A stretch of 64,000 nucleotides of DNA from a bacterium. Its GTDB lineage: Bacteria > Actinomycetota > Thermoleophilia > Solirubrobacterales > Solirubrobacteraceae. The stretch is from the NCBI GenBank assembly GCA_021323635.1, contig JAJPKQ010000017.1, positions 124,001 through 188,000 on the forward strand. The letters are read 5' to 3'. The first letter of the stretch is position 1. Each line of letters starts with the position of its first letter. The translations under genes and the position numbers were made by a program. Shown here piece by piece: positions 1-64,000 of the stretch. The notes beneath the pieces were generated by a model that saw only the letters and a list, made by a program, of their open reading frames with translations, was not told where the DNA came from and did no database searches.

Positions 1-348
1 GTCTACATCCTCCACATGCGCGACGCGATCGATCGCGTGCTGCAGTACACGGACCCTGGCCGCGACGCCTTTTTCGCCGATCCGATGATGCAGGACGCGG
101 TCGTACGCAACCTCGAGATCGTCGGTGAGGCGGCAAAGCGTGTCTCGCCGTCGCTGCAGGCGCAGGCACCCAACGTGCCCTGGCGTGAGATGGCGGGCAT
201 GCGCGAGAAGCTCGTGCATGACTACTTCGGCGTAGACCTCGCGCTGGTGTGGAATGTCGTTGAGGGCGAGCTGCCCAAGGCTCGTGCGCATATCAACGCG
301 ATCCTGAGCGACCCGGCGCGCGGAGTCGGCGACGACGCCGCTGACTGA
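1..348 (+). CDS. HepT-like HEPN ribonuclease toxin (DUF86), 5' partial
   Basis: The frame is open from base 1, so the N-terminus lies outside the window; 115 residues are visible. The sequence fits the DUF86/HepT family: a helical HEPN domain with the catalytic signature R-x4-H-x-Y, seen here as REKLVHDY followed by FGVD. In known systems HepT is an RNase or AMP-accepting toxin paired with the nucleotidyltransferase antitoxin MntA, which normally sits directly upstream and would be outside the window. The protein ends in an acidic tail (GVGDDAAD). I see no partner downstream. An ATG at 16 could be taken as a start, but the residues before it (VYILH) fit the family, so I treat the gene as cut by the window edge. 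Confidence 0.8.
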   Translation, partial: VYILHMRDAIDRVLQYTDPGRDAFFADPMMQDAVVRNLEIVGEAAKRVSPSLQAQAPNVPWREMAGMREKLVHDYFGVDLALVWNVVEGELPKARAHINAILSDPARGVGDDAAD

Positions 349-965
349 GCCGGGGATGTGAGCTGAGGGGTCGCCGGCGTCGGATCGAGTTCCATGATGG
401 CTGGCCCGCGGGCGGGGAGATCGAGGATGTCCCGATCGCAGTAGAGGCTCGGTGACGTTCCGGAAGGTGATCTCGATGCAACTTGAAAGCTGTCGGCCTC
501 CTGCGTTGAGCTGTCAGCGCGCAGCTCCCGCTGGATCGCTGCGTGTAGCGCTGGCAGGTCGCGGAAGCCTTCGACGCGGTTGAAGTGCGCCGCCGCTTCG
601 TTCATCCGGGCGGCGGTCCGGCGCAAGCGCATGGCCCCGTCGCGCCAGTGCTTGACGTTGCACTGGGAATTACCGAGAGTGTCGAATGAACCTCCCCAAA
701 AGCCCTGGACGGTTGCATAACAGGATACGCGGCGGGCCCGCCACCGCGTTTTGGTCTCTCAAAGCGCCAGCGCCGTGCCCGGCAAGATTGCGCCCGCGCA
801 ACCTTGTGATCTGTACCCCAACTGCCTGACCAATGAATGGGGTCCGTTGACACGGATAGCTGCCGGATGCGGCCTCTGGGCATCCGCGCCGAGCGATTTC
901 ATAGAGAACGCCCCCGAGAAGCCGGCAACGTCTGCCCAGTCGATAGCTCCGCGACTGGATCCATA
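349..965. other. Intergenic, no convincing gene
   Basis: This 617-base stretch lies between the HepT-like gene and the rnpB terminator. Open frames on both strands are arginine/proline-rich shadows with no recognisable family. The only local structure I see is a 7-bp inverted repeat (CGGATGC at 864-870, GCATCCG at 880-886). Confidence 0.5.
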
Positions 966-993
966 GAGAAGCCCCGCCTTCGCGGGGCTTCTC
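966..993 (-). terminator. Terminator hairpin of rnpB
   Basis: A perfect 12-bp stem (GAGAAGCCCCGC / GCGGGGCTTCTC) with a 4-base loop sits three bases beyond the 3' end of the RNase P RNA on the minus strand. The U-tract is weak (TTCTCTAT), as is usual in high-GC actinobacteria. Confidence 0.75.
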
Positions 994-996
994 CTT

Positions 997-1326
997 AGCA
1001 GGTCTGTAAGCCGGATTCTGTCTTGAGCAGCCATCCATCTCTGCGGCCCACCTGGACCTCGGCGGGCAACCTGGTTGCGGTCCTGCTTGGCCTTGCATCG
1101 GGTGGGGTTTGCCCAGCCGCCGCGTCACCGCGACGCTGGTGCGCTCTTACCGCACCATTTCACCCTTGCCTGCGCGCCGTTCACGTGGGACGGCGCGCAT
1201 CGGCGGTATGTTTCTGTGGCACTTTCCCGCGGGTTTCCCCGGGTCGATCACTCGACCACCCTGCCCTGCGATGTCCGGACTTTCCTCGACAGCGCTCGCG
1301 CGCCGCCGCGACTGCTCGACCTGCTC
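997..1326 (-). ncRNA. rnpB: RNase P RNA (class A)
   Basis: Read on the minus strand, the sequence has the conserved core of bacterial RNase P RNA: GAGGAAAGTCCGGAC near the 5' end (complement of about 1272-1286), the ACAGAAACATACCGCC block (complement of about 1203-1218), GGTGAAATGGTGCGGTAAGAG, and the 3' signature GACAGAATCCGGCTTACAGA (complement of 1003-1022). The ends are set by helix P1: AGCAGGTC at the 5' side (complement of 1318-1325) pairs with GACCTGCT at the 3' side (complement of 997-1004). The ends are good to a few bases. The RNA is the catalytic subunit for tRNA 5' maturation. Confidence 0.95.
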
Positions 1327-1407
1327 CTCAAGGGTAGCGCAGCGCGGTGCGCCGCTCGCATCGGCCGCCAGTGGCGCGCAGCGGTATGGCTTACGCGCAG
1401 CAGCCGC

Positions 1408-2022
1408 TCAGCGCATGCTGCGCAGCAGGCCGACGACGCGCCCAACCACGCGCACATCGCGCGTGATGATCGGCTCCATCGCGGCGTTCGCCGGCTGCAG
1501 CCGCACGTGGCCATCCTCGCGGAAGAAGCGCTTGATCGTCGCCTCCTCGCCGAGCAGCGCCACGACAATGTCGCCGTTGCGAGCGCTCTCCTGCTCGCGC
1601 ACGACCACAATGTCGTCGTCGAGGATGCCCGCTTCGACCATCGACTCGCCGCGCACGCGGAGCAGGTAGTGGCCGTCTTCGCCGCCGATCGACTTGGGCA
1701 CGGGCACATACTCCTCGATGTTCTCCTCGGCGAGGATCGGCGCGCCAGCGGCCACGGCCCCCACCAGTGGCAGTGCTCGCTGCTCGACGCTCGCCCCCAG
1801 CGCGCCATCCGCGCGGTCACGCAGCTCGATCGCGCGCGGCTTGGAGGGATCGCGCCGCAGCAGGCCGAGCCGCTCAAGATTGGCGAGGTGAGTGTGGACC
1901 GTCGAGGAGGAGGCAAGCCCGACGGCGGTACCGATGTCGCGCACCGTCGGCGGGTAGCCGTGCTTCTGCAAGTAGCCGCGGATGAAGTCGAAAATCTCGC
2001 GCTGGCGCTTGGTCAGTGTCAC
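1408..2022 (-). CDS. lexA: LexA, SOS repressor
   Basis: A protein of 204 residues with the usual LexA layout. The N-terminal winged helix-turn-helix begins with the typical TKRQREIFDFIRGYLQKHGY. The self-cleavage site is Ala92-Gly93 in the segment GAVAAGAP. The serine/lysine dyad is Ser127 (GESM) and Lys164 (ATIKRF). RecA-stimulated self-cleavage relieves repression of DNA repair genes. An SOS box lies upstream between the start codon and a TATAGT -10 element, so the gene should be autoregulated. It is transcribed toward rnpB and is monocistronic as far as I can see. Confidence 0.97.
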   Translation of the reverse strand: MTLTKRQREIFDFIRGYLQKHGYPPTVRDIGTAVGLASSSTVHTHLANLERLGLLRRDPSKPRAIELRDRADGALGASVEQRALPLVGAVAAGAPILAEENIEEYVPVPKSIGGEDGHYLLRVRGESMVEAGILDDDIVVVREQESARNGDIVVALLGEEATIKRFFREDGHVRLQPANAAMEPIITRDVRVVGRVVGLLRSMR

Positions 2023-2115
2023 TGGGCACGCTCCTTCCTTGGATCAAGGCGCATCAGCCTGGCCGCTGCGCCGCATCGCCGCCGGCGCGGCACGATCGAT
2101 TAGATCTCCACTCTG

Positions 2116-2136
2116 CGAACACCTGTTCGTACTATA
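2116..2136 (-). promoter_or_regulatory. SOS box and -10 element of lexA
   Basis: CGAACACCTGTTCG (2116-2129) matches the actinobacterial/Firmicute LexA box, with perfect CGAAC/GTTCG arms and a 4-base spacer. On the minus strand TATAGT (complement of 2131-2136) sits one base upstream of the box, so LexA would cover the transcription start. The lexA ATG is 94 bases downstream. Confidence 0.88.
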
Positions 2137-2194
2137 GAGGGTCGGGGGGACGGATTGGGGCATGCGGCGAGAGCGAACGAGATCCACGCGCGGC

Positions 2195-2200
2195 TATACT
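2195..2200 (+). promoter_or_regulatory. Candidate -10 element of tRNA-Leu
   Basis: TATACT ends 11 bases before the first base of the tRNA, a normal distance for a stable-RNA start site. I see no clear -35 hexamer, so this is a candidate only. Confidence 0.45.
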
Positions 2201-2211
2201 CGGCGCGCTAA

Positions 2212-2297
<86 letters not shown>

Positions 2298-2697
2298 TTG
2301 GCCCCCTTTTCGTGCGCTGGGACATCCCGATAGGAGTGCCGCCGAGCCGCCAGCATAGCGCGGCGAGCTGTACGGCGGGGATCAGGACGCACGGGTGGGG
2401 AGCCGAAAGCGACGACGTTCGGCCAGGGTTGCCACTGCGAAGGAACTACAGCGAGTGAACACTGCCGCCGCGGGTTGTGTGCGCTCGAACCGGCGGCACG
2501 ATTCGTCGGATACTGGCAACCCGGCTAGCCGCGCTACTGCCACCTAGCCAACACCTACAAAGAGCTTCCGACCGGTTGAAGCATAGATCCGGGCCATTCG
2601 GGGCCGGGCGCACTCAGCGGACACGCGCCGTGGGGCAACCCGAATGAAGCGTGGCTGCGGTGGGCTGGACTCGCGTGCGTGCGCTACCGTTGCTGGC
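2298..2697. other. Intergenic at the left end of the island
   Basis: These 400 bases lie between tRNA-Leu and the HicB-like gene. I find no frame with family-like sequence and no strong hairpin. It may be decayed island DNA. Confidence 0.4.
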
Positions 2698-2925
2698 ATG
2701 GACGCGCTCAAGTTCAACGTGGTCTACGAGGATGCTGGCGAAGGCTGGGTCTATGCCCATGTGCCTGAGCTGCCCGAGGTGCACACGCAGGGCGAGAGCC
2801 TCGACGAGGCACGCTCCATGGTCCGCGAAGCGATCGAGCTGGTGCTGGGTGAGCGCCGCTTGCGCGGGGAGCAGATCCCAACCACTGGGTGGGCGCTCGT
2901 GGAGCCCGTCGAGATCGCTGCGTGA
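2698..2925 (+). CDS. HicB-family antitoxin
   Basis: A protein of 75 residues with the HicB-like fold sequence: a short beta segment (LKFNVVYEDAGEGWVYAHV), then PELPEVHTQGESLDEA and a helix (SMVREAIELVL). The C-terminus lacks an obvious ribbon-helix-helix, as in the short HicB class. Such proteins neutralise the HicA mRNA interferase and often repress their own operon. The start is the ATG at 2698; a GTG further upstream is possible but adds non-family sequence. The stop overlaps the next start (GTGA at 2922-2925), the expected coupling with hicA. That hicA is interrupted, so this antitoxin may be an orphan. Confidence 0.8.
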   Translation: MDALKFNVVYEDAGEGWVYAHVPELPEVHTQGESLDEARSMVREAIELVLGERRLRGEQIPTTGWALVEPVEIAA

Positions 2926-3119
2926 AGAAGCGCGAGCTCGAACGACATCTCGCACGCGAGGGCTGACGGATCGTTCGCCAGGCTGCCAGGCATGAGCTCT
3001 GGGAGAACCCCGCCACCGGCCAGCGCACCACCATCCCTCGGCACAGTGAGATCAAGCTGCCGACTGCTCGCGACATCTGCCGGCAGCTGGGTGTTCGCGC
3101 GCCCGCGGGTTCCCGCTGA
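2922..3119 (+). pseudogene. HicA toxin gene with an in-frame stop
   Basis: Starting at GTG 2922, overlapping the hicB stop, the frame reads VKKRELERHLAREG, then TGA at 2964-2966, then RIVRQAARHELWENPATG and onward through PRHSEIKLPTARDICRQLG to a stop at 3117-3119. Both halves match the HicA double-stranded-RNA-binding-like fold in the same frame: KRRDLxRxLxxxG, the catalytic-His region RHELW, and PRHxEIKxxTxRxIxRxLG. The stop replaces one codon where the family usually has Cys or Trp, so a single base change explains it. UGA readthrough cannot be excluded but nothing in the sequence argues for it. Confidence 0.85.
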
Positions 3120-3754
3120 GCGGGCGAGCCCCGATCGCCGCGGCGATTGCCACCTCCCCACGAACCGGCCTCCACCGGGCTCCAGTCGATGCCAGCCGCC
3201 TGCCATGCGCTCAAATCGGGTTGGCTGGCATCGACACCGGGTTCGCGAGCTCCAACCAAAGGACTCGACGGATACCCGGCGCCCGAGCAGTTGCTCCACG
3301 TCCTGATAGAACTCGCAGACGCGCATAGGCCTGTAACTCGCGGCGAGGACACTTGACGGTTCGCTGGACCACCCCCATTGCCAAAGCGCCTCGGTGCCGG
3401 CGCCAAGACTGTTGGACGGCATGGCCTCCCCCGGCCGTTGGGCCGCTCGAGAGCTGCCTTTAAAGCCTGCGAAGGGTTCGGTAGCCGTCCACTCAAATGC
3501 ATGCCGAAAGCCCTGGAAACCGGAGCATTTCATTGCCGGGGACCATCCGAGCCCGCTCTGGAAAGTGGACGGACTTCTGTAGCTGACAAAGTCGTGCATT
3601 CTCCCGTACATCCCAGTGCCACGAACCGCGTCCCCGCGCCGGTCCCGGTGAGCTGCCGCATCGCCAAGGACCGCAGGGAGCCTGATGGCGTGATGTGGCG
3701 GGCCGTCAGCGCTCTCGACGCTTCCGCAGCGAAGATGTCGCCAAGGACCTCGAC
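3120..3754. other. Island DNA without a recognisable gene
   Basis: These 635 bases separate the broken hicA from the integrase fragment. A minus-strand segment (about 3250-3340) encodes VCEFYQDVEQLLGRRVSVES, faintly like the end of an MNT nucleotidyltransferase antitoxin, but it has no core motif. I see no gene I can support here. Confidence 0.4.
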
Positions 3755-4063
3755 ATGCCGACGCATGACCGCGTGGCCGCCAAGCGCTCGCGTAGGCAAT
3801 ACGGCAGCGGCGGTAGGGTCTACCCCTACAAGACCCCTTCTGCGACCGGGTGGCGCTTCCCGCTCGAGCGCTCCGACGGATCCTTGACGAGCAAGCGCGG
3901 CTTCACGAGCCGGAAAGCCGCTCAGGACGCACGCCGGCGCAGCCTCGCGGTGGAGTCGACGGCGCAGCCGGCCGACCGGGAGCATGCAAGGGCCAAAGCC
4001 GTTGGCGGTGACCCGGCAGGTGCAGATGCTCGCGAGGAGGTGCTCGCGCTCCGGGCAGCGTGA
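3755..4063 (+). pseudogene. Tyrosine-type phage integrase, N-terminal arm-binding fragment
   Basis: The reading frame from ATG 3755 gives 102 residues. Residues about 15-60 resemble the AP2-like arm-type DNA-binding domain of actinophage integrases: a basic start (KRSRRQYGSG), RVYPYKTPSATGWRF, then SDGSLTSKRGFTSRKAAQDA. In complete integrases this is followed by a SAM-like core-binding domain and a catalytic domain with R-H-R-Y. Here the frame loses similarity after about residue 65 and stops, and I could not find the catalytic domain in any frame before the next gene at 4278. It is best read as a truncated, non-functional integrase left over from the island's insertion at tRNA-Leu. Confidence 0.65.
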
Positions 4064-4277
4064 GCATCCTCGATATCGCCGCCGAGCCGGTTACACCACT
4101 TCGGGCTACCCGAGTGGTGCGTGCGCCTGTATCGGATCATGCGAGTCATGGCAGCCAAACTGGCATCAAGCACTCACACTAACCTCGATTCGCCACCAAC
4201 CATCTCAGCAAGGGCATGGTGACTAACCGCACGATCTAAGAGGCGTCCAATACACCGTAAGTTTTGTGTCCTGCACG

Positions 4278-4724
4278 ATGCGCATGCAATCTGGAGCGCA
4301 GCGCAAGACCCCGAAGGGCGAGCCCTTCAGCGTTCGCTTCACGCGACCCACCGACAGCATGGTCGAGGAGGAAGCGCGACGCACTCGCCGCTCCAAGAGC
4401 GCAATCGTGGAGTCCCTGACGGAGGAGGCGATCCGCATGCGCCGCTTCGCGGGCATCGGCTTTCGTGGCGACGACGCCGCCCGGCGTCCGTGGGTGATCG
4501 GCTCGGGCCTCGACATCTGGGAGATCATCCAGATGCTCGATGACTTTGGCTCGATCGAGCGGCTTGTCGAGGAGAGGCAGCTCAGCGAGCCCCAGGTGCG
4601 CCTCGCCATCGCCTACCGCGAGAGCTACCCCGAGGAGATTGCAGAGGCGGTGGCGCAGAACCGTCGCACAGCCACAGAGCTGCACGAGCTCTACCCCTTC
4701 ATCCAGCTCTCCGCCACGGCATAG
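4278..4724 (+). CDS. RHH-DUF433 fusion antitoxin
   Basis: A protein of 148 residues from ATG 4278 (a GTG at 4266 and an ATG at 4284 are alternatives). Residues about 15-50 (FSVRFTRPTDSMVEEEARRT, then RSKSAIVESLTEEAIRMRR) look like a CopG/Arc ribbon-helix-helix. Residues about 55-130 match DUF433: a GIGFRG strand, DIWEIIQMLDDFGSIERLVE, then a helix-turn-helix (LSEPQVRLAIAYRESYPEEI). This fused form is found as the antitoxin of DUF5615 PIN-like toxins (VapB45-type). The toxin start is 6 bases downstream of the stop. It probably binds both the operon promoter and the toxin. It is inside the tRNA-Leu island. Confidence 0.8.
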   Translation: MRMQSGAQRKTPKGEPFSVRFTRPTDSMVEEEARRTRRSKSAIVESLTEEAIRMRRFAGIGFRGDDAARRPWVIGSGLDIWEIIQMLDDFGSIERLVEERQLSEPQVRLAIAYRESYPEEIAEAVAQNRRTATELHELYPFIQLSATA

Positions 4725-4730
4725 CCACGC

Positions 4731-5081
4731 TTGCGGCTCCTGCTCGACGCGAACCTCTCGCCACGCCGTCTCGCTGCTCAGCTGCGCGAGCGAGGTCACG
4801 ACGTGCTGGCGCTCGCCGAGAGCGCAATGTACGAGGGACTCCCCGACCCGCAGGTGCTCGAGCTGGCCACCTCCGAAGGGCGCGTCTTGATGACACGCAA
4901 CAGCCCCGACTTCGCGCCACTCGCGCGCGAATGGGCCGAAGCGCAGCGATCCCATGCTGGCCTGATCCTCATCTGGACGCTCGACCACAGCCAGTTCGCC
5001 GCAATTCTCGCCGGGATCGAGCACCAGCTCAGCCGTTGGCCGCACCAGGAGCAGTGGATCGGCCTGACCGTCGCAATCTGA
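4731..5081 (+). CDS. DUF5615 PIN-like toxin
   Basis: A protein of 116 residues with the DUF5615 (VapC45-like, Mut7-C-related) pattern: LLLDANLSPRRLA with the first acidic residue at Asp7, the RERGHDV segment, then GRVLMTRNSPDFAPLA with the second acidic cluster, and a C-terminal GLILIWTL strand. Family members are predicted metal-dependent RNases. The start is TTG at 4731, 6 bases after the antitoxin stop, which gives the expected N-terminus beginning directly with the first strand. The gene is intact, unlike hicA in the same island. Confidence 0.82.
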   Translation: MRLLLDANLSPRRLAAQLRERGHDVLALAESAMYEGLPDPQVLELATSEGRVLMTRNSPDFAPLAREWAEAQRSHAGLILIWTLDHSQFAAILAGIEHQLSRWPHQEQWIGLTVAI

Positions 5082-5236
5082 ATGCCGTCGATCGACTCCA
5101 GCGCAGCTCGGCCTTGCGCATCCCGGCTGCCGTGACAAAATCCCGAGCCATAACGTCAAATGCGTCCAATCGTCTCGTGATCCTCGCTAGCTCGTCGACC
5201 TGGACGCCGCTCTAAGCAGCTACACCCCGCCAATAG

Positions 5237-5293
5237 GGTTGAGCGCCTCGTGGGCTATTTCCTTCGTGGTGAATCGAGTCCACTCGGGCGCAT
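5237..5293 (+). repeat. Partial copy of the tRNA-Leu 3' half (island right attachment site)
   Basis: The segment starts at the anticodon stem (GGTTGAG) and runs through the T-arm to the acceptor end. The last 20 bases are identical to tRNA-Leu 2279-2298. The first 37 bases are about two-thirds identical and would not fold into a proper variable arm (TATTTCCTT in place of CCTTACGGTCC). There is no 5' half, so this is not a functional tRNA. It marks the right junction of the island. Confidence 0.85.
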
Positions 5294-5416
5294 CCGAGCG
5301 CCGACCCAGCACGCGATGGGGGAGCTTGCGCGGGAGCCCAGCAGCCTCCTCGGCCGATGCCGGCCTCGCGCAGCCACCGCCAGCTCCATAATCAATCCCG
5401 ATGGAGGGCTGAAGCG

Positions 5417-6268
5417 ATGCGACTGGTCACATATGACGATGGCTCCGGCGCCCAGGCAGGGATCCAGATCGGTGAGCACGTGATTTGCACCGCTGCGCTG
5501 GGCGCACCGGCGCGCTCGCTGCGAGCGCTGCTCGAGGCGCTCTCGCCGCCCGACCTAGCCGCGCTGGGTGAGCGCGCGCAAAGCGCCGGCCGCGGCACGC
5601 CGCTAGCCGACGTGCGCCTTCTACCGCCGGTGCCCGACCCCCAGAAGATCATCTGCCTGGGCCTCAACTACCGCGACCACGCCGCGGAGGTCGGCCAGCC
5701 GCTGCCGGGCGCCCCGATGTGGTTTGCGAAGTTCGCCAACTCGCTTGTGGGGCATGAAGCGGAGATCGTGCTGCCGTCCACCCATCCCGACCACGTCGAC
5801 TACGAGGCCGAGCTCGCGGTCGTGATCGGTCGCAGCGCAAAGCGGATCGATGAGCAAGATGCTCTGGACCATATCGCCGGCGCGATGGCGTTCAACGACG
5901 TCAGCGCCCGCGACCTCCAGTTCGAGAACCCGCTCTGGACCGCAGGCAAGGCGCTCGACACCTTCGCACCCTGCGGGCCGGCGCTGGTCACGCTCGATGA
6001 GCTCGACGACCTGCAGGCGCTCGCATTGCGCGCCAAGGTCAATGGCAAGACGGTCCAGGAGGGCACCACCGCAAACATGATCTTCTCGGTCGCCGCGACG
6101 ATCGCTTGGCTCTCGCGCACGATGACGCTGCTGCCGGGCGACATCATCGCCACCGGCACCCCGGCCGGAGTGGGGGCCGCGCGCGGCAGCTTCCTGCGCG
6201 CAGGCGACAGCGTCGAGATCGAGGTCAGCGGCATCGGCACGCTGCGCAACCGGGTGCGGGCACCGTGA
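5417..6268 (+). CDS. Fumarylacetoacetate hydrolase (FAH) family protein
   Basis: A protein of 283 residues from ATG 5417, with GGAGG 9 bases upstream. The N-terminal half is the usual small domain; the C-terminal FAH domain starts near residue 75 with KIICLGLNYRDHAAE, followed by the metal-binding DYEAELAVVIG and FNDVSARDLQ, WTAGKALDTFAPCGP, and the GDIIATGTPAGVG signature. The family includes acylpyruvases, oxaloacetate decarboxylases and 2-hydroxyhepta-dienedioate isomerases acting on 2,4-diketo acids. The substrate cannot be read from sequence. A hydrolase of the metallo-beta-lactamase fold follows 4 bases later, suggesting a shared catabolic operon. Confidence 0.92.
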   Translation: MRLVTYDDGSGAQAGIQIGEHVICTAALGAPARSLRALLEALSPPDLAALGERAQSAGRGTPLADVRLLPPVPDPQKIICLGLNYRDHAAEVGQPLPGAPMWFAKFANSLVGHEAEIVLPSTHPDHVDYEAELAVVIGRSAKRIDEQDALDHIAGAMAFNDVSARDLQFENPLWTAGKALDTFAPCGPALVTLDELDDLQALALRAKVNGKTVQEGTTANMIFSVAATIAWLSRTMTLLPGDIIATGTPAGVGAARGSFLRAGDSVEIEVSGIGTLRNRVRAP

Positions 6269-6272
6269 GGCG

Positions 6273-7067
6273 ATGGGCGGGGTAATCCACCGGCGCAGAC
6301 GCTTGATCGAGGTGCGCAGCCGGCGACCGGTCCCGATCGCCGAGGGCGTCTGGGTGCTGCAGGGGCAGCCGGGGCGCTGCAACGTCTACTTCATCGCCGA
6401 GGGCTCCGCGGTGAGCCTCTTCGATGCCGGCGCCCGCACGATGGCAGGCGCGATCGCGCGCGCAGGAGAGCAGCTGGGCGGAATCCGGCGCATCATCCTC
6501 GGTCACGGCCACACCGACCACCGCGGCAGCGCCCCCGCGCTTGGCGCGCCCGTCTACTGCCATCCCGAGGAGGTGAACGACGCGCAAGGAAGCGGCGGCT
6601 TCCGCTACTGGCCCAAGGGCCTCTGCGGGCTGCCCACCCCCCAGCGCCAGATCCACCGTGCGCTGCACCGGCTGGCATGGGACGGTGGGCCGGTGCGGAT
6701 CGAGGAGGTGCTGCGCGAGGATGACGTGGTGGCCGGATTCCGCGTGATCGAGATCCCTGGCCACTCCCCCGGGCAGATCGCGCTCTGGCGGCAGGCCGAC
6801 CGCCTGGCGCTCGTGAGCGACGCCTTCTACACGATCGACATGTGGGGCCGCGACTGCGCCGCGAAGCTGCCCGAGGCCGTCTACAACTACGACAGCGAGC
6901 AGGCGCGCAAGAGCCTGCTCAAGCTCGCCGCGCTCGAGCCGGCGGCGGCTTGGGCGGGTCATGCACGGCCGCTGATCGGCGATGTCCGCGCGTGCTTGGA
7001 AGCGCTGGCGGCGTGCCCGCAACCGTCGCCAGTCGCCGGCACGCCGGAAGACGAAATCCGCCGTTAG
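6273..7067 (+). CDS. Metallo-beta-lactamase-fold hydrolase
   Basis: A protein of 264 residues. The binuclear zinc motif HxHxDH is present as HGHTDH (His78, His80, Asp82, His83), with further ligand candidates in the GHSPGQIALW and LVSDAFYTID strands and a distal AGHARPL. This is the glyoxalase II/general MBL arrangement. The start ATG is 4 bases after the FAH-family stop, so the two are probably co-transcribed. It could hydrolyse a thioester or lactone produced in the same pathway, but that is inference. The C-terminal tail is unremarkable. Confidence 0.88.
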   Translation: MGGVIHRRRRLIEVRSRRPVPIAEGVWVLQGQPGRCNVYFIAEGSAVSLFDAGARTMAGAIARAGEQLGGIRRIILGHGHTDHRGSAPALGAPVYCHPEEVNDAQGSGGFRYWPKGLCGLPTPQRQIHRALHRLAWDGGPVRIEEVLREDDVVAGFRVIEIPGHSPGQIALWRQADRLALVSDAFYTIDMWGRDCAAKLPEAVYNYDSEQARKSLLKLAALEPAAAWAGHARPLIGDVRACLEALAACPQPSPVAGTPEDEIRR

Positions 7068-7077
7068 GCTGCGCCCG

Positions 7078-7449
7078 ATGGCCAAGCGCAAGCCCAGACG
7101 GCCGAAGGCGCCAAAGCTCAAGGCGCCGACCAGCGACTACAGCGACGCTGAGGGCAACGTGCTGAGCCTGCGCGGCTCGCTCACCGCCGCCACCCGCACC
7201 CGCTACGCCGCCACCCTCGCCGGCGCCGAGCAGTCTGCGGCAAGCACGATCGAGGACAGCAGCCAGCGCGCGCTAGAGCTGCTATTCGAGCATCTGGCGG
7301 TGCGCTGGGTGATCGCCGGCGCGCCGATCGAGCGCCAGCGGGATCTGCTCGCGCGCCTGCGGATGGCCAGCCGCGCCGAGCGCGCCTGGGTGCGCGAGAC
7401 GCTGCGCCGGCACTGCGCCGAGTGCTTCCCGGAGGTGAAGGTGCCCTAG
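7078..7449 (+). CDS. Conserved hypothetical protein
   Basis: A protein of 123 residues from ATG 7078, 10 bases after the previous stop. It starts with a basic stretch (MAKRKPRRPKAPKLKAP) and continues with SDAEGNVLSLRGSLTAATR, a middle helix around ALELLFEHLAVRWVIAGAPI and a C-terminal helix (RHCAECFPEV). It has no transmembrane segment or known catalytic motif. The segments LLFEHLAVRW and ERQRDLLARLRMAS look like a real folded helical protein. I do not recognise a function. Co-orientation with the FAH and MBL genes suggests the same transcript. Confidence 0.7.
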   Translation: MAKRKPRRPKAPKLKAPTSDYSDAEGNVLSLRGSLTAATRTRYAATLAGAEQSAASTIEDSSQRALELLFEHLAVRWVIAGAPIERQRDLLARLRMASRAERAWVRETLRRHCAECFPEVKVP

Positions 7450-7755
7450 GCCCCGACCCGGGCGCAGCCAGGGGCCACGCGGAGCCGCTGCTCAGCGCGC
7501 CGAGACCGTTAGGGATCCAGAGCGAGCCCGCCCGCCCGCGCCGCTGTTGCTCTGCATCGGCCGCAGCAGCCCCAAGCGCTGAGACTGCGCCCTGCGCCTG
7601 CGCAGGCGACGCCAGGGCAGGCGGCTGCGACGGGCGACCGAGATGACACGCGGTATCTGTGCTTCTTCGGTGTGCTCCATGACCATCACGGTTCTGCGCC
7701 GCGCGCCGGAATCCTGCCGGCGGCGCCGGCGAGCAGAGCCGCGATGGATCCCCCG
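7450..7755. other. Convergent intergenic region
   Basis: 306 bases between convergent genes. It contains a 14-bp perfect palindrome (CGCCTGCGCAGGCG, 7595-7608) that could help end transcription from either side, without a T-tract. No gene is seen. Confidence 0.45.
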
Positions 7756-9198
7756 CTAGAGCAGCAGCGCTTTGACCTCGAGCATCTCCTCGAGCCCGAA
7801 GCGCCCAAGCTCGCGGCCGTTGCCGGACTGCTTGTAGCCGCCGAAGGGGGCCAGCGGGTTGAAGGCGCCACCGTTGATCTCGACCTGGCCGGTGCGCATC
7901 TGATCGGCAACACGCCGGGCGCGCGCGCTGTCCGCCGACCAGACCCCGCCCGCCAAGCCGTAGATCGTGGCATTGGCAAGCTCGATCGCCTCCTGCTCGC
8001 TCTCGTAGGGCATCAGCGCCAGCACCGGCCCGAAGATCTCCTCGCGCGCGATCCTCATCTCCGGGGTCACCTCGGAGAAGATCGTGGGCGCTACGAAGTA
8101 CCCATGCTCGACCCCCGCTGGAGGCTCCGCGCCGCCGCAGATCAGCTTCGCGCCCTCAGCTTGGCCCGCACGGATCAGCTCGCGCACGCTCTCGCGCTGC
8201 TCTGAGGAGACGAGCGGCCCCATCCGCGTGGCCGCATCGAAGGGGTCGCCGAGCGTGTAGGCGGCGGCGGCGGCCGCTGCAAGCTCCTCGACCTGCGTGA
8301 GCATCCTGCGCGGGACGATCATGCGCGTCAGCGCCGAGCAGGTCTGCCCGGAGTTCAGGAAGCACTTCGCGACCCCGTCCGGAATCGCGCGCTCGAGCGG
8401 CGCGTCGTCGAGGATCACGTTCGCCGACTTGCCGCCGAGCTCCATCGCAACGCGCTTGACCGTCTGAGCGGCAAGCTCGCTGACGCGCCGTCCGACGAGC
8501 GTGGAGCCCGTGAAGGAGACCATGTCGACGTCCGGGTGGGAGGCAAGCGTCTCCCCCACCTCGCGTCCGCTCCCCGAGACTAGGTTGAAGACTCCCGCGG
8601 GCGCGCCCGCCTGGGCGATTATCTCCGCCAGCACAAAGGAGTTGAGCGGCGTGATGCCGGCAGGCTTCAGCACCACCGTGCAGCCGGCCGCCAGCGCCGG
8701 TGCGACCTTTGCCGCGATCTGATGCAGCGGGTAGTTCCAGGGCGTGATCGCGGCGACGACGCCGAGGGGCTCGCGCAACACGATCGAGCTGCCGATCTGC
8801 TCGCTCCAGGCGACCTCGCCCGCGACCTGCGCCATCGAGGAGAAGGTGGTCGCCGGCAGGCCCACCTGGATGATCTCCGCAAGCTTGAGGGGCATGCCGA
8901 GCTCGCCTGCGATCAGCGCCGCGATCTCCTCTGAGCGCGACCGCAGCGCCTCGCCGATTCTGGTAGTCAGCGCCAGGCGCTCGGACAGCGGCGTTGCCGA
9001 CCACTCCGGAAACGCTCTGCGCGCCGCGGCGATAGCCCGCTGCGCGTCGAGGGCATCTCCCGCCGGCACGCTGCCCATCACCTGCTCGGTGAAGGCGTTG
9101 ACGACCTCGATGCGGCCGCTGCCGCTCGGCTTCACCCACTCCCCGTCGATGAAGAGCTGCTCGTGGACCCTCTGCTCCTGGGCGGTTGCGCTTGCCAT
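7756..9198 (-). CDS. NAD(P)-dependent aldehyde dehydrogenase
   Basis: A protein of 480 residues, normal for the ALDH superfamily. The cofactor-binding segment ITPWNYPLHQ (about 151-160) and FTGST (about 229-233) are present. The general base is Glu253 in MELGGKS and the nucleophile is Cys287 in NSGQTCSA. The C-terminal REEIFGPVLALMPY and PFGGYKQSGNGRE are also typical. It oxidises an aldehyde to the acid; the substrate is unknown. The start ATG 9198 is preceded by AGGAGG at good spacing, ruling out the longer upstream frame. It stands alone, 74 bases downstream of a membrane-protein operon. Confidence 0.95.
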   Translation of the reverse strand: MASATAQEQRVHEQLFIDGEWVKPSGSGRIEVVNAFTEQVMGSVPAGDALDAQRAIAAARRAFPEWSATPLSERLALTTRIGEALRSRSEEIAALIAGELGMPLKLAEIIQVGLPATTFSSMAQVAGEVAWSEQIGSSIVLREPLGVVAAITPWNYPLHQIAAKVAPALAAGCTVVLKPAGITPLNSFVLAEIIAQAGAPAGVFNLVSGSGREVGETLASHPDVDMVSFTGSTLVGRRVSELAAQTVKRVAMELGGKSANVILDDAPLERAIPDGVAKCFLNSGQTCSALTRMIVPRRMLTQVEELAAAAAAAYTLGDPFDAATRMGPLVSSEQRESVRELIRAGQAEGAKLICGGAEPPAGVEHGYFVAPTIFSEVTPEMRIAREEIFGPVLALMPYESEQEAIELANATIYGLAGGVWSADSARARRVADQMRTGQVEINGGAFNPLAPFGGYKQSGNGRELGRFGLEEMLEVKALLL

Positions 9199-9272
9199 CT
9201 CTGGCCTCCTGTCGGTCGCGGTTGTGGCGTGCGCACGCGCTCGTGCGCAGCGGCGCACGCGCTCCCCCAAGT

Positions 9273-9512
9273 CTACGACTCCCGCCGCAGCGCGGCCGCT
9301 CGGGCAGGCCCGCTGCGCCGGCGCAGGCGCTCGCGGCGCAGCGAGAGCGCCAGCAGCAGCACGACCGCCAGCGGCAGCACCGGCCAGGCGCTTGCCTTGG
9401 CGGCGGCGAGCGCCGCCGTCAGGCCGAGCGCGACCACCACGCCCAGCGCGCTGAAGGGGTCATCCCCTACAACGAACTCATAGATCGCTGCGAGCGCGCG
9501 GCGGATGCTCAT
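9273..9512 (-). CDS. Small two-helix membrane protein
   Basis: A protein of 79 residues. After a short head (MSIRRALAAIYEFVVGDDP) there is a hydrophobic region (FSALGVVVALGLTAALAAA, then SAWPVLPLAVVLLLALSL) long enough for two membrane passes, followed by a basic cytoplasmic tail. Its ATG overlaps the stop of the upstream membrane protein (ATGA), so it is translationally coupled. It may be an accessory subunit or stability factor for that protein. I do not recognise a family. Confidence 0.65.
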   Translation of the reverse strand: MSIRRALAAIYEFVVGDDPFSALGVVVALGLTAALAAAKASAWPVLPLAVVLLLALSLRRERLRRRSGPARAAALRRES

Positions 9513-10294
9513 CAGCGCACCACCTCCGCCCCCATCAGGAGCTCTCGCTCGGGCATCGGCGCAGGCGCGCCGATCGCGCGCAGCAGCCGAGCCATCAGGT
9601 ATCCGCAGAGCGCATAGCCGCCGATCAAGAACAGCAGCGAGAGGTCTGAGCCGGGCCAGCGCGCGCCCGCGCCCTGCGCGCTCCAGAAGCTGCCGAAGGA
9701 GCAGAGCATCACGCCGACTCCGTACTTGAGCGCGTTCTCAGGCACGCGCGCAAGCGGCCTGCGCGCCAGCACACCGGCCAGCGCCACCACCGCCACAGCT
9801 GCCGCGGCGGTGGCCGCCGCAAGCCCCACGCGGTGCTGGTTGGCGCCAAAGGTGATCACGATGAAGGCGACCTCGAGCCCCTCCAGCAGCACGCCCTTGA
9901 AGGAGATCGCGAAGGAGTAGCCATCCAGGCGCCCGCGCGCCGGCGCGCCGGCGCGCGCCGCCTCCTGGCGCGCACGCTCGAACTCCTCCTGCTCGTCGTG
10001 GAGCGCCTTGTAGCCGGCGTAGCGCAGGATCGCCTTGCGCAGCCACTGCAGGCCGAAGAGCAACAGCAGCGCGCCGACGACCAGCCGCAGCGCAGAGAGC
10101 GGCAGCAGCACCAGCGTCGGCCCCAGCGCTCCCACCAGCGCGCTGAGCGCAAGCGCAGCGGCAAGGACGCCGGCGAGCGCCGAGCGCCAGGAGCGCGTCG
10201 CCCCGACGGCCAGCACGATCGTCAGCGCCTCGACCGCCTCGACTGCGCAGGCAAGAAAGACCGCGACAGCAAGGCCCAGCGCCGGCCCGCTCAC
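9512..10294 (-). CDS. Polytopic membrane protein with two ExxE motifs (Ftr1/COG4280-like)
   Basis: A protein of 260 residues with about seven hydrophobic segments. Two membrane helices carry acidic pairs: Glu19/Glu22 (VEAVEALTIV) and Glu138/Glu141 (LLEGLEVAFIV). This internal duplication with ExxE motifs is the pattern of metal-permease-like families such as Ftr1, and most resembles the uncharacterised COG4280 proteins. A hydrophilic loop (about 97-125) separates the halves. The start GTG 10294 overlaps the stop of the small upstream gene (GTGA), and the downstream small membrane protein overlaps its stop. I infer a cation or metal-related role; the transport substrate is not readable. Confidence 0.72.
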   Translation of the reverse strand: MSGPALGLAVAVFLACAVEAVEALTIVLAVGATRSWRSALAGVLAAALALSALVGALGPTLVLLPLSALRLVVGALLLLFGLQWLRKAILRYAGYKALHDEQEEFERARQEAARAGAPARGRLDGYSFAISFKGVLLEGLEVAFIVITFGANQHRVGLAAATAAAAVAVVALAGVLARRPLARVPENALKYGVGVMLCSFGSFWSAQGAGARWPGSDLSLLFLIGGYALCGYLMARLLRAIGAPAPMPERELLMGAEVVR

Positions 10295-10458
10295 GGCCAG
10301 ATCTCCGCGTCGCTTCGCGCCTTGGCAGCTCCCTCCGCGAGCGCTACGGCAACGCTGATGGCGGCGGGCGCCTCGGCCCCCGGCGGCGCGAGCGGGCTGC
10401 CGTGATGCGCAGGCGCGCCCGCCTCACAGCGCTCGCAATATGCCGGCTCACGAGCCAT
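10291..10458 (-). CDS. Small protein with CxxC and HH, upstream of the ExxE membrane protein
   Basis: A 55-residue frame from ATG 10458 (a GTG at 10515 would give 74 residues). The start MAREPAYCERCEAGAPAHHG contains C-x2-C-x6-HH, which could bind a metal. The rest is alanine-rich. Its stop overlaps the membrane-protein start (GTGA), the main argument that it is translated. The sequence is short and not matched to a family I know, so it may be spurious. Confidence 0.4.
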   Translation of the reverse strand: MAREPAYCERCEAGAPAHHGSPLAPPGAEAPAAISVAVALAEGAAKARSDAEIWP

Positions 10459-10756
10459 CACCCGCAGCATAGTCAGCTGATCTGCCGCATCGCCGAAGGC
10501 CGCCCGCGCCCGCACGAACGTCCAGCGCCCCGCGCTCTCGCTGCTGGGGAAGCCTGTGCGCCGACGCCATACGGCCGGGTCTCCCCCGCCATTGCGGGGG
10601 CAAGCCAGCCGCCGTGCTCAAACATCGGTCCGCACCTGCGCAGGAGGCGCCGGAGCAGGTGCTCGATCAGCCGTCCAAAGGCGCCACCAGCCGCTTCAGA
10701 GCGTGACACCGACGCGCCGATGGATCACGCGATGACCCCGATGGAGAGAGCAGCGA

Positions 10757-12535
10757 ATGTCAACCGAGCGCTTTAGTCGCCCGCATTCCGTCCCCACTGC
10801 AGCGCTGCTTGGAACACCCCGCCAAGAGGAGAGCTTGCCCGCCATGTCCCAGAACAGCAAAAGCGACCAGAACAAGCACACTGAAAGCCCGGACCGCACG
10901 GTCGAGATGGCGGCCGAGGCGATCCTGCGCGAGCATCCCAACGCCCTTGTCTGCGCGCTGGCGCCCGACGGGCTGATCACCCCGCTGCCCAAGTCCGTGC
11001 AGCTGTGGGGCCAGGAAGGGATCGATGGGCGCGCGATGATCGACCATGTGATCGCCGAGGACCGCCGCACCGTCGTGGTCGCATGGCGCCAGGCGATGAC
11101 CGAAGGGCTGGCCGAGGCGAAGGTGCGGCTGATCAGCGCCCCCGAGCGCTGGATGCGCCTGCATTTCGTCGACGTGCGCGCTCGCCACGGCGTTCTTGTC
11201 TGCATCCTCGTGCCCACCGAGGAGGTCGCCGACCTCACCGAGCTGGCAAGCGCGCAGGCCGACGCGATGCCGCGCTTTGCAACGCTGATCGAGGACGAAA
11301 GCGCCGCGGTGCTCGACTGCGACGAGTCCTTCGTGCGCATGTTCGGCTTCAGCGCCGAGGAGCTGATCGGCAAGAACGTGCTCGACCAGATCCACCCCGA
11401 CGATCAGCCGCGCGCGGTCGAAGGCTGGCTGGCGATGCTCTCGACGATGCGCATGCAGCAGGCGCGCATGCGCCGCCGGCGCAAGGACGGCAGCTACCTG
11501 TGGGTCGATGTGACGATGCACAACTTCCTGCACGACCCCGAGCGCCGCCACGTGCTCGTCGAGCTGATCGACGTCTCCGCGGAGATGGCAGCGCAGGAAG
11601 CGGTGCAGGAACGCGAGGAGCTGCTGCGGAGGCTGATGGACGCGATGCCCGATGGCGTTCTGCACGTCGATCGCGATCGGCACGTGCGCTTTCACAACGC
11701 CCGTCTGCTTGACATCCTGCATGCGCGCGCGATGCCGCCGCGCAGCGCGCAGGGCACAGCAGCTGAGCAGGAGCAGGGCGGCACAGAGCAGGGAGTCTGT
11801 CTGGGCGAGCTGCTGCGCACGCTCTCTGAGGCCGGGAGCATCGCCTTCCACATGACGCTGGCGCGCGTGCTTGCAGAGGGCGTCGACGAGGAGCTTGAGG
11901 CGGACTTCCAGGCCGCGCAGGGCGAATGGCGCCGAGCGCTCTTTTCCTTCCGTGCGCTGCGTCGCACCGAGCGCGAGGTCAACGGCGCGATCATCACCGT
12001 GCTTGACATCACCGACTCCGCGCGCGCGCGGGCGGAGCTCGAGCGGCGAGCTACCTTTGACGCCCTCACCCACTGCCTCAACCGCTCCTCGATCACTGCG
12101 GCGCTGCAGCGCGAGCTGGCGGGCGCAAGCCGCAAGGAGACGGCGGTCGTGTTCGTCGACCTCGATCACTTCAAGCAGGTCAACGACACGCTCGGGCACG
12201 CAGCCGGCGACGAAGTGCTGGTCGCTGTCGTCGAGCGACTGCGCCATGCGACGCGCAGCGAGGACCAGATCGGTCGCTTGGGCGGCGATGAGTTTCTGCT
12301 GCTGATCCGCGGGGTCCCCGAGCCAGAGGTTGCGATGGGCGTCGCCGAGCGGATCTCGGCGTCGCTGCGCGAGCCACTGCGCCTGGCCGGCGGCCCGCTC
12401 GCGATGGTCGCATCGCTTGGCGTCGCGTGGGTGACCGGGCCCGACGACGACGCGGAGTCGCTGATCGCGAGGGCCGATGAGGCGATGTACCGCTCGAAGG
12501 CGGCCCGCGAAGGCCTGCCCGTGCTTGCAGCCTAG
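10757..12535 (+). CDS. PAS-domain diguanylate cyclase (GGDEF)
   Basis: A protein of 592 residues. There are PAS-like segments at about 40-150, 175-285 (FATLIEDESAAVLDCDESFV, FGFSAEELIGKNVLDQIHPD) and 290-420, then a GGDEF domain from about 430. The active-site loop RLGGDEF is intact (509-513), with DLDHFKQVND before it. The inhibitory I-site RxxD (RSED) lies exactly five residues upstream, so product feedback is expected. There is no EAL domain and no membrane segment, so it is a soluble sensor making cyclic di-GMP. The start ATG 10757 follows GGAGAG; the in-frame ATG 10844 is an alternative. The stop overlaps the convergent TetR gene by 4 bases. Confidence 0.93.
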   Translation: MSTERFSRPHSVPTAALLGTPRQEESLPAMSQNSKSDQNKHTESPDRTVEMAAEAILREHPNALVCALAPDGLITPLPKSVQLWGQEGIDGRAMIDHVIAEDRRTVVVAWRQAMTEGLAEAKVRLISAPERWMRLHFVDVRARHGVLVCILVPTEEVADLTELASAQADAMPRFATLIEDESAAVLDCDESFVRMFGFSAEELIGKNVLDQIHPDDQPRAVEGWLAMLSTMRMQQARMRRRRKDGSYLWVDVTMHNFLHDPERRHVLVELIDVSAEMAAQEAVQEREELLRRLMDAMPDGVLHVDRDRHVRFHNARLLDILHARAMPPRSAQGTAAEQEQGGTEQGVCLGELLRTLSEAGSIAFHMTLARVLAEGVDEELEADFQAAQGEWRRALFSFRALRRTEREVNGAIITVLDITDSARARAELERRATFDALTHCLNRSSITAALQRELAGASRKETAVVFVDLDHFKQVNDTLGHAAGDEVLVAVVERLRHATRSEDQIGRLGGDEFLLLIRGVPEPEVAMGVAERISASLREPLRLAGGPLAMVASLGVAWVTGPDDDAESLIARADEAMYRSKAAREGLPVLAA

Positions 12536-13389
12536 CCGGCGCGCGCTCCTTTGCCGGTGGCACCGCGCCTGCGCTGCTCCCGCACTGCTGAGCGCTTGAC
12601 CTCGTCGCCCTTGGCGCGCGCACCGCGCGGCCTTCCGGCCGTGAGCGCCAGCTCGCGCGCCTGCTCGATCTGCACGCGGACCGCGCCAAGGCCGTTGGAG
12701 CCGGCCGGCAGCGTACGTGCGCGGCGCATGAACTTCGCCTGCGTCTCGCCGATCGCCGCCGCTGCCGCGGCCGTATAGAGCACGGTGAAGTGCTCGACGA
12801 TCGTCTCCCGATCGTGGCTCACCTCGCCGTTGATCCAGTCGACGAGGATGTCGATCGAGCCGCCGACGAGCGCCCGCGCCACCAGCACCGGGTCGAGCTT
12901 GGTCTCGAGCCCCTTGCCGACGATCAGCGCCGAGTTCTGCACGAGCAGGTCGGCAAAGGCGTGGCGGTAGGCGCGGCGCAGCGCTTCCAGGCGCTCGCTG
13001 ACGCCGACAACCTCGATCGCCAGCACGCGCGCCTTGCGCCGGTCGCCGGTGAGGATCGCCCAGTTGGCGTCAAGGCCCCAGCGCGCCTGGTCGGCGATCG
13101 TCCGCGCATCCTTGGTCGCGGCGACGATCGCGTCGGCGATCTCGGCGACGATGCGCTCGTAGACGGCGATCAGCAGCGCTTCGCGATCGGCGAAGGACTC
13201 GTAGAAGTACCGGGAGTTGAGCCCGGCCTGCTGTGAGATCGCGCGCACAGAGCTTGCCGCGTAGCCGAGCGTGCCGAACAGCTCAAGCCCCGCGTCAAGC
13301 AGGAGCTCACGCCGCTGCCTGTGGCGCTCAGCAGCCGTCAATCCCCTGTAGCGCCGCTGTCTCTTTGCGACGCCTGCCATCGCTTTCAT
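12532..13389 (-). CDS. TetR-family transcriptional regulator
   Basis: A protein of 285 residues. The N-terminal helix-turn-helix spans about 20-70 (LLDAGLELFGTLGYAASSVR, AISQQAGLNSRYFYESFADR), the classic TetR form. The ligand/dimer domain follows to about 225, and a long basic tail (about 230-285, ARGARAKGDEVKRSAV etc.) is unusual. ATG 13389 overlaps the aroA stop (ATGA), so it is the last gene of the aroF-tyrA-aroA transcript. It does not follow that it controls that operon; its ligand is unknown. Confidence 0.9.
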   Translation of the reverse strand: MKAMAGVAKRQRRYRGLTAAERHRQRRELLLDAGLELFGTLGYAASSVRAISQQAGLNSRYFYESFADREALLIAVYERIVAEIADAIVAATKDARTIADQARWGLDANWAILTGDRRKARVLAIEVVGVSERLEALRRAYRHAFADLLVQNSALIVGKGLETKLDPVLVARALVGGSIDILVDWINGEVSHDRETIVEHFTVLYTAAAAAAIGETQAKFMRRARTLPAGSNGLGAVRVQIEQARELALTAGRPRGARAKGDEVKRSAVREQRRRGATGKGARAG

Positions 13390-14723
13390 TGTGACACAAG
13401 GTGAATATCAGCATCACCGTGGCCACTGAGCAGCGACGCTAGATCCTCACGAAAGCGCGGATATGACACGTCCGCGACCTCAAAGCCGCGCACCTCCACC
13501 CCATCGCGCGAGGCAAGGCCGGCGATCGCGCCAAGCATCGCGAGGCGGTGATCGCCATGGGCGTCGAGCACGCCGCCGCGCAGGGCGCCGGTGCCCTGCA
13601 CACAGAAGCCATCAGCGGTCGCCTCGATCTGGGCGCCGAGCGCGCGCAGGCCACGGACCACGGTGTCGATGCGGTCGGACTCCTTCACGCGCAGCTCCCC
13701 GGCGCCGCGCACGGTCGTCTCGCCCTCCGCGAAGCAGCCGAGCAGCGCCACCAGCGGCAGCTCGTCGATAGCTAGCGGCACCTCATGCCCCTCGACGGTC
13801 GTCCCCTCCAGCGCGCCATGGGCGACATCGATGTCTGAGACAGGCTCCTCGGGCGCGATCGCGCCATCGGCATCTGGACGCTCCAGGTCGGCAAGCACGA
13901 TCGCGCCCATGCGCTGCGCGATCTGCAGGAAGCCGCAGCGGGTGCTGTTGACGCCGACATCGCGGATCAGCAGGCGCGATCCCGGAACGAGGATCGCAGC
14001 GGCGACAAAGAAGGCTGCCGAGGAGATGTCGCCGGGGACGGTGAGCGCCGGCAGCTCAAGCTCATCGACCGGGCAGAGATCGATCGCGCCATCGCGGCGC
14101 GTGATCGGCGCACCCGCGCGAGCAAGCATCCGCTCGGTGTGGTCGCGGCTGGGCAGCGACTCGAGCACCGATGTGCGACCCTCCGCCAACAGGGCGGCGA
14201 GCAGGATGCACGACTTGACCTGGGCGCTTGCGACCGGCAGGTCATACTCGATCCCGTGCAGCGCCCGACCGCGGATCGAGAGCGGCGCGAAGCGATCCTC
14301 CCGCGCCTGCAGCTCAGCGCCCATCGCGCGCAGCGGGGCGATGATGCGGTCGACCGGGCGGCGGCGGATCGACTGGTCGCCGTCGAGCGTGAAGCACCTG
14401 CCCTCCTGACCGGCAAGCCAGCCGGGCAGAATGCGCAGCAGCGTGCCCGCGTTGCCGACGTCGATCGGCCCCTGCGGCGAGCGGGCCCCGCGCAGGCCGG
14501 CTCCGCGCATCACAACTCCGCTCAGGTGCACCTCGACAAGCGCTCCCAGCGCCCGCGCGCTGGCAAGCGTCGCCTTCGTGTCGGCCGCCTTCAGGAAGTT
14601 GTCGATCCGCACCGGCTCGGCGCACATCGCGCCCAGCAGCGCTGCGCGGTGGGAGATCGACTTGTCCGCCGGCGCACGCAGCTGCCCGCGCAGGTTGCGG
14701 GCGGGATCGAAGCGAACGTTCAT
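13386..14723 (-). CDS. aroA: 3-phosphoshikimate 1-carboxyvinyltransferase (EPSP synthase)
   Basis: A protein of 445 residues, the normal length. Substrate-binding motifs are present: PADKSISHRA near the N-terminus, DVGNAGTLLRILPG, RRRPVDRIIAPLRAMG, SAQVKSCILLAALLAEG, and the C-terminal ELRVKESDRI and DHRLAM. It transfers enolpyruvyl from PEP to shikimate 3-phosphate, the sixth shikimate step. ATG 14723 overlaps the tyrA stop (ATGA) and its own stop overlaps the tetR start. The NAGT motif has the standard glycine of glyphosate-sensitive enzymes. Confidence 0.97.
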   Translation of the reverse strand: MNVRFDPARNLRGQLRAPADKSISHRAALLGAMCAEPVRIDNFLKAADTKATLASARALGALVEVHLSGVVMRGAGLRGARSPQGPIDVGNAGTLLRILPGWLAGQEGRCFTLDGDQSIRRRPVDRIIAPLRAMGAELQAREDRFAPLSIRGRALHGIEYDLPVASAQVKSCILLAALLAEGRTSVLESLPSRDHTERMLARAGAPITRRDGAIDLCPVDELELPALTVPGDISSAAFFVAAAILVPGSRLLIRDVGVNSTRCGFLQIAQRMGAIVLADLERPDADGAIAPEEPVSDIDVAHGALEGTTVEGHEVPLAIDELPLVALLGCFAEGETTVRGAGELRVKESDRIDTVVRGLRALGAQIEATADGFCVQGTGALRGGVLDAHGDHRLAMLGAIAGLASRDGVEVRGFEVADVSYPRFREDLASLLSGHGDADIHLVSQ

Positions 14724-15880
14724 GAGAGGACCGGAAAGCCCAGCTCGGCGATGAGCGCGCGGCAGCGCTCGGCATCCTGCGCTCCACAGACCCACAGCGA
14801 GATGACGCCCGCGCTGTTGTCGGCCGCCGGCTGCAGCGATAGATCTGCGATGTTCACCCCCGCGTCACCGAGCGCCAGGGCGACCTGAGCGACGACGCCC
14901 GGACGGTTTGGGACCTGCACGCGCAGCTCCTGCGCGCGCGCATCCCCCATCGCGGAGGCGGTCAGCTCCCGGCGCACCTCGGCCACCGCCTGCTGCCAGC
15001 TGCGCAGCCGCTGGGAGTCATCGGCTGCGATCAGCTCGCGCGCGCGAGCGAGGGCGTCGATCGCCGCGTCGATCCGGGCGCGCAGCTCGTCGCGGTTGGC
15101 GGCGAAGATGTCGCACCAGATCTCCGCGTTTGCCCCGGCCACGCGCGTGATGTCGCGAAAGGAGCGGCCCCGCGCGGCCGCCGGGAAGGCCGCCTGCAGG
15201 CGGCGGTCGGAGCGGCGCAGCTCATCGGCCTGCTCGATCATCACGTTTGCAAGCACGTGGGGAAGGTGAGAGACGCACGCCATCAGGCGATCGTGGACCT
15301 GCGCCTGCAGCGCCACAGGCTGGGCCCCGATTGCAGCGATCAGCCGGTGCAGGCGCTCGTAGAGGACGCCCGTGGCATCGCTGCGCGGCGTCAGATACCA
15401 GATCGCGCCGGCAAAGAGCTCCGCGTGCGCAGCCTCGATGCCCGCGCCCTCCGCGCCCGCGAGCGGATGGCCGCCGATGTAGCGCGGATCGGCAATCGCC
15501 TCGACCAGGGCGGCCTTGGTCGAGCCGACGTCGCTCAGCACGCACTGTGATCCGGCGTGCTCCAGCGCCTCGCGCAAGCACGCTTCAAGCGAGCGCAGTG
15601 GCGTCGCGATGAAGACCACCTGGGCGCCGGCGACCGCCTCGGCAATGGTGGGCGCAGCGATGTCCGCGGCGCCGCGCGCGAGCGCGCGCTGCGCGCTCTG
15701 ACCGCAGCGGTCATGTATGCGCACCTGTGCGCCCACGCAGGCACGCAGCGCCATCCCCAGCGAGCCGCCGATCAACCCGGCGCCGATGATCGCAACCTGC
15801 ACGGCGCCGTCGCGCTCCGCACTCCCGGCAGCGGCCGGGGCGGCGGGGCGCTCGCCCGAGCGCTCGCTGCCCGCCGCCAT
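14720..15880 (-). CDS. tyrA: Prephenate dehydrogenase with ACT domain
   Basis: A protein of 386 residues. The Rossmann NAD-binding motif is at about 29-40 (VAIIGAGLIGGSLG). The catalytic region includes GGHPLAGAEGAG and the conserved HDRLMACVSHLPH, followed by the helical dimer domain. A C-terminal ACT domain begins near residue 315 (LRVQVPNRPGVVAQVALALG), which usually mediates tyrosine feedback. It converts prephenate to 4-hydroxyphenylpyruvate. ATG 15880 shares one base with the aroF stop (TGATG). A TTG one codon upstream is possible but less likely. The stop overlaps aroA. Confidence 0.95.
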   Translation of the reverse strand: MAAGSERSGERPAAPAAAGSAERDGAVQVAIIGAGLIGGSLGMALRACVGAQVRIHDRCGQSAQRALARGAADIAAPTIAEAVAGAQVVFIATPLRSLEACLREALEHAGSQCVLSDVGSTKAALVEAIADPRYIGGHPLAGAEGAGIEAAHAELFAGAIWYLTPRSDATGVLYERLHRLIAAIGAQPVALQAQVHDRLMACVSHLPHVLANVMIEQADELRRSDRRLQAAFPAAARGRSFRDITRVAGANAEIWCDIFAANRDELRARIDAAIDALARARELIAADDSQRLRSWQQAVAEVRRELTASAMGDARAQELRVQVPNRPGVVAQVALALGDAGVNIADLSLQPAADNSAGVISLWVCGAQDAERCRALIAELGFPVLS

Positions 15881-16929
15881 CAAGCTGCGCGCGCGAGGCT
15901 TTTGGGGCGCTCCTTGCCGGCGAGCGCCGCTGCCGCGTGGACCGCCTGCGCATATTCGGCGAAGTCCTCGGTGCGCAGCGCCTGCGGGCCGTCGCAGAGC
16001 GCCTCCTCGGGCTTGGGATGAACCTCGACGATGATCCCATCCGCCCCCGCGGCGGCGGCGGCGAGGGACATCGCCCGCACCAGCTCGCGGCGGCCGGCAG
16101 CATGCGAGGGGTCCACGAGCACAGGCAGGTGCGTCAGCTCCTTGAGCACCGGCACAGCCTGCAGATCGAGGGTCGCGCGGTAGGCGCTCTCGAAGGTGCG
16201 AATCCCGCGCTCGCAGAGCATCACATGCGGATTGCCCTCCTTGAGGATGTACTCGGCCGCCATCAGGAGCTCTTCGAGCGTCGCGGAGAGACCGCGCTTG
16301 AGCAGCACCGGGCGCCCCGCGCGGCCGACCTCGGAGAGCAGCGTGAAGTTCTGCATGTTGCGCGCGCCGATCTGGATGACATCGGCGATCTCGAGCACGG
16401 CGGGCAGGTCACGGACGTCCATCAGCTCGGTGACGATCGGCATGCCCGTATGCTCTTTGGCCTCGGCAAGCAGCGCGAGGCCCTCCTCGCGCAGCCCCTG
16501 GAAGGTGTAGGGCGAGGTGCGGGGCTTGTAGGCGCCGCCGCGCAGCAGCGCCGCGCCGCCGGCCTTGACCGCATCCGCGGTCGCAAGCACCTGCTCGCGC
16601 GATTCGACCGTGCAGGGACCGGCGATCAGCGCAAAGCTTGACCCGCCGATCCTGCGCGAGCCGACCTCGATCACGCTCGGCTCGCCGTGACGGATCTGAG
16701 CAGAGGCAAGCTTGTAGGGCTTGAGGATCGGCACCACCCGATCGACCCCGGGCAGGCCCTCGAGCCCCAGCGCGCCGACCTGCGCGTCGGTCTCGACGTC
16801 GCCGATCGCGCCGATGACGGTCACGCGCGCGCCGCTGCTGCGGTGCGCGTGGGCGCCGACGCGCTCGATCTTCTCCACCACCGTCTCGATCTCCGCCTCC
16901 GAGGCGGTCTCTTTCATCACGATCATCAT
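15880..16929 (-). CDS. aroF: 3-deoxy-7-phosphoheptulonate (DAHP) synthase
   Basis: A protein of 349 residues of the type I-beta, KDO8P-like class. An N-terminal ferredoxin-like regulatory domain ([20 protein letters not shown] onward) covers about 1-90. The barrel has the motifs [52 protein letters not shown] and [13 protein letters not shown]. It catalyses the first committed shikimate step from PEP and erythrose 4-phosphate. The start ATG 16929 is supported by AAAGGA at 8 bases; the adjacent ATG 16926 could be used instead. It is first in the aroF-tyrA-aroA-tetR unit, with 417 bases upstream. Confidence 0.95.
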
Positions 16930-17346
16930 CTCCTTGATCCTTTCAAACTTAGCCGTAGTCAGAGCGCGCGAGGCGCACGGCGCGCGCGGTCGGGCAGCCC
17001 GCGCGAGCCCTTCGAGCTGGCAAGGCGCCCGGCTGCATGCAGGCCGCGCCGGCGGCAGCGCTGCAGCCCCTGCGGCCATTCCGCCCGGCGGGCGGCCCTC
17101 CGCGCGTGCCCGCGAAGGCGGCCGAGGCGCCTAGCTAAATCGCCAGGGGCAATAGCTGCATGCGGACGGTGCGCCTGCCCTGCGGAGCGAACCCGCCTCC
17201 GCGCCGGAGACGGCGCACTGCGCGGGGCGCGCAGCCGTCCTGCGCTGCGGACGCCCGCCCACGGCTCCCCGGGCGAGGGGGGACCGGAGTCGATCGGTGG
17301 GCAGATGTGCGTCACGCATCGCAAGGCTGTTGTAGCAGATCGAGCC
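16930..17346. other. Intergenic region upstream of aroF
   Basis: 417 very GC-rich bases between hisC and aroF, both on the minus strand. This is where a second promoter for aroF-tyrA-aroA would lie. I looked for a T-box or a Phe/Tyr/Trp-rich leader peptide and saw neither. No gene is convincing on either strand. Confidence 0.5.
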
Positions 17347-18459
17347 TCAGCGGGCAAGCCGCTCGCCGGCGGGCAGCTGCTCTAGGACATCTGCGAGCGC
17401 CACGAGGAAGCGCTCATCCTGCTCGCTCGTGCCGTAGCTGATGCGCAGATGCCCGGGCGATCCCAGCGCGCTGCCCGCACGCACGATGAAGCCGCGCTCG
17501 CGCAGGCGCTCGAGCACCTCCCGCTCGTGCTCACGCAGCAGATCGGAGGAGACCCAGCAGAAGTTGGCCTGTGAGTCGGAGACCTGGAGGCCGAGCGCGG
17601 CGAGGCGCTCCCCCATCGAGATCCGCTCTGCCACGGTCATCGCGACGCGCTGCTCGATCTCATCGCCGTGCTCGAGTGCGGCGCTCGCGGCGCTCTGGGC
17701 GAGCAGATTGCAGAAGAAGGGCTGGCGAACCTGGTTTAGCGCGGCCACCAGGCGCTCGGAGCCGCAGAGGGCGTAGCCGACGCGCGCGCCACAGAGCGAG
17801 TAGGCCTTCGAGAAGGTGCGCAGCAGCACCAGGTTGGAGTGCTTTGCCAGCAGCGCCACGGAGGCGCTTGCGTCGTCGAGCAGGTTGAACTCGCAGTAGG
17901 CCTCGTCGAGGATCACGCAGACGTGATCGGGGACCTGCTCGAGAAACTCCTCGATCGCGGTGAGCGGCAGCGCAGTCGAGGTCGGGTTGTTGGGGTTGCA
18001 GATCAGGATCAGGCGTGTTGCGACGGTGATCTCGCGCGCCATCGCGGGCAGGTCGTGGCGCTCCTGATCGTCGAGCGGAACCGTCACGGCGCGAGCGCCA
18101 GATGCAGCGGCAAGATGAGGGTAGACCGAGAAGGAGGGCCAGGCGTAGATCAGCTCCGCCCCCTCCTCAAGCAGCGCCTCGCCGGCGGCAAGCAGGATGT
18201 CGCAGGAGCCGTTGCCGATCGCGATCCGCTCAGGCGGCACTTCGTGGCGCTCGGCGAGGCGCCTGCGCAGAGCGCTGTTGGTCGGGTCCGGATAGCGATT
18301 GAGCGCCGGGGCCGCCGCCTGGATCGCCTCGATCACAGCAGGCAGCGGCGGGTAGGGGGACTCATTTGAGGCAAGCAGCACCAGATCCTCGCGGCCGTAG
18401 CTCTCGGCGGCCGGATAGATCGGTATGCGGGAGATGCGTGCTGCGAACTCGAGCGCCAT
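17347..18459 (-). CDS. hisC: Histidinol-phosphate / aromatic aminotransferase
   Basis: A protein of 370 residues, fold type I aminotransferase of the HisC subgroup. It has LASNESPYPPLP, the PLP-phosphate contact GNGSCDIL, CNPNNPTST, ILDEAYCEF, the Schiff-base lysine in LLRTFSKAYSLCGARVGY, and the C-terminal HLRISYGTSEQDERF. HisC works in histidine synthesis, but in many actinobacteria this type also transaminates aromatic keto acids. Its place between aroH and aroF-tyrA-aroA makes a Phe/Tyr role plausible. ATG 18459 is 4 bases after the stop of the PKD protein, with AAGG upstream; an upstream in-frame start would overlap that gene. Confidence 0.92.
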   Translation of the reverse strand: MALEFAARISRIPIYPAAESYGREDLVLLASNESPYPPLPAVIEAIQAAAPALNRYPDPTNSALRRRLAERHEVPPERIAIGNGSCDILLAAGEALLEEGAELIYAWPSFSVYPHLAAASGARAVTVPLDDQERHDLPAMAREITVATRLILICNPNNPTSTALPLTAIEEFLEQVPDHVCVILDEAYCEFNLLDDASASVALLAKHSNLVLLRTFSKAYSLCGARVGYALCGSERLVAALNQVRQPFFCNLLAQSAASAALEHGDEIEQRVAMTVAERISMGERLAALGLQVSDSQANFCWVSSDLLREHEREVLERLRERGFIVRAGSALGSPGHLRISYGTSEQDERFLVALADVLEQLPAGERLAR

Positions 18460-18463
18460 CGCC

Positions 18464-20482
18464 TTATTGTGGCGCAGCGCGAGCACGCCGGGCACGGCGC
18501 CGCGGCGGAGCGCTGAGGGTGTAGGAGCGCCGGATGCTGAAGGAGCCGCCTTCGGCGTCGGTCACGATCAGCGCCGCTTCCACGGGCAGGCTGTGCAGCT
18601 GCGAGAGCATCCTTGCGCCGACGCCGTTCAGCCGCAGCGCCAGCGCCCGTCTGCGCCCGGCGGCCACGACCACGTGCAGATAGCCGATCAGCACCGCGCG
18701 GCGCACGCGCCGGCCGTGGCGGCGACGGCTGACGTGGGCATAGATGCGGGCTGTGAGCGAGCACGCCGGCGGGCAGGTGGCATGGCCGAGCGCGATCGCG
18801 CCTGCGCCCGCCAGCCTCCTTCCGGGCGCCGGCATCCCCAGCTCCTTGACGAGCGCCGCAAGCGAGTAGCGCCGGGCGCGGCGTGTGGTCGTGGTGGTGA
18901 TCGTCGTCACGGTCGTGCTTGCGCTCCTCGTCGCCGTGGCCGGCGGCGGCGCGGGGCCGACTGCGAGCGCTGCGGTGGTCGTGTTGGAGTTGCCGTAGCG
19001 GTCGTACTCGGTCAGGGTGACGGTGTAGGTGCCGGGCGTAGCGTAGGTGTGCGCGACGCTCGGCTGCGCGCTGCCTACCTGAGCGCCGTCGCCGAAGCTC
19101 CAGACCCAGTAGTCGGCCGGATCGGAGGGTTCGCCCGCCGAGCCGCTGAATGTCGCAGGGACGCCGGCGAGAGCGCCTCCGGGCGGCGTGAGCGCAACGG
19201 GGATCATCCGCTGCACGCAGCTGCCGCCGGCGGCGCTGGCGCTGTTTGACCACTCATCCTGCAGCCAGTAGCCCGCCCCTCCGATCAGCTGGTTGTAGAG
19301 GGTGCCGGAGATCACTTCCGAGCCTGAGCCCAGATGCGAGGGTTCGCCGCCGAGCGGCCCGCCGTAGGCGCCGACGATGAAGGCGCCAACCGCTTCGAAG
19401 GCGAGCGGCGGCACGCACTTGTCGCCGGCCTCGAAGCCAAGCTCATCGTGCCAGCCGCTGCCGAGCGGGTCGGTGATGATCTCGCTGAGCTCGTGGCTTG
19501 CGGAGTCGAGCGTCGCCGCGGCACGTTCGGCGCCGGGCGGGTTCTCGTAGGTTTCGCAGCCTTCGACGCCGACATCGTCGGGCAGGCTTGCCAGCTCGGG
19601 CGGGACAGGAGCCTTTTCGCTCCCGAAGCTTGCGTGATAGGCGCAGTAGCCGCCGGGCGCAAACGCGCAGGCGTTTTCTGCGCCCGCGCCTTCGCCTGCG
19701 CCATAGATGCAGCCACCGACATCGGGAGGAGTGAGCACCAGATAGACGTCTTCCAGCGCTAGGCCCCAGCTTGCGGGGTGCTGCGCGCTCATCGCCGTGC
19801 GCGCCGCTTCCACCTCGCGCCGCAGATCGACTTCGGTGACGCAGGGGCCGGCGGCGATTTCCTTGCTTGCGGCGTCCGTGCACTGGTGCGGTTCGCTGCC
19901 AGAGGCGGGCAGCGCGTTTTCGCTGTCGATGTAGACGTCTTCGGCGGGATCAAAGGCAATGCGGTATTCGCCCGGTCCGTCGCTGCCGCCGTACTGGGCG
20001 TCGACGGCAAAGACGTTCGTTTCCTGACCGCTTGCAGCCGCTACTCGCTCAAAGAAGCGCTCCACGGCTTCGATGTAGGTTTTGGTGAATTCATGCGCGC
20101 TCCCCGGCCCCTGCCAGAAGATCAGGTGCACGATCGCCCCGCGCACGACCGGCCCTCCCCACCAGCACAGGTTCACGCCCGGGTTTTCGCCGCTCGCGCA
20201 GTCGGGCGTGAGCGAGGAGCCGCCGAGAGGAGCGCTCGCAGCGGGCGTGCCCGGCGCGCTTGCAAGCGCCGCCTCGGCGCCCGCGATCGCCCGATCGCGC
20301 GCCAGGCTCGCCGACGAGCCGTCCTGAACTGCGATCAGCCCGCGGATGTGCGGGTAGCCGGGCTGAAGCGCGCGCGCCTGAGCGAAGGGAGCGATGGACG
20401 GCTGGGCGCCGGCGGCGCTGATCGGCGCAGCGAGCCCCAGCGTCAGCGCTAGCGCTGCAAGCGCCGTGCGTGCGCCGCTCAC
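18464..20482 (-). CDS. Secreted PKD-domain protein with HExxE metallohydrolase-like domain
   Basis: A protein of 672 residues. The signal peptide is VSGARTALAALALTLGLAAP ending near ISAAGA. Residues about 110-400 resemble bacterial EXORDIUM-like/putative zinc-protease proteins: HLIFWQGPGS, VYLVLTPPDV, GGYCAYHASFG, and the helix SHELSEIITDPLGSGW with His330 and Glu334, followed by AGDKC. A PKD domain (about 425-510) has YWVWSFGDG and HTYATPGTYTVTL. A Thr-rich linker (about 520-540) leads to a basic C-terminal domain. GTG 20482 overlaps the aroH stop (GTGA). It is odd that an exported protein is embedded in an aromatic-acid operon. Function beyond secretion is unknown. Confidence 0.82.
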   Translation of the reverse strand: MSGARTALAALALTLGLAAPISAAGAQPSIAPFAQARALQPGYPHIRGLIAVQDGSSASLARDRAIAGAEAALASAPGTPAASAPLGGSSLTPDCASGENPGVNLCWWGGPVVRGAIVHLIFWQGPGSAHEFTKTYIEAVERFFERVAAASGQETNVFAVDAQYGGSDGPGEYRIAFDPAEDVYIDSENALPASGSEPHQCTDAASKEIAAGPCVTEVDLRREVEAARTAMSAQHPASWGLALEDVYLVLTPPDVGGCIYGAGEGAGAENACAFAPGGYCAYHASFGSEKAPVPPELASLPDDVGVEGCETYENPPGAERAAATLDSASHELSEIITDPLGSGWHDELGFEAGDKCVPPLAFEAVGAFIVGAYGGPLGGEPSHLGSGSEVISGTLYNQLIGGAGYWLQDEWSNSASAAGGSCVQRMIPVALTPPGGALAGVPATFSGSAGEPSDPADYWVWSFGDGAQVGSAQPSVAHTYATPGTYTVTLTEYDRYGNSNTTTAALAVGPAPPPATATRSASTTVTTITTTTTRRARRYSLAALVKELGMPAPGRRLAGAGAIALGHATCPPACSLTARIYAHVSRRRHGRRVRRAVLIGYLHVVVAAGRRRALALRLNGVGARMLSQLHSLPVEAALIVTDAEGGSFSIRRSYTLSAPPRRRARRARAAPQ

Positions 20483-20853
20483 TGCGCACCGCCGAGGTCT
20501 TCGCGCAGCGCGGCCGCCGCGCGCTGGTAGACGTGGCGCGCAGCGGCGCCCTCCCTGCCGTAGCAGTGCATCAGCAGGCGGATCACCCGCGGCAGCGAGC
20601 CGGGCACGGGTATCTCCTGCGCGCACAGCAGCGGCACCTGCGTCAGCCCCAGCTCGCGCGCAGCCTGCGCGGGAAAGGCGGCGTCAAGGTCGGGGGTCGC
20701 GGTGAAGATGCAGCTGATGATCGCAGCGGGGTCGAGATCGTTGGCGCTGATCAGCTCGCGCAGCAGCGCTCCGGTCGCAGTCAGGATCTCATCGGCGTCG
20801 TTGTGCTCGACGCTCGTTGCCCCGCGCAGCGCAATCACTCTCGTTGCGGCCAT
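20479..20853 (-). CDS. aroH: Chorismate mutase, AroH class
   Basis: A protein of 124 residues, the length of the trimeric Bacillus-type AroH. It has the N-terminal VIALRGATSVEHNDADEIL with the substrate-binding arginine, SCIFTATPDLDAAFPAQAAR, VPLLCAQEIPVPGSLPRVIR, and LMHCYGREG. It rearranges chorismate to prephenate, feeding tyrA and the phenylalanine branch. ATG 20853 is 38 bases after the GAF-PAS gene, and its stop overlaps the next start. Confidence 0.95.
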   Translation of the reverse strand: MAATRVIALRGATSVEHNDADEILTATGALLRELISANDLDPAAIISCIFTATPDLDAAFPAQAARELGLTQVPLLCAQEIPVPGSLPRVIRLLMHCYGREGAAARHVYQRAAAALREDLGGAQ

Positions 20854-20891
20854 CGCTGCGCGATTCTGCCAGAGATCGCGGCGGTCGCAGT

Positions 20892-21890
20892 CTAGGCCGC
20901 CGGGCTGGAGCGCTCGGCAAGCACGCCGGCGCGCACCAGCTCGGTGACGTCCTCGATCACGCTCACCAGGTAGCGCTCGCCCTCGCCGCGGGGCTCCTCC
21001 TCGACCACCGGGGTGACGCTGACGCGCGCCCAGCGCTCGCGCAGGCTTGAGCGCTGGAGCACGCGCGTGAGCATCGGCGGTGCATCCTCGCCGCGCAGCT
21101 GCCGCGCGCAGGGCATCTCCTCGAGCGGCACGCTGGCGCCATCCACGTCAAAGAACTCGACCCGGCGGTCGATCGCCTCCGGCGGCGCACCGCAGAGCTC
21201 CGCCGGCGATCCGAAGTCCAGCAGCTCCGCGGCAGCCTGATTTGCAAAGACGATCCGCCCCTCTGAGTCGAGCACGGCCACGGCCTCCGAGAGGCCGGCA
21301 AGCACCGCCTGCAGGAAGCGTTCGCTGCGCCGGACCTGCTCGAAGAGGCGCGCCTTCTCGATCGCCAGCGCAAGCGTCCTTGCGATATCGCGCGCGATCA
21401 CGCGTGCACTTGCCTCAAGCGGTGGACGAGCGCCCGTGCCGAGCAGCGAGATCGTCCCAAGCGTCTCGGTCGCGGAGCGCAGCGGCACGACATATGAGGA
21501 GGTGTAGCGCTGCTCGACGATGAATGCCATGTGCTCATCTGACTGTGCGATCGCCAGGTTGTCCTGCTCCGTTATCTCATCTTGTGCCACCGGCTCGCCC
21601 GAGCGGATCGCGCGCGCGACAGGGTGCGCGCCGGCGGGGTCCACCGGATGGCGCTGCCTGATCTCCTCCAGGCGCAGCGCGCTCACTTCATCGAGCGCCG
21701 CGACCGCTGCCTCGCCGATGCGCCCATCGGGTGCGATCAGGTCGATCACGCAGATGTCGCACAGGCGCGGCACCAGCCGCTGGGCGACCAGCGTGATCAT
21801 CACATCGGTTTGAATCGAAACCGCAAGCGCCTCGCCGACGTCGCTCAGCACCTCTGCGGATCGCTCAAGTTCGTTGTCTGGCCTGCTCAA
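20892..21890 (-). CDS. GAF-PAS sensor protein without output domain
   Basis: A protein of 332 residues. A GAF domain covers about 20-190 (TLVAQRLVPRLCDICVIDLI, SYVVPLRSATETLGTISLLG). A helix (ARTLALAIEKARLFEQVRRS) leads to a PAS domain at about 200-315 (FLQAVLAGLSEAVAVLDSEG, RIVFANQAAAELLDFGSPAE, with a final PAC-like SVIEDVTEL). No kinase, GGDEF or phosphatase domain follows, so signalling must go through a partner. The start is TTG 21890: GGAGG lies 7 bases upstream, and TTG overlaps the stop of a short upstream frame (TTGA). It belongs to the rluB-aroH stretch. Confidence 0.85.
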   Translation of the reverse strand: MSRPDNELERSAEVLSDVGEALAVSIQTDVMITLVAQRLVPRLCDICVIDLIAPDGRIGEAAVAALDEVSALRLEEIRQRHPVDPAGAHPVARAIRSGEPVAQDEITEQDNLAIAQSDEHMAFIVEQRYTSSYVVPLRSATETLGTISLLGTGARPPLEASARVIARDIARTLALAIEKARLFEQVRRSERFLQAVLAGLSEAVAVLDSEGRIVFANQAAAELLDFGSPAELCGAPPEAIDRRVEFFDVDGASVPLEEMPCARQLRGEDAPPMLTRVLQRSSLRERWARVSVTPVVEEEPRGEGERYLVSVIEDVTELVRAGVLAERSSPAA

Positions 21891-22072
21891 GGGAATGCCT
21901 CCTCGGTCGCCCTCCGCGCCTCCTCCGGTGCGTCCGGGTCGACACGGATGTGATCGGCAATATCGGCACGAACCTTGACCGCCGAGCACGCGGCTGTGAT
22001 GATCTGTGCAAAGGGCCCACGCGGGGCTGCTTGGCGGCCCTCAATGGGCGCCTCCCACAAGCGCCGCCACAT
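21887..22072 (-). CDS. Short coupled frame between rluB and the GAF-PAS gene
   Basis: A frame of 61 residues from ATG 22072 (ATG 22108 is also in frame). The sequence IITAACSAVKVRADIADHIR then VDPDAPEEARRATEEAFP is not low complexity. The C-terminal part is faintly like the end of small ferredoxins but has none of the cluster cysteines. It overlaps the last 32 bases of rluB in another frame, and its stop overlaps the GAF-PAS TTG (TTGA). Either it is a real small gene or a translated leader that couples rluB to the sensor. I do not recognise a function. Confidence 0.45.
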   Translation of the reverse strand: MWRRLWEAPIEGRQAAPRGPFAQIITAACSAVKVRADIADHIRVDPDAPEEARRATEEAFP

Positions 22073-22739
22073 CGGCCTCTGAGAGCCTCCGCCAGCGACC
22101 CGGCGCAAGGCCCGTGAGCGTCAGCGCGCCGATGCGAACGCGGCAGAGCGCAACCACGGGGTGACCGACCGCGGCGCACATCCGCCGCACCTGGCGGTTG
22201 CGCCCTTCGCGCAGCTCGATCTCAAGCGTCGTCGCGGTGAGCTTGCGCACGCGGGCAGGCCCCGTCGGGCCGTCATCGAGCATCACGCCCTCGCTCAGCG
22301 CGCGCAGCGCCGCCCGCTTTACCGGCCCGCCGGCGACGCGCACCCGGTAGGTCTTCGGCACCTCGAAGGATGGATGCGTCAGGCGGTGCGCGAGGGCGCC
22401 GTCGTTGGTGAGCAGGATCAGCCCACTGGAGTCGCGATCGAGCCGCCCGACCGGATAGAGGCGCTCGCGCGCGCCGATCAGCTCGACCACGGTGCGCCGC
22501 CCCTGCGGGTCGCGCGCGGTCGAGAGCACGCCCACGGGCTTGTGCAGCGCGTAGAGGACGCGCCGCTCCGGGCCCGCTAGAGCGCGCCCGTTCACCGTCA
22601 CCGGCGCGCCCGGCCCGACGTCGAGCGCGGGGTCGCGCACCACCTCGCCTGCAAGGGCCACCGCGCCTTCGGCGATCAGCCGCTCGGCTGCGCGGCGCGA
22701 GGCGACGCCAGCGTGCGCAAGGTACTTCGCAAGGCGCAT
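22041..22739 (-). CDS. rluB: 23S rRNA pseudouridine synthase RluB-type
   Basis: A protein of 232 residues. An S4 RNA-binding domain is at about 1-50 (MRLAKYLAHAGVASRRAAER). The RsuA/RluB/E/F catalytic domain has YALHKPVGVLSTARDP, the catalytic Asp101 in GRLDRDSSGLILLTNDG, and KTYRVRVAG. The C-terminal ELREGRNRQVRRMCAAVGHPV is typical. It isomerises a uridine in 23S rRNA. ATG 22739 is 13 bases after the scpB stop. The scpA-scpB-rluB order is conserved in many Gram-positive bacteria, which supports rluB over rsuA. Confidence 0.93.
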   Translation of the reverse strand: MRLAKYLAHAGVASRRAAERLIAEGAVALAGEVVRDPALDVGPGAPVTVNGRALAGPERRVLYALHKPVGVLSTARDPQGRRTVVELIGARERLYPVGRLDRDSSGLILLTNDGALAHRLTHPSFEVPKTYRVRVAGGPVKRAALRALSEGVMLDDGPTGPARVRKLTATTLEIELREGRNRQVRRMCAAVGHPVVALCRVRIGALTLTGLAPGRWRRLSEADVAALVGGAH

Positions 22740-22752
22740 CGGCGCTGAGCAG

Positions 22753-23514
22753 CTAGTCGGAGAGCAGCTCGCGCTCCCAGCGGTCGAGCGCGATGCTATG
22801 ACCGGCGCCCGGCTCGGCGCTCGCCGCCCGGCGCTCGGGGCGCTGCGGATCCTCCGCGGAGAGCTGCGGCTGGAGCGATAGCTGGGCCTGCGTCTCGCCC
22901 TGCTCACGCTCGCCTCTGGCGCCGTGCGGAAGCTCCTGCGCAAGGGCGCCCGCGCGTGCATCGCCTGCGCGCAGCAGGCGCTCGCGCAGCTCGCCTGCCT
23001 CCTCGGGCGTGGGGTCCCAGTCGCTGATGTCCGGCAGCTCCTGCAGCGAGGCGAGCCCGAAGTGCCTGAGGAAGGTCCGCGTCGTTCTGTATAGGGTAGC
23101 GCCTAGCTCCGATCGTCCCGACTCCTCGATCAGGTCGCGCTCGAGCAGCGCGTTGACCGCCCAGTCGGCGCTCACCCCGCGGATGCGCGCGATCTCCGGC
23201 CGTGACACCGGTTGCAGGTAGGCGACGATCGCAAGCGTCTCGGCCTGGGGCCCGGTCAGCGTCGCTCGCCGCTCGCGCCCGAAGTGACGCCTGGCGGCCT
23301 CGGCTGCGATCGGGTCGCTTGCGAAGGTGTAGCCGCCGGCAAGCTCGCGCAGAACGATGCCTCCGGCCCCATCGGCATGGCGCTCTGAGAGCTCGCGCAG
23401 CGCCTGCCGGACCTCCTCCTCATCGCGCTGCGCAGCGCTTGCCAGCTCCGCCGTGGAGAGCGGCTCCGGCGAGAGGAAGATCAGCGCCTCGATGATCCGC
23501 GCAAGCTCGCTCAT
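22753..23514 (-). CDS. scpB: Segregation and condensation protein B
   Basis: A protein of 253 residues. Two winged-helix domains are recognisable: MSELARIIEALIFLSPEPLS at the start, then LTGPQAETLAIVAYLQPVSR and RPEIARIRGVSADWAVNALL. After about residue 185 there is a polar Gln/Glu-rich tail not needed for the fold. ScpB dimers bridge the kleisin ScpA and SMC to form condensin, acting in chromosome segregation. ATG 23514 overlaps the scpA stop (ATGA). Confidence 0.95.
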   Translation of the reverse strand: MSELARIIEALIFLSPEPLSTAELASAAQRDEEEVRQALRELSERHADGAGGIVLRELAGGYTFASDPIAAEAARRHFGRERRATLTGPQAETLAIVAYLQPVSRPEIARIRGVSADWAVNALLERDLIEESGRSELGATLYRTTRTFLRHFGLASLQELPDISDWDPTPEEAGELRERLLRAGDARAGALAQELPHGARGEREQGETQAQLSLQPQLSAEDPQRPERRAASAEPGAGHSIALDRWERELLSD

Positions 23515-24344
23515 GCCGCAATCGCCACGCCGCCCTGCGCCTGGCGGGCGGGCGCCGCGCAGCGCTGGCCCCCGGCGGCCGGGGCGCCGGGGGCCAGCAC
23601 GGTTATCTCGCCAAAGGGCTCGCTCTGCTCCCAGTCGGCCTCGCCTGAGCGGTAGAGCTCGAGCAGGGCGAAGAAGGTGACCGCAATCGTCATCCGATCG
23701 GCGCCCGCCACCGCCTCCTCGAAGCGGAAGCGCCCCCGTGCGAGCAGGGAGCGAAGGCGTGAGAGACAGCTCTGCAGGGAGACGCGCGGACGCAGGATGT
23801 GACGGACATCGATCTGCGGGGGCTCGCGCAGCAGCGCGCCCAGCGCCTTGCCGAGCTGCGCGGGGTCGGCGGCGCGCTGACCCTCGGCGCCAAACGGGCG
23901 CCGGCGGGGGGCGGCAAGCTCGCTGGGCACCGGCGCGCTGCGGAAGCGCATGCCCGCCTGCGCCTTGCGCAGCGTCTGCAGGTGGGCACCGGCGTGCTGA
24001 AAGCGGCGCAGCGAGAGCATCCGCTCGAGCAGCTCCTGCGCGGCTTCCTCGGGGCCGAGCTCGAGCAGCTCCTCGACCTCCTCGCCGGGCAGCAGCAGCC
24101 GCGACTTGAGCTCCAGCAGGGCGGCGATCAGGAGGATGAACTCGACCGCGGAGCCGAGGTCCAGCTCGCCGCGCTGCTCGATGTGCTCGAGGTAGGCGAG
24201 CACGACGGCAGCCAGGTCGAGCTCGAGCAGGTCGAGCTCTTCGCGCAGGATCAGCGCAAGCAGCAGGTCAAAGGGGCCGCTAAAGACCTCCAGGTCGAGC
24301 TCGATCCGCAGGCCCTCCGGGGCTGGTGCTGTCGGTGCGCTCAC
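23511..24344 (-). CDS. scpA: Segregation and condensation protein A (kleisin)
   Basis: A protein of 277 residues. The N-terminal SMC-neck-binding part is clear: FSGPFDLLLALILREELDLL, then the helix AVEFILLIAALLELKSRLLL. A charged middle region follows, and the C-terminal winged helix (MTIAVTFFALLELYRSGEAD) ends in a variable tail. The start is GTG 24344, overlapping the trpS stop (GTGA). It works with ScpB and SMC. Confidence 0.94.
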   Translation of the reverse strand: MSAPTAPAPEGLRIELDLEVFSGPFDLLLALILREELDLLELDLAAVVLAYLEHIEQRGELDLGSAVEFILLIAALLELKSRLLLPGEEVEELLELGPEEAAQELLERMLSLRRFQHAGAHLQTLRKAQAGMRFRSAPVPSELAAPRRRPFGAEGQRAADPAQLGKALGALLREPPQIDVRHILRPRVSLQSCLSRLRSLLARGRFRFEEAVAGADRMTIAVTFFALLELYRSGEADWEQSEPFGEITVLAPGAPAAGGQRCAAPARQAQGGVAIAA

Positions 24345-25408
24345 TGCGCCACCGTAGCGGGATCGCCGGACGGGCGGCGCTTCGGCGCGCCGACGCCCAT
24401 CAGCGCGCGAACGTCGGCCAGCGTCTCGGAGGCGATCGCACGCGCCTTTGCCGCCCCCTGCGCGAGGATCTCCTCGAGGGCGTCCTCGTCTGAGCGCAGG
24501 GGGCCGTAGCGCTCGCGGATCGGCTCAAGCAGCTCGCAGAGCGCCGCGGCGACTGCCTCCTTGAGCTCGCCATAGCCGCGCGCGGAGGCCATCTGCGCTT
24601 CGATCTCCTCGCTGCTGCAGGAGCGCGCGGCAGCAAGGATCTCGATCAGGTTCGAGACCCCGGGCTTATCGGGCGCGCGAGTGATCTCATGGCCGGAGTC
24701 GGTGACAGCGCGGCGCACCTTCTTGGCGATCGCCGACTCGCAGTCAAGCAGGTAGATGGTGCCCTCCTCGCTGCCACCGGTCGTTGTCATCTTCCTGGTC
24801 GGCTCCTGCAGGTCCATGATGCGCGCGCCCACCGCCGGGATCCTGTGCTCGGGCACCACCAGCGCCTGTCGGCCGCCTGCGAAGCGCGCGTTGAATCGAC
24901 GCGCGACGTCGCGCATCAGCTCGAGGTGCTCGCGCTGGTCCTCGCCAACGGGGACCACCTCGGCGCGATAGGCAAGGACGTCTGCCGCCTGCAGCACCGG
25001 GTAGAGCAAGAGCCCCGCGGAGACCAGCTCGCGCTGCGTTAGCGACTTGTCGCGAAACTGATGCATCCGCTGCAGCCGACCGAGCTCGGTCAGGCATGCG
25101 AGCAGCCAGGTGAGCTCGCTGTGCTCGGGCACGTCTGACTGCCGAAAGAGGATGCAGCGCTGCGGCTCAAGCCCGGCTGCGAGCAGCAGCGCGGCGAGGT
25201 CGTACAGCGAGCTGCGCAGACGAAGCGGGTCGTAGGGAACCGTCAGCGCATGGAGGTCGACGATGCAGAAGATCGCCTCGCCCTCCTCCTGTGCTGCGAC
25301 GTACTGGCGGATCGCGCCGAAGTAGTTGCCGAGGTGCTTGCTGCCGGTGGGCTGGATGCCGGAGAAGATGCGCCGCGCCCCGCCGGCGCGCCCACTCGAC
25401 TCAGCCAT
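24341..25408 (-). CDS. trpS: Tryptophanyl-tRNA synthetase
   Basis: A protein of 355 residues, class Ic synthetase. It has FSGIQPTGSKHLGNYFGAIR with the HIGH equivalent at 26-29, the tryptophan-binding IVDLHALT and LYPVLQAADVLAY, and the KMSKS equivalent KMTTT at 206-210. The family allows this variation, though KMSKS is more common. ATG 25408 overlaps the end of gcvPB by 8 bases, and the stop overlaps scpA. Placement in a glycine-cleavage transcript is unusual but tight spacing supports co-transcription. Confidence 0.95.
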   Translation of the reverse strand: MAESSGRAGGARRIFSGIQPTGSKHLGNYFGAIRQYVAAQEEGEAIFCIVDLHALTVPYDPLRLRSSLYDLAALLLAAGLEPQRCILFRQSDVPEHSELTWLLACLTELGRLQRMHQFRDKSLTQRELVSAGLLLYPVLQAADVLAYRAEVVPVGEDQREHLELMRDVARRFNARFAGGRQALVVPEHRIPAVGARIMDLQEPTRKMTTTGGSEEGTIYLLDCESAIAKKVRRAVTDSGHEITRAPDKPGVSNLIEILAAARSCSSEEIEAQMASARGYGELKEAVAAALCELLEPIRERYGPLRSDEDALEEILAQGAAKARAIASETLADVRALMGVGAPKRRPSGDPATVAQ

Positions 25409-26903
25409 CGGCCGCACGCTGCGCCTGCGCGGCGCTCTGTTCAGGGCGGTAGCGGAGCACCGGCTCGCGCACCGCGCGCGCCTCGTCGAGGCGCCCGACC
25501 GGCGTGGTGTGGGGAGCGCTGCGCAAAAGCTCCGGCTCGCTGCGCGCCTCATCGAGGACCGCGATGATCGCGTCCGCGAGCTCGTCGATCGTCTCCTTGG
25601 TCTCGGTCTCGGTGGGCGCGGTCATCAGCGCCTCCTCGACCAGCAGCGGGAAGTAGATCGTCGGCGGGTGCACGCCGTGGTCGAGCAGGCGCTTGGCGAG
25701 GTCGAGCGTCTTGACCTTCAGCTCGCGTCGCAGCGGCGCCCCGGAGAGCACGAGCTCGTGCATGCAGAGCTTGCCGTAGGCGAGCGGCAGCAGCTGCGCG
25801 ACGCGCGCATCCGACAGGCGCGCGAGCAGGTAGTTGGCGTTGAGCACCGCCGCCTCGGCGACGTCCTTGAGCCCCGCCGCGCCAAGCGAGCAGATGTAGG
25901 CGTACGCGCGCACGAAGGTGCCGTAGTTGCCGTGGAAGGAGCGCAGCCGCCCGATCGAGCGCGGCTGATCGTAGTCGAGCGCAAAGGCGCCATCCTCGCC
26001 GCGGGTCACGCGCGGCACCATCAGATAGGGCTCGATGCGCTCCGAGACCGCGATCGGCCCCGAGCCGGGGCCGCCGCCGCCGTGGGGCTGCGTGAAGGTC
26101 TTGTGCAGGTTGAAGTGAACGATGTCAAAGCCCATGTCGCCCGGGCGCGCATGTCCGAGGATCGCGTTGAGGTTGGCGCCGTCGTAGTAGAGGATCGCCC
26201 CGACCCCATGGATGATCTCGGCGATCTGCGCGATGCGGCGCTCGAAGATGCCGAGCGTGTTGGGGTTCGTCAGCATCAGGCAAGCGACCTGCTCGCTCAC
26301 CTTGGCTTCAAGGTCGGCAACATCGACCATCCCCTCCGCGTCGCTCTTGATCGTGAGCGGACGCAGGCCGGCCATCGCGACCGTGGCGGGATTGGTGCCG
26401 TGGGCGGCCTCCGGGATCAGCACCAGCGGGCGCTCCTGGCCGCGCTCGGCGTGGTAGGCCCTGCTCAGCAGCACGCCCGCAAGCTCGCCCTGCGAGCCTG
26501 CTGAGGGCTGCAGCGAGACGTGCGGCAGGCCCGCGATCTCCGCGAGCGCGCGCTCCAGGCGCCACATCAGCTCGAGCGCGCCCTGCGCGCGGCGGGCGTC
26601 CTGCAGCGGGTGCAGCCGCGCGTTGCCGGGCAGCGCCGCAAGCCGCTCGTGCAAGCGGGGGTTGTGCTTCATCGTGCACGATCCCAGCGGGTAGATCCCC
26701 GAGTCGAGGTCGTAGTTGAGCTTGGAGAGGCGGACGTAGTGGCGGACGATCTGCGGCTCGGAGAGCTCGGGCAGGGCAGGGGGCGCCCGCCTCAGCAGGC
26801 GATCCTCGATCAGCTGGGCGGGGTCGACGGGGGGCACTTCAAGCGGCGGCGGCGAGAAGGCGCGCCGGCCCGGCCGCGAGCGCTCAAAGACCGTCGCGCT
26901 CAT
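25401..26903 (-). CDS. gcvPB: Glycine dehydrogenase (decarboxylating) subunit 2
   Basis: A protein of 500 residues, the PLP-carrying half of split P-protein. It has YPLGSCTMKHNPRLHE, LQPSAGSQGE, PEAAHGTNPATVAMAG, LTNPNTLGIFE and the PLP-lysine segment HFNLHKTFTQPHGGGGPG (Lys268). With GcvPA it decarboxylates glycine and passes the aminomethyl group to lipoyl-GcvH. ATG 26903 overlaps the gcvPA stop (ATGA). A C-terminal extension after about residue 455 (HTTPVGRLDEARAVREPVLR) is common in this form. Confidence 0.96.
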   Translation of the reverse strand: MSATVFERSRPGRRAFSPPPLEVPPVDPAQLIEDRLLRRAPPALPELSEPQIVRHYVRLSKLNYDLDSGIYPLGSCTMKHNPRLHERLAALPGNARLHPLQDARRAQGALELMWRLERALAEIAGLPHVSLQPSAGSQGELAGVLLSRAYHAERGQERPLVLIPEAAHGTNPATVAMAGLRPLTIKSDAEGMVDVADLEAKVSEQVACLMLTNPNTLGIFERRIAQIAEIIHGVGAILYYDGANLNAILGHARPGDMGFDIVHFNLHKTFTQPHGGGGPGSGPIAVSERIEPYLMVPRVTRGEDGAFALDYDQPRSIGRLRSFHGNYGTFVRAYAYICSLGAAGLKDVAEAAVLNANYLLARLSDARVAQLLPLAYGKLCMHELVLSGAPLRRELKVKTLDLAKRLLDHGVHPPTIYFPLLVEEALMTAPTETETKETIDELADAIIAVLDEARSEPELLRSAPHTTPVGRLDEARAVREPVLRYRPEQSAAQAQRAADG

Positions 26904-28339
26904 CGGTGCGCACCGCTCAGCAGCGGCCCCCCTGCGCGCAGGGGCACGATGTCAGAGAGCGCATCCTGCAGCGAGCCCGCCAGGGCATCGATCTGCGCGC
27001 GTGTGCGCCGCTCGGTGATCGCCACCAGCAGCCCCTCCTGATCGCCCTCGCGCCCCGTCAGCCCCGCCAGCGCAAGACCCGGGTTGATCCCCTGCTCGAT
27101 GCACCGCGAGCGCACCTCCTCCACCCTCGCGGGCAGGCGCAGCGCCAGCTCGCGGAAGCAGGGGCCGCTGTAGAGAGCGCTCACGCCCTCGATCGCAAGC
27201 AGCCGCGAGCGGGCGTAGGCGGTGCGCGCAAGCAGCAGCTCGCCCAGCTCGCGCAGCCCGCGGGGCCCGAGCCACACGAGGTAGAGCAGGCCCGCCAGGG
27301 CGTTGAGCGCCTGGGCGGTGCAGATGTTCGAGGTCGCCCGCTCGCGGCGGATGTGCTGCTCGCGCGTCTGGAAGGCAAGCACGTAGCCGCTGCGCCCGGC
27401 GTTGTCGGTGGTCTGCCCGGCGATCCGCCCGGGCATCCGCCGCAGCAGCTCGCTGCGGGCGGCGAAGAAGCCGAAGGAGGGGCCGCCGAAGTCAAGGCGC
27501 CCGCCCAGCGGCTGGCCCTCGCCGCAGGCGATGTCCGCGCCGTAGGCGCCCGGCGGCGCGAGCACCCCCAGCGTGAGCGGGTCGACGGATACGCAGGTGA
27601 GCGGCGCCTCTGAGGAGCCAGCGCGCTCGCACAGCGCGGGGGCGTCCTCGATCACGCCATAGAAGTTGGGCTGGGCGAAGAGCGCGATGATCGGCCGCGC
27701 GCCCGCAGCGCCCGCAAGCGCTTGCCGCCACGCTTTGAGGTCGGTGCGGCCTGAGCCGTCTTCGGCGAGCGGCACCTCGACCAGCGGGCAGCCATAGCCG
27801 CGGGCGTAGGTGGCAAGCGTCTGCAGCGCATGCGGGTGCAGCCCTGCGCTTGCCAGGATCGGGCCCTCCCCGCGCTGGCCTTTTGCCATGTAGGCGGCAG
27901 CGGCGAGCGCCGAGGCGCCATCGTAGAGGGAGGCGTTTGCAACCTCCAATCCGGTCAGCTCGCAGATCGCGCTCTGGTACTCGAACATGATCTGGAGATT
28001 GCCCTGCGAGACCTCAGGCTGGTAGGGGGTGTAGGGGGTGAGCAGCTCGGAGCGCTCGCAGAGCATGTCGATGAAGGCGGGCACATAGTGGTCGTAGAAG
28101 CCGCCACCGCAGAATGAGACCTCCTGCTCGACGGAGACGTTGCGCGCGGCAAGCGCGCTGAGGTGCTCGTAGACCTCCTGCTCGGAGCGCCCCTCCTGCA
28201 GGTCTCCGAGGGCGAGCTCGCGCTGCAAGGCGACCTCCGCGGGGATCTGAGCGGCAAAGAGCTCCTCGACGCTGTCCACGCCGATCGCCGCGAGCATCGC
28301 CGCGCGATCGGCGTCGGTGATCGCGGTGTAGCGACTCAA
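26900..28339 (-). CDS. gcvPA: Glycine dehydrogenase (decarboxylating) subunit 1
   Basis: A protein of 479 residues. It has the subunit-1 motifs CGGGFYDHYVPAFID, TPYTPYQPEVSQGNLQIMFE, YDGASALAAAAYMA and QPNFYGVIED, and the C-terminal SGPCFRELALRLP. It lacks the PLP lysine, as expected. The start is TTG 28339, overlapping the gcvH stop (TTGA); the next residues SRYTAITDADRAAMLAAIG fit the family start. Stoichiometric coupling with gcvPB through ATGA is likely. Confidence 0.96.
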   Translation of the reverse strand: MSRYTAITDADRAAMLAAIGVDSVEELFAAQIPAEVALQRELALGDLQEGRSEQEVYEHLSALAARNVSVEQEVSFCGGGFYDHYVPAFIDMLCERSELLTPYTPYQPEVSQGNLQIMFEYQSAICELTGLEVANASLYDGASALAAAAYMAKGQRGEGPILASAGLHPHALQTLATYARGYGCPLVEVPLAEDGSGRTDLKAWRQALAGAAGARPIIALFAQPNFYGVIEDAPALCERAGSSEAPLTCVSVDPLTLGVLAPPGAYGADIACGEGQPLGGRLDFGGPSFGFFAARSELLRRMPGRIAGQTTDNAGRSGYVLAFQTREQHIRRERATSNICTAQALNALAGLLYLVWLGPRGLRELGELLLARTAYARSRLLAIEGVSALYSGPCFRELALRLPARVEEVRSRCIEQGINPGLALAGLTGREGDQEGLLVAITERRTRAQIDALAGSLQDALSDIVPLRAGGPLLSGAHR

Positions 28340-28755
28340 GCGCTGCTCGCCCCTCCGCCGGCAAGCAGCGCGCGGTAGGACTCCGCGTCCATGAGCGCCT
28401 CGCGCTCGCCCTCATCCGCAAGCCTGATCCGCACCAGCCAGCCGGCCCCGTAGGGGTCGGCGTTGATCGGCCCCGGGTCCTGGCCGAGCGTCTCATTCAC
28501 CGCGATGATCTCCCCTGACAGCGGCGCGAGAACCTCCGCGACAGCCTTGACCGACTCGATCTCCGCGTACATCTCGCCCTGGCGCAGCTGCGTGCCGAGG
28601 GCGGGCGGCTCATAGAAGACCACCTCGCCGAGCGTGTCCTGCGCGTACCAGGTGATGCCGAGCGTCGCCTCCCCATCCTCGATCCGCGCCCAGTCGTGCT
28701 CGGGGTGGTAGAGAAGGTCGTCCGGATAGTGCTCGGCGGCAGCAGAGTCGCTCAT
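28336..28755 (-). CDS. gcvH: Glycine cleavage system H protein
   Basis: A protein of 139 residues. The lipoyl domain has the attachment site Lys70 in EIESVKAVAEV, with GDPGPINADPYGAGWLVRI-type C-terminal sequence (QDPGPINADPYGAGWL). It shuttles the aminomethyl group between P, T and L proteins. ATG 28755 gives the typical start; upstream in-frame residues are not family-like. It is 247 bases downstream of gcvT and begins the tight chain of overlapping genes that runs to hisC. Confidence 0.95.
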   Translation of the reverse strand: MSDSAAAEHYPDDLLYHPEHDWARIEDGEATLGITWYAQDTLGEVVFYEPPALGTQLRQGEMYAEIESVKAVAEVLAPLSGEIIAVNETLGQDPGPINADPYGAGWLVRIRLADEGEREALMDAESYRALLAGGGASSA

Positions 28756-29002
28756 CGGGGCAAGTTTCGCAGACCGGGCGGCCGCTGGCAGAGCCGGCCG
28801 CGCACATCCGCGCATTTGCCCGCATGCAGCGGAAAAGTCCGATCCGAGCGCTTGCGCAGCGAGTTGACGCCGGCACGATCGTGAGGCTCGATCGACGAAG
28901 CTCCTTGGCGATTCGGCCGCGCCACCGCATGGCGTTCGAGCTGCTGGGCCGCCGAGGCTCTCCGGCCCCCGCTGCGCCGGCAGCCGCCTTGCCGCTCGAC
29001 CG

Positions 29003-30151
29003 TCAGCGGAAGAGAGGGCGCGCGGCGACGACCGCGCGGCGCAGGCGCCCGCGCACGTCGATCACAAGCTCGCTGCCGACCTTCGCGCTCTCGCTGGGAA
29101 CGTAGGCGAGCCCAATCCCGCTGCCAAGCAGCGGCGAGAGGGTCCCGCTCGTGACCACCCCGCCGCCGGCGATCGGGTTGCCCGCGCGCGCGATGCCCGC
29201 CTCCAGGAGGCGGAAGGGCACAAGGCGCTCGGCGGTCCCCTGCTCGCGCGCCCGCCGCACTGCGCCGGCGCCGATGAAGCCCGTCTCCTCCTTGCAGAAG
29301 GCGCCCAGACCGGCTTCAATCGGGTTGCGAGCCTCGCTGAGCTCGTTGCCGTAGAGCGGCAGGCAGGCCTCGATGCGCAGGGAGTCGCGCGCCGCCAGCC
29401 CGGCCGGCCGGGCGCCGGCGCCGATCAGCGCACGCCAGAGCTCCGGCGCCAGCTCGGGCGCGCAGAGCAGCTCAAAGCCATCCTCGCCGGTGTAGCCGGT
29501 AGCGCAGATCAGAGCGGGAACGCCGGCAACGGTGCCCGGGCGAGCGTGCATGCGCGCGGGCGCCTCCCCGTCGCAGAGCGGCGCCAGCAGCTGCCGCGCC
29601 GCGGGTCCCTGCAGCGCCAGCAGCGCGTAGCGGTCGGCCGCGTCCTCGATCTCAAGCTCATCGCCGCGCAGCTCAAGCTCGGTGGCGCATGCGCGCAGCC
29701 ACTCAAGATCGCGCCGGTGGTTGGCGGCGTTGGTGATGAGCAGATGGCGCTCATCCTCCAGGCGGTAGGCGATCAGGTCCTCGAGCACCCCGCCCTCGCG
29801 GTTGCAAAGCAGCGCGTAGAGCGCACGCCCTCCCGCGGTGCGCTCGATGTCGTTGCTGAGCACCCGCTGCAGAAGCCTTTGCGCCCCAGCTCCGGAGAGC
29901 TCGATCTCGCCCATGTGCGAGACGTCAAAGAGGCCCGCATGCTCGCGGACCGCCATGTGCTCTTCGCGCAGCGGCGAGGCGCCGGGGTAGTGCAGCGGCA
30001 TCGAAAAGCCCGCAAACGGCGCCATCCTCGCGCCGGCCGCAACATGAACGTCGCTGAGCGGCGTGCGTGCAAGCTTGCCGTCGATAGGCCGCTCGTGCAC
30101 GTCGCCTGCCGCTCTGGCCGCCGGCAGAGTCTTCTCGCCGCCCGCTGTCAT
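29003..30151 (-). CDS. gcvT: Aminomethyltransferase (glycine cleavage T protein)
   Basis: A protein of 382 residues. It has RMAPFAGFSMPLHY, HAGLFDVSHMGEIELSG, LLQRVLSNDI, GGVLEDLIAYRL, ICATGYTGEDGFELL, AARDSLRIEACLPLYGNEL and the C-terminal barrel with SGTLSPLLGSGIGLAYVP. It releases ammonia and forms 5,10-methylene-THF. The N-terminal 25 residues are longer than usual. It is the first gene of the gcv transcript, divergent from the lipase gene. I found no glycine riboswitch in the 150 bases upstream. Confidence 0.95.
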   Translation of the reverse strand: MTAGGEKTLPAARAAGDVHERPIDGKLARTPLSDVHVAAGARMAPFAGFSMPLHYPGASPLREEHMAVREHAGLFDVSHMGEIELSGAGAQRLLQRVLSNDIERTAGGRALYALLCNREGGVLEDLIAYRLEDERHLLITNAANHRRDLEWLRACATELELRGDELEIEDAADRYALLALQGPAARQLLAPLCDGEAPARMHARPGTVAGVPALICATGYTGEDGFELLCAPELAPELWRALIGAGARPAGLAARDSLRIEACLPLYGNELSEARNPIEAGLGAFCKEETGFIGAGAVRRAREQGTAERLVPFRLLEAGIARAGNPIAGGGVVTSGTLSPLLGSGIGLAYVPSESAKVGSELVIDVRGRLRRAVVAARPLFR

Positions 30152-30300
30152 CTACGCCCAGGCTACCGGTGTGGCGACCGGCGCGCCGAGGGGTCTTGCA
30201 ACGGCGCCTTGTGTGTGGGAGCATGAGCGCCGGCGCTGCCGCTTGTAGCGTCGGAGCCCCGTGCGCAAGCCGGGGCAAAAGCGACAAGAGGAGGTTGAAG

Positions 30301-31629
30301 ATGGCCAATCGGCTCAGAGCGCGCGTGGGCCTTTGCTCGTGCGCGACGATCGCTGCGGCGCTGGCTGCCTGCGTCCTTGCGGGCGCCCCCGCCGCCGAGG
30401 CTGCGACACCGCCGCAGCAGGATCCCTTCTACCGCTATGAAGGAGCCACGCCGCTTGGCGCGATCGCGCCGGGCACGGTGCTCAAGACGCGCACGCTCTC
30501 CTACCACGTGCTCGGCATAGAAACCCCTGTGAAGGCCGTTCAGCTGCTCTACCGCTCCGTCGGCGAGCTTGGCGAAGCGACCGTCAACGTCACCTCGGTG
30601 CTTGAGCCCACCTGGCACTTCGGCCCGCCGCCGGTGATCTCCTACCAGTCCTTCTACGACTCGCTCAACCCCGAAGACGAGCCCTCCTATGCGATCTCGG
30701 GCGGGGTCACGCTCGGCGGCCTGATCCCAAATGTGGAGTCGATCCTGATCGCCCCGGCGCTGCTCGGCGGCGACGCGGTGGTGGTCACGGACACCGAGGG
30801 TGAGGGCGCGGACTTCGCAGCTGGGCCCGAGTACGGCTTCAACACCATCTACGGGCTGCGCGCGGCGCTCTCCTCCCCTGCGACCGGGCTGGCAGCAACC
30901 GGCAAGATCGGCCTGATCGGCTACTCGGGCGGCGCGATCGCCACCGAGTGGGCGGCGGAGCTGGCCCCCCGCTACACGCCTGAAGTCAACCGCCTGATCG
31001 TCGGGGCAGCCTTCGGCGGCACGCTTGTCGACCCCGCCCACAACCTCCGCTACGTCGAAGGCTCCAGCACCTGGGCGGGCGTGATCCCGATGGCGCTGAT
31101 CGGCGTTGGGCGCGCCTTCCACACCGATCTGAAGCCCTACCTGAGCGAATACGGCCTGCAGCTCTACGAAAAGCTGCAGCGGGCATCGATCATCAACGTC
31201 CTCGGCCAGTACCCCGGACTCACCTGGAGCCAGCTCGTGAAGCCGCAGTACCCCACCCCGGAAAGCATCCCCGCCTACGTCGAAGACGCCAACCGGCTGA
31301 TCATGGGCAGCGGCGGCACACCGACGGTGCCCCTCTTCATCGGCCAGGGCGCGGGCGGCGAACTGGAAGGCACGCCCGGTGACAAGCCGGGCATCGGCCC
31401 TGGCGACGGCGTGATGATCGCGGGCGACGTGCGCACGCTCGCGCGCGAGTACTGCAGCCGCGGCGTGCCTGTCGACTACGTCGAATACGAACATCTGAGC
31501 CACGTGCTCGCCGCGCTGCAGTGGCTCCCGGAAGCAGTCTCCTGGATGGTCGGCCGCCTGATCGGCTTCCCGGCGCCCCAGGACTGTGGCGCGATCGCTC
31601 CGGGCAACCCGCTGACGCCGCTGCCCTGA
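30301..31629 (+). CDS. Secreted lipase (LIP/secretory lipase family)
   Basis: A protein of 442 residues with a signal peptide (ATIAAALAACVLAGAPAAEA, cleavage near AEAA). The alpha/beta-hydrolase fold of the secretory lipase family is seen: DPFYRYEGATPLGAIAPGTV at the mature start, the nucleophile Ser209 in GLIGYSGGAIAT, and a late histidine in YEHLSHV. Such enzymes hydrolyse acyl esters outside the cell. ATG 30301 is preceded by AGAGGAGG. It is divergent from gcvT and convergent with ftsZ. Glutamate codons are largely GAA, unlike cytosolic neighbours. Confidence 0.9.
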   Translation: MANRLRARVGLCSCATIAAALAACVLAGAPAAEAATPPQQDPFYRYEGATPLGAIAPGTVLKTRTLSYHVLGIETPVKAVQLLYRSVGELGEATVNVTSVLEPTWHFGPPPVISYQSFYDSLNPEDEPSYAISGGVTLGGLIPNVESILIAPALLGGDAVVVTDTEGEGADFAAGPEYGFNTIYGLRAALSSPATGLAATGKIGLIGYSGGAIATEWAAELAPRYTPEVNRLIVGAAFGGTLVDPAHNLRYVEGSSTWAGVIPMALIGVGRAFHTDLKPYLSEYGLQLYEKLQRASIINVLGQYPGLTWSQLVKPQYPTPESIPAYVEDANRLIMGSGGTPTVPLFIGQGAGGELEGTPGDKPGIGPGDGVMIAGDVRTLAREYCSRGVPVDYVEYEHLSHVLAALQWLPEAVSWMVGRLIGFPAPQDCGAIAPGNPLTPLP

Positions 31630-31689
31630 GGGCGTTGCCCTCCCCGGCTGTCGCTTGCGCGCTGCGCACGGCGGCCGGGGCGGGCGCGC

Positions 31690-32769
31690 TCAGCGCAGGA
31701 ACGGCGGCACTTCGATCTCCTCCTCGGAGATCTCAAGCGAGGAGATCTGGCCACGGTCGATGCGCGGCGAGCGGTCGGGTCGACCTGAGCGCTCGCCGCG
31801 CGAGCGGGCGGAGCGGCCGCTGTAGCGGCGGTCGAAGCCGGTGCCGATCACGGTCACCCGCACCTCCTCGGTCATCGACTCGTCGATCACCGCGCCGAAG
31901 ATGATGTTTGCCTCCGCATCGGCGGCGGAGTGCACGACCTCGGCGGCGTCGTGGACCTCGAACAGCCCGAGGTCGGTGCCGCCTGTGATGTTGAGCAGGA
32001 TCCCGGTTGCGCCGTCGATCGACTCTTCAAGCAGCGGCGAGGAGATCGCAGCCTTGGCCGCCTCCGCACAGCGGTTCTCGCCGCTGGCGTTGCCGATGCC
32101 CATCAGCGCCGAGCCGGCGTCGTGCATGATCGTGCGCACGTCAGCGAAGTCGAGGTTGATCAGGCCCGGGATCGTGATCAGGTCGGTGATCCCCTGGATG
32201 CCCTGACGCAGCACATCGTCGGCGGCGCGAAAGGCATCGAGCATCGAGGTGCGCCGCTCAACCACCGAGAGCAGGCGCTCGTTGGGGATCACGATCAGCG
32301 TGTCGACTACCTCGCGCAGGCGCTCGATGCCCGCGCGCGCCTGCTTGGCGCGCTGGGCGCCCTCGAACTCGAAGGGACGCGTGACGACGCCGACGGTCAG
32401 CGCAGCAACCTCGTTCTTGGCGATCTCCGCGATCACCGGCGCGGCGCCGGTCCCCGTGCCGCCGCCCTCGCCCGCGGTCACGAAGACCATGTCGGCGCCC
32501 TTCAGCGCCTCCTTGATCTCATCGCGCGACTCGGAGGCGGCCTGCAGCCCGATTTCCGGATTGGCGCCCGCGCCCAGGCCGCGCGTGGACTCGCGGCCGA
32601 TGTTGAGCTTGATGTCGGCCTCGAGCATCTCGAGCGCCTGGGCGTCGGTGTTGGCGGCGATGAACTCCACGCCGCGCAGGCCCGCATCGACCATGCGGCT
32701 GACCGCATTCGAGCCGCCGCCGCCGACTCCGACGACCTTGATCACCGCCAGGTAGCCGCCGCTCTCCAT
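31690..32769 (-). CDS. ftsZ: Cell division protein FtsZ
   Basis: A protein of 359 residues, tubulin-like GTPase. It has [27 protein letters not shown], the tubulin signature [25 protein letters not shown] and the T7-loop region [13 protein letters not shown]. The linker (about 320-345) is short and Arg-rich, and the C-terminal peptide is [11 protein letters not shown] chose ATG 32769 because [13 protein letters not shown] matches the family start; GGAGG lies 14 bases upstream, a long spacing. GTG 32790 is the alternative. It polymerises at midcell to drive division and has its own promoter upstream. Confidence 0.97.
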
Positions 32770-32841
32770 TTTTCTGTCTGAAGCCTCCACTAACTGTTAA
32801 GGGTCGCACATCCCGCGTCTGAATGCGATCTTGAAGCGTTG

Positions 32842-32870
32842 ACGATACGTGGGGAACTTCGCCACGTCAA
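32842..32870 (-). promoter_or_regulatory. Promoter upstream of ftsZ
   Basis: On the minus strand TTGACG (complement of 32865-32870) and TATCGT (complement of 32842-32847) are separated by exactly 17 bases. The two elements are also arms of an imperfect dyad: GTTGACG and CGTCAAC flank it, with inner CGTGG/CCACG. This would let a repressor cover both hexamers. The ftsZ ATG is 72 bases downstream of the -10. Confidence 0.72.
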
Positions 32871-32978
32871 CCGCTACACAAAATATCGCAAGGCGCGTTG
32901 CACGCTTTCGGGGCTCGGATCTCGGCTCAGAATCGCCTTTCGGGCATAGCTCTAAACCTCAGCTTCAGCATTAGTCTC

Positions 32979-34088
32979 TCAGCCCCCTGGGGCGCTCCCC
33001 CCTTCGGCGCCGGGCGTGCTGCCGGCTGCCGATTCGGCTCCGCTGCTCGTAGCGGGTGCGCCTTCGCCGCCGGGCGCTTCGCCGCCGGCCTGCGCGCCTG
33101 CTGCTTCGGAGCCGCCCCCGCCGCCGCTCGGCGAGAGCGCTTCGGGGCTGGCAGAGGGACCGGCGCCGAGCGCACGCTGAAGCGTTGCGACCAGGCCGGC
33201 CTGCTCAGCCGTCGATCCAGCCGCGGAGCCGACGGCGCCATTCGCGCTGCCGGCGCCTGCGCCGGCGGCTTCGCTGCCTGCGAGCATGCCGGCAGCCGGG
33301 CGCTGCGGTTCGCGCACATCGACATAGCGCAGCTGGGCAAGATTTGTGGCAAGCAGCACTCGGGCCAGCGAAAGCCACTTCGCGCGTGCTGCTTCGCCGT
33401 CGCCCAGGTAGACGGTGAGGCCATCGCGCAGCGTCGCCGTGACACCCTTGGCGCCGTCCTGCAGCGAGCCCACATACGGAAGCAGCGCTTCCGGAGCCGC
33501 CCCCAGCAGCGTCAGGTAGGAGTCGAGCGGCTGCTCATGGGTGTCGGCGCTGCTGAGCGCTGGCACCTGCAGCACGGGAAGCGCGCTACGCGCAAGGCCG
33601 CCGCCAAGCAGGGCGCCGTCGGCCGCGGCCGCGCTGCGTGCCCCGTCGGACGCCTGCAGGATCGCAACAGGCAGCTGCTCCTGGACGCTGATCCGCATCG
33701 CGTGCGGGAAGGAGGTCGATATGGCGAGCGACCGCACCTGCGGGAACGCTGAGAGCGCCCGCCGCAGCGCCCCGGCGCTTGGCGCAAGCGTGCTCTGACG
33801 CCGCGCGGCCGCCCGCAGCGTCGCTTCGATCGTGGACGCCTGCGGCCCACGCACGCCGCTGATCCGCACTTCGGAGACCGCCACGAGCGGTGAGCTGCGA
33901 AACCAGAGGAACGCCGCGCCGAGCAGCGCAGCCGCCGCGAGGCCGGCCAGCAGGCGCAGGCGCCAGCTGCTCGCAAGTTGCAGCGCAAAAGCGCCGCCCG
34001 CGCCCGCGCGAGCGCGCTTGCCGGCGACAGAGCGCGCGCCTCTGCGCGCGCGCAGCCGCTCCAGGCGTGCCGCCAACACCGAATCCAT
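32979..34088 (-). CDS. ftsQ: Division protein FtsQ (POTRA domain)
   Basis: A protein of 369 residues. The basic cytoplasmic N-terminus (1-43) is followed by a membrane helix at about 44-63 (LRLLAGLAAAALLGAAFLWF). The POTRA domain begins with VAVSEVRISGVRGPQASTIE and continues to about 138, then the beta domain. The last 100 residues (about 270-369) are a low-complexity Ala/Gly/Ser/Glu/Pro tail outside the membrane, far longer than in most FtsQ. It links early and late divisome parts. It sits between murB and ftsZ, the usual place. Confidence 0.9.
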   Translation of the reverse strand: MDSVLAARLERLRARRGARSVAGKRARAGAGGAFALQLASSWRLRLLAGLAAAALLGAAFLWFRSSPLVAVSEVRISGVRGPQASTIEATLRAAARRQSTLAPSAGALRRALSAFPQVRSLAISTSFPHAMRISVQEQLPVAILQASDGARSAAAADGALLGGGLARSALPVLQVPALSSADTHEQPLDSYLTLLGAAPEALLPYVGSLQDGAKGVTATLRDGLTVYLGDGEAARAKWLSLARVLLATNLAQLRYVDVREPQRPAAGMLAGSEAAGAGAGSANGAVGSAAGSTAEQAGLVATLQRALGAGPSASPEALSPSGGGGGSEAAGAQAGGEAPGGEGAPATSSGAESAAGSTPGAEGGSAPGG

Positions 34089-34155
34089 TGACTATGGGTT
34101 CGCGCCCGCGCGCGCAAGCCCTGCCGGCGAGCGCCAGGCGCCTGCGCTCGAGCGC

Positions 34156-35061
34156 TCAGGGCAGCTCGATCTCGCCGAGCGTGCGCACCTCGGTCTCAAG
34201 CTCGATGCCAAAGCGCTCCTGCACGCGTCTGCGCCCCTCGGCGATCAGCGCAAGGATGTCCGCCGTCGAGGCGCCGCCCGTGTTCTCGATGAAGTTCGCG
34301 TGCTTTATGGAGAAGCGCGCACCGCCGATGGCAAGCCCCCGGCAGCCTGCGGCCTCAAGCAGCTGGCCGGCGCTCCTGCCGTCTGCCAGCTCAGCGGATG
34401 GGTTCTTGAAGGTCGAGCCGAAGGTCTTGATGCCGCGCGGCTGGGCGTCGTGACGGCTCCTGCGCATCCTTGCGATCCGTGCCGCGATCGCCTCAGGATC
34501 CTCCTCTCGCAGGCGGAAGCAAGCGGCGGTCACGATCTCGCTGCCGGAGGCAAGCGCTGAGGAGCGGTAGCCGAAGCGCAGCGCGGAGGCCTCGCGGCGC
34601 GCGAGACCCTGTGCGGTTGCGATCTCGACGTGATCGAGAGCTTCAGCCAACTCGCCGCCGTAGGCGCCCGCGTTCATCCGCACCGCTCCGCCAACGCTGC
34701 CGGGGATGCTCACGCCGAACTCGATCCCTGCAAGCCCCGCCCGCGCCGCGCGCGCAGCGATCGCGGGCAGGCGCGCCGCACCGCCGCAGTCGATGCGGGT
34801 GTCGTGCACCTCGATCTTGGCAAGCTCGCGGCCAAGCTTGATCACCAGCCCGCGGACTCCGGCGTCGGCGACGAGCAGGTTTGAGCCCGAGCCGAGCACC
34901 GCCACGGGGAGGCCTTGCGCCTCGGCCCACGCCAGCAGCGTCACGACCTGCGCTGCGGAGCGCGCGCGCGCAAAGAGCTCCGCCGCGCCGCCCGCCCGAA
35001 TCGTCAGGTACGGCGCAAGCGCCACGTCGCGCTGCACGCCGGAGGGCAGCTCGCCGCTCAT
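34156..35061 (-). CDS. murB: UDP-N-acetylenolpyruvoylglucosamine reductase
   Basis: A protein of 301 residues. FAD-binding motifs are LTIRAGGAAELFARA, VLGSGSNLLVADAGVRGLVI and GIEFGVSIPGSVGGAVRMNAGAYG (catalytic region). The C-terminal part has GSTFKNPS with the proton-donor Ser/Lys environment and a final KHANFIENTGGASTADI. It reduces the enolpyruvyl ether to UDP-MurNAc. ATG 35061 overlaps the murC stop (ATGA). A 67-base gap follows before ftsQ. Confidence 0.97.
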   Translation of the reverse strand: MSGELPSGVQRDVALAPYLTIRAGGAAELFARARSAAQVVTLLAWAEAQGLPVAVLGSGSNLLVADAGVRGLVIKLGRELAKIEVHDTRIDCGGAARLPAIAARAARAGLAGIEFGVSIPGSVGGAVRMNAGAYGGELAEALDHVEIATAQGLARREASALRFGYRSSALASGSEIVTAACFRLREEDPEAIAARIARMRRSRHDAQPRGIKTFGSTFKNPSAELADGRSAGQLLEAAGCRGLAIGGARFSIKHANFIENTGGASTADILALIAEGRRRVQERFGIELETEVRTLGEIELP

Positions 35062-36509
35062 CGCGGCTCGCTCTGCGCCGTCGCAGCGACGCGGTCGCGC
35101 TCGCTTGCCAGCTCCTTTTGGAGCCCCGCCGAAGCCAGCGCGTGCGCCAGCCGATCGCAGTCCCCGGCGCCCATCACCACGCAGACGTCGCGCGCACGCA
35201 GGGCGCCCGCCAAAACCTGCAGGGCTTCGCGCTGGCGCGGGAGCCAGTAGACGGTCCGCCCGCGCGCGGCCTGCGCCGCGGCCGCTGCCACCAGCAGGCC
35301 GCTCACGCCCGGATGATCCTGCGCGCGCTCGCGCGCGGGGTAGACATCGAGACAGGCGACCACATCCGCAGCCGCAAGCGCCTGACCGAAGCGGTCAGCG
35401 AAGAGCGCGGTGCGCGAATAGAGGTGCGGCTGGAAGGCCGCGACGAGCCGCCCGCCCCGCTCCTCTGCGATCGGCCGCGCCGCTGCAAGCGTGGCCTGCA
35501 CCTCGCTTGGGTGGTGGGCGTAGTCGTCGTAGATCAGCGCTCCCGCGCCGCTGCTGCCAACCAGCTGCAGCCTGCGTGCAGCGCCGCTGAAGGAGGCGAG
35601 GCCGGCGGCTGCCAGCTTGAGGTCGGCCCCTGCCAGCTTTGCGGCCGCGAGCGCGCCCGCGGCATTGCAGGCGTTGTGGGCTCCGGGCACGCGCAGTTGC
35701 ACGCGCACCTCGCCAAAGCAGAAGTGCGCGCCTGAGCTGCTGAGCTCAAGCTGCTCAGGCGCGTAGGCAAGAGCGTCGCCCCTGCGCAGCGCAAGCAGCT
35801 CCGGGCGACTGCAGATCGCCGCCTTGGGCGCACGCTCGAGAAAGCTCGCGAAGAGCTCGCGCAGCTCCGCGAGCGAGGCGAAGGCATCGGCGTGGTCAAG
35901 CTCGACGTTGGTCAGCACCGCGATCTCGAGGCGCAGCGCAAGCAGCGAGCGATCGGACTCATCCGCCTCGACGATCAGCCACTCTCCATCGCTCCAGCCG
36001 CCGTTGGCGATGCCTGCGCCCGGCGCGGCGCCGATCAGCCATGAGGGGTCGAGGCCGGCGGCGCGAAAGGCATGCAGGCACATCGCCGCGGTTGTCGTCT
36101 TGCCGTGCGTGCCGGCGATCGCAACGGTGCGCTTGAGCGCTGAGAGCTCGCCAAGGAGCTCCGCGCGGGAGCGGCAGCGAAGGTTGCGCCGCCTGGCCTC
36201 GGCAAGCTCAGGGTTGTCCTGCGCGATGGCGCTGGATGCGACAACCTCGACGTCCGCTCCCGCCGGGATGTTCGCAGGGCTGTGTCCGATCACGACCGTC
36301 ATGACCTGATCGCGCGCAAGCGCCTCGGAGTAGCCTGAGGCCTGACGATCGGAGCCGCTCACCGTGGCGCCGAGCGCGGCGCAGGCGCGCGCATAGGCGC
36401 TCATCCCCGCCCCCCCTGCGCCGATGAAGTGGATACGCCGGCCCGCAAAGGAGGCGCTGGGCGCAGCGCCTGAGCCATCGTCCGACGGCGATCCGATCCG
36501 AGCGCTCAT
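35058..36509 (-). CDS. murC: UDP-N-acetylmuramate-L-alanine ligase
   Basis: A protein of 483 residues. The UDP-binding Rossmann start is RIHFIGAGGAGMSAYARACA. The ATP P-loop is IAGTHGKTTTAAM, with the later VEADESDRSLL, NVELDHAD and YAHHPSEVQATL motifs. It adds L-Ala to UDP-MurNAc, the first stem-peptide residue. ATG 36509 overlaps the murG stop (ATGA) and the stop overlaps murB. Confidence 0.97.
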   Translation of the reverse strand: MSARIGSPSDDGSGAAPSASFAGRRIHFIGAGGAGMSAYARACAALGATVSGSDRQASGYSEALARDQVMTVVIGHSPANIPAGADVEVVASSAIAQDNPELAEARRRNLRCRSRAELLGELSALKRTVAIAGTHGKTTTAAMCLHAFRAAGLDPSWLIGAAPGAGIANGGWSDGEWLIVEADESDRSLLALRLEIAVLTNVELDHADAFASLAELRELFASFLERAPKAAICSRPELLALRRGDALAYAPEQLELSSSGAHFCFGEVRVQLRVPGAHNACNAAGALAAAKLAGADLKLAAAGLASFSGAARRLQLVGSSGAGALIYDDYAHHPSEVQATLAAARPIAEERGGRLVAAFQPHLYSRTALFADRFGQALAAADVVACLDVYPARERAQDHPGVSGLLVAAAAAQAARGRTVYWLPRQREALQVLAGALRARDVCVVMGAGDCDRLAHALASAGLQKELASERDRVAATAQSEPR

Positions 36510-37639
36510 CGCCTCCTGCCCCCAGTTGCGGCAGCGGCAGCTTCCACCTCCTGCGCGATCAGCGCAGCCGCATCGGTTCTGCCCAGCGAGCGCGCCGCCG
36601 CGGCCATCCCTGCCAGGCGCTTGCGGTCGCCGAGCAGCTCGAGCACTGCCTGGGCAAGGCGCTCGCCGCTCAGCTCGCGATCCTCGATCACGACCGCCGC
36701 GCCCGCCGCGGCGATGCGCGCGGCGTTGGCGCGCTGGTGATCGGCTGCGGCGTGCGGATAGGGCACGAGGATCATCGGCGCCCCGTGCGCTGCCACCTCC
36801 AGAACGGAGCCGCCCGCGCGGCAGACGACAAGATCCGCCGCGGAGAGCGCGAGCGAGAGCGCCTGGGGCTCAAGCAGCTCCCGCAGCTCATATCCAGAGC
36901 CCTGCCGATCCTCGCCAAGCCCACGGGCAAGCTGCGCGTATTCGCGCGCGCCGGCGATGTGCAACACGCGCGCGCCGGCGCCGGCCAGCGGCGCCCTCGC
37001 AGCGAGCGCGGCAGCGTTGATCCGCGCCGAGCCGAGCGAGCCGCCGAAGATCACGACAAAAGGCTGGCCCTCAACGCAGCCAAGCTGCGCGCGCGCCTGC
37101 TCGCGCGCGATCGGCGCCGCGGGCAGCGGTCGCCCGGTCACGACGAACCGTCCGCCCCGAGCACCGGCGATCGGGAAGGCAAGGCAGACACACCGCGCGT
37201 GTCGCGCAAGGATGCGGTTGGCAAGCCCCAGGTGGCTGTCGGCCTCAGTCAGCACGAGCGGCAGCCGCAGCAGGATCGCCGCGGCGCCGACGATGCCGGC
37301 ACTGTAGCCGCCGCTCCCGAGCACGACATCGCAGCGCGCGCGCCGCAGCGCGCGCGCTGCGGCGATGACGCCCGCGCCGGAGCGCAGGAGCGCCCTTCCT
37401 GCGCGCAGCGGGTTGCGCCGGTCAAGGCCGGCGGCCGGGATGCGCTGCAGAGGGAAGCGCGCCTCCCGGACCAGCTGCACCTCCGCGCGATCGCCGCCGA
37501 TGACCGTGACGAGCGCGCCACGACGGCGAAGCTCGTCTGCCACCGCCAGCGCGGGCAGAACGTGGCCAGCGGTCCCCGCCGCCGCCACGGCGACGCGCAG
37601 CGGCTCTGCTCGCGGATCCTGTTCAGGCTGAACGTGCAC
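36506..37639 (-). CDS. murG: UDP-GlcNAc:lipid I N-acetylglucosaminyltransferase
   Basis: A protein of 377 residues from GTG 37639. It has the GT28 motifs: VAVAAAGTAGHVLPALAVAD (G-loop 1), LGSGGYSAGIVG (G-loop 2), EADSHLGLANRILA, FGGSLGSARINAA (G-loop 3) and CRAGGSVLEVAAHGAPMILV with PYPHAAADHQRANA. It makes lipid II at the inner membrane face. The frame stays open far upstream, but GTG 37639 overlaps ftsW by only 17 bases and puts the first strand soon after, so I prefer it to an ATG at 37774. Confidence 0.94.
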   Translation of the reverse strand: MHVQPEQDPRAEPLRVAVAAAGTAGHVLPALAVADELRRRGALVTVIGGDRAEVQLVREARFPLQRIPAAGLDRRNPLRAGRALLRSGAGVIAAARALRRARCDVVLGSGGYSAGIVGAAAILLRLPLVLTEADSHLGLANRILARHARCVCLAFPIAGARGGRFVVTGRPLPAAPIAREQARAQLGCVEGQPFVVIFGGSLGSARINAAALAARAPLAGAGARVLHIAGAREYAQLARGLGEDRQGSGYELRELLEPQALSLALSAADLVVCRAGGSVLEVAAHGAPMILVPYPHAAADHQRANAARIAAAGAAVVIEDRELSGERLAQAVLELLGDRKRLAGMAAAARSLGRTDAAALIAQEVEAAAAATGGRRR

Positions 37640-38882
37640 GCGCGGATCTTTGCGCGCGCGCCCCAGCGGTGCCGGCCGCTCGCGCCCCGGCGCCCCGGCC
37701 CACGCCGCCGGCCCCTGCCGCCAAGCGGTGCGGCGATCGCTGACGCGGGCGCCGGTCGGGGAGCGCGCGAACATGAGCGCTCGCGCCGCCGGCGACCGCC
37801 TGCAGCAGCCCGCTTGCGCAGCACATCACGATCAGAGAGGAGGCGCCGTAGGAGACGAAGGGCAGCGGCACGCCCGTCAGCGGCGCCAGCCCGAGCACGG
37901 CAAAGACGTTCAGCAGCGCCTGCGAGAGGATCAGCGCGCAGCAGCCCACCGCGATCATCGCTGAATAGAGGCTGCGCGCCTTGCGCGCCGTGCGCAGGCC
38001 GGCATAGGCGATCATGCCGTAGAGGGAGAGCAGCGCGCAGAGCCCGACCACGCCAAGCTCTTCGCCGATCACCGCGACGATGAAGTCGGTCGGTGCCTCG
38101 GGCAGGTAGAAGGCCTTCTGCACCGATTGCCCGGGGCCAACGCCGAAGATGCCGCCGTTGCCCACCGCGATCTGGGCCTGGACCTCCTGGAAGCCCGAAC
38201 CGGCGGCGTGCGCCCAGGGGTTCAGGAACGAGGTCAGCCGCGCGCGGGCATAGGGCTGGGCAAGCGCATAGAGCAGGACGACCAGCGCGAGCGCGCCCGC
38301 GATTCGGCCCAGATGCGAGAGCGGGATGCCCGCGGCGAGCAGCATCGCGAAGATCGTTGCGACGATCACCATGGCTGAGCCGATGTCCGGCTCGGAGGCG
38401 ACCAGCGCGGCCCCTGCGCCACAGACCAGCAGCAGCGGGCGCGCCAGCTCCTTGATGCTCATCACGCGAGCAGGCCGCTTGGCGATCAGCGTCGCCGAGT
38501 AGAGGATCAGGGCAAGCTTCATCAGTTCGGCGGGCTCGAAGATCAGCGGGCCGGCGCCCACCCAGCGGCGCCCGCCGTTGACGGAGACGCCGATGTGCGG
38601 GATGTGCACCGCGAGCACGAGCACGAAGGCGAGGACAAGCAGCGGTCCGGAGATGCGCGGGATCAGCTCGATACCGCGCCTTGAGGCTAGCGCCATGATC
38701 GCGAGGCCGACGCCGCCGAAGAGGATGAACTTGACCAGGTAGGAGGTGCCGCTGCCACCTTCCAGAACGCTGGTCGCAGAGGAGGCCGAGTAGACCATCA
38801 CCGCGCCGTAGGCAAGCAGGCAGAGCGTCGCGGTCAGCAGGATCCGCTGCTCGGTGCTCTGGGTGCGCGTCTGACGTGCCAT
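37623..38882 (-). CDS. ftsW: Lipid II polymerase FtsW (SEDS family)
   Basis: A protein of 419 residues with about ten membrane helices. SEDS motifs are present: VNGGRRWVGAGPLIFEPAEL, ASEPDIGSAMV, GIFGVGPGQSVQKAFYLPEA, PTDFIVAVIGEELG and LPFVSYGASSLIV. SEDS proteins polymerise glycan strands together with a class B PBP such as FtsI. The cytoplasmic tail after about residue 365 is basic and low complexity. It lies between murD and murG, the standard dcw position, but a Kelch/Ig-like gene is inserted upstream. Confidence 0.95.
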   Translation of the reverse strand: MARQTRTQSTEQRILLTATLCLLAYGAVMVYSASSATSVLEGGSGTSYLVKFILFGGVGLAIMALASRRGIELIPRISGPLLVLAFVLVLAVHIPHIGVSVNGGRRWVGAGPLIFEPAELMKLALILYSATLIAKRPARVMSIKELARPLLLVCGAGAALVASEPDIGSAMVIVATIFAMLLAAGIPLSHLGRIAGALALVVLLYALAQPYARARLTSFLNPWAHAAGSGFQEVQAQIAVGNGGIFGVGPGQSVQKAFYLPEAPTDFIVAVIGEELGVVGLCALLSLYGMIAYAGLRTARKARSLYSAMIAVGCCALILSQALLNVFAVLGLAPLTGVPLPFVSYGASSLIVMCCASGLLQAVAGGASAHVRALPDRRPRQRSPHRLAAGAGGVGRGAGARAAGTAGARAQRSARARSA

Positions 38883-38970
38883 CCGCGACCCTTTCGACGC
38901 TGGAGCGCAGATGCCTTGCCAGCGCCACCGCCACGCCGGCGAGAGCTGCGCTGCGGGCGCCCCGGCGGGA

Positions 38971-40326
38971 TCAGCGCCGCGGCACCAGCAGCGACCGCAC
39001 CGTCGCCTTCAGCTGCAGCTCCGTGACCTGAGGCGAGCAGCCGCCGGCGGCCTCTGGCACCGCGCTCACCCGCAGCGAGACGCGCAGCGCCTCCCCGATG
39101 CGCAGGCGGGCGGCAAGCGCCCTGGGCAGGGCGATGCGCAGCCTCCGCGCGCGCCTTACGGAGACAGAGAGCGCGCGCAGCGCTCGGCCTCTGGCCTTGC
39201 CCCGCAGGTGGAAGCGCAGCTCGGGCGTGATCCTCAGCGTTGCCGGGGCGCTGAGGCCCACCAGCAGCCGCAGCCCGAGCAGGTGGCGCTTGCCCACAAA
39301 GAGCGGTGAGCGCTTGGGCGTAATGCCTGCAATCTTGACGGCGAGCTTGGGGCAGAGCGGCGTCGTCGTTGCGTGGGTGGTTGTCGTGGTGGTGCTGGTG
39401 GTCGTCTGTGAGGTGATGCTCGAGCTGCTTGAGGTGGTCGTCGTGGTGCTCGTTGTCGTAGCTTCGATCTGGAAGGAGCGCTGAATGGACGGTGCCGCTT
39501 CGTAGTCGGCGTTGCCCGCCTGCGTCGCTTCGATCGTGCAGGTGCCCGGGGCGATCAGACGGGCGATCGCGCCGGAGACGCTGCAGGTTGCTGGCGTGAG
39601 CGACTTGAAGCTCACTTCAAGGTGCGAGGACGCGCTTGCGCTGAGCGCGACGCTCGCTTCGCTGAGCGTGTGGTTTGCAAGCGCTTCGAAGCTGATCGTC
39701 TGGCTGTCCTTGCCGACGGACACCGACTCCCCGGTGGCGTTGCAGGCGCCTGCCACTTCGCTGTTGTTCGCATCGCCGGAGTAGGTGGCGATCCAGCGGT
39801 AGGCGCCGGGCGCCGATGGAGCGTATTCAGGCGAGGAGTAGGCGCCATCGCCCGTGACGGCCACGGGCGGGGAGGTATAGGCGGGGGCGCCGGTGCAGGC
39901 TTCATCTTCGGGGCCGTACAGACGGAAGACTATCGAGCCGGTGGGGGCTTCCCCTCCTGCAAGGGTCGCTTCGTCCTTGACCTTGGCGCCGAGCCTGATC
40001 GCCGCCGGGGCGCTGGTGGCGAGGGTCGGGGCGGACTTGACGAAGGGAGCCAAGAGGTAGGTTTCGTTGCTCTCGCTGATCTCCGCGCGGCCGCCAAAGA
40101 GCACCATCTCTCCGGCGGCGGGGTCGTAGGCCATGGAGGCAGAGACACGGCCCGACGGGCTGGTGGTGATGGTCTGCTGTTCCCAGGTGGAGCCGTTGTA
40201 GGTCCAGGTTTCGTTGCTCTCGCTGGTTCCCGTGTAGCCGCCGAAGAGCACCATCTTGCCGGTGGCGGGGTCGTAGGCCATGGAGGCGCTTTCGCGTTCC
40301 GAGGGGCTGGTGCTGAGGGTCTGCAC
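38971..40326 (-). CDS. Exported Kelch/Ig-like repeat protein with Thr-rich linker
   Basis: From the first canonical start (GTG 40326) there are 451 residues. Two Kelch-like repeats come first (SMAYDPATGKMVLFGGYTG and SMAYDPAAGEMVLFGGRAE), then an Ig-like domain (about 110-205) and an MBG-like domain (QTISFEALANHTLSE to SIQRSFQIE, about 208-290). A Ser/Thr-only linker (about 291-320) precedes a basic C-terminal domain. The same frame continues upstream to 40497 and encodes a good signal peptide (SAIGGAAAVLALGIASLISL and LAFPTGALAAAPTP) without ATG/GTG/TTG, so the true N-terminus is uncertain. It sits between murD and ftsW, an unusual place. Confidence 0.72.
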   Translation of the reverse strand: MQTLSTSPSERESASMAYDPATGKMVLFGGYTGTSESNETWTYNGSTWEQQTITTSPSGRVSASMAYDPAAGEMVLFGGRAEISESNETYLLAPFVKSAPTLATSAPAAIRLGAKVKDEATLAGGEAPTGSIVFRLYGPEDEACTGAPAYTSPPVAVTGDGAYSSPEYAPSAPGAYRWIATYSGDANNSEVAGACNATGESVSVGKDSQTISFEALANHTLSEASVALSASASSHLEVSFKSLTPATCSVSGAIARLIAPGTCTIEATQAGNADYEAAPSIQRSFQIEATTTSTTTTTSSSSSITSQTTTSTTTTTTHATTTPLCPKLAVKIAGITPKRSPLFVGKRHLLGLRLLVGLSAPATLRITPELRFHLRGKARGRALRALSVSVRRARRLRIALPRALAARLRIGEALRVSLRVSAVPEAAGGCSPQVTELQLKATVRSLLVPRR

Positions 40327-40712
40327 CGACCATTCAGGCGTCGGTGCTGCTGCCAGGGCCCCCGTCGGGAACGCGAGCGAGATCAGCGAGGCGATGCCAA
40401 GGGCAAGGACGGCGGCAGCGCCGCCAATCGCGCTATTGCCTTTGGCGAAGGTCTGGGCAAGCTCTCTTTTATTTGGGTGGCCTCCAGGTCGAACGGGTCA
40501 TGAATTTGCCGCGCGGCGCCGGGTATCGCTCGAACAGCGGGTTGACAGCTGTACTAATCAGCAGCTCGGCATATGATCTAGGGAGCGGAAAGACTTTATG
40601 CGCTCAGCGCCGCCGGGCTGCCCGGATGGCAACCCGAGCAGCAGGGCCTTGCCACCTGGAGGGCTCGACCCGGCAGGCCACGGGCTGCCCTGCGAGGGTC
40701 GCGCAACCCCGC

Positions 40713-42119
40713 TCAGGAAGCGGCGCGCACCAGCTCGCGAAAGCGCTCCCCGCGCGCCTCAAAGGAGCTGAACTGGTCGAAGCTCGCACAGCCAGGGGAG
40801 AGCAGCACGACGTCGCCCGCGCGTGCGCGCTCGCGCGCCTCTCCAAGTGCGCGCTCGAGCGTCGCGCAGGCGATCATGCGCTCGTGCGCGCCGGCCAGCT
40901 CCGCAGCAATCCTCGGCGCGTCCTCGCCGATCAGGTAGACGGTGTGCACATGGCGCGCGAGGGGCGCGCGCAACGCGCGGAAGTCCTGGCCCTTGCCCTG
41001 CCCGCCGAGGATCAGGTGGATGCGTGGCGCAGCGCCCTCGCGGCTCTGTCCGTATGCGCGCAGCGCAACGAGCGTCGAGGCGATGTTGGTGGCCTTGGAG
41101 TCGTTGACGAAAAGGATGCCGCTTGCATCGGGCAGCTCCTCGAGGCGATGCGGCACGCCCGGGAAGTCGCGCAGGCCCGCGGTCACCGCCTCCGCGGGCA
41201 CCCCGATCGCAAGACATGCGGCGGCAGCCGCCAAGGCGTTGTCGCGATTGTGGGCCCCGCGCAGCGAGAGCTCTGAGCTCTCCAGCAGAGCGCGGGCGCG
41301 GGCGCCGGGACGCTCGTCGCAGCGCCAGTAGATGCGCCCAGCGCGCGCGAAGACATAGCTCGAGCGCCCGCCGAAGACGACCAGCCGCGCCGAGCGCCCG
41401 AGCGCGCGCACCTCATCGGCGAGGCTCGCATGAACCAGCGCGATGTCGCCCCTGCGCTGGTTGGCGAAGATCCGCAGCTTCGCCCGCTTGTAGTCCTCAA
41501 AGGAGCCGTGGCGGTCGAGGTGATCAGGGGCGATGTTCAGCAGCACCGCCGCCTCCGGCGCAAAGGCGCTTGCGTCCTCCAGCTGAAAGGAGGAGGTCTC
41601 GCAGATCACCCGCTGCGGCAGCGCAGAGTGGGCGTCGGCAAGCAGCAGCTCGCTCAGCGCGCTGCCGACGTTGCCGGCGCTTGCCACCGCGATCCCGGCA
41701 TGACGGTGGATGTGCGCTATCAGCTCTGTTGTCGTCGTCTTGCCGTTGGTGCCTGTAACCGCCACCACCGGCAGATCGAGCGTGCGCCAGGCCAGCTCCA
41801 GCTCGCCGATAACGCCAATGCCGCGCGCTCTCGCGGCATCGACAAGCGGCGCGCTTTGGGGAACGCCCGGGCTCTTCACAAGCGTCCGGATGCCCTCGAG
41901 CAGGCGCTCCGGTTCGCTGCCGAGGTGCAGCTGAATCCCCGCCTCCCGCAGCGCCCCTGCGCGCACCGGCATGCCCGCGTCCACGCCGATCACCCGCTCG
42001 CCGCGCGCCGCCAGCGCACGCGCGGCGGCAGCGCCCGACCGGGCCAGCCCGAGCACGAGATAGGGACCGGGCGGCGCCGGCGGGCGCCGCCCTGCGCGCG
42101 GGGAGCCCGACTCAGCCAC
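40713..42119 (-). CDS. murD: UDP-MurNAc-L-Ala:D-glutamate ligase
   Basis: A protein of 468 residues. It has the N-terminal YLVLGLARSGAAAARALAAR, KSPGVPQSAPL, the ATP P-loop AVTGTNGKTTTTELIAHI, LLNIAPDHLDRHGSFEDY and FVNDSKATN. It adds D-Glu to the stem peptide. I chose GTG 42119, which overlaps the mraY stop by 8 bases; a TTG at 42143 would also keep the frame. The next gene downstream is the exported Kelch protein rather than ftsW. Confidence 0.95.
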   Translation of the reverse strand: MAESGSPRAGRRPPAPPGPYLVLGLARSGAAAARALAARGERVIGVDAGMPVRAGALREAGIQLHLGSEPERLLEGIRTLVKSPGVPQSAPLVDAARARGIGVIGELELAWRTLDLPVVAVTGTNGKTTTTELIAHIHRHAGIAVASAGNVGSALSELLLADAHSALPQRVICETSSFQLEDASAFAPEAAVLLNIAPDHLDRHGSFEDYKRAKLRIFANQRRGDIALVHASLADEVRALGRSARLVVFGGRSSYVFARAGRIYWRCDERPGARARALLESSELSLRGAHNRDNALAAAAACLAIGVPAEAVTAGLRDFPGVPHRLEELPDASGILFVNDSKATNIASTLVALRAYGQSREGAAPRIHLILGGQGKGQDFRALRAPLARHVHTVYLIGEDAPRIAAELAGAHERMIACATLERALGEARERARAGDVVLLSPGCASFDQFSSFEARGERFRELVRAAS

Positions 42120-43080
42120 GGACCGACTGCCTGTAGATGACAAAGCCGATCGCCGCGCAGACCGCCGCGACGATCCAGAAGCGCAGGATGATCTTAGTCT
42201 CGGACCAGTTGCGCAGCTCGAAGTGGTGGTGGATCGGCGCCATCAGGAACACGCGCTTGCCGCGCAGGCGGAAGTAGGCAACCTGGATCAGCACCGAGAG
42301 CGCCTCGATCACAAAGATCCCGCCGAGCAGGATCAGCAGGATCTCGGTCTTGGTCATCACTGCAAGGCCCGCGATCGCGCCGCCGAGCGCAAGCGCGCCG
42401 GTGTCTCCCATGAAGATCGTCGCCGGGTAGGCGTTGAACCACAGGAAGCCCACACAGGCGCCGACAAGAACTGCGGAGAAGAGCGCAAGATCGTATTGGC
42501 CAGTGTATGCGGTCATCCCGACGTAGGCCAAACCGACAATCCCCACCGAGCCCGCCGCAAGACCGTCGAGGCCATCGGTGAGGTTCACTGCGCTCGTGGT
42601 GCCGGCAACGACCAGGTAGATGAGCAGCGGGTAGGCGGGCCCGAGGTCAAGCTCGCCGCTGAAGAAGCGCAGCTCGAGCGTCGGCTGCAGGCCTGCAACC
42701 TGCGTGGCGACGAGCCAGAGTCCGAGCGCGACCGCGATCGTCACGAACAGCTTCGTGCGTGCGCGCAGCCCCAGCGAGCGCTTGCGCGTGAGCTTGACGA
42801 GGTCATCGGCGAAGCCGAGCAGACCGCAGGCGACGGTCGCGCCATATACAGCAAGCGACCGTGATTCATAGTTTGAGAGGATCAGGAAGGAGATCGAGAG
42901 CGCAGCAAGGATGATCAGCCCGCCCATCGTCGGCGTGCCGGCCTTGGTGCGATGGCCGACCGGGCCCTCCTCGCGGATCTGCTGGCCAAACTCGCGCTCG
43001 CGCAGAAAGGCGATGAACTTGGGCGAGAGAAATATGCAGATCAGAAGCGCCGCGGTGCCCCCGATCAGGACGCGCCCCAT
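42112..43080 (-). CDS. mraY: Phospho-MurNAc-pentapeptide translocase
   Basis: A protein of 322 residues with about ten membrane helices. Signature segments: HRTKAGTPTMGGLIILAALS, GFADDLVKLT (catalytic DD), AVNLTDGLDGLAAG, GFLWFNAYPATIFMGDTGAL, and the HHH loop MAPIHHHFELRNWSE. It transfers phospho-MurNAc-pentapeptide to undecaprenyl phosphate to make lipid I. ATG 43080 lies 77 bases after murF. Confidence 0.97.
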   Translation of the reverse strand: MGRVLIGGTAALLICIFLSPKFIAFLREREFGQQIREEGPVGHRTKAGTPTMGGLIILAALSISFLILSNYESRSLAVYGATVACGLLGFADDLVKLTRKRSLGLRARTKLFVTIAVALGLWLVATQVAGLQPTLELRFFSGELDLGPAYPLLIYLVVAGTTSAVNLTDGLDGLAAGSVGIVGLAYVGMTAYTGQYDLALFSAVLVGACVGFLWFNAYPATIFMGDTGALALGGAIAGLAVMTKTEILLILLGGIFVIEALSVLIQVAYFRLRGKRVFLMAPIHHHFELRNWSETKIILRFWIVAAVCAAIGFVIYRQSVRG

Positions 43081-43157
43081 CAGCAGCGCCTCGAGTGCAA
43101 GACGCCGACACGCCGACAGAGGTCGCTCATGGCCGCAATGCTCCAGACCGCGTGTGC

Positions 43158-44567
43158 TCAGCTCGGCTGCAGCGCATCTTCCAGATCTCTTGCAACACGC
43201 TCGAGCCCAAGCGCGCGCGAGCCCTTGACGAGGACGGTGTCGCCGGGCCGAAGGAGCTTGAGCAGTCGCTGCGCGGCCTGTTGCGCGTCTTCGCAGGCAT
43301 GCGCCTCGCAGGGGGCCTGCTGCGCAAGCGTTGCCGCACGTGGCCCAACGGCGATCAGCAGCGCCAGCTGCGCATCGGCGACCGCGCCTTTCAGCTCACC
43401 GTGCAGGGCAAGCTCCTGGGGACCGAGCTCGAGCATGTCGCCGAGCACCGCCACACGGCGCCCGGAGCGCTCCTCACCCAGCGCCGCAAGGGCGGCGCGC
43501 ATCGATAGCGGGTTGGCGTTGTAGCAGTCGTTGATCAGGGTGATCCCCTCTGGCAGCGCGCGCCTTTCGCCCCGCAGCGGCTCGAAGTCGACCGCAAGCT
43601 CCCCCTCCGGCTCGATGCCAAGAGCGCCCAGCGCCCCCACGGCGGCGAGCAGATTATGCAGATTGTGAGGCTCGGTGAAGCTTGGGCACAGGCGCAGGCA
43701 CCGACCGCTGAGGCTGCGAACCTCCAGAGACCCGTCGGGCAGTCGGCGCTGTAGCGCCACATCGCCCTCCTCTCCGAAAGTGATCGTGCGAAGGTCCGCG
43801 CGCAGATGCGGCGCGAGCAGCCGCTCGCCTGCGGGCAGCACCGCCGCGGCTCCGGCGCGCATGCCCGCGATCAGCTCGGCCTTGGCCGCCGCGATCGCCT
43901 CCAGCGACCCCAGCTGCTCCAGATGAACCGGGCCGATGTTGACGATCACACCGACATCGGGCTCGCAGATCGAGGTAAGCTGCGCGATCTGACCGGCGCC
44001 GCGCATCGCCAGCTCAAGCACCAGCGCCTCGGTGCGCCGCGGCGCGCGCAGAATCGCGAGCGGCAGGCCGATCTCGGTGTTGTAGTTGGCAGGCGACTCG
44101 GTGACCTGGATCTGCTTTGAGAGCAGCGCCGCGATCATCCGCCTGGTGCTCGTCTTGCCGGCGGAGCCCGTCACGGCGACCACCGGCACCGCGAGCTCCC
44201 GCCGCCAGGCCTGCGCAAGCGCGCTCAGGGCCTGCAATGGCTGGGGGTGCGCGATGATCGCCCCGGCCATCGCTTCCTCCCGCGACTGCGCAAGCAGCGT
44301 CTGCGCCTGCGGCGGGGGCAGCAGCACCCCCCAGGCGCCGCGGCCGAGCGCCTCGCGGGCAAAGCGCGCGCCGTCGGTGCGACTGCCGGGAAGCGCGACG
44401 AAAAGCTCGCCCTCCTCAAGGGCGCGAGTGTCGATCGCATAGCCGCTGGGGGTGCCTGGCGCCGCGCGCAGGACGCTCGCGCCGCTTGCGCCCGCGATGC
44501 GCCGCGCATCGAAGTCACACCCCGATCGGCGTTCCTGCGGCGCGGTGCCCTTGAGATCGGCGCTCAC
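43158..44567 (-). CDS. murF: UDP-MurNAc-tripeptide:D-Ala-D-Ala ligase
   Basis: A protein of 469 residues. It has SGYAIDTRALEEGELFVALP, the P-loop AVTGSAGKTSTRRMIAALL, VLELAMRGAGQIAQLTSI, NIGPVHLEQLGS and INDCYNANPLSMRAAL. It completes the pentapeptide precursor. The start is GTG 44567, overlapping the murE stop (GTGA). Confidence 0.96.
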   Translation of the reverse strand: MSADLKGTAPQERRSGCDFDARRIAGASGASVLRAAPGTPSGYAIDTRALEEGELFVALPGSRTDGARFAREALGRGAWGVLLPPPQAQTLLAQSREEAMAGAIIAHPQPLQALSALAQAWRRELAVPVVAVTGSAGKTSTRRMIAALLSKQIQVTESPANYNTEIGLPLAILRAPRRTEALVLELAMRGAGQIAQLTSICEPDVGVIVNIGPVHLEQLGSLEAIAAAKAELIAGMRAGAAAVLPAGERLLAPHLRADLRTITFGEEGDVALQRRLPDGSLEVRSLSGRCLRLCPSFTEPHNLHNLLAAVGALGALGIEPEGELAVDFEPLRGERRALPEGITLINDCYNANPLSMRAALAALGEERSGRRVAVLGDMLELGPQELALHGELKGAVADAQLALLIAVGPRAATLAQQAPCEAHACEDAQQAAQRLLKLLRPGDTVLVKGSRALGLERVARDLEDALQPS

Positions 44568-46243
44568 GAGCGCCGCACCTTCCCGGGCCGCGCCCCCGCC
44601 AGCGACAGATCGGCGCCTCCCGCTCCGCGCTCTGGGTCGCGCCAGGCTCCTGACGCCGCTGCGCGTTCGATCGCCTCGCGGGCCACGAGAGCGTCGTCAA
44701 AGGGAATGATGCGTCCCCCCTCAAGCTCTTGGCCACGCTCGTGTCCCTTGCCGGCGATCAGCACGATGTCCCCCGGCTCCGCGAGCGCGATCGCTTGCTC
44801 GATCGCCGCACCACGATCGACGATCACCTCGGTATCCGGTGCACCCGATTTGCGCCGGGCGCGCTCAACGCCCTCCATGATCTCGGCGATAATCGCCTCC
44901 GGACGCTCGGAGCGTGGGTTGTCGGAGCTGACGATCAGGAGATCGGCGCCGCGCGCTGCGGCCTCTCCCATCAGCGGGCGCTTGGCGCGATCGCGATCCC
45001 CGCCGGCGCCAAAGACGCAGAGCAGGCGACCCTTTGTCGCGGTGCCCGCCGTGCGCGCCGGCGCGCTCTCAAGCAGCTCGCGCGCGGCGGCGAGCACACG
45101 CGCCAGCGAGTCAGGGGTGTGGGCATAGTCGATCAGGACGGTGAAGGGCTGACCGACGTCGATCGCTTCCATCCGCCCGGGCACGACAAGCGGCCGCTCG
45201 AGCGCGGGCAGGAGCGGCTGGAGCTCGAAGCCCAGGGCGTGCAGCGCAGCCAGCGCGCCAAGGGCGTTCTCGACGTTGAAGCGTCCAGGCAATGAGAGCG
45301 TGACGGTGTCAGAGCCGCCCGGATGATCAAGCTGGAAGCGCGAGCCCTGCGGGCCGCTGCTGATGATGCGCGCGCGGAAGTCCGCTTGCGCGGCGGCGGT
45401 GCCCAGCTCGGGGGGCGCGTCGTCCACAAGGGCGAATGTGACCGCAGCGGGCGCTTCGGCGGCCAGTCGAGCGCCGAAGCGATCGCCGACGTTGATCACG
45501 GAGCTGCGCGGAGAAGATTCAAAGAGCCGCCGCTTGGCGGCGAAGTACTCCTCGATGGAGCGATGAAAGTCGAGGTGGTCCTGGGTCAGGTTGGTGAAGA
45601 TCGCGCAGGCGAAAGCGAGGCCGTCGGTGCGGTAAAGGGCAAGTGCATGCGAGGAGACCTCCATCGCGCAGGCGCCGCTGCCGCCGGCAACCATCTGAGC
45701 AAGCGCGCGATTGATGTCGGGCGCCTCCGGGGTCGTGCGCGCCGCCGGCTCCTCGCGGGCGCCGACGATGCGCTTGACGGTGCCCATCAGCCCGCAGCCG
45801 ACACCCGCCTGCTCGAGCAGGGCGCGCACCAAAAACGTCGTCGTGGTCTTGCCGTTTGTGCCGGTTACCCCCACCAGCGAGAGCGCCTGCGAGGGGTGGC
45901 CGAAGAAGGCGTCGGAGAGGGGGCCGAGCGCCGCGCGAACCGAGTCCACGCGCACCTCCGGGACGCCCAGCTCAAGCGGGCGCTCCACGAGCAGCGCGCT
46001 TGCGCCGGCGTCAAGCGCCGCCGGGGCGTGGTTATGGCCGTCGGAGCGGTAGCCGGGGATGCAGCAGAAGAGCGCGCCCGGCCGCACCGCGCGCGAGTCA
46101 TAGTCGAGCGCGCTGATCGGCGTGGCGGAGCTCTCGGCCGCCGGTCCCTCCAGCAGCCGCGCGCAGCCCCGCAGCGAGCGCCCATCGGCGCCGAAGCAGG
46201 CCACAAGGAGCCCGCCAAGGGTTGTTGTCTGCTCTGGTTGCAC
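44564..46243 (-). CDS. murE: UDP-MurNAc-L-Ala-D-Glu:meso-diaminopimelate ligase
   Basis: A protein of 559 residues. It has DYDSRAVRPGALFCCIPG, the P-loop VGVTGTNGKTTTTFLVRALL, MEVSSHAL, FTNLTQDHLDFH and RMEAIDVGQPFTVLIDYAHT. The specificity motif is DNPR (SSDNPRSERPEAI), which marks meso-DAP ligases as opposed to lysine ligases. The peptidoglycan is therefore probably DAP-type. The start is GTG 46243; no good ribosome site is seen. The C-terminal 40 residues are an Ala/Gly/Arg-rich extension. It heads the murE-murF-mraY-murD run after the accessory insert. Confidence 0.95.
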   Translation of the reverse strand: MQPEQTTTLGGLLVACFGADGRSLRGCARLLEGPAAESSATPISALDYDSRAVRPGALFCCIPGYRSDGHNHAPAALDAGASALLVERPLELGVPEVRVDSVRAALGPLSDAFFGHPSQALSLVGVTGTNGKTTTTFLVRALLEQAGVGCGLMGTVKRIVGAREEPAARTTPEAPDINRALAQMVAGGSGACAMEVSSHALALYRTDGLAFACAIFTNLTQDHLDFHRSIEEYFAAKRRLFESSPRSSVINVGDRFGARLAAEAPAAVTFALVDDAPPELGTAAAQADFRARIISSGPQGSRFQLDHPGGSDTVTLSLPGRFNVENALGALAALHALGFELQPLLPALERPLVVPGRMEAIDVGQPFTVLIDYAHTPDSLARVLAAARELLESAPARTAGTATKGRLLCVFGAGGDRDRAKRPLMGEAAARGADLLIVSSDNPRSERPEAIIAEIMEGVERARRKSGAPDTEVIVDRGAAIEQAIALAEPGDIVLIAGKGHERGQELEGGRIIPFDDALVAREAIERAAASGAWRDPERGAGGADLSLAGARPGKVRRS

Positions 46244-46380
46244 CAGCGCGCAGTCTAGTTTCGCCGCCCCCGGGCGCTGCGGCGCGGGCGCCGCAGCTCG
46301 CGGTGCGACATCGCTTCGGGCACTCTGGTAAACAGAGCCAGGCGCAAACAGAGGCGCAACAGAAACCTAAAGGAGGCGCA

Positions 46381-47121
46381 ATGAAAGTGATCGGGGCGGG
46401 TCTGCCGCGAACCGCGACCACGACCCAGATGATCGTCTTTGAGAAGCTCGGCTTCGGCCCCTGCTACCACATGCGCGACGTGCTCGGGAACATGGCCCAG
46501 GAGCTGCCCAAGTGGGAAGCGGCGGCCAAGGGCCTGCCCGACTGGCCGGCGATCTTCGGCGCGGCGCAGTCCACCTGCGACTGGCCCTCAGCGCGCTTCT
46601 ACAAGCAGCTTGCCGACTACTACCCGGAGTCGAAGGTCATCCTGACCGTGCGTGACGGCGAGCGCTGGGCGCGCTCGATGCGCCAGACCGTCTGGGCGGT
46701 GTACGCGCCGGGCGAGATGACCTATTACCTCTCGCAGGCGCAGGGGCTGCTCGACCCCGATTGGGCGCGCTACATCAAGATCATGACAAGCATCCTCTGG
46801 GCGGATGTGACGGGGCCGCTGGCGCCCTTTGAGGCAACCTTCAGCGACGAGGGGCTGATCGCGGCGATGGAGCGCTGGAACGACGAGGTCAAGCGCACGA
46901 TCGCGCCCGAGCGGCTGCTCGTCTGGGACCCATACGAAGGCTGGGAGCCGGTCTGCGACTTTCTCGAAGTCCCCGTGCCGGAGGAGCCGATGCCGCAGAC
47001 CAACGACACCTCAGCCTTCCGCGAGGGCGTGGTCGGCGGCGCGATCGCAAAGATCAACGAGTGGTGGGAGGCGCGCGAGCGCCCGCGCGAAGGGCTGCAC
47101 GGCGCGGCGCTGCCGGGCTGA
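46381..47121 (+). CDS. Sulfotransferase family protein
   Basis: A protein of 246 residues. The N-terminal PAPS 5'-phosphosulfate loop is VIGAGLPRTATTTQ, followed by FEKLGFGPCYHMRDVLGN. The 3'-phosphate-binding region is VILTVRDGERWARSMRQTVW. The C-terminal AMERWNDEVKRTIAPERLLV then WDPYEGWEPVCDFLEVPVPE is typical of the single-domain sulfotransferases found widely in actinobacteria and proteobacteria. The acceptor is unknown. ATG 46381 has AAAGGAGG upstream. The 137-base divergent region with murE holds a small dyad, CTCTG/CAGAG (46323-46337). Confidence 0.9.
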   Translation: MKVIGAGLPRTATTTQMIVFEKLGFGPCYHMRDVLGNMAQELPKWEAAAKGLPDWPAIFGAAQSTCDWPSARFYKQLADYYPESKVILTVRDGERWARSMRQTVWAVYAPGEMTYYLSQAQGLLDPDWARYIKIMTSILWADVTGPLAPFEATFSDEGLIAAMERWNDEVKRTIAPERLLVWDPYEGWEPVCDFLEVPVPEEPMPQTNDTSAFREGVVGGAIAKINEWWEARERPREGLHGAALPG

Positions 47122-47224
47122 GCGGCGCCCCCGAAGCTGCGTCGCCTGCGGCTGCGCAGCCGCGGGCGGCGGCTGCGCCCTCTGCCGCCTGCGCGACCCG
47201 CGCAGAGCACGCCGGCAAAGGCAG

Positions 47225-47246
47225 TATCACTGCTCAGTGGTATAGT
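47225..47246 (+). promoter_or_regulatory. Dyad overlapping the -10 of the glutaredoxin-like/DUF302 pair
   Basis: TATCACTG (47225-47232) and CAGTGGTATA (47235-47244) form an almost perfect inverted repeat. It runs into a good -10 element TATAGT (47241-47246), 8 bases before the ATG at 47255, so the transcript would be leaderless or nearly so. I see no good -35. A repressor or MerR-type activator site is plausible. Confidence 0.55.
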
Positions 47247-47254
47247 TGTGTTCG

Positions 47255-47590
47255 ATGAGCGCCCAGGTGCTTGAGCTCTGGCAGACCGAGTGGTGCCCGG
47301 CCTCCCACCGGGTGCGCCAGCGCCTGACCGAGCTTGGCCTCGACTGCCTGCTGCACCAGGTGCCCGTCGATCGGGAGGAGCGCACGGAGCTAGAGCGTGT
47401 CTGTGGAGTGCGGAGCATCCCGGCGCTGCGCTGCCCGGACGGCAGGGTGATCGCGGGCGAGGAGGCGATCTGCGCATATCTGGAGCAGAGCTGCAGCGCC
47501 GATCCTCACGCCGTGGAGGCGCACCGCGCCAAGGCCGCACGAGCGACCAAGCGTTTGGTTGAAGACGAGATGAAAGGAGCAGTCAGATGA
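47255..47590 (+). CDS. Glutaredoxin-like / GST N-terminal-like thioredoxin-fold protein
   Basis: A protein of 111 residues. It begins with a thioredoxin-fold strand (VLELWQTEW), the active site CPAS (Cys14 to Ser17), VRQRLTELGLDCLLHQVPVD, the cis-proline segment GVRSIPALRCPDG and EEAICAYLEQ. One active-site cysteine is present, so a monothiol mechanism or simple glutathione binding is likely. ATG 47255 is preferred over TTG 47246. Its stop overlaps the DUF302 start (ATGA), a pairing that suggests joint action in redox or metal stress. Confidence 0.82.
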   Translation: MSAQVLELWQTEWCPASHRVRQRLTELGLDCLLHQVPVDREERTELERVCGVRSIPALRCPDGRVIAGEEAICAYLEQSCSADPHAVEAHRAKAARATKRLVEDEMKGAVR

Positions 47591-48042
47591 GCAAGACGGA
47601 GATGGCCGCCGACAGCGATCGAGCGCACGGGAGGCTCTCCTCGGACGCCTACGCGATCACGAAGCAGACCGATCTGTCGCTCGAGCAGGCGACCGAGCGT
47701 GTGCGCTCAGAGCTGCAGAGCGCAGGCTTTGGCGTGCTCTGCGAGATCGATGTAGCGGCGACGCTGAAGGGCAAGCTCGGCATTGAGCGCGATCCCTATG
47801 TGATCCTGGGCGCGTGCAACCCGAGCCTCGCCCACCGCGCGATGGAGGCCGAGCCGGAGCTGGGCGTGCTGCTTCCCTGCAATGTCGTCGTCTATGAGCA
47901 TGAAGGGCGCACTCACATCGCGGCTGTGAACGCCGAGCGAATGCTCTCGATCGTCGGCAACAAGCAGCTGGCGCCGATCGCAGAAGAGGTGCGCGAGCGC
48001 CTGGCGGCCGTCGTGCAGCGGGCGGCGGAGAGCTCGGGCTGA
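47587..48042 (+). CDS. DUF302 family protein
   Basis: A protein of 151 residues. Residues about 20-150 match DUF302: AITKQTDLSLEQATERVRSE, LQSAGFGVLCEIDVAATLKG, YVILGACNPSLAHRAMEAEP, LGVLLPCNVVVYEHEG and a final LAPIAEEVRERL. The function of DUF302 is not established; its genes often sit next to thioredoxin-fold or sulfur/metal-response genes, as here. It has no signal peptide or membrane helix. ATG 47587 overlaps the upstream stop. Confidence 0.9.
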   Translation: MSKTEMAADSDRAHGRLSSDAYAITKQTDLSLEQATERVRSELQSAGFGVLCEIDVAATLKGKLGIERDPYVILGACNPSLAHRAMEAEPELGVLLPCNVVVYEHEGRTHIAAVNAERMLSIVGNKQLAPIAEEVRERLAAVVQRAAESSG

Positions 48043-48069
48043 AGCTCCTCCCCGCTCCCCCCAGATCAG

Positions 48070-48821
48070 AGCGCGGGCGCGACACCTACGCAGCGCGCCG
48101 TGGCGCTCATCCCAGGCGCCCGAGGCGAGATCGCGCTCGAGCGCGGCGAGCGCGCGCTCCTGCACTCCCTCCGGCAAGCGCGGCCAGACCGACTGCGCCG
48201 CCCGCACGCTTGGATCGAGATTCCCCTCCGGGCGTGCCCAATAGGCCTCAAAGAAGCCGTCTTCGCAGTCGGCCGGAATCGCGATCGGCTCGATCCGGGC
48301 GCCGCCGAGGACCCGGGCGACCTCCGCCGCCGGCAGGAAGCGCTTTTGATCATCGACCAGCGCCTCGGGCAAGTAGTCGGTGATCATCCAGTAGCGGGCG
48401 AGCGCATCAATGTCAAATGTCAGCACGACCACCGGGCCACGCGCCACGCGGCGCAGCTAGCGCAGACCGGCGCGCTGATCGTCGAGTGGTAAACGCAGGT
48501 GACTGCCATCGCCGCCTCAGCGCAGTCATCGCCAAGCGGCAGCGCCTCTGCGCGGGCGGCAATCGCCGGCGCCAGCTGCGCGGGGCGCTGGGCCCACATC
48601 CCTGCGGAGGGCTCGATCGCAATCACATGTCGCTCCTCGGGCTCGTAGGAGCCGCAGCCCGCGCCCACGTTGACGACGCTGCGGGCCTCGCCTAGCGCCG
48701 CACAGATGCGCGCAGCGATCCGCGGGTCGGCGCGACGGCGGGCGGGGCAAGCGGTCGCGCAGCGGTCGTAGTCGATCGAGTGAGCGCCGCTGAAGCCGCC
48801 GACGCTATCGCCCGTCGGCAA
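48070..48821 (-). pseudogene. Class I SAM-dependent methyltransferase, frameshifted and with a stop
   Basis: Two frames together make one methyltransferase. The first part (about 48821-48485) reads DYDRCATACPARRRADPRIA, VVNVGAGCGSYEP (SAM motif I), HVIAIEPSAGMWAQRP and AEALPLGDDCAEAAMAVTCV. One base appears missing near 48484; the other frame then continues DDQRAGLR, TAG (48459-48457), LRRVARGPVVVLTFDIDALA and RYWMITDYLPEALVDDQKRF to LASGAWDERHGALR. The nonsense codon sits where the family has Glu. The C-terminus also degrades near 48080. At least two lesions make it a pseudogene, unless the assembly is wrong. Confidence 0.82.
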
Positions 48822-49440
48822 AGCGGCTCCTTGCGCGCAGCAGCTCCACGACCTCCGCGGGCGCCTTCTGCGGGGAGCCCGCCGCGAAGGGCGGCCGCGG
48901 GTCGTACTCGATCGCCAGCTGGATCGCCTGCGCGATCTGATCGCCCGCGATCCGCGCCGCCAGCGCCAGCGCCATGTCGATGCCCGCAGAGACGCCCGCG
49001 GCGGTAACGACCTTGCCGTCGAAGACCACGCGCTCCTGCAAGACATCAGCTCCAAGCTCACCGAGCTTCTCGAGCGCCAGCCAGTAGCTGGTTGCGCGCT
49101 TGGCTTCAAGCAGCCCCGCCGCAGCGAGGATCAGCGAGCCGGTGCACACCGACGTGGTCCAGATCGAGGTCTCATGCGCCGCCCGCAGCCAGGCGTGCAG
49201 CGTCTCATCATCCATCAGCGCCGACTGGCCCGAGCCCCCCGGCACAACCACGATCTCGGGCGAAGGCATCTCGGAAAGCGCCCGCTCGGCGACGAGCGAC
49301 AGCCCGCCTTCGGCGCGCTTTGGCCCCGGACGCTGGGCGACGAACGAGACCTCAGCCCCCGGCAGCCTGCGCAGCACGTCATAGGGGCCGATCGCGTCAA
49401 GCGCGGTCATGCGGTCATAGAGGAGGATCGCGACGTTCAT
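48805..49440 (-). CDS. DJ-1/PfpI family protein
   Basis: A protein of 211 residues in the isonitrile hydratase/GATase1-like branch of DJ-1/PfpI. It starts MNVAILLYDRMTALDAIGPY, continues VVVPGGSGQSALM, and has the nucleophile Cys99 in the elbow TTSVCTGSLILAAAGLL, then RATSYW and GVSAGIDMALALAARI. No AraC-type DNA-binding domain follows. ATG 49440 gives the family start; longer upstream frames are not family-like. Its end overlaps the start of the methyltransferase pseudogene, with which it was probably co-transcribed. Confidence 0.9.
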   Translation of the reverse strand: MNVAILLYDRMTALDAIGPYDVLRRLPGAEVSFVAQRPGPKRAEGGLSLVAERALSEMPSPEIVVVPGGSGQSALMDDETLHAWLRAAHETSIWTTSVCTGSLILAAAGLLEAKRATSYWLALEKLGELGADVLQERVVFDGKVVTAAGVSAGIDMALALAARIAGDQIAQAIQLAIEYDPRPPFAAGSPQKAPAEVVELLRARSRFADGR

Positions 49441-49604
49441 CAGCTTGAATCTGTGAGCTCCTGTGGCCCCGGGCGTCCCGGCAAGAGGGGCGATCGGCAT
49501 GCTGACCGGGTGCAAAAGCTTACTGCGCCTTAGCAACACGACAACCGATGAGCGGTCGCCGGCACAGAGTCGCACCTGCTCATTGAAGCGCTACACCTCT
49601 CTCG

Positions 49605-49868
49605 ACGCCCACGACCAGGCGGCGATACGCGTTCACTGCCACCGAGTGGCTGCGTGAGCTCCTGGTCTCGGCCCAGGAGCGCTGGCCAGATATCACCGAC
49701 CGCAGGGCATTGCTGCTCAAGCTGGCTGAGGAGGGTCACGGCGCCGTGCGCTGCGGCGACCGGCGGGCGGCAGCCGAGAAGCGTTCTGGCCCTGCGCAGG
49801 CGGCACTCGATCGTGTTCAGGCGCTAGTTGACCCCGAGCTGCTCCGCTCCGACCGGGCATCGAGCTGA
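49605..49868 (+). pseudogene. VapB-like antitoxin frame lacking a start codon
   Basis: From 49605 an open frame of 87 codons reads TPTTRRRYAFTATEWLREL, LVSAQERWPDITDRRALLLK and LAEEGHGAVRCGDRRAAAEK. The pattern MPTTRRRYxxTxTxxLxxxL followed by a helix and LLLxLxEEGH is that of small actinobacterial antitoxins. The codon at the expected Met is ACG. No ATG, GTG or TTG lies between the preceding in-frame TGA and residue about 40. A start-codon mutation is the simplest reading; ACG initiation is possible but rare. A toxin remnant follows. Confidence 0.6.
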
Positions 49869-49916
49869 GCGCGGTCCCCGCGCACCGACGCCGAGACGGG
49901 CGCGATCGCCCACAGC

Positions 49917-50081
49917 GCGCAACGCGCGCCTGTCGCCTCAAGCCAGCATCGCGTGCCGATCCCCGACCTGCTGATCGCAGTCTGCGCCCAGCAGCACCAG
50001 GCGGCAGCGGCGCATATCGATCGCCGCTTCGAGACGCCGGCGCAGGTGCTCTCCTTCACGCCCGTGCGCCTGCGCGCGTAG
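49917..50081 (+). pseudogene. PIN-domain (VapC) toxin, C-terminal remnant
   Basis: The frame reads VASSQHRVPIPDLLIAVCAQ then QHQAAAAHIDRRFETPAQVL and stops at 50079-50081. This matches the last third of VapC toxins: the PxPDLLIAxxA helix with the third acidic residue and the HxDxxFE strand with the fourth. The N-terminal half with the first catalytic Asp (LLDTSA) is absent from the 50 bases after the antitoxin stop. It is the decayed partner of the frame at 49605. Confidence 0.65.
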
Positions 50082-50185
50082 CAACCGCAAGGCGCCACGC
50101 GTCGGCCGCCACCCTGTCGATCGGCGGACGCCGGCCTCGGCCAGCTGGCGCCAAAAGCTGGCGCGCAAACACCGGCTCAGCCCGG

Positions 50186-50668
50186 CTAAACCGGATCTGG
50201 CGGCCGCTCGCCTTCGTAGTAGTCGACTGCATCGCCCAGCCGGAAGAGCTTGCGCAGCCCGCCGCCGCCGGGCAGCCGCTCGTAGGCGCCGAGCTTGGCC
50301 GAGTCGGGATAGATCACGATGTCAGGCTCACCACTGCTGCTGAACGCCAGCACGCGCACGGTCTCGGCGCTGCGATTGACAAGCTGGTGTGCGCCGCGCT
50401 CGCCGCGCGGGAAGACGACCACCTCGCCCTCCTCGAGCTCACGCCAGCCATCGGGGGTGCGCAGGCTGGGCTGACCGCTCAGGATCACGAGCAGCTCCTC
50501 CTCGGCAAGGTGGTGGTGGTAGGGGTACGCTGCCTGCCCCGCGGGCAGCTCCCAGAGGCTCAGTCCCAGGCGCTCGCAGCCGGCCTGAGCGCCGACTCGC
50601 GCGCGCTTGCAGCAGAAGCCCGGCCGCTCGCGCGGCTCGTCGAATTCAGGGCTGTTGATGTTTGGCAC
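50186..50668 (-). CDS. Cupin-domain protein
   Basis: A protein of 160 residues. The cupin fold motifs are PYHHHLAEEELLVILSGQP (motif 1, with the His triplet and Glu) and RGERGAHQLVNRSAETVRVL (motif 2). After them EPDIVIYPDSAKLGAY and DAVDYYEGE are typical of a group of stand-alone actinobacterial and proteobacterial cupins. It probably binds a metal; the substrate is unknown. GTG 50668 (VPNINSPEFDEPRERP) fits the family start; ATG 50704 is the alternative. It follows the sigma-factor gene by about 90 bases. Confidence 0.88.
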   Translation of the reverse strand: MPNINSPEFDEPRERPGFCCKRARVGAQAGCERLGLSLWELPAGQAAYPYHHHLAEEELLVILSGQPSLRTPDGWRELEEGEVVVFPRGERGAHQLVNRSAETVRVLAFSSSGEPDIVIYPDSAKLGAYERLPGGGGLRKLFRLGDAVDYYEGERPPDPV

Positions 50669-50755
50669 CGGCCAAAGGTAGCTGCAAACGCGGCGGAGGC
50701 CCATCGCAGCTGCCGCCGGCTGCGACCGCTCGCCAACGCGCCGGGCCCACGGTCT

Positions 50756-51622
50756 TCAGGCCCACTGGCTGCCCTTCGGCACCCCACCAGCGCCAGCGCG
50801 CGGATCGCCCTCCTCTGAGTGCGCGCGCTCGCGCAGGCGAGCCAGCGAAGCGCGCAGCAAGCGTGAGACGTGCATCTGGGAGATTCCCAGCAGGGAGGCG
50901 ATCTCTGACTGGCTGAGCTCGTAGACGAAGCGCAGGAAGACCACCTCGCGCTCGCGCGGTCGCAGGGCGCAAAGCAGCCAACGCAGCCGGCTTGCCGCCT
51001 CCACCCCTCGCAACGCCTGATCCTCCCCGCCGAGGCGCTCCTCCTCGAAGCCCTCGCCGCAGCGCCCGGCGCCCTCCAGCGGCAGCGCCAGGTAGGCGCT
51101 CGCCGCGCAGCGCAGATCGCGCAGCTCTTCTTCGCTTACGGCAAGAGCCTGGGCAAGCTGGGCACGCAGCTCCTGCTCGCCGTGCGGGGCGTCCGCGAGC
51201 GCAGCGCTCACCCGCCACAGCTCAAGCGAGCGCTCGCGCGCAGGACGCGGGACGTGCAACGCCCAGGTGTTGTCGCGCAGATGGCGCTTGAGCTCGCCGC
51301 CGATGCTTGGCGCGGCGTAGGCCGTGAACGGCGTGCCGCGGGTGGGGTCGAAGCGCTCGATCGCCTGGAGCAGCGCTAGCAGCGCCACCTGCAGCAGATC
51401 CTCGAAGCGCTCCGCGGGCGTTACGTGGCGCGCGGCAAGGCTGCGCGCAAGCGGGGTGTAACGGCGCACAAGCTCCTCGCGCGCGCGCTGTGCACGCCGC
51501 TGCAGCTCACCGCTTGCTGGGGCGGGCGCGCCCCTCCGTCGACACTCGCGAGCGACGTTGATCTCCCACAGCGCGCGCTCGGTTGCGCGCAGCGCAACAT
51601 CGCCGTTCTCTCCATGAGCCAT
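50756..51622 (-). CDS. SigB/SigF-type RNA polymerase sigma factor
   Basis: A protein of 288 residues, group 3 sigma-70. Region 2 is at about 72-105 (FEDLLQVALLALLQAIERFD, RGTPFTAYAAPSIGGELKRH). Region 3 follows with RDNTWALHVPRPARE. Region 4 has LRPREREVVFLRFVYELSQS and EIASLLGISQMHVSRLLRAS. This is the SigB/F/G general stress/sporulation class, usually controlled by an anti-sigma/anti-anti-sigma pair, which is not adjacent here. ATG 51622 has AGGAGG 7 bases upstream. Its targets may include nearby accessory genes, but that is inference. Confidence 0.92.
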   Translation of the reverse strand: MAHGENGDVALRATERALWEINVARECRRRGAPAPASGELQRRAQRAREELVRRYTPLARSLAARHVTPAERFEDLLQVALLALLQAIERFDPTRGTPFTAYAAPSIGGELKRHLRDNTWALHVPRPARERSLELWRVSAALADAPHGEQELRAQLAQALAVSEEELRDLRCAASAYLALPLEGAGRCGEGFEEERLGGEDQALRGVEAASRLRWLLCALRPREREVVFLRFVYELSQSEIASLLGISQMHVSRLLRASLARLRERAHSEEGDPRAGAGGVPKGSQWA

Positions 51623-51927
51623 CGTCCGACCTCCTTCTTGGCACTTTGCGCGCGGCGGTAGACGGCGCCAATGGCGTCAATGCGAATCTGGCTTCACGCC
51701 AAAGCAGCCCTCCAACAACCGCGCCATACAGGTCTGGGGCCGCTCCCTGGGGCTTTCGCGAAGTCAGCTGCGAAAGCTGTGAACGTATGGTGGCGTAAAA
51801 CTATAGCAGTCCTGCGTCGCCGTCAGGGTGACGCGGGAGACGGCAGGCGATCAGCAGCCGATCTTGGCCGGATCGGCCACATTGGCGACCAGCTCGCCAG
51901 GGGCGCGTGCGCCCCGCAGCCGCCGGT
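51623..51927. other. Region upstream of the sigma-factor gene
   Basis: 305 bases without a gene. On the minus strand TATAGT (complement of 51800-51805) with CTGACG (complement of 51821-51826) at 15-base spacing is a weak promoter candidate. A perfect 8-bp inverted repeat GCTTTCGC/GCGAAAGC (51752-51759, 51770-51777) lies between it and the gene and could be an operator or leader hairpin. Confidence 0.4.
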
Positions 51928-52173
51928 CTAGTACGGGCCGCCTTCTTCGGGGGGCAGGTCGCGCTCTTCGCGCACGGCCGTCGTCACGCGAGCACGCCGC
52001 GCCGGTGCCCAGGAGAGCATGTAGAAGAGGGAGATGGCAAGCGCGACGATGCCGACTATCAGAAGGATCAGACCGACCGTGCGCAGCGAGACGCCTTCCA
52101 CGCTTGCGGTGACTGCAAAGCGCAAGATCGCACCGGCAGCAATCAGCAGTATCGATGTGCCGACCGAGGGCAT
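51928..52173 (-). CDS. DUF6458 small membrane protein
   Basis: A protein of 81 residues with two membrane helices: SILLIAAGAILRFAVTASVE (about 7-22) and VGLILLIVGIVALAISLFYM (about 33-52). A basic then acidic cytoplasmic tail (REERDLPPEEGGPY) follows. The pattern SxLLIAxGAILxFAV, a short linker VEGVSLRTVG and the second helix match DUF6458, widespread in actinobacteria and of unknown role. ATG 52173. Confidence 0.85.
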   Translation of the reverse strand: MPSVGTSILLIAAGAILRFAVTASVEGVSLRTVGLILLIVGIVALAISLFYMLSWAPARRARVTTAVREERDLPPEEGGPY

Positions 52174-52545
52174 GGGCGATCAGAGACGCGGCGCCGCGAG
52201 GGCCGCTCTACCCCTTCTCGGCTCAGCCGGCGCCTGCAGCCCTCCCGCCGCGAGCATGTGGATCTTGACCTCGAGGCTCATTGCTCAATGCCAGGCTAGC
52301 GGATCGGGCGCTCGACGCAGCTGTGGCCATCAGCAAAATGCGACATGCTTCGGTTGTACCCAACCTCGGGCTCTCTCAAACATTGCATTTAAGAGCCTCG
52401 CGCCCAGAGCCCATTAACCATTAACCATACGCCGCGCACCGGAGTGCCGCGCAGCGCAGATCTGCAGAGCGAGCGGCTCGCAGCCGGTGTTTGCGTCCCA
52501 AGGCCGGCGGGTATCTCCATCTCGACACCTTCGAAAGGAGACCGG
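52174..52545. other. Divergent intergenic region with a tandem AT-rich repeat
   Basis: 372 bases between the DUF6458 gene and a small membrane protein. It holds CCATTAACCATTAACCATA (52411-52429), a 7-base unit repeated in a patch of low GC, which stands out in this sequence and may be part of a promoter or operator. No gene is seen. Confidence 0.45.
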
Positions 52546-52716
52546 ATGGTCGCGCTCTTCGTGCTCTTGCTGATCTTCGCCGTCTTCGGCGGCTTGGGCT
52601 TTGCCCTGCACATTCTCTGGTTGGTCCTCATCCTGGCGGTATTGCTATGGCTGCTCGGCTTCTTCGTTGGCGGCGTTGACTCCGCGCTGGGGCGCAGGCG
52701 CTGGTACCGCTGGTGA
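52546..52716 (+). CDS. Very small hydrophobic membrane protein
   Basis: A protein of 56 residues, almost entirely hydrophobic: FVLLLIFAVFGGLGFALHIL then LVLILAVLLWLLGFFVGGVD, two membrane helices, and a basic C-terminus (RRRWYRW). Small proteins with this pattern (hydrophobic DUF5670/lmo0937-like) are common in actinobacteria and often stress-induced. ATG 52546 is preceded by AAAGGAG at 5 bases, a strong ribosome site that supports translation. Confidence 0.72.
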   Translation: MVALFVLLLIFAVFGGLGFALHILWLVLILAVLLWLLGFFVGGVDSALGRRRWYRW

Positions 52717-52950
52717 GGCGCCGAGCGCCCGCGCTCGGGTGCGGCTCGCACCGATGAGCCTCGCGCCGCGGCGCTGATCGCCGCCGGTCCGATCACCACA
52801 GCCAAAGCCGGCAAGCGCTTGCTCGTAGAGCGTCGGTGAGGCCGCGGCGCCAGGCGCGGCGCGGCGCTCGCGACTGCTCCTCTGCGCGCTGGTCGCCTTC
52901 AGGCCATGCGCGCGCCCCAAGCGCCGTCCGCCCCGATAAGTTCAGCGCTC

Positions 52951-54942
52951 ATGGCAAACGCAAGCGCAGCCGAGACGCTTCCGGCCGAGGGCCCCCCGCA
53001 CGCATCCGCCGGGCAAGCTCAGCGCAGCGCCCGCGCAGCGCTGATGGTGGGCGCGCTCGGCGTCGTCTTCGGCGACATCGGCACCTCGCCGCTGTACTCC
53101 ATCCAGACCGTCTTTGAAGACCAGAGCCACGCGGTGCATCCCGTCCGCCCGGAGATCTTCGGCGTCATCTCGCTCGTCTTCTGGACGATCACGATCGTCG
53201 TCTCCGTCAAGTACGTCATCTTCATCATGCGCGCCGATGACCGCGGCGAAGGCGGCATCATGGCGCTCACCTCGATCCTGCGCCACTCGCGCATCGCCCG
53301 CACGCGCCTGATCACAGCGCTCGTCCTGCTCGGCGTCCTCGGCGCTGCCCTCTTCTATGGCGACTCCACGATCACGCCGGCGATCTCCGTGCTCTCGGCG
53401 ATGGAAGGGCTGAAGGTCGCAGCGCCGGGCGTCTCATCGGCGGTCGTGCCGCTCACAGCGGTCGTGCTTGCCGCCCTCTTTGCGCTGCAGCGCTTTGGCA
53501 CGCACGTGGTGGGGCGCCTCTTCGGTCCGATCATGCTGATCTGGTTTGCAGCGCTTGCGCTATTCGGCGGCAGCGAGGTCATCCGCCACCCATCCGTCCT
53601 GCAGGCGCTCTCTCCGACTTGGGGCGCGCGCTTCTTCTTGGAACACGGTGTCGTCGCATACCTTGCGCTGGCCGCCGTGGTGCTTGCGGTGACGGGCGCA
53701 GAGGCCCTTTACGCCGACATGGGCCACTTCGGCCGTGCGCCGATCCGCCGCGCATGGTTCCTGATCGTGTTCCCCGCCCTCACCCTCGACTACCTGGCGC
53801 AGGGAGCGGTGATCCTGCGCAGCCCGAAGGACATCTCAAACCCCTTCTATCTGCTGCTGCCCTCCTGGGCGCAGCTGCCGATGGTCTTCCTGGCGACGGT
53901 CGCCACCGTGATCGCCTCCCAGGCAGTCATCTCCGGCACCTACTCGGTTACCCAGCAGGCGGTGCAGCTGGGCTTCCTGCCGCGCCTGACCATCCGCCAC
54001 ACATCAGCACGGGAGATCGGCCAGATCTACGTGCCCGCGATCAACGCGATCCTGTTTGTGATCGTCCTTGCGATCGTCTTCGCCTTCGGCTCCTCCAGCG
54101 GGCTCGCCGCCGCATACGGCGTCGCGGTCACCGGCACCTTCGTCCTGACAACGGTGCTCTTTCTCTCGATCGCGCGCCTGTTCTGGCACACGCGACGCGC
54201 GCTGGTGACGGCAGGCGGCGGCGTCTTGCTGACCGTCGATATCGCCTTCTTCACCTCCAATCTGACCAAGGTCATCCACGGCGGATGGCTGCCGCTGGCG
54301 GTCGCCGCCTGCGCGTACACCATCTTCACGACCTGGAACCGCGGGCGCGAGATCGTGACCGAGAACCGCCATCGCCTGGAAGGATCGCTGCAGGACTTCG
54401 TCGAGGAGATCACCGCTCATGACTACAGCATCAACCACGTCCCGGGCGTCGCGGTCTTCCTCAATCCGCGGCTTGAGTCAACGCCGCTTGCGCTGCGCGC
54501 AAACATCGAGCACAACCACGCCATCCACGACACCGTCCTGATCGTCAGCGTCGCGGTCGAGCGCGTCGCGCACATCCCCGACACCCAGCGCGTGCGGCTC
54601 GGACAGCGCCACCTTTACTCCGGCGCAACCGGCGACCCGCTTGCAGCCACCGCCGAGCAGATCATTCCGCTCTCGCTTCACTACGGCTTCCGCGACCGCA
54701 CCGATGTGCCCGCGGCGCTGCGGCGTGCTGTCGCGGAGGGCCAGATCCCGGGCTCGCCGGACATCGAGCACGCAACGTACTTCCTCTCGAAGGTCACGAT
54801 CAACCGCACCAGCGCCCCCGGCATGGCGGGCTGGCGCAAGCGCATCTTCCTGGCGCTTGCGCGCAACGCGGCGGACCCCGCCGAGTACTTCCATCTCCCC
54901 GACGGGCAGACCGTGATCACCAGCGGCCGGATCGGGATCTGA
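52951..54942 (+). CDS. kup: Low-affinity potassium transporter Kup
   Basis: A protein of 663 residues from ATG 52951 (ATG 52906 adds 15 residues). The first helix is ALMVGALGVVFGDIGTSPLY, the hallmark of KUP/HAK transporters, followed by FEDQSHAVHP, EGGIMALTSIL, ALFYGDSTITPAISVLSAME, GAEALYADMGHFGR and NPFYLLLPSWAQLP. There are about twelve membrane helices to residue about 440, then a soluble C-terminal domain. It imports K+ with protons. I see no ydaO-type cyclic di-AMP riboswitch upstream. It is convergent with ftsI, 17 bases apart. Confidence 0.95.
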   Translation: MANASAAETLPAEGPPHASAGQAQRSARAALMVGALGVVFGDIGTSPLYSIQTVFEDQSHAVHPVRPEIFGVISLVFWTITIVVSVKYVIFIMRADDRGEGGIMALTSILRHSRIARTRLITALVLLGVLGAALFYGDSTITPAISVLSAMEGLKVAAPGVSSAVVPLTAVVLAALFALQRFGTHVVGRLFGPIMLIWFAALALFGGSEVIRHPSVLQALSPTWGARFFLEHGVVAYLALAAVVLAVTGAEALYADMGHFGRAPIRRAWFLIVFPALTLDYLAQGAVILRSPKDISNPFYLLLPSWAQLPMVFLATVATVIASQAVISGTYSVTQQAVQLGFLPRLTIRHTSAREIGQIYVPAINAILFVIVLAIVFAFGSSSGLAAAYGVAVTGTFVLTTVLFLSIARLFWHTRRALVTAGGGVLLTVDIAFFTSNLTKVIHGGWLPLAVAACAYTIFTTWNRGREIVTENRHRLEGSLQDFVEEITAHDYSINHVPGVAVFLNPRLESTPLALRANIEHNHAIHDTVLIVSVAVERVAHIPDTQRVRLGQRHLYSGATGDPLAATAEQIIPLSLHYGFRDRTDVPAALRRAVAEGQIPGSPDIEHATYFLSKVTINRTSAPGMAGWRKRIFLALARNAADPAEYFHLPDGQTVITSGRIGI

Positions 54943-54959
54943 CCAGCGGGCAGGTGGCC

Positions 54960-56585
54960 CTAGGAGCCGCCTTCGGGAGCGACGCCAAGGTAGGGAAGCG
55001 CAAAGGAGAGGATCTCTCCCCACGCCGGCGCATCGACTTGACCGCCGTAGATCGAGCCGGAGGTCGGTTCGTCGGAGACCACCACCGCCAGCACCTTCGG
55101 CGTGCTGACAGGCGCAAAGCCTATGAAGGAGGCCACGAAGCGCGACTTGGAGTATTCGCCGGTGCGCGAGCTGATCACTTCTGCAGTGCCGGTCTTGCCC
55201 GCGACCTGGTAGCCGGGCACGGTCACCTCGGCTGCGGTCCCGCCGGGCTGAAGCGGGCCTTTGAGCATCTGCCGCAGCTGCGCGGCGGCCGATTCAGAGA
55301 GAATCCGGCGCCCGGGCGCTGGCGCCACCGCGCGCTGCCCGATGCGTGCGATGATGTGCGGCGCGCGCAGTATGCCGCCATCAGCGATCGCCTCATAGGC
55401 GGCAGCGAGCTGCATCGGCGTGACCATCTCTCCCTGCCCAAAGGGCAGGTTGCCCATCGAGGAGCCCGAGTAGCTCGATGGTTCCGGCATCACGCCGGCT
55501 TCTTCGCCCGGCAGGCCGACGCCCGGGGCAGACCCGAAGCCATAGCGGTGGGCCCATTCGTAGAAGTGCTGAGCGCCCAGCAGCGACGCGATCTTGATCT
55601 CGCCGACGTTGGAGGATCGCGCGAGAATCTGCGAGGCGGTCAGCATTTCGGTCGGATGCGCCTCAGCGTCGTGGATGACATGGCCGCCCATTTCAATTGC
55701 TTCGGGAACTTCAAATACCGACTGGGGGGTGATAAGGCCTTCCTGCAGCGCCCCTCCCATCGCCACCACCTTGAAGGTCGAGCCGGGTTCGTAGTTGAAG
55801 GAAACCGGCAGGTCGGCAAGCGCTTCCGGGCTCAATGAGGCCTGGTCTTCGAGGTTCACCGGCGGCCAGCTGGCAGCCGCGAGAACCGCACCGCTCTGAG
55901 CTTCAAGCACGATCGCAGCGGCTCGGTGCAGGTGGAAGACAGAGGCGTCCGCCGCGAGCACTTCTTCCGTGCGCTGCTGAATGTTCGCGTCGATCGTGAG
56001 CGCGATCGAGCGACCGGGCTGCTCCTGGCGCAGCGTGCTGATCGCGATCGGCGAGCCCAGGCCGTCACGCACGATGCGCCGCTGCCCGCCAACTCCGGCG
56101 AGGACCGAGTTGAAGCCCAGTTCCACTCCTGAAAGGCCCTGGCCTTCGGCTGAGAGGGCGCCGAGCACCTGACCGGCGAGCGTGCCGCGGGGGTGCACGC
56201 GCTTCATCGCCAGCTTCGCTTCCACGCCGGGCAGCCCAAGCGCCAGCACCTGCTTGGCCTTGTTCGCTTCGAGGCCCTGAGCGAGATAGAGGAAGCCCGT
56301 CTGCTGCGAGAGCGCTTCGGCGACCTTCGGCTGCGAGGATCCAAGCAGCGGCGCAAGCTTCGCCGCCGCCGCATCCGGTTCGTGGATCAGAAAGGGGTCG
56401 GCGATGATGTTGTAGGCCGGCACCGAGATCGCAAGCGCTGACCCGTCGCGATCGGTTATCTCGCCGCGCTGGGCGGGCACCGTTTCAATGCTCACCTGCT
56501 GCGAGCTTGCATCCCGGCGCAGCGCCGCCGCGCGCAGGATGCCGAGATAGCCCGCGCGCGCGGCAGCCGCCGCAAGCGCGAGCAC
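54960..56585 (-). CDS. ftsI: Septum peptidoglycan transpeptidase FtsI (PBP3)
   Basis: From GTG 56585 there are 541 residues. Class B PBP motifs: the N-terminal pedestal start PAQRGEITDRDGSALAISVP, the active-site STFK (Ser269, Lys272), SSN (324-326) and KTGTAE (464-469). No PASTA domains follow. The membrane anchor is cut by this start: the frame continues upstream (VERRIGLLFACFVLALAAAA), reaching a CTG at 56630 that sits 5 bases after AGGAGG. Initiation at that CTG, inside the end of ftsL, would restore a complete anchor. It cross-links septal peptidoglycan with FtsW. Confidence 0.93.
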   Translation of the reverse strand: MLALAAAAARAGYLGILRAAALRRDASSQQVSIETVPAQRGEITDRDGSALAISVPAYNIIADPFLIHEPDAAAAKLAPLLGSSQPKVAEALSQQTGFLYLAQGLEANKAKQVLALGLPGVEAKLAMKRVHPRGTLAGQVLGALSAEGQGLSGVELGFNSVLAGVGGQRRIVRDGLGSPIAISTLRQEQPGRSIALTIDANIQQRTEEVLAADASVFHLHRAAAIVLEAQSGAVLAAASWPPVNLEDQASLSPEALADLPVSFNYEPGSTFKVVAMGGALQEGLITPQSVFEVPEAIEMGGHVIHDAEAHPTEMLTASQILARSSNVGEIKIASLLGAQHFYEWAHRYGFGSAPGVGLPGEEAGVMPEPSSYSGSSMGNLPFGQGEMVTPMQLAAAYEAIADGGILRAPHIIARIGQRAVAPAPGRRILSESAAAQLRQMLKGPLQPGGTAAEVTVPGYQVAGKTGTAEVISSRTGEYSKSRFVASFIGFAPVSTPKVLAVVVSDEPTSGSIYGGQVDAPAWGEILSFALPYLGVAPEGGS

Positions 56586-56616
56586 AAAGCACGCAAAGAG
56601 CAGCCCGATCCTGCGC

Positions 56617-57651
56617 TCAACCGCCGGCAGCGGTGCCTCCTCCGCTCGTGCCCGGGGCTGGCGCCTGAGCCTGGCTGCCGGTGGTGGCCCCGGCGCTCAC
56701 CTGTTCAGCGCCCTGCTGTGAGCCACCCGCTGTGGGCGCTTCGGGCGCCGCCTGCGATTCGCCCGGTGAGCTGACCGCAGCGGTTGAACCCGCCGTGCTT
56801 TCGGCGGCGATTGGCGCTTCGCCGGCGCTCTGCGAGCCGGCAGCTTCGGCGGAGGGCGCTTGTTCTGTGGAGCCCGCCGGCGCTGCGGAGCTTGGCTGCG
56901 CTGCTTCGCCGTGCGCTTCGGCGCTGCCGGCAGACGCCGCCGTTCCGGCCTTGATCCCGCGCGCAAGAAGCTGCGCGGCGGCTGTCGGCGCGTCGCTGCG
57001 GTCGGCGAGGAAGGTCGTGTGCCCTTCGCCTAGCGGCACCATGCCCAGCCGGGCCGCTTCAGACTCGACACGTGCGCTTGCAGAGAGCGCGGAGTCTTCA
57101 ACCTGCAGCTGCGAGACGCTGCGCTGCAGCGCGCTGCGCGCTTCAAGCGAGCGGCCCACCTGCTCGTTGACCTGCAGGATCGCCACCTGCAGACCGATAA
57201 TGCCGACCAGCGCCGCGCTGATCATCGCGATCCACAGTCGCCCCTGCGCGATCGAGCTCAGGCGGGCAAGCGACGCGCCAAGCCACCCCGGCAGCCGACG
57301 CGCATCGGCGCCAGCGCCTCGGCGCGGGCGCTGCGGGCGCGTCGGGGCGCCCCGTGCTGGCACCGGCAGATGCGCCGGCGCGAGCGCCAGCGCTCCCGTC
57401 ACCGCGCCGTGGATGACAGCGGCTCCTGCGCCGCCTCGCGGGATCGTACGGCGCGCGCGCGCGCTGCGCACCGCCGCTGCCGAGCGGCCAGCGCCCACGG
57501 CGTGCGCGCTATGAGAGCGCCCGCGCCCTGAGATGCGTGCGGCCCCCGAGACCCGCATCGCCCCGCGCGGAGCGCTCTGCCTCCGCTGCGCACCGCTCAG
57601 CCTCTCGCCGGCCGCGGTCGCCGGAGCGCCAGCCGCCTGGGCGACGCTCAT
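56617..57651 (-). CDS. FtsL-like septum formation protein with long tails
   Basis: A protein of 344 residues in the ftsL position between rsmH and ftsI. The first 138 residues are basic and Ala/Arg-rich. One membrane helix is at about 139-158 (LWIAMISAALVGIIGLQVAI), followed at once by a coiled coil (ILQVNEQVGRSLEARSALQR to about 190) and EAARLGMVPLGEG, the FtsL/DivIC pattern. Residues about 225-344 are a low-complexity Ala/Ser/Glu/Gly/Pro tail outside the membrane. ATG 57651 overlaps the rsmH stop (ATGA). Both tails are much longer than in classic FtsL. Confidence 0.82.
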   Translation of the reverse strand: MSVAQAAGAPATAAGERLSGAQRRQSAPRGAMRVSGAARISGRGRSHSAHAVGAGRSAAAVRSARARRTIPRGGAGAAVIHGAVTGALALAPAHLPVPARGAPTRPQRPRRGAGADARRLPGWLGASLARLSSIAQGRLWIAMISAALVGIIGLQVAILQVNEQVGRSLEARSALQRSVSQLQVEDSALSASARVESEAARLGMVPLGEGHTTFLADRSDAPTAAAQLLARGIKAGTAASAGSAEAHGEAAQPSSAAPAGSTEQAPSAEAAGSQSAGEAPIAAESTAGSTAAVSSPGESQAAPEAPTAGGSQQGAEQVSAGATTGSQAQAPAPGTSGGGTAAGG

Positions 57652-58799
57652 CGCACGTTCCCCTCATGGGCTTCAGACTCCGCTTTAGCGTCTTTGCCCG
57701 CGCTCGCCCGAGCGGAGCGATTGCCCGCAGGAGACTGCGGCGCTGCGATCTTCCTTGCCGCCCGCAGGCGCGCGGAGGCCGAGCGCGGATTGCTGCTTGC
57801 CTCAGCCGCGCCCGCGACGATCGCCCGGCGCGCCAACAGCTGCGCTTCGGGCTCACGCCCGCAGGCACAGACGGGCAGCTGGGGCGGGCAGATGCACCCG
57901 CGCGCGCGCGCGCCGAGAAAGCGCTTGACCGCCCGATCCTCGAGCGAGTGGAAGGAGATTGCCGCCAGCCGGCCGCCAGGTGCGAGCAGCTCCCAGGCGC
58001 GCGGGAGCGCCCGCTCGAGCTCGCCCAGCTCGTCGTTGACGGCGATCCGCAGTGCCTGGAAAACGCGCTTGGCGGGATGCCCGCCGCCAAAGCGCACGGG
58101 CGCGGGCAGCGCCGCAGCGATCACCTCGACCAGCTCCTGCGTGCGCTCGATCGGCCGCTGCGCTCGGCGGGCGACGATCGCGCGCGCGATCGCCTTCGCG
58201 CTGCGCTCCTCGCCATAGCGGCGAAAGAGCAGCGTCAGCTCGCGCTCGGTGCAGCCGGCAAGCAGATCCGCCGCGCTCTCGCCGTGCTCGGGGTCCATGC
58301 GCATGTCCAGGGGAGCGTCGTAGGAGTAGGCGAAGCCGCGCTGCGCATGGGCCAGCTGGGCTGCGGAGACGCCAAGGTCGAAGTAGACGATCTGCGCCCG
58401 CAGGCCCTCCGCAGCAAGAGCGTCGAGAGCGGCGCCGAAGCGCGCGCGGATGAAGCGGGTGGCGCAGGGAAGCGAGCTTGAGAGCTCCTCGAAGCGCTGC
58501 TGCGCCGCCGGATCGCGATCGATTGCAATCAGCAGCCCATCCTTGCCAAGCCGCGCGCCAAGGGCCTGGGCGTGACCGCCGGCGCCAAAGGTGCAGTCGA
58601 TCGCCACCTCCCCAGGGCGCGGGTCGAGGAGACAGACCAGCTCCTGCAACAGCACCGGCACGTGGCGATCGGCGCCGACCTGTAGGCGGCCGCTCCCTGC
58701 CGCGCGCGCGCGCCGGGCCACAGCGGCGCGCTCGCCGCCACGCGCTCGCCGGCGCGAGCGCTCGCCCGCACAGACGGTCTCAGCGCTGGTCGCCAGCAC
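57648..58799 (-). CDS. rsmH: 16S rRNA (cytosine1402-N4)-methyltransferase
   Basis: A protein of 383 residues. It has ADRHVPVLLQELVCLLDPRP, the SAM motif DCTFGAGGHAQALG, FDLGVSAAQL, AYSYDAPLDMRMDP, GGHPAKRVFQALRIAVNDEL and AISFHSLEDRAVKRFLG. It methylates C1402 of 16S rRNA. The start GTG 58799 overlaps mraZ by 20 bases; a later GTG at 58721 is possible and would shorten the unusual basic N-terminal extension. The tail after about residue 320 is basic low complexity. Confidence 0.95.
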   Translation of the reverse strand: MLATSAETVCAGERSRRRARGGERAAVARRARAAGSGRLQVGADRHVPVLLQELVCLLDPRPGEVAIDCTFGAGGHAQALGARLGKDGLLIAIDRDPAAQQRFEELSSSLPCATRFIRARFGAALDALAAEGLRAQIVYFDLGVSAAQLAHAQRGFAYSYDAPLDMRMDPEHGESAADLLAGCTERELTLLFRRYGEERSAKAIARAIVARRAQRPIERTQELVEVIAAALPAPVRFGGGHPAKRVFQALRIAVNDELGELERALPRAWELLAPGGRLAAISFHSLEDRAVKRFLGARARGCICPPQLPVCACGREPEAQLLARRAIVAGAAEASSNPRSASARLRAARKIAAPQSPAGNRSARASAGKDAKAESEAHEGNVR

Positions 58800-59223
58800 C
58801 GCTTGTCAGCTCCTTTGCTCCGTTGAGCAGCTCGGGCCGGTAGCTGCCCCAGCCCTCCGGGTCCCAGCACTCAAGGCGCGCGCCAGCACCCACGATCAGC
58901 ACCCGCTCGCGCAGGTTGGCGTGCGCGATCAGCGGCGCCGGCAGCATCAGCCGCTCGCGCGTGTCCAGCCGTGCGTCGTGGCTGTTGCCGAAGAAGAATC
59001 TTTCCAGCTCAATGCGCTTGGCCGACAGCGGCGAGAGCTCTGAGAGCGCGGATTGGGTGTAGGACTCGTAGTCGGCCGCCGGTGCGATCCAGATGCACGG
59101 GCGCATGTCCGGCGGTATCGCAAGGACGATGTCGATCTCGCCGAAGGCCGGCCGGTACTGGCGCGGCAGCATGATCCGCTTCTTCGAATCAAGAGTGTGC
59201 TCGTAGATGCCGCGGAAGGCCAT
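58780..59223 (-). CDS. mraZ: Transcriptional regulator MraZ
   Basis: A protein of 147 residues with two SpoVT/AbrB-like halves: MAFRGIYEHTLDSKKRIMLP (with the conserved DxKxRxxxP) and ARLDTRERLMLPAPLIAHAN (DxxxRxxLP). MraZ forms a ring that binds GTGGG repeats upstream of dcw and usually represses its own operon. ATG 59223 matches the family. It is the first gene of the dcw cluster, and five spaced GTGGG-like repeats are present upstream. Confidence 0.96.
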   Translation of the reverse strand: MAFRGIYEHTLDSKKRIMLPRQYRPAFGEIDIVLAIPPDMRPCIWIAPAADYESYTQSALSELSPLSAKRIELERFFFGNSHDARLDTRERLMLPAPLIAHANLRERVLIVGAGARLECWDPEGWGSYRPELLNGAKELTSGAGDQR

Positions 59224-59326
59224 CGCTTGCTGCTCGCTTGCTCTGTCGGGACCCGATCGCTCTTTGAGAGCCCGGATGGAGGGGTGGGAGGAGCCCCTCC
59301 ACCCGGGCTCGCTGCGGGCACCTTAT

Positions 59327-59372
59327 CCCACTTTCGCCCACAACGGAACCCCTTTCGCACACCCGTTCCCAC
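59327..59372 (-). promoter_or_regulatory. MraZ operator (five GTGGG-like repeats)
   Basis: On the minus strand the repeats are GTGGG (59372-59368), GTGTG (59362-59358), GGGGT (59352-59348), GTGGG (59341-59337) and GTGGG (59331-59327). Spacers are 5, 5, 6 and 5 bases, so units recur about every helical turn. This is the known MraZ box layout. It lies 104 bases or more before the mraZ ATG, and a GGGTGGGAGG/CCCTCCACCC hairpin lies between them. Confidence 0.75.
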
Positions 59373-59584
59373 CAGTAGATCCTGCAAGCACACTCGCGAC
59401 ACGCTGCAACGACCCTCGAACACTCCTGGAAAACCACCCAATTGCAGGGACTTTCACTCGATTGCAGGTTGGCGGATCGCGGCGGTAAGCGCAACATCAC
59501 ATGCAAAACCGTCACCTGCGCGCGATCTTGCAGCAACATCTCTTGCAGGAGCCCTCGAGAGCGGCCCGGATATACGATCCCGCG

Positions 59585-61480
59585 GTGGCTTCGCTGCCAG
59601 CAAAGCGCAAGGGCGTCATCGGCGCAGCCCTGACAGGAGCACTCGCCGCTGCGATGCTCGGCGGCTGCGCCGCAAGCGCCCCGCCGGCGCCCAGCCCCGC
59701 CGGCGCGGTCCCCGCGCGTGCGCCCCTCTACATCGCGCTGGACGTCAGCCAGGAAGGTGCGCTCGCGCGTCTGACGCGCACCGACGCAGCTCGAGTCACG
59801 GGGGCCAAGCAGCCCTACGGCTTCCTCTACCGGCTGCTCTCGCTGCGCGGCGGCAGCGCACCGCGCTCAGCGGTGCTCCCGTTCCTCGGCGCGCAGGCAG
59901 GCGTGTTCCTGGAAAGGATGCCGCCACTGGAAGCCGCCAACGGCTCTCCCGCAGCGCTGATCGCCTTCGCGCGCTCGATTCTCGAAGGCGGGCTGCGCCA
60001 CCTTGCGGGCGCCGCCGTGCCGGGCGCGCTGATCGCCGACGTGACCGACCCCGGTGGCGCCCGCGCCTACATCCGCAGGCAGAGCGCGGGCCTGCACGCG
60101 CGCATCCTCCCGTTCGGCGGCGTCAAGATGACGATCCTCTCCGACGGTCAGGCCGCCGCGGTCGCGCGCTCCTTCCTGCTGATGGGAAATATCGCCGGCG
60201 TGCGCTCCGCGATCGCAACGATCGACGGCGCGCCGGCGCTGCGGCCCGCCTCCCCCTTCGCAGCGATGCATGCCGCTGCACCCACGGGCGCGGTGGCAGC
60301 CGTCTATCTGCGCCTGCCAAGCAGAGCCGAAGCCTCCGAAGCGGGCAGCGAAGGCGAAGCGCAGTCGAGCAGCGCGCAGAGCGAAAGCTCAGGCAGCCTC
60401 ACCGCCAACCCTAAGGCGGCCAAGGGCGCGCGCAGCAGTGGCCGCGCGCCCGCCAGTGCCGGCGAGCCGCCCTACCTGCGCGAGCTGATCGGCCCTCCGG
60501 GCAGCGCTCTGTACGTGAGCCTTGTGCCCCGCTCTGGCTCGATACGGCTGGTGGTCGATCGGCTGCGCGGCGAAAGCGCCGATCCGCCGAGCACCTCCGA
60601 AAGCGAACAGCAGCAGAGCACCCAACAGCTGCTCGCCTCGCTGCCTGAAAGCTCCTGGGTAGCTGCGGCGCTTGAAAATCTGCCCGATGCGCTTCACAAG
60701 GTGCTTGCGCTCGCCCCCGCGCTTGCCTACCTCAGCGGCGCCGCGCCAAGCCCGCAGGGTGCCGCCAGCGGCAGCGAAGCGAGCTTCCGCTCGGCTCCTC
60801 TGCCGTTCACCGCCGGCCTGCAGGCGCTGCTCGGCACGCTCGCTGGCCTCGGTGGCTCCTCGCTCGCCGGTCTGATCGCGCCGGCTCGCCAGCTCGTGGG
60901 CGCGCTTGGCGCACATCCCCGCGCTCTGCGCCAGGCGCTCGCCGGCTGGATGGGTCCCGCAGCACTCTTCCTCAGCGGTACAAGCCTGCTTGAAGTCGAT
61001 GGAGCGATTGTCATCAGCTCCCGCGACGAAGCCCGCTCGCGCGCTGCTGTCGCGCAGCTGGGCGCGCTCTTCCGCAGCGCCCACATTGCCGTCAAGCCGC
61101 TCTCCGTCGCCGGGGCGCAAAGCGCGATCGCCGTCGCTCTCGCGGGTCTGCCCGGCGGGCTTCAGATCGCCGCCGGAGAGGGCAAGCTGGTGGCGGGCTT
61201 CGGCGCGGCGCCGATCACCGAGGCGCTATCGCCAAGCGTGCCGCTCGGCTCCGCCACCGCCTACCGCAGCGCGCAGAGCGCGCTTGGCGAAGGGCTCTCG
61301 CCGCGCCTGCTCATCTCCTTCCCCCAGCTCACCGCGATCCTCGGCCTGCTGGGCGCCAACAGCAGCCCGAGCCTTGCGACGGTGCTTCCTCACCTCTACT
61401 CGCTCTCGTCGCTGACGCTCGGGGTCGGACGCATCGGCTCCGAGCAGCGCACTGCGGTCGTGCTGAGCCTCACGCCCTGA
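59585..61480 (+). CDS. DUF3352 lipoprotein
   Basis: A protein of 631 residues from GTG 59585. The start LPAKRKGVIGAALTGALAAA is a lipoprotein signal, with lipobox MLGGC and the lipidated Cys near residue 31. The body fits DUF3352: repeated helix-strand segments such as APLYIALDVSQEGALARL, GFLYRLLSLRGG, VAAVYLRLPS and a final SLTLGVGRIGSEQRTAVVLS. A Ser/Glu-rich stretch (about 260-295) is an insertion. The role is unknown. It is divergent from mraZ, so it shares the 361-base region with the MraZ operator. ATG 59501 is in frame but would bury the signal peptide. GAA outnumbers GAG. Confidence 0.8.
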   Translation: MASLPAKRKGVIGAALTGALAAAMLGGCAASAPPAPSPAGAVPARAPLYIALDVSQEGALARLTRTDAARVTGAKQPYGFLYRLLSLRGGSAPRSAVLPFLGAQAGVFLERMPPLEAANGSPAALIAFARSILEGGLRHLAGAAVPGALIADVTDPGGARAYIRRQSAGLHARILPFGGVKMTILSDGQAAAVARSFLLMGNIAGVRSAIATIDGAPALRPASPFAAMHAAAPTGAVAAVYLRLPSRAEASEAGSEGEAQSSSAQSESSGSLTANPKAAKGARSSGRAPASAGEPPYLRELIGPPGSALYVSLVPRSGSIRLVVDRLRGESADPPSTSESEQQQSTQQLLASLPESSWVAAALENLPDALHKVLALAPALAYLSGAAPSPQGAASGSEASFRSAPLPFTAGLQALLGTLAGLGGSSLAGLIAPARQLVGALGAHPRALRQALAGWMGPAALFLSGTSLLEVDGAIVISSRDEARSRAAVAQLGALFRSAHIAVKPLSVAGAQSAIAVALAGLPGGLQIAAGEGKLVAGFGAAPITEALSPSVPLGSATAYRSAQSALGEGLSPRLLISFPQLTAILGLLGANSSPSLATVLPHLYSLSSLTLGVGRIGSEQRTAVVLSLTP

Positions 61481-61623
61481 TCGCTGCGGCACACGGTCAC
61501 TGCAAGATGCCGTTCAGCACGCTTCGCAGGCAGGAAATCCACCTACGATGGCGACGGTCGGTTCTTGCAGTCGCCACGGACGGCGGGGCCACCAGCCCAA
61601 CAGAAAGGAACGGCTCTCTTGCC

Positions 61624-62121
61624 ATGCAACGGACGCGTCGCGGAAACTATGAATCGGGGCAGGATTTCGTGCTCGAGTACGGCCCCCTGCGCTTCACCTT
61701 CAACGAGCTTGACTTCACCGAGCGCTGCGAGCAGGCGGCGATCCGCCTGGCCTTCATCGGCGGCCAGCTCGGCGAGGGCGAGCGCGAAGACCTCGTCAAC
61801 CTGACCGTCAACGGCTCCGTCAGCGAGCCGATCTCGCCGCTCGGGCGACATGTCAACGACTGCTGGCCTGAGCTCGTCGGACCGGCGTCGCGATCGCTGG
61901 TGCACTGGCTGCGGCGATTGATCTTCCGCTCAGCGTGGCTTGACCAGCGCGTCCGCGAGGGCGAGCTGGATGTGAGCTTCGAGGAGTCTGACGGCAGCTT
62001 CACCTACATCTCGCCGGAGCGACCGGGCGAGGCGATCGAGCTGGCCTCCCCGCCCTCCTGGCGACGCGTCGCCTACCTGCCCACGCACTCGGGCCCGGGT
62101 CACTCCGGCAGCAGCATCTGA
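61624..62121 (+). CDS. Protein of unknown function
   Basis: A protein of 165 residues from ATG 61624, with AAAGGAA about 14 bases upstream. The sequence is acidic and soluble: DFVLEYGPLRFTFNELDFTE, RLAFIGGQLGEGEREDLVNL, GRHVNDCWPELVGPASRSLV, HWLRRLIFRSAWLDQRVREG and SDGSFTYISPERPGEAIELA. There is no membrane segment and no motif I recognise. It is convergent with the Rho-like gene, 51 bases apart. Composition and codon use look like a real gene. Confidence 0.72.
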   Translation: MQRTRRGNYESGQDFVLEYGPLRFTFNELDFTERCEQAAIRLAFIGGQLGEGEREDLVNLTVNGSVSEPISPLGRHVNDCWPELVGPASRSLVHWLRRLIFRSAWLDQRVREGELDVSFEESDGSFTYISPERPGEAIELASPPSWRRVAYLPTHSGPGHSGSSI

Positions 62122-62172
62122 GCCGTCCGCCGTGCGGCCTGCGCCGCGGCCGCCGCGCCCAGCGCCGCCCCC

Positions 62173-63456
62173 TCAGCGGCCGAGCAGCCGCGATAGCAGC
62201 GAGCGTCGGCGGCGCAGCCTCGCGGCGCGCTCGCGCGCAATCGCCGCCGCGCCCTGCTCGCCGACCAAAAGCTCGACCTTGAGCGTGCCGGAGGCCTGCG
62301 GATCGATGCTGAAGGGCTGGCCGGGAGCGTGCTCGCCGCTGAGCGTCACCACCGAGGTCTCGCCGCCGAACGGCGCGCCTGCCGTGGCGATGATCGTGAG
62401 CGAGCCCGCGCCGCGCTCGTTGCGAGCATGCGCCATCACGCGCCTGGCCTCCCCGGCCTCGAGGCCGTCCAAGGTGTCGATCAGCACCAGCGCGCGCCCG
62501 CCCGATGCGCAGACGCGCTCGGCCTTCGCAAGCACCGGCTCGAGCGCCTGCAGACGCTCCTGCGCAGAGGCGGTGAAGGTGAGAGCGCTTACGGGAGCCG
62601 GGGCACCCTCCGCGCGACTGCCGATCTCCTCTGGGCGCACCCCGGAGAGCACGAGCTGGCAGTCGAGATCGCCACGGCCTGCAAGCGCCTGCGCGATGTG
62701 CGCCAAGAGCTCGCTCTTGCCTGCGCGCGTCGGCCCTGCGATCAGCGCCCGGGAGCCAAAGCCCAGCGGCGCCAGCGCCTCCAGCTCGCGCAGCGCCGGG
62801 TCGCCGCCGAGCTCCAGGCGCTCTTCGGGGAAGGCCGGCCCTCCTGTGCGCGCCGCGCGCTCGCGCCGACCACGCTCGCGCGCCGGCGGCGGCGCCTGGA
62901 CGGCAAGGTCGGCAGGAACGCCGTTGATCGTCTCCACCCGCACCAGCGCGGCGCTGCCCTGGGTGCGGCGGCGGCGGCGCACCGGTCCGCTCACGCGATC
63001 ACCATTCTTCAGCTCGCAGCGCTTGACCTGTGAGGGCGAGATCGCGACCTCCTCCTCGCCGCCGTCCGGCGCCTTGGCGCGCAGCACCGCCGCGCCACCC
63101 GCTCGCAGCTCGATCACGCCCTCCACCACTTCGCCGGTTCGGAAGCTGCTCTGCGCCGGCTCAGCCGCGGGCTCGGCCGCCGCACGACGCGGCGCGCGCC
63201 GGGGCGCCCGGCGCGACCTGCCGGCGCCCGTGCGCGTCCGCGCACCCTCGCCTTCGATCTCCGCGAGCTCGTCCTCCTTGACCGCTGCGGCGCGCTCGCG
63301 GAGATCGCGCGCGGTCACCGCGCCGCCCGCGAGGATCGCGGCGATCAGCTCCTCGCGACGCAGCAGGCGGTAGCCGTCGATGCCCATCTCGTTGGCGATC
63401 GCGTGCAGGTCGGCGAGCGGGCTTGCCTGCAGCTCGGTGCGGTCAAGGACTGTCAT
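62173..63456 (-). CDS. Divergent Rho-like transcription termination factor
   Basis: A protein of 427 residues. The N-terminus (ELQASPLADLHAIANEMGID, GYRLLRREELIAAIL) is a clear Rho_N domain. A basic linker (about 60-100) leads to an RNA-binding OB-like region (about 105-180) with the Rho-typical ISPSQVKRCELKNGDRVSGP and RVETINGV. The ATPase part is reduced: Walker A is GPTRAGKS (241-248) and Walker B is VLIDTLD (324-330). Where Rho has DERPEE it has SGVRPEE, and the R-loop and C-terminal ARAYN region are missing. It may be a lineage-specific Rho or a paralogue. ATG 63456. Confidence 0.8.
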   Translation of the reverse strand: MTVLDRTELQASPLADLHAIANEMGIDGYRLLRREELIAAILAGGAVTARDLRERAAAVKEDELAEIEGEGARTRTGAGRSRRAPRRAPRRAAAEPAAEPAQSSFRTGEVVEGVIELRAGGAAVLRAKAPDGGEEEVAISPSQVKRCELKNGDRVSGPVRRRRRTQGSAALVRVETINGVPADLAVQAPPPARERGRRERAARTGGPAFPEERLELGGDPALRELEALAPLGFGSRALIAGPTRAGKSELLAHIAQALAGRGDLDCQLVLSGVRPEEIGSRAEGAPAPVSALTFTASAQERLQALEPVLAKAERVCASGGRALVLIDTLDGLEAGEARRVMAHARNERGAGSLTIIATAGAPFGGETSVVTLSGEHAPGQPFSIDPQASGTLKVELLVGEQGAAAIARERAARLRRRRSLLSRLLGR

Positions 63457-63509
63457 AGCTTGGGATTGCTCCTTCCGGTCATGTTTGCGTCCGACATCCT
63501 ACGCGCTTC

Positions 63510-64000
63510 TTAGCGCTCCTCCGCGAGCAGACCCTCCGCGGCCGCCTCCGCGTAGAAGGCCTCCACCTCCTGCTCGCGCCGGCGCCTGCTCCAGGCAAGC
63601 TCGCTGCCGACGGCAAGCGCAAGGCCGCCCAACGCCGCCCGTCCGCTGCCGTGCTGGCGACGACGCAGGCCGAGCCTGCCCCTGCGCGCTGTCCGTGGCT
63701 CGCCGCGCGACTCCCCGTCCTCCTCCGGCGCCCCGCTGCGCGGCGCATCGAGCAGCTCACGCGCGGCGAGAAGGCCAAGGCGTGTGCGCCTCAGCAGCAC
63801 GTCTGCCAGCGAGTGCGCCTGCTCAGAGCGGGCCGCAAAGGTCGCCTCGACCAAGAGATCCGGATGGTCGGGCAGGATCGGCTCGGCAAGCTCCGGGCGC
63901 TCCCTGGCGATCGCGACCAGCTCGCGCGCAGCGCGGCCATAGCGGGAGGCGAGGTGAGCATAGGAGGCGTCCGAGAGCGCGGGATGCCGCGGCAGGGCGC
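63510..64000 (-). CDS. glpD: Glycerol-3-phosphate dehydrogenase, C-terminal part (GlpD-like)
   Basis: The frame is open to the window edge, so only the last 162 or so residues are seen. HLASRYGRAARELVAIARER, PELAEPILPDHPDLLVEATF, AARSEQAHSLADVLLRRTRL and the final WSRRRREQEVEAFYAEAA match the C-terminal domain of aerobic FAD-dependent GlpD. Between GLLAARELL and the WSRRRREQEV helix there is an insert of about 50 polar residues (about 63770-63620), unusual for the family. The enzyme oxidises glycerol 3-phosphate at the membrane. The stop is TAA 63512-63510. Confidence 0.78.
   Translation of the reverse strand, partial: ALPRHPALSDASYAHLASRYGRAARELVAIARERPELAEPILPDHPDLLVEATFAARSEQAHSLADVLLRRTRLGLLAARELLDAPRSGAPEEDGESRGEPRTARRGRLGLRRRQHGSGRAALGGLALAVGSELAWSRRRREQEVEAFYAEAAAEGLLAEER

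What the first reader, a model, noticed from the sequence alone, without database searches (positions are those of the whole stretch)
59327..59372. Five-unit MraZ operator upstream of mraZ
Five GTGGG-like units with 5, 5, 6 and 5-base spacers match the geometry of the ring-shaped MraZ binding site; known boxes usually have three or four units. The extra base between units 3 and 4 splits them into a group of three and a group of two. The same region faces the divergent DUF3352 lipoprotein, which could be co-regulated.
Basis: partly seen in the sequence, partly recalled or inferred. Interest (0 to 1): 0.55.

Follow-up and report, generated by a model that had tools for sequence, protein, structure and literature searches.

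The report
MraZ repeat operator with leader hairpin
The repeats in front of the cell-division gene mraZ are a real, conserved site laid over its promoter, probably bound by the MraZ protein itself, and just downstream lies a conserved RNA hairpin, so far seen in one order of bacteria, that matched no RNA family in the database searched.

Summary
In detail: five GTGGG-like units with 5, 5, 6 and 5-base spacers lie on the minus strand at 59372-59327, upstream of mraZ. Relatives confirm a MraZ-type operator and refine it. Units 4 and 5 fill the 17-nt spacer of the predicted promoter; unit 3 overlaps its -35 element; units 2 and 3 are degenerate. The upstream GTGGG sits 31 bp (49 of 55 loci) or 30 bp (6 of 55) from unit 4 throughout the own family. 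Longer arrays and 11-bp upstream steps recur elsewhere in the phylum, so five units are not exceptional. The divergent DUF3352 neighbour is conserved in the genus; co-regulation is open. The less ordinary part lies outside the given coordinates: a 43-nt hairpin (59310-59268, minus), starting about 3 nt after the predicted transcription start, with a CCUCCC loop core and a covarying 17-bp stem. Its model matched 85 of 103 sampled genomes of the order (titles: Solirubrobacterales), one place each, and 0 of 196 of other orders of the class. No Rfam family reached its cut-off. Its function is inferred.

The parts
59368..59372 (-). unit 1, GTGGG, 31 bp upstream of unit 4
   Evidence: perfect GTGGG at -31 in 20 of 22 genus loci and 29 of 33 other own-family loci; at -30 in the other 6 of 55
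59358..59362 (-). unit 2, GTGTG (commonest in the genus: ATGTG)
   Evidence: ATGTG at -21 in 13 of 22 genus loci; may instead belong to another factor's site
   Evidence: GGGTT at -10 in 15 of 22 genus loci; GTGTT at -10 in f2 8/9, f3 8/9, f4 3/3, other own-family loci 9/33
59343..59348 (-). predicted -35 hexamer of the mraZ promoter, TTCCGT (genus: TTGCAT in 11 of 22)
   Evidence: alignment with relatives; the generic promoter scan found none
59337..59341 (-). unit 4, GTGGG, inside the promoter spacer
   Evidence: GTGGG in 21 of 22 genus loci
59327..59331 (-). unit 5, GTGGG, inside the promoter spacer next to the -10 element
   Evidence: GTGGG in 22 of 22 genus loci
59320..59325 (-). predicted -10 hexamer, TAAGGT (17-nt spacer)
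   Evidence: alignment with relatives (TATGTT or TAAGTT in 12 of 22 genus loci)
59268..59310 (-). conserved leader hairpin of the mraZ mRNA: 17-bp stem, 9-nt loop
   Evidence: covariation; distribution; strand and position; fold
59285..59293 (-). hairpin loop CUCCUCCCA with the conserved core CCUCCC
   Evidence: CCTCCC in 53 of 53 extracted hairpins, but the extraction pattern required it; 2 of 55 rows gave none (a run of N; a second MraZ paralogue). It is also in the 13 further leaders found by the covariance model and printed
58780..59223 (-). mraZ, 147 aa, MraZ domain twice, DxxxR in both halves
57648..58799 (-). rsmH (mraW), next gene of the dcw cluster
   Evidence: PF01795, 331.8 bits
59501..61480 (+). 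divergent DUF3352-like lipoprotein gene (GTG at 59585 is a likelier start, with lipobox LGGC)
   Evidence: (DUF3352 19 bits, below the 26.8-bit cut-off); start choice and lipobox are inference from the sequence

Best explanation
[quoted passage not shown] MraZ binds a 10-bp-phased array laid over its own promoter: units 4 and 5 occupy the -35/-10 spacer, unit 3 overlaps the -35 element, and units 1 and 2 form an upstream extension one base out of the 10-bp register, so that unit 1 lies 31 bp, about three helical turns, from unit 4. Bound MraZ would exclude RNA polymerase and repress the cluster. The transcript would then begin almost directly with a conserved RNA hairpin whose pyrimidine loop is recognised by an unknown partner (protein or RNA), acting on stability or translation of the dcw mRNA. 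Shown: the sequences, their conservation, the covariation and the distribution. Inferred: MraZ binding, repression, the transcription start, and any role of the hairpin.
For: Array. MraZ protein: (PDB MraZ entries, best E 1.8e-13). E. coli MG1655 shows three strong units with 10-bp steps. Promoter: TTGCA-like at -7 and TA at +16 of unit 4 recur through the order. Hairpin: 95.6% of stem cells paired, 11 of 17 pairs with changes on both sides, covariation score 0.398 against 0.206 in shuffles (0 of 500 reach it) and at most 0.143 when slid; 52 G.U against 7 A.C cells, which points to the RNA of the mraZ strand; one place per genome in 85 of 103 sampled genomes of the order and 0 of 196 of other orders of the class; no Rfam family at its cut-off.
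Against: No binding, expression or start-site data were available. Units 2 and 3 are poor GTGGG matches, and the 2+3 register is not the better-scoring one in the window itself. The window's -35 (TTCCGT) is weaker than the genus form, and the generic scan found no promoter. The loop is no more complementary to the downstream leader than shuffles (mean run 4.19 against 4.47), so no cis partner was found. The shuffle control does not remove relatedness of the sequences. 2 of 200 shuffles of the window's leader fold as well.
Confidence: 0.75

Rival explanations
1. Unit 2 (and perhaps unit 1) is not read by MraZ: the conserved GTGCA upstream and the TTGCA of the -35 element form an inverted repeat (TGCAA-N6-TTGCA) bound by a different factor.
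For: GTGCA at -19 in 13 of 22 genus loci and 6 of 33 other own-family loci. In Dietzia the response regulator MtrA binds the mraZ promoter (PMC9602371, passages).
Against: Unit 1 is a perfect GTGGG at -31 or -30 in 55 of 55 own-family loci; the window itself lacks the inverted repeat.
Confidence: 0.3
2. The hairpin is not an RNA element but inverted MraZ boxes in DNA: the loop CTCCTCCCAC reads GTGGGAGGAG on the other strand and the stem carries GTGG.
For: T at stem position 10 in 49 of 53 and A at loop position 26 in 45 of 53 hairpins keep box-like letters.
Against: The box T is lost in the loop in 8 of 53, and in the stem it is exchanged with compensation (T10-A34 to A10-T34 in 4 of 41 rows). 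52 G.U against 7 A.C cells. The commonest distance from unit 4 differs between families (31, 33, 42, 37 bp in f1-f4), so there is no common 10-bp register.
Confidence: 0.1
3. The array, or its upstream unit, also controls the divergent DUF3352 lipoprotein, which is why it is long.
For: The divergent neighbour is conserved in 19 of 21 other genus loci. Among f1-f4 both the neighbour and the unit at -31/-30 are seen only in the own family: the neighbour in 0 of 20 f2-f4 loci and 0 of 18 longer named f2-f3 loci.
Against: Own-family genera without the neighbour within 900 bp in longer loci (g5 L171, g7 L125, g13 L154 and others) keep unit 1 (L010, L027, L014). The sequence beyond unit 1 is poorly conserved in the genus. 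Three f57 loci of another order also have a unit at -31 (their neighbours were not examined).
Confidence: 0.25
4. The hairpin is a transcription attenuator or terminator in front of mraZ, like the terminator that yields UpsM in Rhodobacter.
For: It is a very stable stem in the leader; PMC5089854 (abstract) describes such a leader before a dcw cluster.
Against: There is no T run after the stem; 0 terminator-like sites found.
Confidence: 0.07

Closest known systems
MraZ boxes of E. coli, Burkholderia cenocepacia and Mollicutes
   Same: Direct GTG-type repeats with 10-bp period at the mraZ promoter, next to a MraZ gene; three strong units in E. coli (L056), four repeats in B. cenocepacia (PMC7761207, passages), AAAGTG[T/G] repeats in Mollicutes (PMC8475190, passages).
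   Different: Here the units lie in the promoter spacer and upstream of it, whereas in B. cenocepacia and E. coli they lie downstream of the -10 element (PMC7761207, passage); the most upstream unit is set 31 bp from unit 4.
mraW RNA motif, Rfam RF01746 (Actinomycetales)
   Same: A hairpin RNA with a pyrimidine loop (CUUCCCC, seen in the sequences) in the mraZ-mraW region of Actinomycetota.
   Different: The present leader does not match its model; 10 of 198 phylum genomes match it, none of the own class. In the 7 matching genomes whose mraZ coordinates are listed nearby it follows mraZ on the same strand, whereas the present hairpin precedes mraZ and has another loop.
UpsM leader of the Rhodobacteraceae dcw cluster
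   Same: A clade-specific structured leader before mraZ.
   Different: UpsM comes from a 268-nt leader with a Rho-independent terminator (PMC5089854, abstract); here the leader is short and no terminator was found.

Membership tests
MraZ operator (MraZ box) | GTGGG-type direct repeats with 10-bp period at the mraZ promoter | tested here: met
   with one 11-bp step
MraZ operator (MraZ box) | three or more contiguous well-matching units | tested here: inconclusive
   at 4 of 5 matches the window has no run longer than two; a core of three is met only if the GGGTT/GTGTT form of unit 3 counts
MraZ operator (MraZ box) | cognate MraZ with two domains and DxxxR motifs | tested here: met
   (PF02381), alignment to PDB MraZ; that DxxxR defines MraZ is recalled
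MraZ operator (MraZ box) | conserved upstream of mraZ in relatives | tested here: met
MraZ operator (MraZ box) | MraZ binds it and represses mraZ | not testable with these tools
   needs gel shift, footprint, reporter
mraW RNA (RF01746) | match to the covariance model | tested here: not met
mraW RNA (RF01746) | position between mraZ and mraW | tested here: not met
   the hairpin is upstream of mraZ; mraW RNA follows mraZ in 7 genomes (coordinates)
Structured cis-regulatory leader RNA | covarying stem, strand preference, fixed place before one gene | tested here: met
Structured cis-regulatory leader RNA | changes expression of the gene behind it | not testable with these tools
   needs reporters and mutants
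Intrinsic terminator or attenuator | T run after the stem | tested here: not met
   0 found

The most novel reading that the evidence does not exclude
The hairpin is a new class of leader RNA confined to one order of bacteria: nearly every dcw transcript there starts with a stem presenting a constant CCUCCC loop to a dedicated partner (a protein, or an RNA with a Shine-Dalgarno-like GGAGG), giving a second, post-transcriptional layer of control over division genes on top of MraZ autorepression from a helically phased 2+3 array.
Probability: 0.45. Interest if true: 0.6.

Novelty: new variant of a known kind. Interest (0 to 1): 0.45.

Why it matters
It replaces a single-site curiosity by a clade-wide rule: where MraZ boxes sit on the promoter, how far out of register the upstream unit is, and that the same order carries a structured 5' leader in front of its division gene cluster. 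Both make testable predictions in cultured Solirubrobacter species, and the 31-bp displaced unit is a natural test of how a MraZ ring engages more than four boxes.

Tried and rejected
The protein search of genome contigs found no relative; the hairpin pattern search served for named loci. Cis pairing of the loop with the downstream leader was tested and not supported; Shine-Dalgarno-like tetramers occur in 25 of 53 leaders against 27% in shuffles. The generic promoter and terminator scan gave nothing. At E up to 10, Rfam matches to the leader stay below their families' cut-offs and are mostly microRNA families. The looser run count (3 of 5 matches) is of little use: depending on the group, shuffles reach runs of four in 10 to 90% of cases. 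My first count of DUF3352 neighbours used short loci and a single query; on checking, a profile search of longer loci changed it, and the odds of the DUF3352 rival went from 0.2 to 0.25. No structure prediction was run, since the MraZ fold is clear by sequence. MraZ operators were sought in papers, and mraW RNA, Solirubrobacter mraZ or mraZ leaders; in what I saw (listings, and the passages or abstract named) none describes this array or hairpin. Eraso et al. 2014 is not held, and no paper on the newer MraZ structures in the PDB (9qlr, 9qlg, 9sx6 and others) appeared among the listed results.

Full report
What is there. On the minus strand from 59372 to 59327 the window reads GTGGG-AACGG-GTGTG-CGAAA-GGGGT-TCCGTT-GTGGG-CGAAA-GTGGG. 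It lies about 100 bp upstream of mraZ (59223-58780), which carries the MraZ family twice, matches solved MraZ structures and is followed by rsmH, an FtsL-like gene (below its Pfam cut-off) and a penicillin-binding protein gene.

More than chance. In the 64-kb window, both strands, the site ranks first for its geometry (28.6 bits, next 13.6), and its two unit pairs rank first and third among all 10-bp pairs (post hoc, as the geometry was taken from the site). Its chain score was reached by 0 of 100 letter shuffles of its upstream region. The own genome shows no general excess of the pair pattern (9 places against 7 for the reversed control); only this site has two.

Comparison with relatives. 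A search of 61 genomes of the order found MraZ in 55. I collected 55 loci from 54 of them besides the window (one genome has two mraZ-like genes), and later loci from further own-order genomes, other orders of the class and the rest of the phylum. A MraZ start was found in 272 of 283 sequences held (282 loci and the window; many loci are duplicates of one genome). Loci were aligned on the two downstream units. Left out for a weak anchor: L006 (truncated gene), L036 (second paralogue) and E. coli. The 48 phylum loci were not aligned in this way, only scanned for runs.

Register. In the own genus (22 loci with the window) and the rest of its family (33 loci), GTGGG stands 31 bp before unit 4 in 49 of 55 and 30 bp in 6 of 55. 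TTGC with varying ends stands at -7 and the -10 hexamer at +16, a 17-nt spacer, so units 4 and 5 fill the promoter spacer. Unit 3 is mostly GGGTT or GTGTT at -10 and overlaps the -35 element; GTGTT is found there in f2 8 of 9, f3 8 of 9, f4 3 of 3 and in 9 of 33 other own-family loci. That favours an extra base between units 2 and 3. Family f2 has a regular four-unit array (GTGGG or GTGGA at -20 in 9 of 9) and no comparable unit at -30/-31. Three f57 loci, from another order, also carry GTGGG or GTGGA at -31.

How unusual five units are. Counting only units with at least 4 of 5 matches, all 8 f8 loci have runs of four; among 48 loci from elsewhere in the phylum 10 have runs of four and 2 of five (0.2% of shuffles reach four), and five of the 48 have the steps 11, 10, 10. 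By the same strict count the window has no run longer than two, because unit 3 is degenerate. L198 reads as six units with 10-bp steps if one weak unit is allowed. The E. coli control gives a run of three. So long arrays and an 11-bp upstream step recur; they are no peculiarity of this window. That 31 bp is about three turns of B-DNA is my inference.

The divergent gene. A DUF3352-like gene points away from mraZ in 19 of 21 other genus loci (L034 by a partial match; the two misses have only 709 and 328 bp upstream). In other own-family genera tblastn found it in 6 of 19 loci (L021 and L084 by partial matches), and a profile search in 8 of 19, together 11 of 19, and in 9 of 29 longer named loci assigned to the family by MraZ similarity. 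In f2-f4 it was found in 0 of 20 loci by both methods and 0 of 18 longer named loci (f2 and f3). The window's protein scores below the Pfam cut-off (19 against 26.8 bits).

The leader hairpin. Between the promoter and mraZ lies a 43-nt hairpin (59310-59268). It was extracted from 53 of 55 rows (the window and 54 of the 55 loci). L006 was not among the rows, but the leader printed shows it. The two misses are a run of N (L025) and the second MraZ paralogue (L036). L052 pairs at only 11 of 17 positions in this register; the model matches 44 nt there. The extraction pattern required the loop core CCTCCC, so its constancy is partly by construction; the 13 further leaders found by the covariance model and printed also have it. 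On 41 distinct rows, 95.6% of stem cells pair, 11 of 17 pairs show changes on both sides, and the covariation score is 0.398 against 0.206 in shuffles and at most 0.143 with slid partners. G.U cells outnumber A.C cells 52 to 7, as expected if the mraZ-strand RNA folds. In the own family the hairpin starts 30 to 33 bp after unit 4 in 32 of 34 measured loci, about 3 nt after the start predicted from the -10 element. The window's leader folds to -45.9 kcal/mol (z -3.3; 2 of 200 shuffles as good).

Distribution of the hairpin. The covariance model matches 85 of 299 sampled genomes of the class: 85 of 103 in the own order and none of the other 196 (strict filters; the 103 and 196 are counted from the listing). 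In a phylum sample it matches 6 of 246, all of the own order. Where a genome has two matches, both are the two strands of one place. Of the 18 order genomes without a match, four gave no MraZ match either (G049, G057, G058, G159), and the two that I read (L217, L218) carry a variant stem with the same loop core. A pattern search over 84,980 genomes gave 99 places: 74 have array and mraZ by strict patterns, 9 mraZ only, 11 array only, 5 neither.

Is the hairpin known? No Rfam family reaches its cut-off in the leader, and at E up to 10 only matches below cut-off appear. The mraW RNA motif (RF01746) was found in 10 of 198 phylum genomes, none of the own class; in the 7 whose mraZ coordinates lie nearby it follows mraZ on the same strand. 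Its loop reads CUUCCCC. UpsM in Rhodobacteraceae is a different leader with a terminator (PMC5089854, abstract). Paper searches listed nothing on this hairpin; the library holds only open papers.

How it most likely works. MraZ autorepression by occupying the promoter follows from the unit positions and from the repressor role reported in E. coli (cited in PMC8475190, passages). The hairpin's role is open. Pairing of its loop with the downstream leader is no better than chance and no terminator was found. An inverted MraZ box is unlikely, because the box T is changed with compensation in the stem and lost in 8 of 53 loops. A loop-binding partner or 5'-end protection of the mRNA remain. Confidence in the combined reading is 0.75; in a new regulatory RNA class 0.45.

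Noticed in passing
59363-59343, minus; genus loci such as L011 and L026: GTGCA and the -35 TTGCA form an inverted repeat TGCAA-N6-TTGCA in many genus loci (GTGCA at -19 in 13 of 22), lost in the window itself; possible site of a second regulator.
   Followed up: partly
L036 (G045:C9): A second, divergent MraZ paralogue in one genome of the order, without the conserved array or hairpin.
   Followed up: no
62173-63456, minus: Rho-like protein with Rho_N and Rho RNA-binding domains but an ATPase domain below its Pfam cut-off (19.8 against 29.5 bits).
   Followed up: no
61507-62121, plus: Protein of 204 aa without a Pfam family, 64-76% identical to proteins encoded in five mraZ loci that also hold a Rho-like gene (L125, L094, L115, L101, L095).
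   Followed up: no
991-1327 minus and 2212-2297 plus: RNase P RNA (class A) and a tRNA with a long variable arm.
   Followed up: no
L261, L266, L267, L276, L278: MraZ arrays of other families of the phylum with an 11-bp step at the upstream end (11, 10, 10).
   Followed up: partly

What the first reader, a model, noticed from the sequence alone, without database searches (positions are those of the whole stretch)
62173..63456. Rho-like factor with normal RNA-binding part but a reduced ATPase
Rho_N and the OB-like region are easily recognised, yet the motor is short. The DERPEE-type segment is SGVRPEE, and the R-loop and the conserved C-terminal region are missing. The Walker A is GPTRAGKS. It may be the lineage's only Rho working by a changed mechanism, or a paralogue acting as an RNA-bound regulator. 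That makes it one of the more unusual proteins here.
Basis: partly seen in the sequence, partly recalled or inferred. Interest (0 to 1): 0.6.

Follow-up and report, generated by a model that had tools for sequence, protein, structure and literature searches.

The report
Order-wide Rho that lost its motor
This gene is the only copy of Rho, the near-universal bacterial protein that stops transcription, in a whole order of soil bacteria, and there the engine that should drive it has been taken apart step by step, so these bacteria show what is left of Rho once its motor is gone.

Summary
The 427-aa ORF at 62173-63456 (-) is real and is a Rho (Rho_N, OB domain, RecA-type fold), but its motor is dismantled. 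The catalytic Glu (E. coli E211), arginine finger (R366), R269 and the Q-loop and R-loop are gone. Walker A Lys and Walker B Asp remain. The RNA-binding part is not normal either: the window's copy lost Y80, E108, R109 and F64 equivalents, three of which are invariant in its 84 nearest relatives. The genome (97.5% complete) has no canonical Rho, nor do 60 other genomes of its order (Solirubrobacterales, including single-contig ones). Synteny through one family shows it is the orthologue of canonical rho, not a paralogue. The order shows several stages: Walker A Lys replaced, catalytic Glu lost, RNA-contact residues lost (f4 and the window species), and gene absence (two genera; several other families of the class). 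In most of the order the OB domain is under strong purifying selection, so the protein is not a pseudogene there. Most likely it is a non-translocating, RNA/RNAP-docking relic of Rho; in the window species even RNA docking is probably impaired. The role is inferred, not shown. A 2024 survey of Rho diversity could not be read.

The parts
62173..63456 (-). degenerate Rho orthologue, 427 aa
   Evidence: ORF; Pfam/NCBIfam; AF2 model pLDDT 87; Rho fold
63331..63435 (-). Rho_N domain (residues 8-42)
   Evidence: Pfam PF07498 5.4e-12
63133..63249 (-). low-confidence, low-complexity Arg/Ala-rich linker (about residues 70-108)
   Evidence: pLDDT 40-55; fastest-evolving part, dN/dS about 0.3-0.8 in most relatives' pairs
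62914..63126 (-). Rho OB / primary RNA-binding domain (residues 111-181)
   Evidence: Pfam PF07497 2.1e-14; 7 of 24 columns that are >=95% conserved in 84 relatives differ here, the most of any copy in that set
63085..63087 (-). V124 in place of primary-site Phe (E. coli F64)
   Evidence: F in 81/84 relatives
63043..63045 (-). A138 in place of primary-site Tyr (E. coli Y80)
   Evidence: Y in 84/84 relatives
62956..62961 (-). Q166-G167 in place of Glu-Arg (E. coli E108-R109)
   Evidence: E and R in 84/84 relatives
62713..62736 (-). Walker A GPTRAGKS (residues 241-248), Lys and Ser retained
   Evidence: K in 80/84 nearest relatives, but R in 8/9 of f3, A/T/V in f2, A in f4
62626..62646 (-). SGVRPEE (residues 271-277): catalytic Glu (E211) replaced by Val, Arg valve (R212) retained
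   Evidence: V/A/I in 84/84 nearest relatives; E in 8/9 of f3 and 6/6 canonical
62461..62490 (-). Walker B strand LVLIDTLDGL (residues 323-332), Asp retained, R269 equivalent is Gly
   Evidence: D in every row of the alignment
62446..62460 (-). junction where the Q-loop segment (E. coli about 272-291) is deleted
   Evidence: gap in all order sequences, present in 6/6 canonical of the class
62356..62367 (-). GGET, a motif new to this family at the position of the R-loop (residues 364-367)
   Evidence: GGE invariant in 14 family members; E in 83/84 relatives where canonical has K/R326
62281..62283 (-). L392, in place of the arginine finger (E. coli R366)
   Evidence: L/I/M/V in 84/84 nearest relatives; R in 6/6 canonical
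62179..62274 (-). single C-terminal helix replacing the canonical C-terminal region
   Evidence: DSSP H395-426; canonical tail absent
61507..62121 (+). convergent neighbour, 204-aa protein of unknown family, conserved partner in the order (context, function not assigned)
   Evidence: homologue near the Rho gene in 8 of the 10 order loci examined, f1, f3 and f4 and in most of the larger set of order loci; no Pfam match

Best explanation
The gene is the direct orthologue of the termination factor rho. In this order (Solirubrobacterales) Rho has lost its motor: the RNA-gripping Q- and R-loops and the arginine finger are gone in all members sampled, the catalytic glutamate in most, and the Walker A lysine in several families. 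What is left is a Rho-shaped protein with the Rho_N/OB face and a RecA-like core that, in this family, may still bind a nucleotide but should not hydrolyse it effectively or pull RNA. In most members the RNA-contact residues in the domain that in E. coli Rho also touches RNA polymerase are kept under strong purifying selection, so it most likely acts as a static RNA- and/or RNAP-docking regulator rather than a helicase terminator. In the window's own species the RNA-contact residues have gone too, so there it is probably further along the way to loss, or keeps only a protein-protein role. Shown here: orthology (by synteny through one family), absence of any other Rho, loss of the residues, selection on relatives. 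Inferred: loss of ATPase and termination activity, static docking role.
For: Only Rho in the genome; no canonical Rho in 61 genomes of the order, including single-contig ones, against 253 of 296 phylum genomes with one. Residue table across 106 order sequences, 6 canonical ones of the class and E. coli. Gene order metallophosphoesterase - 460-aa protein - ATP-cone kinase - (glpX) - rho shared between canonical rho of sister families and the degenerate rho of f4; f4 joined to f1 and f3 by the convergent neighbour. dN/dS mostly 0.04-0.12 in the OB domain and 0.1-0.3 in the ATPase domain of relatives. Confident Rho fold. Roles of Walker A/B, catalytic Glu, Arg valve, Arg finger, Q- and R-loop, and RNAP contacts in the NTD: PMC8828861.
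Against: No biochemical or expression data. f3 keeps the catalytic Glu and R269, so the decay is not complete everywhere. Retention of Walker A Lys and Walker B Asp in the window's family may mean that nucleotide still matters. A static docking role is weakened for the window species by its loss of the RNA-contact residues. dN/dS could not be measured for the window's own branch (nearest relative about 50% identical).
Confidence: 0.68

Rival explanations
1. Relic on the way out: after the motor was lost nothing important remained, and the gene is being lost lineage by lineage; the window's copy is close to non-functional.
For: Absent from 7 genomes of genus g259 and 2 of g260 inside f3 and from the sampled genomes of f5, f7 and f10 that were examined; RNA-contact residues lost in f4 and the window species; protein only about 41-51% identical to relatives in its genus and family while neighbouring metabolic genes are mostly 62-79%.
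Against: Kept in 108 of 120 order genomes; strong purifying selection on the OB domain in close pairs; intact ORF and codon-position GC pattern in the window; invariant new residues such as GGE.
Confidence: 0.25
2. ATP-independent terminator: it docks on NusG/NusA-modified RNA polymerase and inactivates it allosterically, without translocation, as proposed for the early steps of E. coli Rho action.
For: E. coli Rho can engage elongation complexes through its N-terminal domains before binding RNA (PMC11018626; PMC8828861); those domains are the best conserved part here; NusG present in all 18 genomes tested.
Against: E. coli Rho still needs its motor for full termination (own knowledge); NusG is also kept in genomes with no Rho at all; the window copy lost RNA contacts.
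Confidence: 0.2
3. Still a working Rho motor with rewired catalysis (for instance the new conserved GGE glutamate replaces E211).
For: Walker A Lys 80/84 and Walker B Asp kept; GGE invariant within the family.
Against: Q-loop, R-loop, arginine finger and R269 are all missing, and in f2 and f4 even the Walker A Lys; no new conserved basic residue seen in place of the finger.
Confidence: 0.08
4. A paralogue or laterally acquired Rho-like regulator beside a canonical Rho that the assembly missed.
For: The window genome is a 97.5% complete draft.
Against: Same picture in 60 further genomes including single-contig ones; one Rho OB domain per genome; synteny with canonical rho.
Confidence: 0.03

Closest known systems
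Transcription termination factor Rho (TIGR00767 / NF006886; E. coli, M. tuberculosis)
   Same: Domain order Rho_N - linker - OB - RecA-like core; fold; Walker A Lys, Walker B Asp and Arg valve in the window's family; syntenic position in the class (through f4)
   Different: No catalytic Glu, arginine finger, R269, Q-loop, R-loop or canonical C-terminal region; primary-site residues lost in the window copy; profile score 124 against a cut-off of 509
NCBIfam NF041509, 'transcription termination factor Rho, short form' (paralog_Rho2)
   Same: A shortened Rho
   Different: Score 95 against a cut-off of 628; named as a paralogue, whereas this is the sole copy and has Rho_N
Lineages that lack Rho altogether (Cyanobacteria; some Bacilli)
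   Same: No Rho motor in the lineage
   Different: Those lack the gene (PMC13289151, PMC13323073); here a motor-less gene is kept in most of the order

Membership tests
Transcription termination factor Rho (active) | Rho_N and OB RNA-binding domains | tested here: met
   Pfam over cut-off
Transcription termination factor Rho (active) | Full-length profile score above the NCBIfam cut-off | tested here: not met
   124 against 509 bits
Transcription termination factor Rho (active) | Core primary-site residues (F64, Y80, E108, Y110) | tested here: not met
   V, A, Q, S in the window; kept in most of the order except f4
Transcription termination factor Rho (active) | Walker A Lys and Walker B Asp | tested here: met
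   K and D present in the window and its family; Walker A Lys not kept in f2, f3, f4
Transcription termination factor Rho (active) | Catalytic Glu and arginine finger | tested here: not met
   E211 to V, R366 to L
Transcription termination factor Rho (active) | Q-loop and R-loop secondary RNA site | tested here: not met
   Q-loop deleted, R-loop replaced, in all order sequences
Transcription termination factor Rho (active) | Hexameric ring, RNA-dependent ATPase, termination | not testable with these tools
   no assay; monomer model only
Orthologue of rho by descent | Conserved gene neighbourhood with canonical rho | tested here: met
   three upstream genes shared between f4 degenerate rho and canonical rho of f8 and f9; f4 joined to the window's family by the convergent neighbour
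Orthologue of rho by descent | Order sequences form one clade beside canonical Rho in a tree | tested here: inconclusive
   tree separates canonical Rho from the order's families with long branches; root by midpoint only, so polarity is not resolved
Rho short form paralogue (NF041509) | Score above the family cut-off and presence beside a canonical Rho | tested here: not met
   95 against 628 bits; no canonical Rho

The most novel reading that the evidence does not exclude
A whole bacterial order keeps, under purifying selection, a Rho without a motor that works on nascent RNA or RNA polymerase without ATP-driven translocation: a natural separation-of-function form of Rho.
Probability: 0.45. 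Interest if true: 0.85.

Novelty: new variant of a known kind. Interest (0 to 1): 0.7.

Why it matters
How much of what Rho does needs its motor, as against docking on RNA polymerase and RNA, is debated. An order with cultured members (Solirubrobacter, Conexibacter, Patulibacter) that has only motor-less Rho, next to relatives with intact Rho and relatives with none, is a natural experiment: it allows termination, antisense transcription and 3' ends to be compared across the steps of Rho's loss in related bacteria. It also warns that automatic annotation may label these proteins as termination factor Rho.

Tried and rejected
Second rho missed by the assembly: rejected. Remaining Rho-profile hits in the genome (C30, C5) match only the ATPase region inside 529-576-aa frames; taken as ATP-synthase-type or flagellar-type ATPases, not followed further. 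Catalytic residues in shifted positions: looked for in the alignment, not found. Paper searches for Rho with Thermoleophilia found none, with Solirubrobacter only unrelated community papers among those listed; the two main surveys of Rho distribution (D'Heygere 2013; Moreira 2024) could not be read: Moreira 2024 is not held, D'Heygere 2013 appeared only in reference lists and was not looked up. The midpoint-rooted tree does not settle the order of loss events.

Full report
What is there. The ORF at 62173-63456 on the minus strand is intact (427 aa, ATG). Pfam finds Rho_N (5e-12) and the Rho RNA-binding OB domain (2e-14), both over cut-off, and only traces of an ATPase domain. The full-length Rho models score 124-128 bits over the first 265 of 413-415 positions, far below their cut-offs of 315 and 509. 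By sequence the best solved relatives are Rho chains (E 5e-27). An AlphaFold2 model from 30 relatives has mean pLDDT 87 and matches solved Rho with Foldseek E 3e-23 and VIA-align Z 25.8 over 294 residues, rmsd 4.3 A. A second model, of a typical family member, has mean pLDDT 83 with a similar layout.

Residues. I aligned the protein with 105 relatives from its order, six canonical Rho proteins from the same class and E. coli Rho. Roles of the residues are as given in PMC8828861. In the window: catalytic Glu E211 is Val, arginine finger R366 is Leu, R269 is Gly, the Q-loop segment is deleted and the R-loop is replaced. Walker A Lys184, Walker B Asp265 and the Arg valve R212 remain. In the OB domain F64, Y80, E108, R109 and Y110 have become V, A, Q, G and S. 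Y80, E108 and R109 are invariant in the 84 nearest relatives and F64 is kept in 81 of 84. Of 24 OB columns that are at least 95% conserved in those relatives, the window copy departs at 7; the next worst copy in that set departs at 3 and the median is 0.

The only Rho. In the window's genome (2.64 Mb, 97.5% complete) this is the only Rho. In 61 genomes of the order, none has a Rho over the family cut-off, and 58 have a match to this protein. Several of these are single contigs (G031, G037, G053), so a missed contig cannot explain it. Over the phylum, 253 of 296 genomes have a canonical Rho, and 16 of the 20 genomes with no match at E 1e-25 belong to this class. Record titles of matching contigs place the order as Solirubrobacterales, with the cultured genera Solirubrobacter, Conexibacter, Paraconexibacter and Patulibacter; a contig of the window's genus mate G007 has the same length as PLYX01000078.1, a Solirubrobacterales MAG 'palsa_744'. 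That the class is Thermoleophilia is my own knowledge.

Several stages. Families f6, f8 and f9 of the class have canonical Rho. In the order: f3 keeps the catalytic Glu (8/9), R269 and the C-terminal helices but has Walker A Lys changed to Arg in 8/9 and no Q- or R-loop; f2 has Walker A Lys changed to Ala, Thr or Val, no Glu and no C-terminal region; the window's family f1 keeps Walker A Lys (80/84 of the nearest relatives) but has no Glu; f4 has lost Walker A Lys and the RNA-contact residues. In a survey of 229 class genomes at least 90% complete, 108 of 120 genomes of the order have the OB domain; two genera of f3 (seven and two genomes) have none, and no match was found in the f5, f7 and f10 genomes examined, nor in two of f9 (the 108 and 120 are my counts from the printed table, taking the 68 unlisted genomes to lie outside the order as the sorting implies). 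NusG is present in all 18 genomes tested, with or without Rho. The order in which the losses happened is not resolved by the tree, which is rooted at the midpoint only.

Orthologue, not paralogue. In families with canonical Rho, rho is preceded by a metallophosphoesterase, a roughly 460-aa protein and an ATP-cone kinase (with glpX next to rho in the f8 locus L103). The same three genes precede the degenerate rho in f4 (35-60% identical). f4 is joined to f3 and f1 by a convergent gene next to rho, which in the window is the 204-aa ORF at 61507-62121. The link from the window's own copy to canonical rho therefore runs through f4.

Selection. In close pairs of relatives, dN/dS of the OB domain is mostly 0.04-0.12 (up to 0.71 in one pair), of the ATPase domain mostly 0.1-0.3 (0.62 in one pair), of the linker mostly 0.3-0.8. 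The protein is therefore constrained in most of the order. It still evolves much faster than canonical Rho: canonical copies of f8 and f9 are 82-89% identical, whereas the window copy is about 41-51% identical to the relatives compared. The neighbouring genes of the window genome are also more diverged than usual, so part of this is lineage-wide. The window copy has the second-longest terminal branch in the sampled f1 part of the tree, after L169.

Mechanism. Shown: residues lost, orthology through f4, sole copy, selection. Inferred: without arginine finger, catalytic Glu, Q- and R-loops the protein should not translocate on RNA. In E. coli the N-terminal domains carry the RNA primary site and the contacts to RNA polymerase, and Rho can engage elongation complexes before binding RNA (PMC8828861; PMC11018626). 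As these domains are the best-kept part here, I favour a static RNA- or RNAP-docking role in most of the order, with the window species and f4 further decayed. The main rival is a relic on the way to loss.

Novelty. Lineages without Rho are known (Cyanobacteria, some Bacilli; PMC13289151, PMC13323073), and Rho is reported in about 90% of bacteria by Moreira et al. 2024 as cited in PMC13269538. I found no paper in the library that joins Rho with this class. The 2024 survey is not held and the 2013 one was seen only in reference lists, so earlier notice of this pattern cannot be ruled out.

Noticed in passing
window 61507-62121 (+): 204-aa protein without Pfam match, convergent with the Rho gene and conserved beside it in most of the order; it may be worth its own look.
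   Followed up: partly
L125 (contig CAMCUD010000069.1): A contig labelled 'Bifidobacterium breve' MAG carries the Solirubrobacterales-type Rho and has the same length (7818) as G033:C69, so the public label is probably wrong.
   Followed up: no
G470-G478 (genera g259, g260 of family f3): Nine genomes, 90-100% complete, with no Rho OB domain at all, inside a family that otherwise has degenerate Rho: apparent complete loss.
   Followed up: partly
G222, G326, G387, G394, G435 (family f35), G397 (f65), other classes of the phylum: Rho matches clearly weaker than most of the phylum (E 1e-81 to 1e-128): possibly another divergent Rho lineage.
   Followed up: no
G076:C3:511221-512279 and G129:C1:926606-927836: Canonical rho reads with in-frame stops or split in two frames; may be assembly errors or fresh breaks.
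   Followed up: no
window 59501-61480 (+): 659-aa protein with a weak DUF3352 match (19 bits, below cut-off).
   Followed up: no
L095 7513-12510 (window 63513 and beyond): Glycerol-3-phosphate dehydrogenase-like gene followed by NAD(P) transhydrogenase genes upstream of the Rho gene, conserved in the family.
   Followed up: partly
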